A stretch of DNA of 36,934 nt from an uncultured Lachnospiraceae bacterium (lineage in GTDB: Bacteria > Bacillota > Clostridia > Lachnospirales > Lachnospiraceae). A program made the translations under genes and the position numbers. The notes beneath the pieces are model-generated. The model did not search any database, was not told where the DNA came from, and saw nothing but the letters and a program-made list of their open reading frames with translations. Where the stretch lies: assembly GCA_949740745.1 (NCBI GenBank), contig CATJIW010000219.1, positions 1-36,934 on the forward strand. The letters run 5' to 3'. Below are positions 1 through 36,934 of the stretch, one piece after another; position 1 is the first letter of the stretch, and every line of letters starts with the position of its first letter.

Positions 1-133
1 ATCTTTTTGTGAGGTTATGATAAAAACTGAGGCAGGAAACAGAGAAAATCAGCCAAACTTAACAAATAAGGAGACAAAAGTGTGGGGCTGGCAAATACCT
101 GCCATCATTATTACAGTAAGGAGGAAGAAACTT

Positions 134-1375
134 ATGAAAAGGATAGCAGCATGGATGCTGTCGGTAATCATGGTCTTTGGCCTGGCGGCATGCGGAGGAA
201 GTGCTTCCGGGGACGAGGAGACCGATGCGGCGGTAAAGAATGATGCGGGGGCAGACGCATCGCAGAGCGAAGGAGAAATTCCTGAAGTGATCAAGATTGG
301 CGTTGTTTGTGCAATTTCCGGTACCTATGCCCAGGAAGGGGAGTATGTGAAGGAAGCCATTGATCTTTTGAAGGAAGAGCTGGATGCGCAGGGCGGGGTG
401 GAATGGAACGGAACAAAGATCCCGGTTGAGTTTATTTATGAGGATAACGAAGGAGATGCAGAGACTTCCGTAAACTGTTTCAATAAATTAATTGATAATG
501 AAGGAGTTATGGCCATTATCGGACCGCCGATGAGCGGATGCCTGATTGCGGCAGGGCCGATTGCCCAGGAAAATCAGGTTCCCGCCATCGGAACAATGAC
601 GACAAATATCAAGTGTACTCAAATTGGAGACTACATTTTCCGTGCATGCTTTATTGATAATTTCCAGGCAAAGGTAGCCGCCAACTGGATGATATCAGAA
701 GGCTATACGGAGGTGGCGGTGCTTTCCAACAATGCAGACGATTACAGCACCGGAATGGGAGATGAATTCGTAACGCAGTTTGAAGCTCTTGGGGGGACGG
801 TCTTAGACCGTGAGACATATGCGGATGCCGGAGGCGGTGATGTAAAGGACTTCAGCGTACAGCTTACGAAATTAAAAAATGTGGAGCCCCAGGCAATTTT
901 TGCACCGGCTTATTATATGAATGTACCGGATATTTTGGCTCAGGCCACTCAGATTGGATTGGATGTGCCTATTCTCGGCACAGATTCCTGGGATACTCCG
1001 GATGTGCTGAGCCTGATTGATCCGGCGAATAAAAGCGACGTATATTACATTTCTGCATATTCGGCTCTGAATCCGGACGAAAAGGTTCAGGAGTTTTCCA
1101 AAAAGTTCAATGACGCTTATGGAAAGACCCCTAACTCCAACGGGACCTTCGCCTACGATGCGGCGGCCCTGGTCGTTCAGGCCATTCATGAGGCCGAGAG
1201 TCTGGACGGGCCCGGCATCCGGGAGGCGATGGCGACAATTGATTACAACGGTGTGACTGGCTCCACGACCTTTGATGAAAACCGAAATCCGATTAAGGAT
1301 GCAAATATCCTGAAATTTGTCGGAAATGAGGTGGAGTTTGTTACGACTGTGAAGGCTTCCGATCTGGCAGAATGA
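134..1375 (+). CDS. Liv/HAAT-type ABC transporter substrate-binding lipoprotein (module 1)
   Basis: ORF 17..1375; better start at ATG 134 (MKRIAAWMLSVIMVFGLAACGG, lipobox LAAC) preceded by AAGGAGGAAG; periplasmic-binding-protein features (IKIGVVCAISGTYAQEG, AIIGPPMSG). Confidence 0.93.
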   Translation: MKRIAAWMLSVIMVFGLAACGGSASGDEETDAAVKNDAGADASQSEGEIPEVIKIGVVCAISGTYAQEGEYVKEAIDLLKEELDAQGGVEWNGTKIPVEFIYEDNEGDAETSVNCFNKLIDNEGVMAIIGPPMSGCLIAAGPIAQENQVPAIGTMTTNIKCTQIGDYIFRACFIDNFQAKVAANWMISEGYTEVAVLSNNADDYSTGMGDEFVTQFEALGGTVLDRETYADAGGGDVKDFSVQLTKLKNVEPQAIFAPAYYMNVPDILAQATQIGLDVPILGTDSWDTPDVLSLIDPANKSDVYYISAYSALNPDEKVQEFSKKFNDAYGKTPNSNGTFAYDAAALVVQAIHEAESLDGPGIREAMATIDYNGVTGSTTFDENRNPIKDANILKFVGNEVEFVTTVKASDLAE

Positions 1376-1415
1376 AAATTTCGTAAAACGGAGGAATTGA
1401 TTTGTATTTGACGGT

Positions 1416-1458
1416 GCAGGGCACAAAGGAGTGTTTTCCTGTGTGCCCTGCGCTTTTT
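1416..1458 (+). terminator. Strong hairpin with T tract between SBP and livH (intra-operon attenuator/partial terminator)
   Basis: GCAGGGCACAAAGGA (1416-1430) pairs with TCCTGTGTGCCCTGC (1437-1451), one mismatch, followed by GCTTTTTAT. Confidence 0.75.
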
Positions 1459-1483
1459 ATGTAAGGAGGAGGAAGTACTTTTC

Positions 1484-2383
1484 ATGACAATGATGCTGCA
1501 GATTTTGGTATACGGACTTCAGCTTGGGAGTACCTATGCGCTTCTTGCCCTGGGGTATTCCATGGTATACGGGATTGTCGGGATGATCAATTTTGCTCAT
1601 GGCGATCTTCTGATGGTCGGCGCATACGTGGCATTCTTTATTTTTGCGGCTTTTGAGACGCCGCCGGCCAGTATGCTGATCATTATAGGCGTGATTCTGC
1701 TGACGATGGCGGTCGTGGGTGCGCTTGGGGCCTTGATCGAGAAGGTAGCTTATAAGCCGCTCAGAAATAAAGCGCGCCTGAGCGCACTTATCACTGCCAT
1801 TGGCGTTTCCATGTTTATCGAGAATTTTCCCAGGGCGCTGCCGTTTATCGGCCCGAATGCGAGAAGCTTTCCGGCGATTATTCCCGTTAAGGTGCTTAGG
1901 ATGGGGGCGGTCAATGTGACTACCATCCAGCTGATTACCATAGGGGCGGCGGTGGCGCTTATGCTGGTGCTGTATCTTTTTGTCAATAAAACCGTTTATG
2001 GGAAACAGATGCGGGCTGTTCAGCAGAATAAAGATGCGTCTGCCCTTATGGGAATCAATGTAAACGGAATTATTTCCCTGACATTTTTCCTTGGGGCGGC
2101 CCTGGCGGCCGTCAGCGGGATCCTCTATGCCAGTACTTATCCGACGATTACGCTGACCATGGGCTCTACGCTTGGAATGAAGGCGTTTATCTGTGCGGTG
2201 CTGGGAGGGATCGGCGATATCCGCGGCGCCATGCTGGGAGGCTTTGTCCTGGGAATCGCAGAAATGTATGCAAATTATATCAATGCGGATTTTAGCTACG
2301 GTATTTCTTTTATCATTCTGATTTTGGTGCTTATTTTGCGGCCTCAGGGACTGGTGGGAAAAGAAACCGTAGAGAAAGTATGA
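1484..2383 (+). CDS. livH: Branched-chain amino acid ABC transporter permease, LivH family
   Basis: 299 aa hydrophobic protein; LGYSMVYGIVGMINFAHGDLLMVGAY signature; follows SBP. Confidence 0.93.
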   Translation: MTMMLQILVYGLQLGSTYALLALGYSMVYGIVGMINFAHGDLLMVGAYVAFFIFAAFETPPASMLIIIGVILLTMAVVGALGALIEKVAYKPLRNKARLSALITAIGVSMFIENFPRALPFIGPNARSFPAIIPVKVLRMGAVNVTTIQLITIGAAVALMLVLYLFVNKTVYGKQMRAVQQNKDASALMGINVNGIISLTFFLGAALAAVSGILYASTYPTITLTMGSTLGMKAFICAVLGGIGDIRGAMLGGFVLGIAEMYANYINADFSYGISFIILILVLILRPQGLVGKETVEKV

Positions 2384-2393
2384 GGTATGAAGT

Positions 2394-3395
2394 ATGAAGA
2401 AAAAGGCAAGGAAAGGGAATGCTGCTGCGCTTGCTGCGGCTGCTGCATTTTATCTGCTCATTTCCCTGTTCAACCGGATGGGGCTTGTTACTTCCTATTA
2501 TCTACAGCTGATCATGGTGTCCTGCATCAATGTCTGCATGACGGTCAGCCTGAACCTGGTCAACGGCTTTACAGGACAATTTTCCGTAGGCCATGCAGGA
2601 TTCATGGCGATCGGCTCTTATGTATCCGGCTGTATTACCACGCAGGTGATCCCCTCCGGAAGCATTCCGGGAGCACTTCAGATTCCGGTATTTTTACTGG
2701 CACTTCTGGCAGGCGGCATGGCTTCCGGTCTGGCAGGGGCGCTGATTGGGCTTCCTACGTTACGGCTCCGCGGGGATTATCTGGCCATTGTCACTCTGGG
2801 CTTCGGAGAGGTGATCCGAGCCGTTATCCGGCTGATCCCTGCGGTGGGAGGGGCGAGAGGAATGTCAGGAATCCCAAAGTATTCCAGCTTTTTTCTGGTG
2901 TTTGTGATTACGGCGCTGATCGTGCTCCTGTGCCGGAATATGGTGAATTCTGCTTCTGGAAGGGCCTGTGTTTCTATTCGTGAAAATGAAATTGCGGCGA
3001 GCTGTCTTGGCGTCAATACATTTAAATATAAAATGATGGTATTTATTGTGGCAGCGATAATGGCCGGCGTGGCGGGAGGGCTGTATTCCCATGCACTGTG
3101 CTATACTCAGCCGGATCTTTATTCCTTTCAGAAATCCTGTGATTACCTGGTGTTTTTGTATGCGGGCGGTACCGCCAGTCTGACCGGCTCCGTACTCAGC
3201 GCATTTCTCCTGACTTTTTTGCCGGAGGTTCTGCGTTTTCTGTCGGATTGGAGAATGGCTATCTATGCTCTTTTGCTTATCGTGATTATGCTGCGGCTTC
3301 CTAACGGCCTCTTTGGAGGAAAGGAGATTTCTTTCATGCGGCGCAGGAATTATGTCCTTAAGGAAGAAACGGCAGAGCGTGGACAGGCAAATTAA
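2394..3395 (+). CDS. livM: Branched-chain amino acid ABC transporter permease, LivM family
   Basis: 333 aa; NLVNGFTGQFSVGHAGFMAIGSY and LRGDYLAIVTLGFGEVIR signatures. Confidence 0.93.
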   Translation: MKKKARKGNAAALAAAAAFYLLISLFNRMGLVTSYYLQLIMVSCINVCMTVSLNLVNGFTGQFSVGHAGFMAIGSYVSGCITTQVIPSGSIPGALQIPVFLLALLAGGMASGLAGALIGLPTLRLRGDYLAIVTLGFGEVIRAVIRLIPAVGGARGMSGIPKYSSFFLVFVITALIVLLCRNMVNSASGRACVSIRENEIAASCLGVNTFKYKMMVFIVAAIMAGVAGGLYSHALCYTQPDLYSFQKSCDYLVFLYAGGTASLTGSVLSAFLLTFLPEVLRFLSDWRMAIYALLLIVIMLRLPNGLFGGKEISFMRRRNYVLKEETAERGQAN

Positions 3396-3415
3396 AAAGA
3401 AAGGAGGAGGAGGAT

Positions 3416-4201
3416 TTGGCAATTCTTGAAATTGATAATATAACGATGCAGTTTGGCGGACTGGTAGCTGTGAAGGATTTTTCTCTGAGACTGGGTGATG
3501 AAGAGATTGTTGCCATTATTGGTCCTAACGGCGCCGGAAAAACGACGGTGTTCAATATGATCACGGGCATTTATCAGCCGACGAAAGGGATGATTATCCT
3601 GGATGGGATGGATATGCGGGGGAAAAAGCCGAATCAGTTTTCCATGCAGGGGATTTCCCGAACGTTCCAGAATATCCGGCTTTTTGGGAATGTGTCTGTG
3701 ATCGACAACCTGATGATTGCGCAGACCGGCAGTGTAAAATACGGGCTGGCGGCGGGGCTTTTGCGCACGCCTAAATTTATGCAGGAGGAACAGCGGCTGG
3801 CTGAGAAGGCGTATGAGACGCTGAAGATTTTTCGCCTGGAAGATAAAAAGGATATTCTTGCACAAAATCTTCCTTACGGGGATCAGAGAAGGCTGGAGAT
3901 TGCCCGTGCGCTGATTACGGATCCAAAGGTGCTTTTGCTGGATGAGCCCTGTGCCGGAATGGTGCAGAGCGAAATGGACGACCTGAAGGAAATGATTATG
4001 TTTGTACGGGACCATTTCCATATTGCGGTCATTTTGATTGAGCATCACATGAGCTTTGTGATGTCTGTTGCGGACAGAATCAAGGTGCTTGATTTTGGCG
4101 AAACGATTGCGGAGGGGGCGGCCCCGCAGATACAGACGGATCCAAAGGTAATTGAAGCTTATCTGGGAGGTGACTATCATGCCGATGCTGAAAGTGAATG
4201 A
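3416..4201 (+). CDS. livG: ABC transporter ATP-binding protein, LivG family
   Basis: Walker A GPNGAGKT; IEHHMSFVMSVADRIKVLDFGETIAEG. Apparent TTG start preceded by AGGAGGAGGA. Confidence 0.93.
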   Translation: MAILEIDNITMQFGGLVAVKDFSLRLGDEEIVAIIGPNGAGKTTVFNMITGIYQPTKGMIILDGMDMRGKKPNQFSMQGISRTFQNIRLFGNVSVIDNLMIAQTGSVKYGLAAGLLRTPKFMQEEQRLAEKAYETLKIFRLEDKKDILAQNLPYGDQRRLEIARALITDPKVLLLDEPCAGMVQSEMDDLKEMIMFVRDHFHIAVILIEHHMSFVMSVADRIKVLDFGETIAEGAAPQIQTDPKVIEAYLGGDYHADAESE

Positions 4202-4892
4202 GTTGCAGGTGGCCTATGGGATGATTGAGGCGGTCAGGGGGATCAGCTTTGAGGTGAATGAAGGGGAGATCGTGACACTGATCGGTTCTAACGGTGCCGG
4301 AAAGACAACGACTCTCCGGGCAATTTCCCATCTTGAAAAGGCGAAGGGCGGAACGATTGAATTTATGGGGGAAAACATTTCGGACCGGCCGGCTTATGAG
4401 ATCGTGAAACGGGGAATTGCCCATGTGCCGGAGGGGCGGCAGGTGTTTCCAGGGCTGAATGTTGAAGATAATCTGTTTATGGGAGCGCTGACCAGACGGA
4501 GCGGCCAGAAAGGCGTTTCAGAAGACCTGGCGAGGATTTATGAGATATTTCCCAGGCTCAGGGAACGCAGAAAGCAGCCGGCAGGAACTCTGTCCGGCGG
4601 CGAGCAGCAGATGCTTGCGGTGGGAAGGGCCATGATGACGAAAGGGAAGCTGATGCTTTTGGACGAGCCATCCATGGGACTGGCCCCAATGATCGTAGAC
4701 GAGATTTTTGAGACGATCCAGTTGATTCGCAAGGAGGGCACGACGGTGCTTTTGGTAGAGCAGAACGCCTTTAAATCCTTAAAGATTGCGGATCATGCCT
4801 ATATTCTGGAGAACGGGCAGATCACCATGAAGGGGAGCGGAAAGGAACTGATTGCGGATCCGAAGGTGAAAGCAGCTTATCTGGGCGTATAA
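4179..4892 (+). CDS. livF: ABC transporter ATP-binding protein, LivF family
   Basis: Walker A GSNGAGKT, LSGGEQQMLAVGRAMM, LLDEPSMGLAP; likely start ATG 4179 inside the end of livG. Confidence 0.93.
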   Translation: MPMLKVNELQVAYGMIEAVRGISFEVNEGEIVTLIGSNGAGKTTTLRAISHLEKAKGGTIEFMGENISDRPAYEIVKRGIAHVPEGRQVFPGLNVEDNLFMGALTRRSGQKGVSEDLARIYEIFPRLRERRKQPAGTLSGGEQQMLAVGRAMMTKGKLMLLDEPSMGLAPMIVDEIFETIQLIRKEGTTVLLVEQNAFKSLKIADHAYILENGQITMKGSGKELIADPKVKAAYLGV

Positions 4893-4960
4893 AGCGGAAA
4901 AGCAGATCAGGTAAAGAACGGGTAGAAAAACAGACAGGAAAAGACGGGAAGGAGAATGAT

Positions 4961-6130
4961 ATGCAGATTTCGGAATTGGCTCAAAGTATCACCAAGTCAA
5001 AAATACGGGTGATGTACGATCTGGCGGGAAAGAAGGAAAACGTACTGAGTTTTACGGTGGGGGAGCCGGATTTTATGACTCCGAAGCCGATTATTGACAA
5101 GGCAAATGAATACTTGAGTAAAGGCTATACAAAATACACGCCGAATCCCGGCATTTTGGAACTTCGGGAAGCGATTGCGGAGAAATTCGGCCCGGAGCTA
5201 AAGCGCAGGATCGATCCGGAGACAGAGATCATTGTTACCGTGGGGGCGACGGAGGCAATCCTGGTGGCAATGCAGACGGTGATGAATCCGGGAGACAATA
5301 TCATCCTGGCAGATCCTTATTTTACCAGCTACATCAATCAGATCAAAATCTGCCATTGCAGCGCCAATCTGGTGCCGGCGAGGGAGGAGAATGCGTTCTG
5401 CATGACGGCAGAGGATATCGAGGCGGCGGTCAATGGGCGGACGAGGATGCTGCTGCTTAATTCCCCCTGCAATCCGACCGGTGCGGAGTATTCAGCGGAG
5501 GAACTGGAGCAGATTGCAAGGATTGCGGTGAAATATGATCTCGTGGTGATTTCGGATGAGGTTTACAATACTATCCGTTTTGGGGACGAGCCTTATGTGA
5601 GCATCGCTGCCATGCCGGGGATGGCGGAACGAACGATAGTCGTGAACGCTTTTTCTAAAAGCTACGCCATGCCCGGCTGGCGTTTGGGATACGCCATCGG
5701 TCCGGCGGAACTGATTACCATGATGCCGAAAACTCATGATGTGACTGTGGCCTGCGTGAATGCACCCCACCAGTATGCGGGCGCCTGGGCTTTGAGAAAT
5801 TGTGACGGGGAAGTGGCCGGCATGCGGGAAATCTTTCGGAAAAGGAGGGATCTGATCGTGGAAGGCGTGAATGCGATTCCGGGGCTTAAGTGCTTTAAAC
5901 CGAAAGGAGCGTTTTATCTGTGGATCAATATAAAGGAATTTGGTGCGTCTTCGGAAGAGTTCTGCTTTGATTTGCTGGAAGAACAGAATATGGCAATTGT
6001 ACCGGGATCCGGCTTTGGAGCATATGGAGAAGGATATGTGCGGATGACGTATGCGGCTGACGAGGAGACGATCCGGGAAGGGATTCGGCGATTGAGTGTT
6101 TTTGTAAATAATCTGCAGCGAAGAAGATGA
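4961..6130 (+). CDS. PLP-dependent aminotransferase class I/II (module 1)
   Basis: 389 aa; NSPCNPTGAEYS, SDEVYN, NAFSKSYAMPGWRLGY (PLP-Lys motif). Confidence 0.92.
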   Translation: MQISELAQSITKSKIRVMYDLAGKKENVLSFTVGEPDFMTPKPIIDKANEYLSKGYTKYTPNPGILELREAIAEKFGPELKRRIDPETEIIVTVGATEAILVAMQTVMNPGDNIILADPYFTSYINQIKICHCSANLVPAREENAFCMTAEDIEAAVNGRTRMLLLNSPCNPTGAEYSAEELEQIARIAVKYDLVVISDEVYNTIRFGDEPYVSIAAMPGMAERTIVVNAFSKSYAMPGWRLGYAIGPAELITMMPKTHDVTVACVNAPHQYAGAWALRNCDGEVAGMREIFRKRRDLIVEGVNAIPGLKCFKPKGAFYLWINIKEFGASSEEFCFDLLEEQNMAIVPGSGFGAYGEGYVRMTYAADEETIREGIRRLSVFVNNLQRRR

Positions 6131-6153
6131 ATAAAAAATTTTTTATTTTTTTA

Positions 6154-6182
6154 TTGACAAAATAAAAAGTGGATGATACAAT
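6154..6182 (+). promoter_or_regulatory. Predicted sigma-A promoter for dapA-like gene
   Basis: TTGACA (6154-6159), 17-nt spacer, TACAAT (6177-6182). Confidence 0.8.
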
Positions 6183-6259
6183 TCATATAAATTAAAAATA
6201 AAAAATTTTTAATTTAAAAAAGAGGAATGTATTGAGGATAAGGAAAGGAGAAACACAAC

Positions 6260-7171
6260 ATGGAAGTCAACAAAAATCTGAAAAAGGGCTATGGCATTAC
6301 GCCTGCGGCGAGGACCATCTGGAATGCAGACGAGACCTACAATAAGAAGGGGATGGAAGCGTACCTGACCTGGCTGCTGGATAATGGGGCCCAGTCCCTG
6401 TCGATCGTAGGATCCACCGGCGAGAACATGGCTATGAATGAGGAAACGCAGAAGGAGGTGCTTGGGCATGTGGCCAGCTTTATTGACGGCCAGGTCCCGC
6501 TGATCGGAGGAACGGGAAAATACGATACCTGCACGACTCTGGAACTGAGCAGGTTTGCGGAGAATGCCGGATACGATGCGCTGCTGGTGCTGCTTCCTTT
6601 TTATTACACTCCCCATAAGACGGCGGTGCTGCAGCACTACCGGAATCTGAGAAAAGAACTGAGCGTGCAGATGTATATTTATAACAATCCCTGGTTTGCG
6701 GGATACGAGCTGAATACCCCTGAGGTTCAGGAACTGATCGAGGACGGTACCATTCAGGGAATTAAGGCGGCGCATGGCGATCCCAACCGGGTTCACGATC
6801 TTAAGTATTACATGGGAGACAAAATTACGGTATTTTACGGACATGATTACTGCGGCCTGGAAGCTTACTGCGCAGGTGCAGACGGCTGGCTGTCAGGGCT
6901 TCCCGCAATCCTCCCGAAACAGTGCCGGGCCATTCAGGATGCTGTGGAGGCGAAGGATCTGGAAGCTGCCAGGAAAGCTCAGAACAACATTATTCCGTTC
7001 CTGAATTATTTCCTGTATGACAAGAAAAACGGTGTCCCTCACTGGCTGGAGATCTGCAACTATACTTTGACGGCCCAGGGTCTGAACGTGGGACTTCCCA
7101 GACGGCCTGCGGGAGATCTGGACGAGGCCAACAAAAAGAAAATTGAGAAACTGCTGGCAGATATGGATTAA
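6260..7171 (+). CDS. DapA-family aldolase/lyase (dihydrodipicolinate synthase / N-acetylneuraminate lyase superfamily)
   Basis: 303 aa; GSTGENMAM, YIYNNP, GIKAAHGD (Schiff-base Lys region). Confidence 0.88.
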   Translation: MEVNKNLKKGYGITPAARTIWNADETYNKKGMEAYLTWLLDNGAQSLSIVGSTGENMAMNEETQKEVLGHVASFIDGQVPLIGGTGKYDTCTTLELSRFAENAGYDALLVLLPFYYTPHKTAVLQHYRNLRKELSVQMYIYNNPWFAGYELNTPEVQELIEDGTIQGIKAAHGDPNRVHDLKYYMGDKITVFYGHDYCGLEAYCAGADGWLSGLPAILPKQCRAIQDAVEAKDLEAARKAQNNIIPFLNYFLYDKKNGVPHWLEICNYTLTAQGLNVGLPRRPAGDLDEANKKKIEKLLADMD

Positions 7172-7197
7172 TTTCATACTGCGGCAGAACGATCAGG

Positions 7198-7225
7198 AGG
7201 CTGCCGGTTATGGCAGCCTCTTTTT
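7198..7225. terminator. Rho-independent terminator between convergent genes
   Basis: AGGCTGCC-GGTTAT-GGCAGCCT followed by CTTTTT. Confidence 0.85.
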
Positions 7226-7240
7226 CTGCTCCGGCTTAGC

Positions 7241-7336
7241 AGAGAAAGCAGGGGGACTCTTTCCCGAAAGGCTTCTGCGGTTCTGGGCCTGCCGGAACGC
7301 CTGGCGTAGCAGGCTTTGGACGGACATATTGTCAGA
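7241..7336 (+). repeat. Partial copy of the intergenic palindromic repeat family (right half)
   Basis: AGAGAAAGCAGGGGGACTCTTTCCCGAAAGGCTTCTGCGGTTCTGGGCCTGCCGGAACGCCTGGCGTAGCAGGCTTTGGACGGACATATTGTCAGA aligns closely with about 29753-29844. Confidence 0.8.
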
Positions 7337-8521
7337 CTAATTCTGCAGAATTCTTGCGACGCCGGTTTCCCTGGCGGCCTTTGCTACGGCGGCGGCCACG
7401 GCTTTTCCTACCCTGGGATCGAAAGCCCTGGGAATGATGTAGTCTGCCGACAGCTCCTCGTCGGAGATCAGACCGGCCAGGGCGTAGGCGGCGGCAAGCT
7501 TCATTTCGTCATTGATGTCGCTGGCACGTACGTCGAAGGCGCCCCGGAACACACCGGGGAAAGCCAGCACGTTGTTGATCTGGTTGGGAAAATCGCTCCT
7601 GCCGGTGGAGACTACCCTGGCGCCGCCGGCTTTTGCGTCATCCGGGAAGATTTCGGGGGTCGGGTTCGCACAGGCAAATACCACGGCATCCCGGTTCATG
7701 GTCTTTACCATGTCCGTTGTGACCACGCCGGGGGCGCTTACGCCGATGAACACATCTGCGCCTTCCAGCAGGTCGGCCAGGCTTCCGGCCTTCTTATCCA
7801 GATTGGTGACCCTGGCCATCTCGTTCTTGATGGCGTTCATGCCTTCCTTCCGGCCCTCGTAAATGGCGCCGTGCCGGTCGCAGAGGGTGATATTCCGGAT
7901 GCCGTCTTTTAAAAGGAGACGGGCGATGGAGACGGCGGCGGCTCCTGCTCCGTTCATGATTACCTTAATGTCTTCTTTCTTTTTGTTCACGACCCGGAGT
8001 GCGTTGGTAAGCCCGGCCAGAGTGATGATGGCCGTACCGTGCTGATCGTCGTGGAAAATCGGAATGTCGCATTTTTCTTTTAATTTTTTCTCGATTTCAA
8101 AACAGCGGGGGGCGGAAATGTCCTCCAGATTGACCCCGCCGAAGGAGCCGGAGATCAGGTAGATGGTGTTTACGATTTCGTCCACATCCTTGCTCTTGAT
8201 GCAGAGCGGGAAGGCGTCCACGTCTCCGAATGCCTTAAACAGCACGCATTTTCCCTCCATGACCGGCATGCCGGCTTCCGGGCCGATATCGCCGAGGCCC
8301 AAAACGGCTGTTCCGTCGGTCACCACCAGGCACATGTTGTGGCGGCGGGTCAGATCATAGCTTTTTTCTATATCCTTCTGAATTTCCAGACAGGGTTCCG
8401 CCACGCCGGGGGTATAGGCCAGAGACAGGTCGTCCTTTGTCTTCACCGGAACCGAAGCGATTACTTCGATTTTACCTTTCCATTCGCCGTGAAGGCGCAG
8501 AGACTCTTTTGCGTAATCCAT
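7337..8521 (-). CDS. NAD(P)-dependent malic enzyme
   Basis: 394 aa; SLAYTPGVAEPC, VTDGTAVLGLGDIGPEAGMPVMEGK, DDQHGTA, GRSDFPNQINNVLAFPG. Confidence 0.95.
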   Translation of the reverse strand: MDYAKESLRLHGEWKGKIEVIASVPVKTKDDLSLAYTPGVAEPCLEIQKDIEKSYDLTRRHNMCLVVTDGTAVLGLGDIGPEAGMPVMEGKCVLFKAFGDVDAFPLCIKSKDVDEIVNTIYLISGSFGGVNLEDISAPRCFEIEKKLKEKCDIPIFHDDQHGTAIITLAGLTNALRVVNKKKEDIKVIMNGAGAAAVSIARLLLKDGIRNITLCDRHGAIYEGRKEGMNAIKNEMARVTNLDKKAGSLADLLEGADVFIGVSAPGVVTTDMVKTMNRDAVVFACANPTPEIFPDDAKAGGARVVSTGRSDFPNQINNVLAFPGVFRGAFDVRASDINDEMKLAAAYALAGLISDEELSADYIIPRAFDPRVGKAVAAAVAKAARETGVARILQN

Positions 8522-8569
8522 AAGAAGATCCTCCTTGAAATAGAGTTGATATCATATTGTCTGGTGCCA

Positions 8570-8598
8570 ATGATAAAAGATGAAATCATTTTTGTCAA
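8570..8598 (-). promoter_or_regulatory. Predicted promoter of malic enzyme gene
   Basis: On minus strand: TTGACA (8598-8593), 17-nt spacer, TATCAT (8575-8570). Confidence 0.7.
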
Positions 8599-8699
8599 TC
8601 GGAAATAGTTTGACTTTTAAGGATTAAAAAATTCTGTGCAGAAAAAATTTTCGATGTCTGTCTGGCAGTAATTTCACAAATTCCGGCGGATATGGGAGA

Positions 8700-8728
8700 T
8701 TGACTCCTGTCAAAGGGTAAGTTATAAT
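8700..8728 (+). promoter_or_regulatory. Predicted promoter of first GntR gene
   Basis: TTGACT (8700-8705), 17-nt spacer, TATAAT (8723-8728). Confidence 0.7.
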
Positions 8729-8776
8729 TATTAGTATTATATCTTAAGTCTTGAAAGGATCTCACAGGGAAAGCAT

Positions 8777-9472
8777 ATGAAAGAGATACAGCGGATATCG
8801 ATTACGGACGCAGTTGTGGAAAGCATGAAGGAATTAATTGAATCGGGAGAGTATGAGGCAGGGCAGAAGCTTCCTACGGAAGCGAAGCTTTGCGAGATGC
8901 TTAAAGTAAGCCGCACCAGTGTGAGAGAAGCCTTTCGGGTACTTCAGGCCTTGGGATATGTGGTTATCAAAGCCGGCAAGGGAGCCTTTGTGGCGGAAAA
9001 AAAGCCGGAGCAGAGGGAAAAGGATCCCTGGTATGAAGCGGATAACGTCCAATTTTCGGATTTCATGGAGGTTCGCTGTGCAGTAGAGCCCCTGGGGGTC
9101 CGTCTGGCCGTGGAGAGGGCGTCGGAAAAGCAGATTGCGGAGCTTTCTGAAATCCATGCTTCCTTTGTGGAAGCAAATACGGGACACGATATGGCGAAGC
9201 TGATTATGCTGGACGAGCTGTTTCATACGAAAATCATGTCCTGTACCAAAAATCCTCTGCTGATCAATATTAACAAACAGCTTCTGGACAGCTTCCGGGT
9301 ATACCGGGGGGAATCGTTCATGAATACGGAAGTATATGGAAATGCCGTGATCCCCCATGAACGGATTTTGGAATGCTTTAAAAACCATGATGCAGAGCAG
9401 GCGGTGCTGGAAATGCAGCGCCATCTGGAGATTACCGGTGAGGATATGCGGCATTTACATAAAATGAAGTGA
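8777..9472 (+). CDS. GntR-family transcriptional regulator, FadR/FCD subfamily
   Basis: 231 aa; LPTEAKLCEMLKVSRTSVREAFRVLQALGYV winged-helix; C-terminal FCD-like region. Confidence 0.92.
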   Translation: MKEIQRISITDAVVESMKELIESGEYEAGQKLPTEAKLCEMLKVSRTSVREAFRVLQALGYVVIKAGKGAFVAEKKPEQREKDPWYEADNVQFSDFMEVRCAVEPLGVRLAVERASEKQIAELSEIHASFVEANTGHDMAKLIMLDELFHTKIMSCTKNPLLININKQLLDSFRVYRGESFMNTEVYGNAVIPHERILECFKNHDAEQAVLEMQRHLEITGEDMRHLHKMK

Positions 9473-9487
9473 GAAGGAAAAAGCCAA

Positions 9488-9520
9488 AGGCTGAAGTCGG
9501 AGAAGGACTTCAGCCTTTTA
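9488..9520 (+). terminator. Rho-independent terminator
   Basis: AGGCTGAAGTC-GGAGAAG-GACTTCAGCCT followed by TTTTA. Confidence 0.85.
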
Positions 9521-9547
9521 CTGTACAGGGCCGCCAGGGGCCGCAAT

Positions 9548-10468
9548 TTACAGCTTGCCCTGCTTTTTCAGAATGCCGAGAGTGACTTCCATTTCCGCAT
9601 CGGTGGCAGGGGCAAGGGGAGACCTTGCCGGCCCAAGCTTTACGCCCGTAACGGCTTCGATTGCGGGACGCAGGATCGAGTTGGGAAGGATTCTTCCATT
9701 TTGGCCGGTGCTCTTGCAGAATTCATACATGGGTACGAAAAGCTCCTTTGCCTTTTCATTTTCACCCTTTGCAAAGGCATCGAACATGGCGCGGATCTCA
9801 TGACCATAGATGTGAGCGCCGCCGCTGACAATGCCCATGGCGCCCTGTACGATGGTGGGAAGCAGCATCACGTCATCGCCGTTATAGAGGGCGAAATCCG
9901 GATCCACATCCTTTGTCGCCAGATAGAAATCGGTGATCTGGGTGGGATTCACGCCGGCTTCGTCTTTTACGCCCACAATATTTTTAATGGCCGCCAGCTT
10001 TCCGACAGTCTCTGCTTCCATATTGATGCCGACAAAGATCGGGATGTTGTACAGCAGGATGTCAGCCTTTGTACTTTCGGCAACGGCCTTGAAATGGCTG
10101 TATACGCCTTCCTGGGTAGGCTTGTTATAGAAGGGGCATACGATCAGGCAGAGCTCGATGCCGCATTCTTCTGCTTTTTTCGTCAGAGCGATGGTTTCCT
10201 TTGTGGAAGCGCAGCCGGTCCCGGCGATTACGGGCTTCCTTCCGGCAGCGGCCCTGACGGCAGTTTCAAATAATCTGGCTCTCTCGTCAAAGGAAAGCAG
10301 GGAAGCTTCGCCGGTGGTTCCCGTTACGATCAGAGAATCGCAGACATCTTTCTCAATGACATAATTGATCAGTTCTTCATATTTGTCGTAATCGACATTT
10401 TCATTCTCGTCATAGGGTGTGATCAGAGGAAGCAGAATTCTTCCGTATTTTTTTACAACAGGATTCAT
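9548..10468 (-). CDS. DapA-family aldolase/lyase (dihydrodipicolinate synthase-like)
   Basis: VTGTTGEASLL, LLYNIP, GVKDEAG. The listed ORF starts at a TTG; ATG at 10468 (MNPVVKKYGR) has GAGAAAGGA upstream and is preferred. Confidence 0.9.
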   Translation of the reverse strand: MNPVVKKYGRILLPLITPYDENENVDYDKYEELINYVIEKDVCDSLIVTGTTGEASLLSFDERARLFETAVRAAAGRKPVIAGTGCASTKETIALTKKAEECGIELCLIVCPFYNKPTQEGVYSHFKAVAESTKADILLYNIPIFVGINMEAETVGKLAAIKNIVGVKDEAGVNPTQITDFYLATKDVDPDFALYNGDDVMLLPTIVQGAMGIVSGGAHIYGHEIRAMFDAFAKGENEKAKELFVPMYEFCKSTGQNGRILPNSILRPAIEAVTGVKLGPARSPLAPATDAEMEVTLGILKKQGKL

Positions 10469-10489
10469 GGTTATTGGTTCCTTTCTCAA

Positions 10490-10583
10490 ATAGATTTTCT
10501 GGTCCTGTTTCCGCAGCGAAAAGGGCTTTTCCCGGAAATAGTGCCAGAATATTCAATGGATTTTTGGGTTTCGCAAACGCCTG
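10490..10583 (-). repeat. Degenerate copy of the intergenic palindromic repeat, in the leader of the minus-strand dapA-like gene
   Basis: Reverse complement CAGGCGTTTGCGAAACCCAAAAATCCATTGAATATTCTGGCACTATTTCCGGGAAAAGCC matches the left arms at 29663 and 30789. Confidence 0.8.
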
Positions 10584-10614
10584 ACAGATTATATATGATT
10601 GTGTGCCCTCGATA

Positions 10615-10633
10615 ATTGTATGATGTCGTATAT
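10615..10633. promoter_or_regulatory. Predicted GntR-type operator, copy 1
   Basis: ATTGTATGATGTCGTATAT; lies at/just after the predicted minus-strand -10 (10637-10642) of the dapA-like gene. Confidence 0.7.
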
Positions 10634-10636
10634 CGT

Positions 10637-10665
10637 ATGATAAATGCTTTTTATGGATTTGTCAA
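10637..10665 (-). promoter_or_regulatory. Predicted promoter of minus-strand dapA-like gene
   Basis: Minus strand TTGACA (10665-10660), 17-nt spacer, TATCAT (10642-10637). Confidence 0.75.
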
Positions 10666-10708
10666 GAGGATTTGGAAAAGAAACTTCAAATTGCCGTAAT
10701 TTTAAAAC

Positions 10709-10737
10709 TTTACAAGTATAGATTGTTCACATATAAT
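10709..10737 (+). promoter_or_regulatory. Predicted promoter of second GntR gene
   Basis: TTTACA (10709-10714), 17-nt spacer, TATAAT (10732-10737). Confidence 0.75.
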
Positions 10738-10756
10738 ATTGTATGATGACATAACA
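10738..10756. promoter_or_regulatory. Predicted GntR-type operator, copy 2
   Basis: ATTGTATGATGACATAACA immediately after the -10 box. Confidence 0.7.
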
Positions 10757-10820
10757 CGGCGCTTGTAAAGGAAAAGGGCTGTCTGCTGCATATATCTCAA
10801 ATACAGGGGGGAATCCATTT

Positions 10821-11555
10821 ATGAGAGAAATTCAAAAGATATCCATTACAAATATGGTTGCGGAGAATATTCGGGAACTGATCGAGACAGAACAGTATAT
10901 TCCGGGGCAGAAGCTGCCGACGGAAGCAGGATTTTGCCAGATGTGGGGAGTCAGCCGTACCAGCGTCCGGGAGGCGCTGCGGATTCTCCAGGCATTAGGA
11001 TGGGTGGACATCAGACCGGGAAAAGGGTCGTTTGTCCCGGACCGGCCTTTTCCGCCAAAATCGCAGAAAAACTGGTATGATTCAGAGAATGCACAGTTTT
11101 CGGATTTCATGGAGGTGCGCTTTGCCATTGAGCCGCTGGCGGTCCGTCTGTCCGTGAAACGTGCTGAGCCGAAGGAGGTTGCGGAGCTTTTCGAGATTCA
11201 CCAGTCTTTTATTCGCGCAAATGAAGCTCACGACCTGACAAAAATGATTATGCTGGATGAGCTCTTCCATACGAAGATTATGTCTTATAGTAAAAATCCT
11301 TTGTTAATCAATATCAATAAGCAGCTGCTGAACAGCTTTCGTATTTATCGGGGGGAGTCTTTCACCGACAGCTGCGTATATCATAACGCAGTGCAGCCTC
11401 ACGAACAGATCCTGCAATGCTTTTATGTAAAGGATGCGGAAAAAGCGGTGCTGGAAATGCAGCGCCACCTGGAGATTACGGAGGCCGATATGAGGCAGAT
11501 TCACGGAAATCAGGGGGAGAAGAAAAAATTTTCGGGAATAGTTGACAAAATCTGA
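10821..11555 (+). CDS. GntR-family transcriptional regulator, FadR/FCD subfamily (paralog of 8777-9472)
   Basis: 244 aa; near-colinear with the first GntR (KLPTEAGFCQMWGVSRTSVREALRILQALGW; QFSDFMEVRFAIEPLAVRLSVKRA; NPLLININKQLLNSFRIYRGESF). Confidence 0.92.
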   Translation: MREIQKISITNMVAENIRELIETEQYIPGQKLPTEAGFCQMWGVSRTSVREALRILQALGWVDIRPGKGSFVPDRPFPPKSQKNWYDSENAQFSDFMEVRFAIEPLAVRLSVKRAEPKEVAELFEIHQSFIRANEAHDLTKMIMLDELFHTKIMSYSKNPLLININKQLLNSFRIYRGESFTDSCVYHNAVQPHEQILQCFYVKDAEKAVLEMQRHLEITEADMRQIHGNQGEKKKFSGIVDKI

Positions 11556-11570
11556 GTAGTGTGATACTCT
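11542..11570 (+). promoter_or_regulatory. Predicted promoter of dapA-like / Liv module 2
   Basis: TTGACA (11542-11547), 17-nt spacer, TACTCT (11565-11570). Confidence 0.6.
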
Positions 11571-11579
11571 TGAGATATG

Positions 11580-11599
11580 ATTGTATGATGTCATATAAT
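11580..11599. promoter_or_regulatory. Predicted GntR-type operator, copy 3
   Basis: ATTGTATGATGTCATATAAT, near-palindrome ATTGTATGA-TG-TCATAYAAT, around the predicted transcription start. Confidence 0.72.
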
Positions 11600-11626
11600 A
11601 CTGAGATTCATTAGTGGAGGGAATTT

Positions 11627-12502
11627 ATGTACAGCAAGAAGTTGGAAGGAATCATTCCGCCTATTGTTACACCCTTTGATGAACATGGAAATATTGCCGG
11701 AAAATTGATGGAGAAGGAGATGAAGCTGGCAATAGATTCCGGAGTACATGGCCTGAGTGTCAGTGGAAGTACCGGAGAAGGGCCGACGCTGCGGGATGAG
11801 GAATTAAAAGAGCTCATTTCCATTGCAAAGGATTTTGTAAAGGAGGATCAGCCAATTGTATGCGGGATCATGAGGACCTGCACGAGGGATGCGGTAAAAG
11901 CCGGACTGGCGGCAAAGGAAGCCGGTGCGGATGCCCTGATGGTTACCCCCACCGCTTACAATGTTCTGGTGCCGGATGAAGACGGTATGTTTGATTTTTA
12001 CAATACGATCTCCAAAGAGTGTCAGATGCCCGTCATTATCTACAATGTGATTCCTCAGAACACGGTTACCCCCGGTTTATTCAAACGGCTGGTGGAGGGA
12101 ACGGAGTTTGTACGGGGAATCAAGCAGAGCGTAGGAGGCGTTCCTGCCCTGTATGCCATGAAGATGATGTGCGGGGACAAGGCCCAAATTTTTGCGGCCA
12201 CGGACGACATGCTCTATACCTGCTATGATCTGGGGGCTGACGGGGCGATTTCTGCGATCCTTTCGGTTTTTCCGAAACTGTGTGTGGAAATGTGGGAATG
12301 TTCCCAAAATGGGCAGAAGGAACGTGCCCTGGAAATCCAGAACCGGCTGTATTACCGCTGGCAGTGCATTGCGGGAAACCAGTTCCCGATCCGCTTAAAG
12401 TATGCGCTGAAGGTCATGGGCAGGGATGCCGGCTTCTGCCGCAGTCCGATCACTCATTTGTCGGAAGAGGAGAAACGTCAGATCGAAAAAGCCTTTGCCT
12501 GA
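11627..12502 (+). CDS. DapA-family aldolase/lyase
   Basis: 291 aa; IVTPFDEHGN, SGSTGEGPTL, IIYNVIP, GIKQSVGG. Confidence 0.9.
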   Translation: MYSKKLEGIIPPIVTPFDEHGNIAGKLMEKEMKLAIDSGVHGLSVSGSTGEGPTLRDEELKELISIAKDFVKEDQPIVCGIMRTCTRDAVKAGLAAKEAGADALMVTPTAYNVLVPDEDGMFDFYNTISKECQMPVIIYNVIPQNTVTPGLFKRLVEGTEFVRGIKQSVGGVPALYAMKMMCGDKAQIFAATDDMLYTCYDLGADGAISAILSVFPKLCVEMWECSQNGQKERALEIQNRLYYRWQCIAGNQFPIRLKYALKVMGRDAGFCRSPITHLSEEEKRQIEKAFA

Positions 12503-12523
12503 ATAAAAGGAGGAAACAGGAAT

Positions 12524-13783
12524 ATGAAAAAAATTTGTGCAATTTTTTTGGCTGCAGCAATGCTGACAGGTCTGCTGGCAGGCTGCGGCGGAGATAAGAA
12601 AGAGGACTCTAAGGGAGACGGTACGAAGGCGGAAACCCAGGCGAAAGCAGAGGATGGAGGGAAAACAGAGACAGAGGGCGGTTCCGGGGATGGGGCCGCC
12701 GAGGTTCCGGATGAGATTACGATCGGATTTGTGGCAAGCATTTCCGGTGAGAATGCACAGGCCGGGCAGTATAAGAAGGATGCCTGGGCAGTAATCCAGA
12801 AGGAACTGGAGGCCACAAACGGCTGCATTACCATTATGGGAAAGCAGGTAAAATTAAACGTGGAGTTCGTTGACACCGATTCCAAGGCGGACGTGGCAGC
12901 CAATGCGTATTCCAAATGCATCAACGATATGGGCGTGGTGGCCATTGTCGGACCGGATGAAAGCTCCCTGGCCCTGGCAGGGGCGCCGCTGGCTCAGGAG
13001 GCAGGCGTGCCGAATATCCCCACCTTTGCGACCAATGAAAAGGTGACGCAGATCGGCGACTGTATTTTCCGGGCGTGCTATATCGATCCCTTTCAGGGGC
13101 AGGTAGCGGCCAAGTATGCTTATGACGAGCTGGGAGCAAAGACGGCGGCGGTTCTTTACTCCAATGCTGACGCATATGCGACCGGCCTGATGGAGTCCTT
13201 CACGGAGAACTTTGAGGCCCTTGGCGGAGAGGTTGTCGTGACGGAAACCTATGCAGGCGCAGACGTGAAGGATTTTAATGCTCAGTTATCGAATATTTAC
13301 GCCAAACAGCCGGACATCCTGTGGCTGCCCAATCAGGCCAGCGAGATTCCGCTTCAGATTCAGCAGGCCCATGCCATGGGAATTACCTCTACCATGCTGG
13401 GGCCGGATTCCTGGGACGTGACTACGGTTCCGGAAACGGCGGGTGCGGAGGCACTGGAAGGTTCTTATTACATTTCCTGTTTCAGTGCAGAGAGCGACAG
13501 TCCCATTGCGCAGGAATGGGTAAAGAAATTTGAAGAAGTGAATGGCTATAAGCCTGCTTCCCATGCAACGCTGGCATATGAGGCGCTGCAGATCGTGATC
13601 CATGCCCTGGAGGATCTGGATACCTTCAGCGAGGAAGCGCTTCGGGACAATATTGCGGCTACGGATCTGGAGCTTCCGTCCGGACGGGTGACGTTCGATG
13701 AAAACAACAATCCCAATAAGGCGGCGGTAATCATGTCTTATAAAGACGGAGTCGGAACCTATGTGACGACGGTACAGCCATAA
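12524..13783 (+). CDS. Liv/HAAT-type ABC transporter substrate-binding lipoprotein (module 2)
   Basis: MKKICAIFLAAAMLTGLLAGCGG lipobox; shares QIGDxIFRACxIDxFQ with module 1 SBP. Confidence 0.94.
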   Translation: MKKICAIFLAAAMLTGLLAGCGGDKKEDSKGDGTKAETQAKAEDGGKTETEGGSGDGAAEVPDEITIGFVASISGENAQAGQYKKDAWAVIQKELEATNGCITIMGKQVKLNVEFVDTDSKADVAANAYSKCINDMGVVAIVGPDESSLALAGAPLAQEAGVPNIPTFATNEKVTQIGDCIFRACYIDPFQGQVAAKYAYDELGAKTAAVLYSNADAYATGLMESFTENFEALGGEVVVTETYAGADVKDFNAQLSNIYAKQPDILWLPNQASEIPLQIQQAHAMGITSTMLGPDSWDVTTVPETAGAEALEGSYYISCFSAESDSPIAQEWVKKFEEVNGYKPASHATLAYEALQIVIHALEDLDTFSEEALRDNIAATDLELPSGRVTFDENNNPNKAAVIMSYKDGVGTYVTTVQP

Positions 13784-13813
13784 AGGAATTAAAAAACACT
13801 GTAAACAAACAGG

Positions 13814-13847
13814 TCAGGCGCCGGCTGTTTTCGCCGGCGCCTGATTT
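13814..13847 (+). terminator. Perfect 12-bp GC-rich hairpin between SBP and livH of module 2
   Basis: TCAGGCGCCGGC (13814-13825) / GCCGGCGCCTGA (13833-13844), then TTT. Confidence 0.75.
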
Positions 13848-13877
13848 AAAAACCAGTATAATTTAGGAGTGAAATTC

Positions 13878-14780
13878 ATGGGCCATGTGTTACAGCTTTT
13901 CATTTACGGTCTGCAGCTTGGAAGCTTATACGCCTTGCTGGCAATGGGATACACACTGGTCTTCGGCATCATCAAGATGATTAATCTGGCACATGCGGAT
14001 CTGATGATGCTGGGAGCCTTTGCAGCGTATTTTTTATTCCAGTGGTTTGGCGGAAGCGGAAATTCTGCAGCGCTTGTTGTCCTGATCATGATCGGCACGA
14101 TGTTATTCGGTGCGCTGGTGGGTTTTTTGATCGAACGGTTTGCTTATAAACCGCTGCGGGGGAGAACGACGGTAGCCTCCCTGGTAGCGGCCATCGGCGT
14201 ACAGCTTTTTATCGAAAATCTGATGCGCTGCATTCCCGGAGTCGGGGCATTGCCGAAAAATTTTCCGACGCTGCTTCCGAAAACCAATATTTCCGTAGGC
14301 GGTTATCAGATTTCATCTACGCAGATTATCGTAATCGCCATTGCCGCGGTGCTGCTTATTTTTATGCAGTGGCTTTGTTATCACACGAGCCTGGGGAAAC
14401 AGATGCAGGCGGTGTCCGTGGACAAGGACGCGTCTTCCCTGATGGGAATCAATGTAAACAGGGTGATCTCCATTACGTTTTCCATAGGAGCGGCACTGGC
14501 GGCCGTCTGCGGCATTTTATATGGAAGCCTGTATCCTACCATTTATGTATATATGGCCGGGAGTATAGGGAACAAGGCCTTTATATCTGCGGTTATCGGA
14601 GGAATAGGCAATATTAAAGGGGCCATGCTGGGCGGATTGATCATCGGTATTATGGAAGTGTTCCTGCAGTCTTTTGCGGCAGATATTTCTTACGGACTTT
14701 GTTTTGCGATCCTGATCCTGGTCCTTCTTTACAAACCGACCGGACTGCTGGGCGGTAAGGCTGTCAGGGAAAAAGTATAG
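13878..14780 (+). CDS. livH: Branched-chain amino acid ABC transporter permease, LivH family
   Basis: LGSLYALLAMGYTLVFGIIKMINLAHADLMMLGA; likely start ATG 13878 after TTAGGAG. Confidence 0.93.
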   Translation: MGHVLQLFIYGLQLGSLYALLAMGYTLVFGIIKMINLAHADLMMLGAFAAYFLFQWFGGSGNSAALVVLIMIGTMLFGALVGFLIERFAYKPLRGRTTVASLVAAIGVQLFIENLMRCIPGVGALPKNFPTLLPKTNISVGGYQISSTQIIVIAIAAVLLIFMQWLCYHTSLGKQMQAVSVDKDASSLMGINVNRVISITFSIGAALAAVCGILYGSLYPTIYVYMAGSIGNKAFISAVIGGIGNIKGAMLGGLIIGIMEVFLQSFAADISYGLCFAILILVLLYKPTGLLGGKAVREKV

Positions 14781-14790
14781 GAGGGACAGG

Positions 14791-15822
14791 ATGAAAACAG
14801 TACGAAAAATATGCAGGCCGGAGTATTTGGCGTTTTTACTGATCTATCTTACTTTGACGCTGCTCCACCGGATGGGAGTGATTAATTCCTATTTATTTCA
14901 GGTGATTACTATTGCCGGCATTAATGTTATTATGACCATCAGCTTAAATATGGTCATCGGCGTCACGGGGCAGTTTTCCATGGGACATGCGGGATTTATG
15001 TCCATCGGAGCTTACATCAGCGCAATGATTTCGCGTCTGGCCTTCCAGTCCTTTGAGCGGACGGCCCTGACCGGAAATTTTGTCCTTTTGGCCGCAATCC
15101 TGTGCGGCGGGATCGCGGCGGCTGTTTTTGGCTTTATTATTGCGATGCCTACCTTAAAGGTCAAGGGTGATTATCTGGCGATCGTGACCCTGGGATTTGG
15201 AGAGATTATCCGCGCCGTATGGCGTGTGGTGGATTATACGGGGGGAGCCCTTGGATTTAACGGAATTCCGAAGCTGACAAACTTTACCTGGGTGTTTGCG
15301 GTGATCCTGATCGTTGTATACGCAAGCAGGAATTTTATCCGGTCGTCCTTTGGCCGAAGCTGTCTTGCCGTCAGGGACAATGACATTGCGGCGGAGGCAA
15401 TGGGAGTAAACTGCAGGAATTATAAGGTTTTGGCATTTGTATTTGCGGCATTTTTCGCAGGGGCGGCCGGCGGCCTTTATGCGCATCTGATCCAGTTTAT
15501 TCAGCCGGATAATTTTGCGGCGGCGAAATCAACAGATTATATTGTCTATCTGTATGCCGGCGGCGTAGGGACGATCAGCGGGTCGATCCTGGGAGCGGTA
15601 GCGCTTACGATCCTGCCGGAGCTTCTGCGTTTCCTGGCAGACTGGCGTCTGGTCATCTATGCATTGCTGCTTCTGTATATCATCATTTGGAAGCCTTACG
15701 GATTATTCGGTGGAAGAGAGTTTAGATTCTTAGGACTGGAAACCATTGCCGCCACAGAATCCAGATTTGGAAAGTGGCTGCGGCAAAGAGTCAAAGGGTC
15801 CGGGAAGAAGGTGGAATCATGA
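14791..15822 (+). CDS. livM: Branched-chain amino acid ABC transporter permease, LivM family
   Basis: MVIGVTGQFSMGHAGFMSIGAY, VKGDYLAIVTLGFGEIIR. Confidence 0.93.
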   Translation: MKTVRKICRPEYLAFLLIYLTLTLLHRMGVINSYLFQVITIAGINVIMTISLNMVIGVTGQFSMGHAGFMSIGAYISAMISRLAFQSFERTALTGNFVLLAAILCGGIAAAVFGFIIAMPTLKVKGDYLAIVTLGFGEIIRAVWRVVDYTGGALGFNGIPKLTNFTWVFAVILIVVYASRNFIRSSFGRSCLAVRDNDIAAEAMGVNCRNYKVLAFVFAAFFAGAAGGLYAHLIQFIQPDNFAAAKSTDYIVYLYAGGVGTISGSILGAVALTILPELLRFLADWRLVIYALLLLYIIIWKPYGLFGGREFRFLGLETIAATESRFGKWLRQRVKGSGKKVES

Positions 15823-16598
15823 GTACGCTGTCAGCAAAACATCTGGGGATTCGTTTTGGCGGGCTGCAGGCAGTCAGGGATTTTAATCTTACCATGGGGA
15901 CGGGAGAGCTGGTTGCCATTATCGGCCCCAACGGCGCAGGAAAAACGACTACGTTTAACATGCTTACGGGGATGTATGTCCCTACGGAGGGAGAACTGGA
16001 ACTGGACGGAGAGTCCATGATCGGAAAAGCGCCTTACAGGATCAACGATATGGGACTGTCCAGGACCTTCCAGAATATCCGCCTGTTCAGCAGTCTGAGC
16101 GTTATGGAAAATATCCGGATCGCCATGAAACGGGAAGCGGATTATTCTCTGTTTGATGCCATGTTCCGGACGAAAAAATACCGGCTGGCGGAGAAAAAGA
16201 TCGACGAGGAGGCAAAGGAGCTGCTCCGGCTGTTTGAGATGGAAGACGCAGCGCATCTGCAGGCGAAGAATCTGCCTTATGGCGAGCAGAGACGGCTGGA
16301 GATCATACGAGCCCTGGCGGGCAGGCCGAAGATCCTTCTTCTGGACGAACCGGCAGCCGGCATGAACCCTACGGAGATTGAGAATGTGATGGAGATCATT
16401 GCAAAAGTACGGAAGATGTATGACATTTCCATTCTTCTGATTGAGCATCACATGAGCATGGTTATGAAGATTGCAGACCGGATCCTTGTCCTTGATTTCG
16501 GAGAAACCATTGCGGAGGGCACGGCGGAAGAAATACAGGGTGATCCGAAGGTGATTGAAGCGTATCTGGGAAAAGGAGGGGATGAAGAGGATGAGTGA
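15819..16598 (+). CDS. livG: ABC transporter ATP-binding protein, LivG family
   Basis: GPNGAGKTT, LLIEHHMSMVMKIADRILVLDFGETIAEG; start ATG 15819 overlaps livM stop (ATGA). Confidence 0.93.
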   Translation: MSTLSAKHLGIRFGGLQAVRDFNLTMGTGELVAIIGPNGAGKTTTFNMLTGMYVPTEGELELDGESMIGKAPYRINDMGLSRTFQNIRLFSSLSVMENIRIAMKREADYSLFDAMFRTKKYRLAEKKIDEEAKELLRLFEMEDAAHLQAKNLPYGEQRRLEIIRALAGRPKILLLDEPAAGMNPTEIENVMEIIAKVRKMYDISILLIEHHMSMVMKIADRILVLDFGETIAEGTAEEIQGDPKVIEAYLGKGGDEEDE

Positions 16599-17301
16599 TC
16601 TGTCAGTGAAAAATCTCCATGTTTCGTATGGTACGGTCAATGCCGTCAGGGGGGTCAGCTTTGAAGTACATGAGGGAGAGATCGTCTCTCTGATCGGAGC
16701 GAACGGAGCGGGAAAAACTACGCTTCTGCGGGCGATTTCTGGTTTGGAGAAGGCAAAAAACGGTTCGATCGCATTTGACGGCACGGATTTGGTCAAACTG
16801 CCGGCCCATAAAATCGTGGAACAGGGAATCGTGCACATTCCGGAGGGGCGGCGGATTTTTCCGAATTTGAGCGTATATGATAATTTGATGATGGGAGCGC
16901 ATCTGCGCAAAGATCCCAAAGGGATCCGGGAAGACCTGGAGGACTGCTTTGAGATCTTTCCCCGTTTGAAGGAGCGGTCTTCTCAGCCTGGAGGAACGCT
17001 TTCCGGCGGGGAGCAGCAGATGCTTGCCATTGCCCGCGGGATTATGACCCATGGGAATACCATGCTGCTGGACGAGCCGTCCATGGGGCTGGCGCCGATC
17101 GTGGTGGATGAGATTTTCGAGGTCATTAAACGGATCAATAAAAAGGGAACGACGGTTCTTCTGGTGGAACAAAACGCCAACATCGCCCTGAAAAATGCGG
17201 ACAGGGCTTATGTTCTGGAGACGGGAACCATTGTCAAGGAGGGAAATGCGAAGGACCTGCTCCATGACCCGGCAATCCGGGCGGCTTATCTGGGCTGTTA
17301 A
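16591..17301 (+). CDS. livF: ABC transporter ATP-binding protein, LivF family
   Basis: GANGAGKTT, LSGGEQQMLAIARGIM, LLDEPSMGLAP; start ATG 16591 overlaps livG end. Confidence 0.93.
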   Translation: MSDLSVKNLHVSYGTVNAVRGVSFEVHEGEIVSLIGANGAGKTTLLRAISGLEKAKNGSIAFDGTDLVKLPAHKIVEQGIVHIPEGRRIFPNLSVYDNLMMGAHLRKDPKGIREDLEDCFEIFPRLKERSSQPGGTLSGGEQQMLAIARGIMTHGNTMLLDEPSMGLAPIVVDEIFEVIKRINKKGTTVLLVEQNANIALKNADRAYVLETGTIVKEGNAKDLLHDPAIRAAYLGC

Positions 17302-17334
17302 AATCAATTTTGAAAAGGAAAGAGGAATAAGGAA

Positions 17335-18504
17335 ATGGCTACAGGATTGAATCCTTTTGTGACTTCGGCTCCGAATTCAAAGATCAGAGCCGTATTTAAT
17401 AAGGTAGACGGACGGGACGATCTGGTGAAATTTGTTTTAGGAGAGCCTGATTTTGATACGGCTCCCAATATTATCGCGGCTGCCAAAAAGGCGATGGACA
17501 GCGGACACACACATTATGTGACCAATGCGGGGCTTTGGGAGCTTCGCCAGGCCATCGCTGACAAAATGCAGAGGGAAAACCAGGTCTCTTATGATCCGAA
17601 AACGGAGATTATGGTGACGAACGGCGGAACGGAGGCGATCTGGCTGGCGATGCAGACCGTATTGGAACCGGGAGATGAAGTCATTGTTCCGGGACCCTAC
17701 TGGTCGCCTTACCCGTCCCTTGTCACATTGATGCATGCGGTTCCGGTGGTGGTTCCCATGCTGGAGGAAGACGGTTTTATGTATCATATCGAAAACTTGA
17801 AAAAAGCGGTGTCGCCGAAGACGAAAATGCTGATCCTCAACACACCCTGCAATCCGACCGGCGGAATGGCTGACCTGCAGCTTTTGAAGGACATTGCGGA
17901 TCTGGCAAAGGAACGGGACTTTTATGTCATGTCGGACGAGGTGTATGAGCGGCTGGTATATGACGACAACCGGCACGTCAGTCTTGCGTCTCTGCCGGGA
18001 ATGAAGGAGCGGACGATCACGATCAACAGCTTTTCAAAATCTTATGCGATGACGGGATGGAGGGTCGGCTATGTGATGGCGGATGCGGGCATTATCCGGT
18101 ATTGCAATAAACTGCACGAACTGGAAGCCTCCTGTACCAATGTTCCGGCTCAGTGGGGAGCCGTGGAGGCGCTGACGGGAGATCAGGCCAATGTGAACTA
18201 TATGGTTGGGGAATATACCAGACGCCGCCGGATGATCGTGGACGGATTAAATGCAATCAAAGGAATCAGCTGTGTGGCTCCCAAAGGCACCTTTTATGCC
18301 TTTGCCAATATGAAGGGGGCCGGCATGAGCTCCGATGAATTCTGTAACCGTCTGATTGACGAAGCGGGCCTTGTGGTGATTCCGGGCGATTCTTTCGGGG
18401 AATACGGCGAGGGATATGTGCGGATGTCCTTTGCCGTGTCTGACGAAACCATTACGGAGGGCTTAAACCGTCTGGATATGTTTATGAACAGACTGAGTAT
18501 CTGA
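17335..18504 (+). CDS. PLP-dependent aminotransferase class I/II (module 2)
   Basis: NTPCNPTGG, SDEVYERL, INSFSKSYAMTGWRVGY. Confidence 0.93.
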   Translation: MATGLNPFVTSAPNSKIRAVFNKVDGRDDLVKFVLGEPDFDTAPNIIAAAKKAMDSGHTHYVTNAGLWELRQAIADKMQRENQVSYDPKTEIMVTNGGTEAIWLAMQTVLEPGDEVIVPGPYWSPYPSLVTLMHAVPVVVPMLEEDGFMYHIENLKKAVSPKTKMLILNTPCNPTGGMADLQLLKDIADLAKERDFYVMSDEVYERLVYDDNRHVSLASLPGMKERTITINSFSKSYAMTGWRVGYVMADAGIIRYCNKLHELEASCTNVPAQWGAVEALTGDQANVNYMVGEYTRRRRMIVDGLNAIKGISCVAPKGTFYAFANMKGAGMSSDEFCNRLIDEAGLVVIPGDSFGEYGEGYVRMSFAVSDETITEGLNRLDMFMNRLSI

Positions 18505-18585
18505 GACGTTGTATCGGCCGGTAAATGATTGTGAACAGAGGGTTCCTGACAGGCTTTTTTGGGAACTTTGTTTTTGAAGGAAGAG

Positions 18586-19500
18586 ATGAACGGAAATTTA
18601 ATTGGTGAATTATGTGCGGTTGGAGTCGCCCTTTGCAATGCGGCCGCCTGCTCCTGCTTTAACCGGGCGGAAAAGCGGATCCGTGCATTTACGGTAAATT
18701 TGGTAAAGACAGTGGCGGCGTTAGTGAGTGTGACGGCGCTCCGGCTGGTTTTGTACGGTTCGTCCGGCCTGTCCGGAATTCCTTTAGAGGCGTGGATTTA
18801 TTTGAGTCTGTCCGGTCTGGCAGGCTTTGCATTCGGCGATTTCTTTTATTTTGCTTCTTTTCTGTATCTTCCATACCGAATTTCCATGATGATTTATAAC
18901 TGCAGCACGATCGTAACGGCGCTTGCGGCATGGGGATTATACGGACAGACGCTGGCATGGAGCTCCTGGATTGGAATTGTTTTGGTAGTGACGGGGCTTG
19001 GAATTGTTTTGCTCGCAGGAAAGGGGCAGGAGGCAAATGTTCCGGAAAAAAGGAATATGACAAAAGGCGTCCTGCTGGCTGTCCTGGGAATGCTTGGACA
19101 GGCGGGAGGGGTGTTGTTCAGCAGCCGGGGCCTGCAGCTGATTGACATGGAGGGCGGGAGCATGGCGGCCAGCCAGGCCCGGATCCTTGCAGGCACTCTG
19201 GGGCTGCTCGTTCTCACGCTGGCGGGAAGGAAAACGGCAGCGGTACGGAAGGACCTGAAGCAGCCGGGGGCGGTATTGCTGACGGCGGCCGGCGGCCTGA
19301 TTGGCTGTGCGGTCGGGACGACGCTGACACTGCAGTCCCTGTATTATATTCCGGCGGGGATTTCTTCCGCGCTTTCTTCCGTTTCTCCGGTTATGGTTTT
19401 ACTCACTGCCGTGTTTGTATTTCATGAAAAGGTGAAATGGACAGAAGCCGCAGGGGCGCTTTTGTGTGTTTTGGGCATTGTATTGTTATCTGCTGCATAA
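18586..19500 (+). CDS. EamA/DMT-family membrane transporter
   Basis: About 300 aa, roughly ten hydrophobic segments; SSALSSVSPVMVLLTAVFVFHEKVKWTEAAGALLCVLGIVLL typical of the EamA C-terminus. Start 18586 chosen over the TTG at 18559. Confidence 0.8.
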   Translation: MNGNLIGELCAVGVALCNAAACSCFNRAEKRIRAFTVNLVKTVAALVSVTALRLVLYGSSGLSGIPLEAWIYLSLSGLAGFAFGDFFYFASFLYLPYRISMMIYNCSTIVTALAAWGLYGQTLAWSSWIGIVLVVTGLGIVLLAGKGQEANVPEKRNMTKGVLLAVLGMLGQAGGVLFSSRGLQLIDMEGGSMAASQARILAGTLGLLVLTLAGRKTAAVRKDLKQPGAVLLTAAGGLIGCAVGTTLTLQSLYYIPAGISSALSSVSPVMVLLTAVFVFHEKVKWTEAAGALLCVLGIVLLSAA

Positions 19501-19569
19501 GGAAGGGGAAAGGAAGATGATGGATCTTTAATAAAAAGAACCAGGAAAACAGGATACGGCGCAATAAAG

Positions 19570-19594
19570 ACTCTCCCGGACCGGAGAGTTTTTA
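19570..19594 (+). terminator. Rho-independent terminator
   Basis: ACTCTCC-CGGACC-GGAGAGT followed by TTTTT. Confidence 0.85.
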
Positions 19595-19713
19595 TTATTA
19601 TAAAAGCCCTCTATATGTTACTCGAAATTTCGTATTGGTATTTTAAGACGGGGGATGTTAGGATGAAAAAAATATAGTTCCGACGGGAAGCGGCGGAGAA
19701 GGAGGAGAGAGCT

Positions 19714-20691
19714 ATGAGCCAGACAACGAAAGAAATGCCGGCGGGAATCCGGAACCTGTTCACATCCATCACCCATTACAAAAAGGGGGAAAGGATTCTG
19801 ATTATCACGGACGACAACAAGCTGGAGATTGGACAGATGGTGTATCAATATGCGAAGCAGGTGGCAAAGGATGTGGCGATGGCCGTCATGGAGCCCAGGA
19901 AGGGGCATGGGTCCGAGCCGCCGGAGGCGATTGCGGAAGCGATGCTGTCCTGTGATATCTGCCTGGGAGCGACTACCATGTCCCTGTACCATTCCCAGGC
20001 GCGGAACATTGCGTGTAAAGAGAAGGGCATGCGCTGGGTCGGCCTGCAGGACTTCGTGCCGGAAATGTTTGAAAAGGGCGGAATGACGGCGGATTTTGAT
20101 GAAATCCACAGGGAGATTGATCGGGTTGCCCATTTGTACCAGGGAAAACAGTTCCGTTTAACGGCTTCCGGCGGGACCGACATGACCTGCAGCGTGGAAG
20201 GCAGGAAGGTGGTGGTGGACTATGGGACAGCCATTACTCCCGGCGCAGCCTGCGGTACGCCCAATGCGGAGATTGCGCTGGGACCGGTGGAGGGAACGGC
20301 GGAGGGCATTCTGGTGATAGACGGGAGCATTCCCCATCCGCTGCTCAATGTCATTGAGGAACCGATTACCTGTAAAGTGGAGCGGGGCTGTATCAGGGAG
20401 ATTACGGGGGGACGCCAGGCGGAAATTTTGAAACAGGTGCTGGAAGAGTATCACGATTCGACAGTTTATAACGTGGCGGAACTGGGCCTGGGGATGAATC
20501 CTCTCAATGAGATTATCGGACATATGGCGCCGGACGAGGGCTCCTACGGCAACATTCATGTGGGGATCGGAAAGAATACCGGGTTTGGCGGACATGTGAT
20601 GTCGCCGCTTCATCTGGACATGGTGGTGCGGAAGATCACGGCTGAAATCGACGGAAAGTATTTTATGAAAGATGGGGTTTTGATGGTATGA
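19714..20691 (+). CDS. M29 aminopeptidase / NicX-like (2,5-dihydroxypyridine dioxygenase-related) metalloprotein
   Basis: 325 aa; NVAELGLGMNPLNEIIGHMAPDEGSYGNIHVGIGKNTGFGG...SPLHLDMVV resembles the C-terminal metal-binding region of the M29/NicX family. Confidence 0.7.
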   Translation: MSQTTKEMPAGIRNLFTSITHYKKGERILIITDDNKLEIGQMVYQYAKQVAKDVAMAVMEPRKGHGSEPPEAIAEAMLSCDICLGATTMSLYHSQARNIACKEKGMRWVGLQDFVPEMFEKGGMTADFDEIHREIDRVAHLYQGKQFRLTASGGTDMTCSVEGRKVVVDYGTAITPGAACGTPNAEIALGPVEGTAEGILVIDGSIPHPLLNVIEEPITCKVERGCIREITGGRQAEILKQVLEEYHDSTVYNVAELGLGMNPLNEIIGHMAPDEGSYGNIHVGIGKNTGFGGHVMSPLHLDMVVRKITAEIDGKYFMKDGVLMV

Positions 20692-21821
20692 AAAAATGCG
20701 TGGTGATTTCAGATTCCTTTAAAGGAACCCTGTCCAGCATGGAGATCTGCGCCATTGCGAAAGAAAGCATTCCCAGGTTTTTTCCCGAATGCGAGGTGGA
20801 GGCGGTCCCGGTGGCAGACGGCGGAGAAGGGACGGCGGCGTGCTTTGCCGAGGCGCTTAAGGCAGAGTTTGTCAAGGTGACGGTGAGCGGCCCGTACCGG
20901 GAAAAGATACCGGTCTTTTATGCTAGGAGCGGTTCCAGAGCCTTTATTGAGACGGCGGCCGCAGCCGGGCTGCCTCTGGTGGGAAACAGAAAAAATCCGG
21001 CGGTGACTACCACTTACGGCGCGGGAGAGCTGATCCGCCATGCGGTGGAAGGCGGCTGTAAAGAGATCTTTCTGGGGATCGGCGGCAGTGCGACCAATGA
21101 CGGTGGCTGCGGATGTGCGGCGGCTCTGGGCGTTCGTTTTTTCGACCGGGAGGGAAAAGAGTTTCTGCCGGCGGGTGGGAGCCTTTCCAGGATCAGCCGG
21201 ATTGATACCGCAGGCTCCGAACAACTTCTGGAACAGGTGAATATTACGGTCATGTGTGACGTGACCAATCCCCTTTACGGGGAGAACGGAGCGGCTTTTG
21301 TCTTTGGGCCCCAGAAGGGGGCGGATCCGGATATGGTGCTTATGCTGGACAGTGAACTCCGGGCCTTTGGCCGGGCGGTTCAGGAGAATCTTCAAAAGGA
21401 TATTTCCTTTCTCCCCGGTGCAGGAGCGGCCGGCGGAATGGGAGGTGGGATGGCGGCTTTTTTTGAGGCGGAGCTTAAATCCGGCATTGAGGTGATCCTG
21501 GATGCGGTTGATTTTGACAGGAAGCTTTCCGGCGCTGATCTGGTTATTACAGGAGAAGGCCGGATTGACAGCCAGAGTATGCAGGGGAAGGTGGTCTCAG
21601 GCGTCGCAAAGCGCACCCAAAAGGCGGGAGTACCTTTGGTGGTGATTGCAGGCGGGATCGGGGACGGCGCTGAAGCGGCTTATGAGATGGGCGTGACTGC
21701 CATGTTCGGCATTGACCGCCCAGCGGCGGCCTTTGAGGAATACAGGAGAGACACCAGGCGGCATTATCAGGCGGTCCTGGAGGATCTTCTGCGTTTTGCG
21801 GGGGCGGCAGGGAAATGGTGA
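20688..21821 (+). CDS. glxK: Glycerate kinase (GlxK/GarK family)
   Basis: VISDSFKGTLSSMEIC, VPVADGGEGT, GIGGSATNDGGCGCAAALGVRFFD, ITGEGRIDSQS. Overlaps the upstream stop by 4 nt. Confidence 0.95.
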   Translation: MKKCVVISDSFKGTLSSMEICAIAKESIPRFFPECEVEAVPVADGGEGTAACFAEALKAEFVKVTVSGPYREKIPVFYARSGSRAFIETAAAAGLPLVGNRKNPAVTTTYGAGELIRHAVEGGCKEIFLGIGGSATNDGGCGCAAALGVRFFDREGKEFLPAGGSLSRISRIDTAGSEQLLEQVNITVMCDVTNPLYGENGAAFVFGPQKGADPDMVLMLDSELRAFGRAVQENLQKDISFLPGAGAAGGMGGGMAAFFEAELKSGIEVILDAVDFDRKLSGADLVITGEGRIDSQSMQGKVVSGVAKRTQKAGVPLVVIAGGIGDGAEAAYEMGVTAMFGIDRPAAAFEEYRRDTRRHYQAVLEDLLRFAGAAGKW

Positions 21822-21841
21822 AGAAAATTTGCGCGGAAACT

Positions 21842-22738
21842 TCAGAGATATTTCGTGAGATCAGAGTGCAGGATAAACTGGTAAAAGGCTTCGCTGGGTC
21901 TGGACAGTTTTTTGTTCCTGGCTTTTACCAGATAGAGCTTCCTGTCCTGATGGATGTCGGAGAGGGGAATGCGCTTTACCGGACTGTGGTTTAAAATGGA
22001 AACCTCCGGGACAATGGCCACGGCCTGGCTGCCCTCCAGCATGGCGGCAATGGAGGATTCCTCTTCAAATTCATAAATAATGTTGGCTTTTACATTGGCG
22101 CCGGAGATGATCTCATCTACCAGGCGCCTGCTTTCTCCGGTAAAAGAATTATAGGTAATCAGTGGATAGGACAAGGCCTCCCTGGCCGAAACAGAAGGAC
22201 GGGAAGCCAGTGGGTGGTCTTGAGAGACAATGAGGATCAGCCTCTGCTTGATGATCGGAACGAACTCAATCTCGTATTCCTCCCGGACGAAGGCGCAGAT
22301 GCCCAGGTCGTAATTCCCGTTTTTGATCCCTTCAATGATAATGCGGCTGTGGGCCTGACCGAAGATAAAATGATATTTGCTGTGTTTTGGCAGCTCAATA
22401 AAACTGTTCACCAGCCGGGGGACCAGAGAATGGCCGAGAATGTACAGGTAGGCGAAATGAATGATATCCGGCGTTTCGGAAGATATTTGCTTTAAAAGCT
22501 CCACGCCGGAATTGATCTGTCCCAGGGCAGGGGCGACATGGTCATAAAAAATCTGCCCGTACTGGGTGAGCTTCACGTTCCGGCCGTTTTTCATGAACAA
22601 GGGAACACCCAGCTCTTCCTCTAGCTTCGCAATGGCATAGCTCAGGCTGGGCTGGGAGATATACAAGGCTTCCGAAGCCTGGGTATAATGCTCCAGTTGG
22701 GCAAGCTTTACAAAATATGAAAGAAAATTGTAAGTCAT
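21842..22738 (-). CDS. LysR-family transcriptional regulator
   Basis: 298 aa; N-terminal HTH (EHYTQASEALYISQPSLSYAIAKLEEELGVPLFMKNGRNVKLTQYG). Confidence 0.95.
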   Translation of the reverse strand: MTYNFLSYFVKLAQLEHYTQASEALYISQPSLSYAIAKLEEELGVPLFMKNGRNVKLTQYGQIFYDHVAPALGQINSGVELLKQISSETPDIIHFAYLYILGHSLVPRLVNSFIELPKHSKYHFIFGQAHSRIIIEGIKNGNYDLGICAFVREEYEIEFVPIIKQRLILIVSQDHPLASRPSVSAREALSYPLITYNSFTGESRRLVDEIISGANVKANIIYEFEEESSIAAMLEGSQAVAIVPEVSILNHSPVKRIPLSDIHQDRKLYLVKARNKKLSRPSEAFYQFILHSDLTKYL

Positions 22739-22805
22739 CAGTCACTGTACCTCGTCTAAATATGGATTGATCGGGATGTTCTCATTATACCATAAAAAAA
22801 GAAAG

Positions 22806-22827
22806 GGATTCATATAGTTTCTCTATG
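22806..22827. promoter_or_regulatory. Predicted LysR-type box, copy A (lysR/LUD divergent region)
   Basis: GGATTCATATAGTTTCTCTATG, matching GGATTTATATAGAATCTCTATG at 23652. Confidence 0.65.
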
Positions 22828-22895
22828 GCTTTCCGGAAAAAATGTATCGGTGACGGGAGAGGTACGGAAATTCAGTCAGGAAAGGAGAATCAGAA

Positions 22896-23639
22896 ATGGA
22901 ACAGGAAAAATGGAAACGGCATTTGCTTCCCCTTCAGGCAGTAACACATGATGTAAGGGAAATCCGGGGAGAATATTACAGAAAAAAAGCGGAAACAGCT
23001 ATTAAAAATTTGAAAAGGAATCAGTTTGAAGCCCATTATGCGGCTTCCTTGACAGGGGCGGAAGCGTTGCTGCTTGACCTGATTCCGGACGGAGCGGTTA
23101 TCGGCTGCGGGGATTCCCATACGCTTTTCGCCATGGATCTGGAAAAGAGACTTTCAGAAAAAGGCTGTACGGTCATTCCACATATTTGCGTCAATCGTCC
23201 CTATATGGAAGAAAACGGAAGATTTCGAAATAAAGAGGAAGCAAAGCGGGTGACGAGGGAGATGATAAAGAATTACCTGGCCAGCGATGTGTTTCTTTTG
23301 GGAGCCAACGCCATTACCATGGACGGGCAGATTGTGAATGTAGACGGAAGAGGAAACCGAATCGCAGGAAGTCTTTACGGCCCGGAGCGGATCATTGTCC
23401 TGGCAGGGGCCAACAAGCTGGTGCCCGACGTGCCGGCCGGCAGACAGAGGGCGGGCTTTGTCTCTGCTTCCATGAACCATGTCAAATACGGAAAACAGGA
23501 GATGCCCTGTATGAAAGCCGGGTTATGCTTGGACTGCCGCCATCCGGAACGCTCCTGCAGCATTACGACGGTCATACATCGGAAGCCCCATGATGCGGAT
23601 TTTCACGTGATCCTGGTGGGGGAAGAGCTGGGATTTTGA
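22896..23639 (+). CDS. LUD-domain protein (lactate utilization protein C/B-like, DUF162)
   Basis: 247 aa; IGCGDSHTLFAMDLEKRL, FLLGANAITMDGQIVNVDGRGNRIAGSLYGPERIIVLAGANKLV. Confidence 0.85.
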   Translation: MEQEKWKRHLLPLQAVTHDVREIRGEYYRKKAETAIKNLKRNQFEAHYAASLTGAEALLLDLIPDGAVIGCGDSHTLFAMDLEKRLSEKGCTVIPHICVNRPYMEENGRFRNKEEAKRVTREMIKNYLASDVFLLGANAITMDGQIVNVDGRGNRIAGSLYGPERIIVLAGANKLVPDVPAGRQRAGFVSASMNHVKYGKQEMPCMKAGLCLDCRHPERSCSITTVIHRKPHDADFHVILVGEELGF

Positions 23640-23651
23640 TGGATGTAAAGA

Positions 23652-23673
23652 GGATTTATATAGAATCTCTATG
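23652..23673. promoter_or_regulatory. Predicted LysR-type box, copy B (upstream of aminotransferase/Liv module 3)
   Basis: GGATTTATATAGAATCTCTATG. Confidence 0.65.
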
Positions 23674-23765
23674 AATCCTTTGTAAGATATGTATTGGAAT
23701 TTTGGAAAAAGAGCGGGTAAACTATAAAAAACAACCAAAAGCGATGAGGGAATCAGGAGGAAGCG

Positions 23766-24962
23766 ATGATGAAAGATTTGTATAAGGCAGCCCGCAGGCT
23801 GGACCAGGTACAGTTCTCTCCGGTCCGCAAGGTATTGGAGCGGGCCAATGAGCTGGCGGCGGAGGGGCGGGATATCCTGCACGTGGAGATCGGAGAACCG
23901 GACTTTGACACTCCGTCCGATATCGTGGAGGCGACGGTACAGGCGCTCTGCGTGGGGAAAAAGACCCATTATCCGCCGAACAGGGGAGTATTGAGGCTGA
24001 GAAATGCCATTTCGGACATGCTGAAGGAACAGTATCAGGCGGAATATGACGGAGCTTCGGAGATCCTGGTGACCTGCGGAGCGGCAGAAGCGATTTTCGA
24101 TACCATTACGGCGCTGACAGGCGATGGGGACGAAGTGATCGTTATGACTCCGGCCTATATGAATTATGAAAACTGTATTCGTATGGCCGGAGCAGAATGT
24201 GTCAAGGTGGAGCTTTCGGAAAGTGACGGATACCAGGTGAACAAATCCGTGCTGGCGGCGGCGGTGACGAAGCGGACCCGTATGATCGTCCTTACCAACC
24301 CCAATAATCCCACCGGTACGGTTATGAACCGGGAAAGTCTTCAAAAGATCGCGGCGGTGGCGAAGGCACATGATTTGATCGTGCTGTCAGACGAGATTTA
24401 CGCGGCCATGCATTACGGCGTGGAATATGTGTCTTTTGCTTCTCTTCCCGGTATGAAAGAACGCACGATTCTTGTCAGCGGTTTTTCCAAGTGCTTTGCC
24501 ATGACCGGATGGAGGATCGGTTATGTAGCCTGCGACGTGAGGTTTTACTCTCCGATCCTGAAAGTCCATCAGTATGCCACCAACTGTATCCCTACCTTTA
24601 TCCAGGAGGGGCTGGCTGACGGCATGAAAACGGAAAAGACGGCAATGGACGTGAAGGCTATGGTACTTACCTTTGACGAAAGGCGGAGGATGGTGCTGGA
24701 AATGCTTTCGCAGGTGCCGGGAGTGACCTGCAGCGGGGCGGACGGAGCTTTCTATATTTTTGTCAATGTTTCCGGGACCGGCCTGGACGGAACAGAATTT
24801 GCCGAACGGCTCCTGGAAGAGCACGGGGTAGCTCTGGTGCCGGGAGCAGCTTTCGGGGAAAGCTGCCAAAACTGCGTCAGGATCTCCTACGGGATGTCCA
24901 TTGACGTGCTTGACCAAGCATTGCAGCGGATCCGGGAATTTACCAGGACGCTTTGCAAATAA
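23766..24962 (+). CDS. PLP-dependent aminotransferase class I/II (module 3)
   Basis: TNPNNPTGTV, SDEIYAAM, VSGFSKCFAMTGWRIGY. Confidence 0.93.
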   Translation: MMKDLYKAARRLDQVQFSPVRKVLERANELAAEGRDILHVEIGEPDFDTPSDIVEATVQALCVGKKTHYPPNRGVLRLRNAISDMLKEQYQAEYDGASEILVTCGAAEAIFDTITALTGDGDEVIVMTPAYMNYENCIRMAGAECVKVELSESDGYQVNKSVLAAAVTKRTRMIVLTNPNNPTGTVMNRESLQKIAAVAKAHDLIVLSDEIYAAMHYGVEYVSFASLPGMKERTILVSGFSKCFAMTGWRIGYVACDVRFYSPILKVHQYATNCIPTFIQEGLADGMKTEKTAMDVKAMVLTFDERRRMVLEMLSQVPGVTCSGADGAFYIFVNVSGTGLDGTEFAERLLEEHGVALVPGAAFGESCQNCVRISYGMSIDVLDQALQRIREFTRTLCK

Positions 24963-24983
24963 AAAAACAAAGGAGGATACACA

Positions 24984-26315
24984 ATGAAAAGGGTACTTGC
25001 AGGATTGCTGGCGGTGGCCATGACGTTTTCTCTCGTCGGCTGCGGCGGCGCAGGAGAAGAAGGAAACGGGACAGAGAAAAAAACGGAAAGCGCAAAGACA
25101 GAGGCGGCAAAGGTGTCGGAAGCGGAACCCTCCGGAAAAAAGGATGGAGAAACGATCCGGGTGGGCGTTCTCTATCCTTTGACGGGAAACAATGCGACTG
25201 CCGGTACGGAATCTGTCAAATGTCTGGAAACGGCGGCGGAACTAATCAACGGCTCTTATGACATTGATTTTCCGGGGGCAAAAACAGAAGGAATCCAGAG
25301 TATGGGCGGCGCGAAGATCGAGATCATTGCAGCGGATTCCCAGGCCAGTGCAGAAGTCTCTGCCACGGAAGCGGAACGGCTGATCACCGAAGAGCATGTG
25401 GACGCCCTGATCGGCTGTGACATTTCCAGTTGCACCAAGACCGCCAGCGCGGTGGCGGAACGGTATGGGGTTCCTTTTATCAACGGCGAGTCATCCTCTG
25501 ACAGCCTTGTCGGACGGGGATTGGAATATTTCTTCCATGTGGGGCCGAACGACAGCCTTCTGGTTGCTTCTTCCTTTGATTATCTGGACAAGATCCGGGA
25601 ATCGGCTGGGATCGAGTCCGTGGCGATCTGCGGGGCCGACGACGATTCCGGTACAAATTTCGTTAATTTCTGTGAGAAGGAGGCAAAAGAGAGAGGGTAT
25701 ACGATTGCAACGCAGTTTACTTACACTCAGGATGCGGCGACGCTTTCCTCAGAATGCATGAAGCTGAAAGCGTCCGAGGCGGATGCGCTGATGATTTTTG
25801 CTCTGACAGGACCTGCCATTTTGTTCCTTCAGACCATGCAGGATATGGATATCAACTTTAAGACCATGATCACGGCTCGGGGAGGCTTTATTGCGACAGA
25901 GTTTTTTGACACGGTGGGGGATGCTTCCGAGTATATTATGACGGAAAATACCTGGAGCCTGGACAGCGTGTCGGACAAGGCTTATTCGACCGCCATCAAC
26001 GACCTTTGTATCAAGAAAGCAGGATGCGGCATGAACGGAAATTATGCCAGGGCCATGCAGGCGTTCTTTGTTCTCTGCGACGCCCTTGAGCGAGCCGGAA
26101 GCAAGGACGGAGAGGCGCTTAAGGACGCGCTCTGGGCTACGGATATGGACGGCTCTTCTCTGATCTGTCCCTGGGACGGCGTGAAATTTGACGAGGACGG
26201 ACAGAATATTTATGCGGGCGGTATTATGACCCAGGTCCAGAACGGACAGTATGTGACCATTGATCCGGAGGTAGAAAAAGCCGTGGTACCGGCGCCTGCC
26301 TGGAAGGAGCGCTGA
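24984..26315 (+). CDS. Liv/HAAT-type ABC transporter substrate-binding lipoprotein (module 3)
   Basis: MKRVLAGLLAVAMTFSLVGCGG; IRVGVLYPLTGNNATAG. Confidence 0.93.
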   Translation: MKRVLAGLLAVAMTFSLVGCGGAGEEGNGTEKKTESAKTEAAKVSEAEPSGKKDGETIRVGVLYPLTGNNATAGTESVKCLETAAELINGSYDIDFPGAKTEGIQSMGGAKIEIIAADSQASAEVSATEAERLITEEHVDALIGCDISSCTKTASAVAERYGVPFINGESSSDSLVGRGLEYFFHVGPNDSLLVASSFDYLDKIRESAGIESVAICGADDDSGTNFVNFCEKEAKERGYTIATQFTYTQDAATLSSECMKLKASEADALMIFALTGPAILFLQTMQDMDINFKTMITARGGFIATEFFDTVGDASEYIMTENTWSLDSVSDKAYSTAINDLCIKKAGCGMNGNYARAMQAFFVLCDALERAGSKDGEALKDALWATDMDGSSLICPWDGVKFDEDGQNIYAGGIMTQVQNGQYVTIDPEVEKAVVPAPAWKER

Positions 26316-26340
26316 ACGCAGACGAAAGGACGGTTAAAGA

Positions 26341-27201
26341 ATGTTAGCATTATTGCCACAGGTGCTTCTTGAGGGGATATTTACGGGTATGATCATTGCA
26401 CTCATCGCCATGAGCGTATCTCTCACATGGGGCGTCATGTACATTATCAATTTTGCCCAGGGTGAGATTTTGATGATGGGAATGTTCTTTTCCTACTATT
26501 TCACCCTGGCTACGGGCCTGGACCCGCTCATCTGCCTGCCGGTCTGCGCAGTGGTCATGTACTGTTTCGGCGTACTGATCTATAAACTGCTGATCCGGCG
26601 GGTCATGAAGTCCAGTACTTTAAGCCAGCTTCTGGTAACCTATGCGCTCAGTATCGTGCTGGTAAATGTTGCGCAGATCGCATTCGGGCCGGCTTACAAG
26701 ACGGTGGATACGCAGGCGTTTAAAGGCGCCATCCAGGTGGGGAGCCTGCTGATCGCATGGTCCAGGCTGGTGCCGCTTCTTATCTGCATTTTCACGGCAG
26801 CAGTGCTCTATATTGTGATCAATAAGACTAACATCGGACGTTCCATTAAGGCGACCGCCTTAAACAGAGACGCGGCCTCCCTGGTCGGCGTCAATGCGGA
26901 GCGGGCCTACACCACTTGCATGGGACTTGCGACAGCGGCTTCCGGCATCGGCGGAGTGGCGCTTACCTATTACTTCTCCATCTACCCAAGCGTGGGCTCC
27001 GTGTTTATGAATTTCGGATTTACGGCCTGCTGTATCGGCGGGATGGGAAGCATTCCGGGCGCAGTGATCGGAGGGATCCTGATGGGGTTAATTGACAGCA
27101 TCGTAGGAACGTTTTTCAACGTGTCGCTTAAATATGTGGCGGTGTTCGCACTGTTTATCCTTGTGGTTTACAAACGTCCCAAAGGGCTGTTTGGATGGTG
27201 A
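26341..27201 (+). CDS. livH: Branched-chain amino acid ABC transporter permease, LivH family
   Basis: VSLTWGVMYIINFAQGEILMMGMF; follows SBP. Confidence 0.92.
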   Translation: MLALLPQVLLEGIFTGMIIALIAMSVSLTWGVMYIINFAQGEILMMGMFFSYYFTLATGLDPLICLPVCAVVMYCFGVLIYKLLIRRVMKSSTLSQLLVTYALSIVLVNVAQIAFGPAYKTVDTQAFKGAIQVGSLLIAWSRLVPLLICIFTAAVLYIVINKTNIGRSIKATALNRDAASLVGVNAERAYTTCMGLATAASGIGGVALTYYFSIYPSVGSVFMNFGFTACCIGGMGSIPGAVIGGILMGLIDSIVGTFFNVSLKYVAVFALFILVVYKRPKGLFGW

Positions 27202-27207
27202 TGAGAG

Positions 27208-28236
27208 ATGAATAAATTTATGAAAAAAATGAAGGGAAGCCTGAAAGCGAGCAGGGTGTCGCCGGCTGCTCTGGCTGTCTGCCTGGCAGTGATCCTGGCA
27301 TACCCTTATGTGTTTTCCTCGCCGTTTCAGAGAAATCTGGGAATCCTGATTTTAATGTGGGGATGCCTTGGCAGTGCGTGGAACATTTTCGGGGGATATA
27401 CTGGGCAGGTCTGCCTGGGAACGGCCATGTTTTTCGGAATGGGGGCTTACGGCGTGGTGCTTCCGTATTATTATTGGAACATCACTCCCTGGCTCGGCAT
27501 CCTGATCGGCATGATCCTGGCGGTGCTCCTGGCGCTTTTAGTGGCTGTCCCGATCTTTAAGCTGAGCGCCCAGTATTTTTCCATTGCAACCATGGCCCTC
27601 GGAGAGACGGTTCGGATCATCATGGTGAACCTGCCGTTTACCAGGGGAATGCAGGGAATCGACTTCCTGAATATGAAGGACAGCTTCTGGTATACCCTGC
27701 AGTCGAGCAGCAAGATCCCGTATTATTATATGTTTGCGGTTTTAACGGCGGGCGTGTTCGTGCTGATGTGCTGGATCAACACGTCCAAACTGGGCTATTA
27801 CTTCCGTACCATCAAGGCGAATCCGGTTTCTGCGGAGAGCATCGGCATCAATGTGAGGAAATATAAAACTTGTGCGCTGATCCTCTGTGCAGTAATTGCC
27901 TCGCTGTGCGGCTCGGTCTATGTGGTCTATCAGGCATATGTAGATCCGGCCACCGTACTCCTTGGCGCACTCTCCACCAGGATGATTATCATGGCGGTTA
28001 TCGGGGGGATCGGCACCGTGTACGGCCCTATGGCCGGGGCGCTGATCCTGGTGCCCCTCGGCGAGTATATCCGGGCGGCCAACAGCGGTTCCCTGCCGGG
28101 GATTGATCTGGTGATTTACGGCGTACTGATTATACTTGTAATTATGTTTCAGCCGGACGGAGTCGTGGCCATGATAAAAAAGGCGGTGGAACGGATCAGA
28201 AAGAAAGTCTGGAAACAGGGGAAGGAGGCCGCCTGA
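27208..28236 (+). CDS. livM: Branched-chain amino acid ABC transporter permease, LivM family
   Basis: NIFGGYTGQVCLGTAMFFGMGAYG; LSAQYFSIATMALGETVRIIM. Confidence 0.92.
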   Translation: MNKFMKKMKGSLKASRVSPAALAVCLAVILAYPYVFSSPFQRNLGILILMWGCLGSAWNIFGGYTGQVCLGTAMFFGMGAYGVVLPYYYWNITPWLGILIGMILAVLLALLVAVPIFKLSAQYFSIATMALGETVRIIMVNLPFTRGMQGIDFLNMKDSFWYTLQSSSKIPYYYMFAVLTAGVFVLMCWINTSKLGYYFRTIKANPVSAESIGINVRKYKTCALILCAVIASLCGSVYVVYQAYVDPATVLLGALSTRMIIMAVIGGIGTVYGPMAGALILVPLGEYIRAANSGSLPGIDLVIYGVLIILVIMFQPDGVVAMIKKAVERIRKKVWKQGKEAA

Positions 28237-28946
28237 TGGGGATTCTTGAGGTGAAAAACGTGACAAAGAAGTTCGGAGGGCTGGTGGCCAACAGCGACGT
28301 GACCTTTTCTGTGGAGCAGGGACAGGTTTACGGAATCGTCGGGCCAAACGGCGCCGGGAAGACGACCATGTTTAACATGATCAGCGGCGCCTTCCATCCC
28401 ACGTCGGGACAGATCCTGTTTAAAGGCGAGGACATTACAAAGAAGCCGGCTTATGAGATCTGTAAGCGTCACATCGGCAGGACCTTCCAGATTCCGCTGG
28501 CCCTGGATAAGATGACGGTGTTGGAAAACGTGACTGTGGGCGCCATGGTGCATACGCCGAAGACAGAGGCGGCAAAGGAATTTGCCGCCGAGATCCTGGC
28601 CTATGTGGGCATGGAGAAGCAGCAGGATTTGATGGCGGAGTCTTTGAGCGTGATCCAGAAAAAAAGGCTGGAGATCGCAAGGGCTTTAAGCACGAAACCG
28701 GAGATGATCCTTCTTGACGAGTCCATGGCAGGCTTAAACGGCCAGGAACGGGATGATGCGATCGCACTGATCAAAAAGATCAACCACGATGGGATCACGG
28801 TCCTGATGATCGAACACGTCATGCGGGTGGTCATGAGTGTCTGTGACCAGGTGCTGGTGCTGCAGAACGGGATGAGGATTGCGGAAGGGACACCGGAAGA
28901 GATTACACAGGACGAAAAAGTCATAGCGGCGTATTTGGGGGATTGA
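28236..28946 (+). CDS. livG: ABC transporter ATP-binding protein, LivG family
   Basis: GPNGAGKTT; LMIEHVMRVVMSVCDQVLVLQNG; TGATG overlap with livM. Confidence 0.93.
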   Translation: MGILEVKNVTKKFGGLVANSDVTFSVEQGQVYGIVGPNGAGKTTMFNMISGAFHPTSGQILFKGEDITKKPAYEICKRHIGRTFQIPLALDKMTVLENVTVGAMVHTPKTEAAKEFAAEILAYVGMEKQQDLMAESLSVIQKKRLEIARALSTKPEMILLDESMAGLNGQERDDAIALIKKINHDGITVLMIEHVMRVVMSVCDQVLVLQNGMRIAEGTPEEITQDEKVIAAYLGD

Positions 28947-29656
28947 TCATGTTAAAAGTATCAGATATAGTGACCGGCTACAGCAGTTCCCTGGCCGTGT
29001 TAAACGGGATCAGCTTTGATATGAAAGAAGGGGAAATTGTGGCGATCCTGGGGGCCAACGGAGCGGGAAAGTCGACGACCCTCAGGACGGTAGCGGGACT
29101 TATGAAGCCCTGGAAAGGAAGCGTGAAATTCCTCGGAGAAGACATTTCCGGGGTGCCGGCCCACGAGGTGGTGCGGAAAGGACTTTCTCTGGTGCCGGAG
29201 GGACGGCTGCTGTTCGGAAAGCTTACCGTCCACGAAAACCTTACCATGGGGGCATTTACGAGAAAAGATAAGGCGGAGATCCACGACTCTCTGGATATGG
29301 TTTACTCGCTGTTTCCCAGGGTAAAGGAGCGGATGAACCAGAAGGCCAACACTCTTTCCGGCGGGGAGCAGCAGATGGTGGCCATTGCAAGAGGGCTGAT
29401 GTCGAAACCAAGTCTTCTGATCCTGGACGAGCCCTCCCTGGGACTTGCGCCAAAACTGGTAAAAGAGGTATTTGCCTTTGTAAAAGAAATCAACCAGAAA
29501 GGCATTTCCATTTTGATCGTGGAACAGAATGTGAAGGAGACTTTGCAGCTTTCCGATCGGGCGTTTATCATCCAGGAGGGAAAAACTACGTTTAGCGGAA
29601 AATCGGAGGAACTGATGGACGACGACAACGTGCGTAAGGCGTATTTGGGAATGTGA
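28943..29656 (+). CDS. livF: ABC transporter ATP-binding protein, LivF family
   Basis: GANGAGKST, LSGGEQQMVAIARGLM, ILDEPSLGLAP. Confidence 0.93.
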   Translation: MIMLKVSDIVTGYSSSLAVLNGISFDMKEGEIVAILGANGAGKSTTLRTVAGLMKPWKGSVKFLGEDISGVPAHEVVRKGLSLVPEGRLLFGKLTVHENLTMGAFTRKDKAEIHDSLDMVYSLFPRVKERMNQKANTLSGGEQQMVAIARGLMSKPSLLILDEPSLGLAPKLVKEVFAFVKEINQKGISILIVEQNVKETLQLSDRAFIIQEGKTTFSGKSEELMDDDNVRKAYLGM

Positions 29657-29662
29657 ATACAA

Positions 29663-29877
29663 CAGGCAATTGCGTGACTCAAAAATTCATTGAATATTCT
29701 GGTAATATTTCCGGGAAAACCCCTTTGCGCCGTGGAAGCAAGACTAGAGAAGGCAGGAGGGACCCTTTCCCGAGTGACTTCTGTGGTTCTGGGCTTGCTG
29801 GAACGCCTGGCGCCAGCAGGCTTTGAACGGACATATTGCCAGAATGCTTCCACAATTTCACGTTTCGCAATTGCCTG
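29663..29877 (+). mobile_element. MITE-like palindromic insertion element, full-length copy (about 215 bp) with 10-bp flanking direct repeat
   Basis: Ends CAGGCAATTGCG...CGCAATTGCCTG (perfect 12-bp terminal inverted repeat); flanked by GTGAATACAA at 29653-29662 and 29878-29887; internal sequence shared with 30789-30938 and 7241-7336. Confidence 0.8.
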
Positions 29878-29905
29878 GTGAATACAAGTTTGAAAGGAGA
29901 ATGAA

Positions 29906-30787
29906 ATGAAGATCGGATTTATTGGACTGGGGATTATGGGGACTCCCATGGCAAAGAACCTGCTTGGGGCAGGACATGAGCTGGTGGTATATGACCGGTC
30001 TGCGGAAAAGATGGAAGAGCTTGTGCAGGCGGGGGCAAAGGGAGCCGCTTCTTCGAAGGAAGCAGCGGAGGAATGCCGTCTGGTGATCACCATGGTTCCC
30101 AATTCGCCTCACGTGAAAGCAGCGGTCATGGGAAAAGACGGCGTGCTGGAGGGGGCAAAGGAAGGAGATATCCTTGTCGATATGAGCTCGATCGCGCCTC
30201 TGGCTTCCCAGGAGGTTTATAAGGCCTGCAAAGAGAAGGGGGTCCGCATGATCGATGCGCCGGTGTCCGGCGGGGAACCGAAGGCCATTGACGGAAGCCT
30301 TTCAATTATGGTGGGCGGAGACAGGGAAACTTTTGACGAGGTATATGACATCCTTATGGTCATGGGCGGCAGCGCCGTATACTGCGGGGACAGCGGAGCC
30401 GGAAACATGACCAAGCTGGCGAATCAGATCATTGTGGCCGTGAACATTGCGGCTGTCTCGGAAGCCTTTATGCTGGCATCTAAAGCCGGAGTGGACCCGA
30501 AGAAAGTGTTCGACGCCATCAAGGGAGGTCTGGCGGGCTCCACGGTTATGAATGCGAAGGTTCCCAAAATTCTGGGAAGAGATTTCGCTCCGGGCTTCCG
30601 CATTGACTTACATATCAAGGATCTGAACAATGCCGTTGAGACGGGCCACAGCGTAGGCGCGCCCCTGTTTTTAACCACGCAGGTACAGGAAATGCTGGAA
30701 CGGCTTCATTTTGACGGCTGCGGCTCTGATGACCACAGTGCCATTGCCAAATACTATGAAAAGATTTCCGGGAGCGAGATTAAATAA
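29906..30787 (+). CDS. garR: 2-hydroxy-3-oxopropionate (tartronate semialdehyde) reductase / 3-hydroxyisobutyrate dehydrogenase family
   Basis: 293 aa; GFIGLGIMGTPMAKNL, DAPVSGGEPKAIDGSLSIMVGG, GNMTKLANQIIVAVNIAAVSEA. Confidence 0.88.
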   Translation: MKIGFIGLGIMGTPMAKNLLGAGHELVVYDRSAEKMEELVQAGAKGAASSKEAAEECRLVITMVPNSPHVKAAVMGKDGVLEGAKEGDILVDMSSIAPLASQEVYKACKEKGVRMIDAPVSGGEPKAIDGSLSIMVGGDRETFDEVYDILMVMGGSAVYCGDSGAGNMTKLANQIIVAVNIAAVSEAFMLASKAGVDPKKVFDAIKGGLAGSTVMNAKVPKILGRDFAPGFRIDLHIKDLNNAVETGHSVGAPLFLTTQVQEMLERLHFDGCGSDDHSAIAKYYEKISGSEIK

Positions 30788-30788
30788 A

Positions 30789-30938
30789 TAAGCGTTTGTG
30801 AAACTCAAAAATTCATTTAATATTCTGGTAATATTTCCGGGAAAAGCCCTCTGGGCTTGCTGGAACGCCTGGTGCAGCAGGCGTTGAACGGACATGTTGC
30901 CAGAATATTCCGATAATTTCATGTTTTGCAAATACCTG
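30789..30938 (+). mobile_element. MITE-like palindromic insertion element, shorter copy (about 150 bp) with 9-bp flanking direct repeat
   Basis: Flanked by TTAAATAAA at 30780-30788 and 30939-30947; same arms as 29663-29877 but lacks about 65 bp of the central segment. Confidence 0.78.
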
Positions 30939-30966
30939 TTAAATAAAGACTGAGAAGGTGGATGGA

Positions 30967-31761
30967 ATGTTAAAAAAAGATGAAGTTCTGTATAATAAAG
31001 TGAAGTGGATGTTAAAGGAGGGGAAGCGGACGGTCGGCTCCTGGCTGCAGCTTGGAAGTCCTGTTTCTGCGGAGATTCTGGCAAAAGCCGGTCCGGACTG
31101 GCTGATGGTCGACTGCGAACACGGCCCTTATGACATCCCGACTCTTACGAGCCAGCTGCAGGCCATTGCCAAATATGATGTGGTCCCGTTGGCGAGGGCG
31201 CCCTGGAATGATTTTGTGATGATCAAGCAGATTCTGGACACGGGAGTCATGGGGATCCTGGTGCCTTATGTGAGCACGAAGGAGGAAGCCTGCCGGGCTG
31301 TGAGTGCCTGCAAATATCCCACCCTTGGCATCCGGGGCGTGGCGGGGAGCCCCAGGGGATCCGGCTATGGGATGGATGGAAAACGGTATCTGGAGAAGGC
31401 CGACGATCAAATCCTAGTCATGACCCAGGTGGAAACTCCGGAGGCAGTAAAGAACATTGAGGAGCTGGTGACGGTAGAAGGGCTGGACGGCATCTTTATC
31501 GGGCCCATGGATTTAAGCTGCTCCATGGGACATTTCGCTGATCTCGGCGCGCCTGAAGTACAGGAGGCGATCCGGCATGTGGAGGAAGTCGTTTTTGCCA
31601 GTGATAAGTTCCTGGGGACGGTGGCGGCAGATATGGAAGCGGCGGAAAAGCTCTATGACAGAGGCTACGGCCTGGTGGTGCCCATGTCCGACAGCACGGC
31701 TCTTGGCAGATTGGCGAGAAATACCTTTGACCGGTTCCAGGAACTGTACCCGGAACGGTAG
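30967..31761 (+). CDS. HpcH/HpaI-family aldolase (2-dehydro-3-deoxyglucarate aldolase / 4-hydroxy-2-oxo-acid aldolase type)
   Basis: LGSPVSAEILAKAGPDWLMVDCEHGPYD, QVETPEAVKNIEEL, DGIFIGPMDLSCSMG; start ATG 30967 after GAGAAGGTGG. Confidence 0.9.
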   Translation: MLKKDEVLYNKVKWMLKEGKRTVGSWLQLGSPVSAEILAKAGPDWLMVDCEHGPYDIPTLTSQLQAIAKYDVVPLARAPWNDFVMIKQILDTGVMGILVPYVSTKEEACRAVSACKYPTLGIRGVAGSPRGSGYGMDGKRYLEKADDQILVMTQVETPEAVKNIEELVTVEGLDGIFIGPMDLSCSMGHFADLGAPEVQEAIRHVEEVVFASDKFLGTVAADMEAAEKLYDRGYGLVVPMSDSTALGRLARNTFDRFQELYPER

Positions 31762-31885
31762 AAACAGATTTACATAAAAGAAAGACATGGGACAGCCGGG
31801 AAATAGACAGCCCTGTACAGCTGGCCTTCAGTATATGATCGACGGCATCGCTCGCAGCGGATTCGGGAAAAGTGCCGGCAGGGGC

Positions 31886-33241
31886 TCAGGAGGCCCTGCG
31901 GAAAAATTTCCTGGAGGTAAAGAAAAACAGGATCATGGTCACGGCGACGGAAGTAAAATCGGCCGCCGGCTCAGCCAGATAAATTCCCTCCACGCCCATA
32001 AACATAGGAAGCAGGATGGCAAGGGGGATCAGGAGGATCACCTTTCGCAGCAATGCGATGATCAGGGACACTTTGGCCTGTCCCAGCGCCAGGAAGGTAA
32101 ACTGGCAGCTGGTCTGGATTCCGAAAATGGTAATTCCCAGGAAATAGACCGGCATGTGCTTACAGGCCAGAGCGACCAGCTCGCCGTTGCTGCTGAAGAG
32201 TCCTGCATAAAGCTGCGGCCGCAGCACCGCGATCCCGCCAAAGAGGAGGGTTCCGGCCAGGGACACGAAGACCATGCGGAAAAAGGCCGCCCTGACCCGT
32301 TCCGGTTTTCCGGCGCCGTAATTATAGCTCATAATCGGCTGAACGCCCTGGGAGATCCCCTGCACCGGAACGACGATGAGCTGCATGACGCTGCTCATAA
32401 TGGACATGGTGCCCACATACAGGTCGCCGCCGTACTTTTGCAGGCCGGAATTTAAGGTGATCATGACGAGGCTTTCCGTACTCTGCATGATGAAGGGTGA
32501 GACGCCCAGTGCAGCGATTTTTGCAATGATCTTTTTGTCCAGGCGGATGTATTTCCTGCGGATTCGTATGACGCTTTTGGAGGAGGCCAGAAAATGAATG
32601 ACCCATACGGCGCTTAGGGCCTGGGAAATAATCGTGGCCAGGGCAGCGCCCCGCACGCCCATGCCGAAGCCGAAGATCAGGATCGGATCCAGGATGATAT
32701 TGGTCACTGCGCCTAAAAGGACGGAAAGCATGGCGACCTTCGCATTCCCCTGCCCGCTGATATAGGTATTCAGGCCGAGGGCAAGCTGGACGAACACGGT
32801 TCCGCTCAGGTAGATGGTAATATATTGTTCGGCGTAAGGGATGGTGTTGTCGCTGGCGCCGAACAGGTAAAGGATCGGAAGCTTAAATACCTGGAACAGG
32901 ACCGTCAGGGTGACGGAAAAGGCCAGAAGCATTGCGATGCTGCTTCCCAGGATCCGTTCTGCCTGTTCGTAATTTTTCTTTCCCAGCTGAATGGAAGCCT
33001 GCGGGGCCCCGCCCATTCCGGCAAATGCGCTGAAGGCGGAGATGACCATCAGAATCGGAGCGGTGAGTCCCACTCCGGTCAGCGCCAGCTCGCCGTATTC
33101 TGCGATATGACCGATATAGATCCGGTCTACGATATTATAAAGCACGTTGATAACCTGTGCGGCCACCGCCGGAAGTGCCATGCCTGCCATCAGCCTCCCA
33201 AGAGGGGCCGTTCCCAGTCTTTCTTCTTTGTTCTGTTCCAT
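31886..33241 (-). CDS. MATE-family efflux transporter
   Basis: About 451 aa; LPAVAAQVINVLYNIVDRIYIGHI; PIMSYNYGAGKPERVR. Start at ATG 33241 (MEQNKEERLG) rather than the extended ORF. Confidence 0.92.
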   Translation of the reverse strand: MEQNKEERLGTAPLGRLMAGMALPAVAAQVINVLYNIVDRIYIGHIAEYGELALTGVGLTAPILMVISAFSAFAGMGGAPQASIQLGKKNYEQAERILGSSIAMLLAFSVTLTVLFQVFKLPILYLFGASDNTIPYAEQYITIYLSGTVFVQLALGLNTYISGQGNAKVAMLSVLLGAVTNIILDPILIFGFGMGVRGAALATIISQALSAVWVIHFLASSKSVIRIRRKYIRLDKKIIAKIAALGVSPFIMQSTESLVMITLNSGLQKYGGDLYVGTMSIMSSVMQLIVVPVQGISQGVQPIMSYNYGAGKPERVRAAFFRMVFVSLAGTLLFGGIAVLRPQLYAGLFSSNGELVALACKHMPVYFLGITIFGIQTSCQFTFLALGQAKVSLIIALLRKVILLIPLAILLPMFMGVEGIYLAEPAADFTSVAVTMILFFFTSRKFFRRAS

Positions 33242-33482
33242 TTTATAGCTGCCTTCCTGTCTTTTTTCTGTCCGGTTCGGACGATTTCCATGGAAAATAA
33301 GTTCATTATAGAACAAAAACAGACGAGAGTCAATGGCCTTCAGCCGCAGTCCCCTGCATGACCGCCGGAAATTTTTCGGCGGCTTGTATGATGCTCTGTT
33401 CTCTTGCGGCATCGGGGAAATACGGAAAGCCCTGCAGTTCCATGGCTTTGCTTAATGGGAATTCTTGTCCGGAACCGGGATG

Positions 33483-33554
33483 TCGTGCTGTAAACATGAG
33501 ATAAAATAATGTTAATAACATGAAAGCAAGTAATGGTATTAACATGAATTAATA
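33483..33554. repeat. Three degenerate tandem units of exactly 24 bp with conserved AACATGA
   Basis: AACATGA at 33493, 33517, 33541; the second and third units contain ATGTTAATAACAT and ATGGTATTAACAT. Confidence 0.5.
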
Positions 33555-33582
33555 GCAGGGAGATTTGGAACGAAGAAGTGCC

Positions 33583-33805
33583 GTGTTCAGTGAGCGGGTA
33601 TGGAATGCCACAGGCGGCCGGCCGCAGGCCATCGCCGGGCTGGTCCATGGCTTCAAGGAGGGCAATCAATTCCAGACTTTACTGGGGGGCGGGATCCGGC
33701 AAGACATTTACGATGGCGAATGTTATTCAGGAATTGCAGAAACTGACGCTCGTTATTGCTTACATCAAAACGCTTGCGGTACAGTTTTACGGAGAATTCT
33801 TGTAG
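33583..33805 (+). pseudogene. uvrB: Frameshifted N-terminal fragment of uvrB
   Basis: Frame of 33565 [28 protein letters not shown]; then frame of 33578 [39 protein letters not shown], colinear with the UvrB N-terminus ([27 protein letters not shown]...TLVIAHNKTLAAQLYGEF). Confidence 0.85.
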
Positions 33806-34164
33806 ATTTTTAATTGTTAAAAAAATTCGAATAAGGTGTATAAAACCTGAAGTTGAGGTTAAACTATAAATATCAAAAGCAATCGACAATAAAAAGTCCC
33901 CGAAATCGACAGCAGGATTTTACATATCAGACTCTTATCAGAGGAATTTCACTTCCCATAGATACAGAATTTTTTACGCCCTCGAGAATGCTCTCCGATT
34001 CGGGCTGCATTTTTAGCTGCAGTTTTCTTTCCGTTACGGATCCTCACCTGGATAGTGTCGAAGACCCGGCTGCCCTGCGAGACGAGGATGCTGCGGCGGA
34101 ATCGAAACATATCGCTAAAGCAGCCTCTGCTCCGGTCGGCACTCAACCGCGTTCCATCGCTACA

Positions 34165-34180
34165 ATTACACAATCGTTTG
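34165..34180. promoter_or_regulatory. Possible LacI-family-like operator, copy 1
   Basis: ATTACACAATCGTTTG, same 16-mer as 34222-34237. Confidence 0.45.
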
Positions 34181-34224
34181 CCTTATATAAAAGAGGAAAT
34201 ACAGGAACAAAATCGAAGAATATT

Positions 34225-34240
34225 ACACAATCGTTTGTGT
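34225..34240. promoter_or_regulatory. Possible LacI-family-like operator, copy 2
   Basis: ACACAA-TCGT-TTGTGT, palindromic with central CG, 9 bp upstream of predicted -35. Confidence 0.5.
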
Positions 34241-34249
34241 AAATGGCGG

Positions 34250-34278
34250 TTGAAAAATATCATAAAAATAGATATTAT
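34250..34278 (+). promoter_or_regulatory. Predicted promoter of transketolase operon
   Basis: TTGAAA (34250-34255), 17-nt spacer, TATTAT (34273-34278). Confidence 0.7.
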
Positions 34279-34406
34279 TAAAATATAAGGATACATAATT
34301 GTATTATTTATACAAAAAACAGATGATATTAAGCGCCAGACTAAGCAATAGAGGAAGAAAAGAACTCAACTTTTTTCTTATTTTTTTCCTCGAAAGGAGA
34401 AAATCT

Positions 34407-35231
34407 ATGAGACTTCATTGCTCCAAAGAAGAATTGGAAAAGGCGGCCCATGATATACGTGTCGATATCGTGGAGAGTCTGCACTGTGCGGGTTCCGGAC
34501 ATCCGGGCGGCTCACTGTCGGCGGCAGAAATCCTGAGCGTGCTGTATTTTCATGAAATGGACGTGGACCCGGAAAATCCTGGGTGGGCGGACAGAGACCG
34601 CTTTGTGTTATCGAAGGGACATGCGGCGCCCGTGTATTATTCTGCGCTGGCGGAGCGGGGATTTTTCCCGAAGGAGCAGCTAAAGACGCTGAGGCAGATT
34701 GACAGCCCCCTGCAGGGGCATCCGGACAGGAAAAAGGTTCCGGGAGTGGATATGTCGACCGGTTCTCTGGGCCAGGGAATTTCAGCGGCGGCAGGGATGG
34801 CCTGTTATGCCAGGAGAGAGGGAAAGGATTTCCGGGTCTACTGTGTGCTGGGTGACGGTGAAATGCAGGAGGGCGAGGTCTGGGAGGCGTTTATGGCTTC
34901 CGCCCATTATGGGCTTTCCAATCTTACAGTGCTCCTTGACAACAATAATCTGCAGATTGACGGGGCGGTGAAGGACGTCATGTCCGTCTATCCAATTCGG
35001 GAGAAGGCGGAGGCCTTTGGCTGGCAGGCGATAGAAGTCGACGGACATGACGTGGAGGAGCTGGTCTGCGCCCTGGAGGAGGCACGGCAAAACCAGGAGA
35101 CTCCGACGCTTATCATCTGCAGAACCGTGAAGGGGAAAGGGGTCTCCTTCATGGAAAATCAGGCGGGCTGGCATGGTGCGGCAATTGACGATGAACATTA
35201 TGAGCAGGCGATGAGAGATTTGAAAGCATAA
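34407..35231 (+). CDS. Transketolase, N-terminal subunit
   Basis: GSGHPGGSLSAAEILSVLYF, KGHAAPVYYSALAERG, GDGEMQEGEVWEA; start ATG 34407 after AAAGGAG. Confidence 0.95.
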   Translation: MRLHCSKEELEKAAHDIRVDIVESLHCAGSGHPGGSLSAAEILSVLYFHEMDVDPENPGWADRDRFVLSKGHAAPVYYSALAERGFFPKEQLKTLRQIDSPLQGHPDRKKVPGVDMSTGSLGQGISAAAGMACYARREGKDFRVYCVLGDGEMQEGEVWEAFMASAHYGLSNLTVLLDNNNLQIDGAVKDVMSVYPIREKAEAFGWQAIEVDGHDVEELVCALEEARQNQETPTLIICRTVKGKGVSFMENQAGWHGAAIDDEHYEQAMRDLKA

Positions 35232-35245
35232 GGAGGGCTCCGGAA

Positions 35246-36178
35246 ATGTTATCTACGAGAGAGGCTTACGGCCTGGCGCTGGCCGAATTTGGCGGTCAAT
35301 ATGATTTTTATGTTCTGGACGCGGACCTTGCAAAGGCGACTCAGACCATAAAATTTAAAGAAAAATATCCGGAACGTTTTCTGGACATGGGAATTGCGGA
35401 ATCCAACATGATGAATTTTGCAGCGGGGATGTCTGCCTGCGGCACGCCGGTATTTGCCAGCACCTTTGCGGCCTTTGCCGCCGGGCGGGCGTACGACCAA
35501 ATCCGAAACGGGATTGCATATCCAAACTGCAATGTGAAGATTGGAGCTACCCATGGGGGTGTTTTAATAGGAGCTGACGGTGGAAGCCATCAGTGCATCG
35601 AAGACATTTCTCTGATGCGCACCATCCCCAACATGACGGTACTCAGTCCCTGCGACACAGAGGAGACTTTCGCCTGCGTCAGGGCAGCGCTGGAATGGGA
35701 AGGCCCGGTTTATCTGAGGTTTGGCCGTCTCGGCACGCCGGATATCTATGAAAAGGGAGCGCTGAAATTTGAGATCGGAAAGGGACAGGTGGTCCTGGAC
35801 GGAGGGGATGCGGCGATTATCGCCGTGGGAGACATGGTCTTTAAAAGCCTGGAGGCGGCGGGGCGGCTGAGAGCGGCAGGAATCCATGCGGCGGTCATTG
35901 ACATGGCGTCGATTAAGCCCATTGATGCCGACCTTGTTTGTACATACGCCAGAAAGACGGGCTGCGTCGTTACGGCGGAGGACCACAATGTGATGGGCGG
36001 ACTCGGCGGTGCGGTGGCGGAGGTTCTGGCGGGAGCCTGCCCGACGCCGATGGAATTTGTGGGAGTAAAAGATCAGTTCGGACGTTCCGGGGCGCCACAG
36101 GAGCTGGCTATGCTTTACGGCCTGACGGTGGAGGCGATCGAGGAGGCAGTAAAAAAGGCAGTTGGGAGAAAGAGATAA
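35246..36178 (+). CDS. Transketolase, C-terminal subunit
   Basis: DADLAKATQT, FLDMGIAESNMMNFAAGMSACG, THGGVLIGADGGSHQCIEDISLMRTIPNM. Confidence 0.95.
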   Translation: MLSTREAYGLALAEFGGQYDFYVLDADLAKATQTIKFKEKYPERFLDMGIAESNMMNFAAGMSACGTPVFASTFAAFAAGRAYDQIRNGIAYPNCNVKIGATHGGVLIGADGGSHQCIEDISLMRTIPNMTVLSPCDTEETFACVRAALEWEGPVYLRFGRLGTPDIYEKGALKFEIGKGQVVLDGGDAAIIAVGDMVFKSLEAAGRLRAAGIHAAVIDMASIKPIDADLVCTYARKTGCVVTAEDHNVMGGLGGAVAEVLAGACPTPMEFVGVKDQFGRSGAPQELAMLYGLTVEAIEEAVKKAVGRKR

Positions 36179-36199
36179 ATTTTCTGAGCGGAGGTATAG

Positions 36200-36934
36200 A
36201 TGAAACATATTTTTCTAAATCTGAAACGCTTTGACGTTCCGGCAGAGCTTGGCGGCGTCAACCGGATTGCTTCCATCCAGGCTTGGGGAGGTTGCATCGT
36301 GGCACGGACGCAGGAGGGATTGAAAAAATATGACCCCGGGGAGGTGGAATTTGTCCAGTATTATCCGGAGGCGCATATTATGAATGCCGTCTCGGCGAGA
36401 TGCGGCGGCAGCCCTGTGAGGATCGGCTGCCAGGGCGTTTACCGCATGGATGCGGGAAGCCACGGGTTCGGCGCATTTACTGCCAATCGTCCTGCGGCGG
36501 CCATGGATGCCATGGGGGTGGAGTCGGTCCTGATCGGCCACTGCGAGGAGCGAAACGACAAGGCCGGTATTCTGGCGGAGGCGGGGGTGAAGGATTCTGC
36601 GGCGGTGAACCGCATCTTGAACCAGGAGATTCGGCTGGCGGCGGCCCGGGGCATGAGCGTTCTCTACTGTGTCGGAGAAAAAAGCGAGGAGCAGGAGCGG
36701 TGGAGAGAGGTTCTCGGGGAACAGCTGCGGGTCGGCCTTCAGGACGTGGACCTGTCAAAGGTGGTCATCGCCTATGAGCCGGTCTGGTCCATCGGCCCGG
36801 GGAAGACTCCGGCAGACAAGCCGTACATTACAAAGATTGCCAAATACATCAAAGAGGTTACCGGAGGGACGGACGTGGTCTACGGGGGCGGGCTGAAAAC
36901 GGATAATGCCGAGATGCTTGCATCCATCGAGGAG
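36200..36934 (+). CDS. Triosephosphate isomerase family protein, divergent (runs off window)
   Basis: Manual translation MKHIFLNLKRFDVPAELGGVNRIAS...VLIGHCEERND...VVIAYEPVWSIGPGKTPADKPYI...VVYGGGLKTDNAEML; open to position 36934. Confidence 0.88.
   Translation, partial: MKHIFLNLKRFDVPAELGGVNRIASIQAWGGCIVARTQEGLKKYDPGEVEFVQYYPEAHIMNAVSARCGGSPVRIGCQGVYRMDAGSHGFGAFTANRPAAAMDAMGVESVLIGHCEERNDKAGILAEAGVKDSAAVNRILNQEIRLAAARGMSVLYCVGEKSEEQERWREVLGEQLRVGLQDVDLSKVVIAYEPVWSIGPGKTPADKPYITKIAKYIKEVTGGTDVVYGGGLKTDNAEMLASIEE

Follow-up and report, generated by a model that had tools for sequence, protein, structure and literature searches.

A decayed mobile repeat upstream of a Lachnospiraceae dapA-like gene very probably belongs to a family that inserts at a fixed distance from Shine-Dalgarno motifs

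The Mutator-like TnGBS, ISLre2 and ISKra4 elements insert in one orientation 15-17 bp upstream of the -35 box of sigmaA promoters, leaving the gene intact, and promoter-targeting Mutator-like elements with symmetrical repeats lose this orientation (PMC3942029). In the IS1202 family/ISAjo2 group, the transposase alone accomplishes site-specific, oriented insertion 5 bp from a host motif (PMC10132070). IS1272, for its part, takes the place of an inverted-repeat target, and no target duplication results (PMC5678879). Against this background, we analysed a stretch of 36,934 nt from an uncultured Lachnospiraceae bacterium (the window), and consider it very probable that the repeat at 10500-10583 is a one-ended, decayed MITE, that the ends of its family are common to a DUF772/DDE insertion sequence of ~1.7 kb, and that this family targets positions at a fixed distance from GGAG(G).

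The relic stands in front of a dapA-like gene, among the following features, given from gene to promoter:

9548-10468, minus strand: DHDPS-family (dapA-like) gene, downstream of the relic (Pfam 4e-73; dapA model score above its cut-off)
10480-10489, minus strand: Shine-Dalgarno (SD) region TTGAGAAAGG upstream of the dapA-like ATG, the presumed insertion target motif, read directly
10490-10499, minus strand: weak candidate for the SD-side copy of a decayed target duplication, GAAAATCTAT, 7/10 identical to 10584-10593 (shuffle p 0.058)
10500-10583, minus strand: MITE relic, with the left terminal repeat CAGGCGTTTGCGAAAC, the left arm and part of the interior to GGACCA(GA)
10584-10593, minus strand: weak candidate for the distal copy of the target duplication, TATAATCTGT, read directly
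10637-10665, minus strand: predicted sigma70-type promoter of the dapA-like gene, TTGACA-17-TATCAT (11/12 match), upstream of the relic

An earlier note on this DNA had seen here a copy of elements lying about 19 kb away, and the likeness is real: 10495-10583 (minus strand) is 82% identical to 29663-29751 (plus strand) over 89 nt, 10515-10580 (minus strand) is 86% identical to 30792-30857 over 66 nt, and the first 20-mer of the relic, GGCGTTTGCGAAACCCAAAA, has 0 expected matches in shuffles. The note also placed the copy correctly, between the promoter at 10637-10665 and the start codon, an ATG at 10468 preceded by GAGAAAGGA. What survives is the left part of a 215-bp element that is complete at 29663-29877; the right half and the right terminal repeat are absent, so that the relic carries just one of the two ends by which a MITE would be recognised. 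The missing terminal repeat, together with a candidate duplication of only 7/10 (p 0.058), counts against our reading of the relic. Its SD-proximal edge lies 24-31 nt from the dapA-like ATG, varying with where the edge is placed, and this is within the range of the family. Other copies in the window are better preserved or represent the opposite side of the element:

7241-7336, plus strand: right-part relic of the MITE, downstream of the DHDPS-family gene at 6260-7171 (87% over 98 nt)
29663-29877, plus strand: full-length 215-bp element, 28 nt upstream of the SD-preceded ATG at 29906, with the perfect 10-bp duplication GTGAATACAA at 29653-29662 and 29878-29887
30789-30938, plus strand: internally deleted 150-bp copy, 28 nt upstream of the ATG at 30967, with the duplication TTAAATAAA at 30780-30788 and 30939-30947

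The element is palindromic and ~215 bp long (variants 57-219 bp), with terminal inverted repeats YAGGYRWTTGCGAAAC; in an alignment of 47 full-length copies these take the form CAGG...CCTG over ~16 nt, the ends reading CAGGCAATTGCGAAACT...GTTTCGCAATTGCCTG with variants. Target-site duplications of 9-13 bp flank many copies (for example AGGACTCTTTTT, AATAAAATGCCAT and CATATTATCATA), and are also found around 63-bp versions that consist of the two arms alone. Counted by pattern search, core matches number ~91 in the window's own genome (G000), 38 in G004 and 41 in G010; a reversed control pattern gives 0. The full element occurs in only these three of the 41 genomes searched, all of the same genus, and is absent from the 38 other relatives; a scan of GTDB genomes, outside which the window's own genome possibly falls, gave just two assemblies with the core, both metagenome-derived and from Lachnospiraceae (CAMSZT01 and JAAWRC01). 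The term "mobile repeat", which the earlier note had used, is borne out by the terminal inverted repeats, the target duplications, the ~90 core copies in the window's own genome and an element that has these ends and carries a transposase gene, and mobility of the family is strongly supported as far as sequence comparison can speak to it.

At orthologous sites, the long form in one species may correspond to a short form in another (65 and 213 bp at L128/L189, 65 and 216 bp at L208/L193, 215 and 107 bp at L149/L219), which argues that some insertions are older than the species and have shrunk by internal deletion. Retention at orthologous genes of two species, with differing lengths, is also seen at L011/L185, L042/L175 and L031/L126, beside L128/L189, L149/L219 and L193/L208. 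Further one-ended relics of G004 (L139, L207 and L210) end near an SD-like GGAGG and resemble that at 10500-10583; loss of the SD-proximal half may be recurrent among relics. A pair of terminal repeats 1.85 kb apart in the same genome (L122) proved to be two unrelated copies around a MutS-like gene, and not a transposon. At G000:C230:3311-3674, three cores of a second subfamily (AGG...CCATGG) follow one another at an exact spacing of 170 bp, possibly as a tandem array.

Considering where these elements sit, one edge is 24-36 nt from a start codon with an SD before it in 59 of the 102 two-ended elements (from loci of three genomes), whereas the same criterion picks out 0-4 elements when the interval is shifted by 20-150 nt, and 2.3% at random positions in these loci. 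Outside the MITE, the target duplication comes first and then the SD hexamer, most often beginning 13-19 nt from the edge; for each of the window's two other nearly complete copies, the next ATG is 28 nt away. Simple rules rather than a gene finder served to assign start codons and SDs, and ~40% of the two-ended elements fail the strict SD-and-start rule; by eye, many show an SD-like motif at the same offset. The MITEs face the gene both ways round (36 with the right side, 24 with the left), as nearly symmetrical ends would lead one to expect. All of these counts describe surviving insertions, in which target choice and selection are not fully separable, and the stable insertions beside SDs could be due in part to selection against other sites.

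A transposase search of the three genomes found one such gene enclosed by MITE-type ends, in L224 of G010, where AGGTAATTGCGAAA and TTTCGCAAACGTCT lie 1.70 kb apart and the 5' end is 33 nt from an SD-preceded ATG. The protein, of 483 aa, matches DUF772 (PF05598, 2e-11) and, below threshold, DDE_Tnp_1 (PF01609). L224 and the MITEs have terminal repeats in common and nothing else, the MITE interior being unrelated to L224; it is by these repeats that we infer the link between the two, and the DUF772/DDE-type transposase probably moves the MITEs. The L224-type element is a single copy in G010, and was found neither in G004 nor in G000 (80% complete, 411 contigs, hence weak evidence of absence). 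Two other candidate partners were rejected: an ISAs1-type transposase had one G010 match only, with ends that do not match, and the IS256 type (PF00872) gave no convincing match.

Insertion sequences of ~1.7 kb with the same ends are present in Lachnospiraceae and other Clostridia. With weak matches counted, 71 of 397 genomes in the family and 42 of 391 in the class contain relatives of the transposase, which Butyrivibrio proteoclasticus and Roseburia also carry on plasmids; IMG/VR and phage records yielded none, and sequence comparison returned no relative of solved structure. The copy on the Roseburia sp. 831b plasmid is annotated as a hypothetical protein and that on B. proteoclasticus pCY360 has no listed feature (in a gene table known to be incomplete); this transposase seems poorly recognised by current annotation.

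We assembled 41 insertion-sequence copies from many genomes, with ends found de novo or by pattern, in a sample drawn by similarity to one protein and unevenly spread. In 34 of these, an SD motif that agrees with AGGAGG in at least 5/6 positions is found beyond the transposase-5' end, at a distance of 10-20 nt (mostly 14-19), and in none of the 41 is there one beyond the 3' end; perfect duplications of at least 9 bp accompany 25 copies. The seven exceptions comprise three tandem copies (L234, L258 and L265), two weaker AAAGGA-type sites (L251 and L262), L277, which adjoins a tRNA-Ser gene whose start is GGAGAG, and L274, whose end call is doubtful. The tandems are head-to-tail, the new copy standing one target duplication from another copy's 3' end. 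In G598, open frames of at least 466 and at least 291 codons are interrupted at GGAGG with the same geometry (L295 and L296). Because of these insertions in coding genes at GGAGG and at the GGAGAG of a tRNA gene, the target looks like the DNA motif itself, and the simplest reading would be that the transposase recognises this motif in DNA, and not translation itself. The family, its ends and duplications, the SD geometry, the ends in common with the insertion sequence and the orientation rule can all be read from the compared sequences.

Could insertion at random, followed by selection, have left the same picture? If elements entered A+T-rich intergenic DNA anywhere and selection purged all but those just upstream of an SD, the little permissible room in short operon spacers would help to explain their placement, and both full copies in the window do lie between a stop codon and the following SD. 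However, the distribution of offsets is narrow, with almost nothing at 39-60 nt despite the room available in longer leaders; the motif stands at one, constant end of the insertion sequences (34 to 0), which purifying selection on host genes would not readily predict; and the coding-gene and tRNA insertions show the same motif geometry. We therefore hold random insertion with selection to be highly improbable, and favour target choice by the element.

Some features inside the insertion sequences are worth recording in their own right. In L224, L229, L236, L259, L262, L265, L266 and L277, a short sequence complementary to the SD of the element's own transposase (e.g. AATAACTCCT with AGGAGTTATT) lies ~60-75 nt inside the transposase-5' end, just upstream of a predicted -10 box, and co-varies with the SD between members; a terminator-like hairpin directly follows the terminal repeat. 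Together, anti-SD sequence and hairpin look like a guard against read-through transcripts. Protection of this kind is known from IS10 and IS50. A guide-RNA-like reading of the CTCCT motif was rejected, since the motif complements the transposase's own SD and fold-back control in read-through transcripts is simpler.

A reading in which duplication has spread the repeats as a structured cis-regulatory RNA, or a leader akin to a riboswitch, kept at a functional distance from the SD, would draw on the folding of the full elements, which is far better than that of shuffles (z -6.3 on the plus strand, -4.5 on the minus strand), and on two-sided changes in 24 of 57 consensus pairs. Yet the strong fold follows from the palindromic build, as palindromic DNA ends pair on both strands without any RNA function, and terminal repeats flanked by target duplications, the occurrence of elements in either orientation to the gene (36 to 24), ends in common with a transposase-coding element and 63-bp versions at orthologous sites all point away from an RNA family. 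Moreover, no Rfam match was obtained in the window, nor for three family members at a lax threshold, and we regard such an RNA as extremely improbable. G-U cells outnumbered A-C cells by 125 to 58 (sign p 0.03 over columns), but this strand preference was discarded, the structure having been derived on that strand.

For the relic itself, the earlier note had proposed a hairpin in the 5' leader, co-opted from the mobile repeat. The pairs that it named can indeed form and are present in the minimum-energy fold; what falls away is any extra stability over shuffles. The 166-nt leader has a z of +0.73 against dinucleotide shuffles, 150 of 200 being at least as stable, and the 94-nt fragment alone (z -1.04) is no more stable than its shuffles. 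The structure prediction that the note had suggested as a check thus goes against it, and so does the suggested comparison of orthologous promoters: the G004 orthologue of the dapA-like gene (75% identical) follows a promoter and leader that resemble those here but contain no element, and the G010 orthologue (82% identical), in a different context, likewise lacks it. The outer TTCTGG/CCAGAA stem is impossible in the sister short copies L055 and L056, and at 10500-10583 the SD-proximal half and one terminal repeat are gone.

Regulation of translation or mRNA stability of the dapA-like gene by a co-opted hairpin would fit the place of the relic, which falls between promoter and SD within the predicted 5' leader; an element is also kept at several orthologous sites of G000, G004 and G010, so that retention at some genes is possible. 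But this position is the default of the family, which normally inserts just upstream of ribosome-binding sites, and is therefore not evidence of co-option; with a shuffle-level fold, sister copies without the outer stem and orthologues without the element, co-option in the leader is unsupported, and we give it a very slim chance. Most likely, the position of the relic reflects the target choice of a transposon and not regulation of the dapA-like gene, at which the relic would then be without function.

The surroundings of this gene hold further features. Palindromes resembling TATGATGTCATA lie at 10619-10630 and 10742-10753, in the intergenic region between the dapA-like gene and a divergent GntR/FCD regulator, and at 11584-11595, before the next gene; one of them closely follows the dapA-like -10 box. 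The window has 20 matches when up to 2 mismatches are allowed, a number reached by 0 of 100 shuffles, and these palindromes are likely operators of the GntR/FCD regulator. Three DHDPS-family paralogues lie close together (6260-7171, 9548-10468 and 11627-12502), with two GntR/FCD regulators (8777-9472 and 10821-11555), and the dapA-like gene may have a role in catabolism and not in lysine synthesis. Gene sets for a branched-chain-amino-acid-type ABC transporter are repeated at 1484-4892, 13869-17301 and 26341-29656, ~12.4 kb apart (direct repeats D2, D6-D11 and D20).

How might target choice by the transposase proceed? We posit that the enzyme grips both ends of the element and contacts GGAG(G) asymmetrically, cutting the target with a stagger of 10-14 nt on the upstream side. 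Insertion would follow ~14-19 nt outside GGAG(G), usually the SD of a gene, and the intervening 10-14 bp would be duplicated, so that the duplicated stretch and an intact SD remain in front of the gene. Insertion sequences, whose ends are unlike, would enter with the transposase-5' end toward the motif, and MITEs, being nearly symmetrical, either way round. With that end facing the motif, the transposase gene would be divergent from the target gene and would not be read by the host promoter. The relic would have entered the dapA-like leader upstream of AAAGGA, leaving promoter, SD and coding region intact, and would subsequently have lost its SD-proximal half.

More broadly, it appears likely that a clade of DDE insertion sequences across Clostridia, together with its MITEs, evolved direct recognition of the Shine-Dalgarno motif, thereby gaining near-harmless, oriented insertion and a site in nearly every gene. 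The tRNA and intragenic insertions speak against a stronger version with a part for the translation-initiation machinery or the RNA in recognition. Should direct recognition hold, a transposase would recognise the very signal that stands before most genes of these bacteria, which would explain the tolerance of ~90 insertions per genome and would place a hairpin-forming insert at one fixed position in many mRNA leaders and operon spacers. Perhaps such an enzyme could also serve as a tool to place DNA directly in front of genes, which would stay intact. Among prokaryotic transposons, direct recognition would make up a new class of target choice, with the promoter-targeting TnGBS as its parallel. 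There is also a caution here: position alone is a poor ground for reading such repeats as regulatory leaders.

Turning to how the family compares with described systems, bacterial MITEs (PMC10969869) are likewise short and palindromic, with terminal inverted repeats, target duplications, many copies, no transposase of their own and the ends of insertion sequences; the fixed distance to Shine-Dalgarno motifs is the feature of the present family, and the text of that review has no mention of Shine-Dalgarno, ribosome or RBS. Nor did we find a description of Shine-Dalgarno targeting by transposons in the open-access literature that we searched. REP/BIME elements, which depend on RAYT, a tyrosine (Y1) transposase, have no target duplications, and the duplications of the present family argue against membership. 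The nearest curated model for the transposase is that of the IS1182 family, which includes IS1272, but the match to NF033551 is partial and its 62.8 bits stand against a cut-off of 270, so that membership was rejected; in contrast to IS1272, the present insertion sequences have duplications of 10-14 bp beside GGAGG (25/41 perfect over at least 9 bp). With IS1202/ISAjo2 they share site-specific, oriented insertion at a fixed distance by a transposase alone, whereas the target there is pdif/dif, the duplications are 5 bp and the transposase is TnsB-like. The likeness to TnGBS/ISLre2 extends to a DDE transposase, a fixed distance, one orientation and an expression signal as target, and elements with symmetrical ends are unoriented there as the MITEs are here. 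The two differ in the signal, which is the -35 box of sigmaA promoters there and GGAG(G)/Shine-Dalgarno at 14-19 nt here, and in the enzyme, which is of the Mutator type there, the L224 protein matching only PF05598 and, weakly, PF01609, and no Mutator family. As we rate it, fixed-distance, oriented targeting of an expression signal is known already; in the present family it is the signal that is new, and the transposase that is different.
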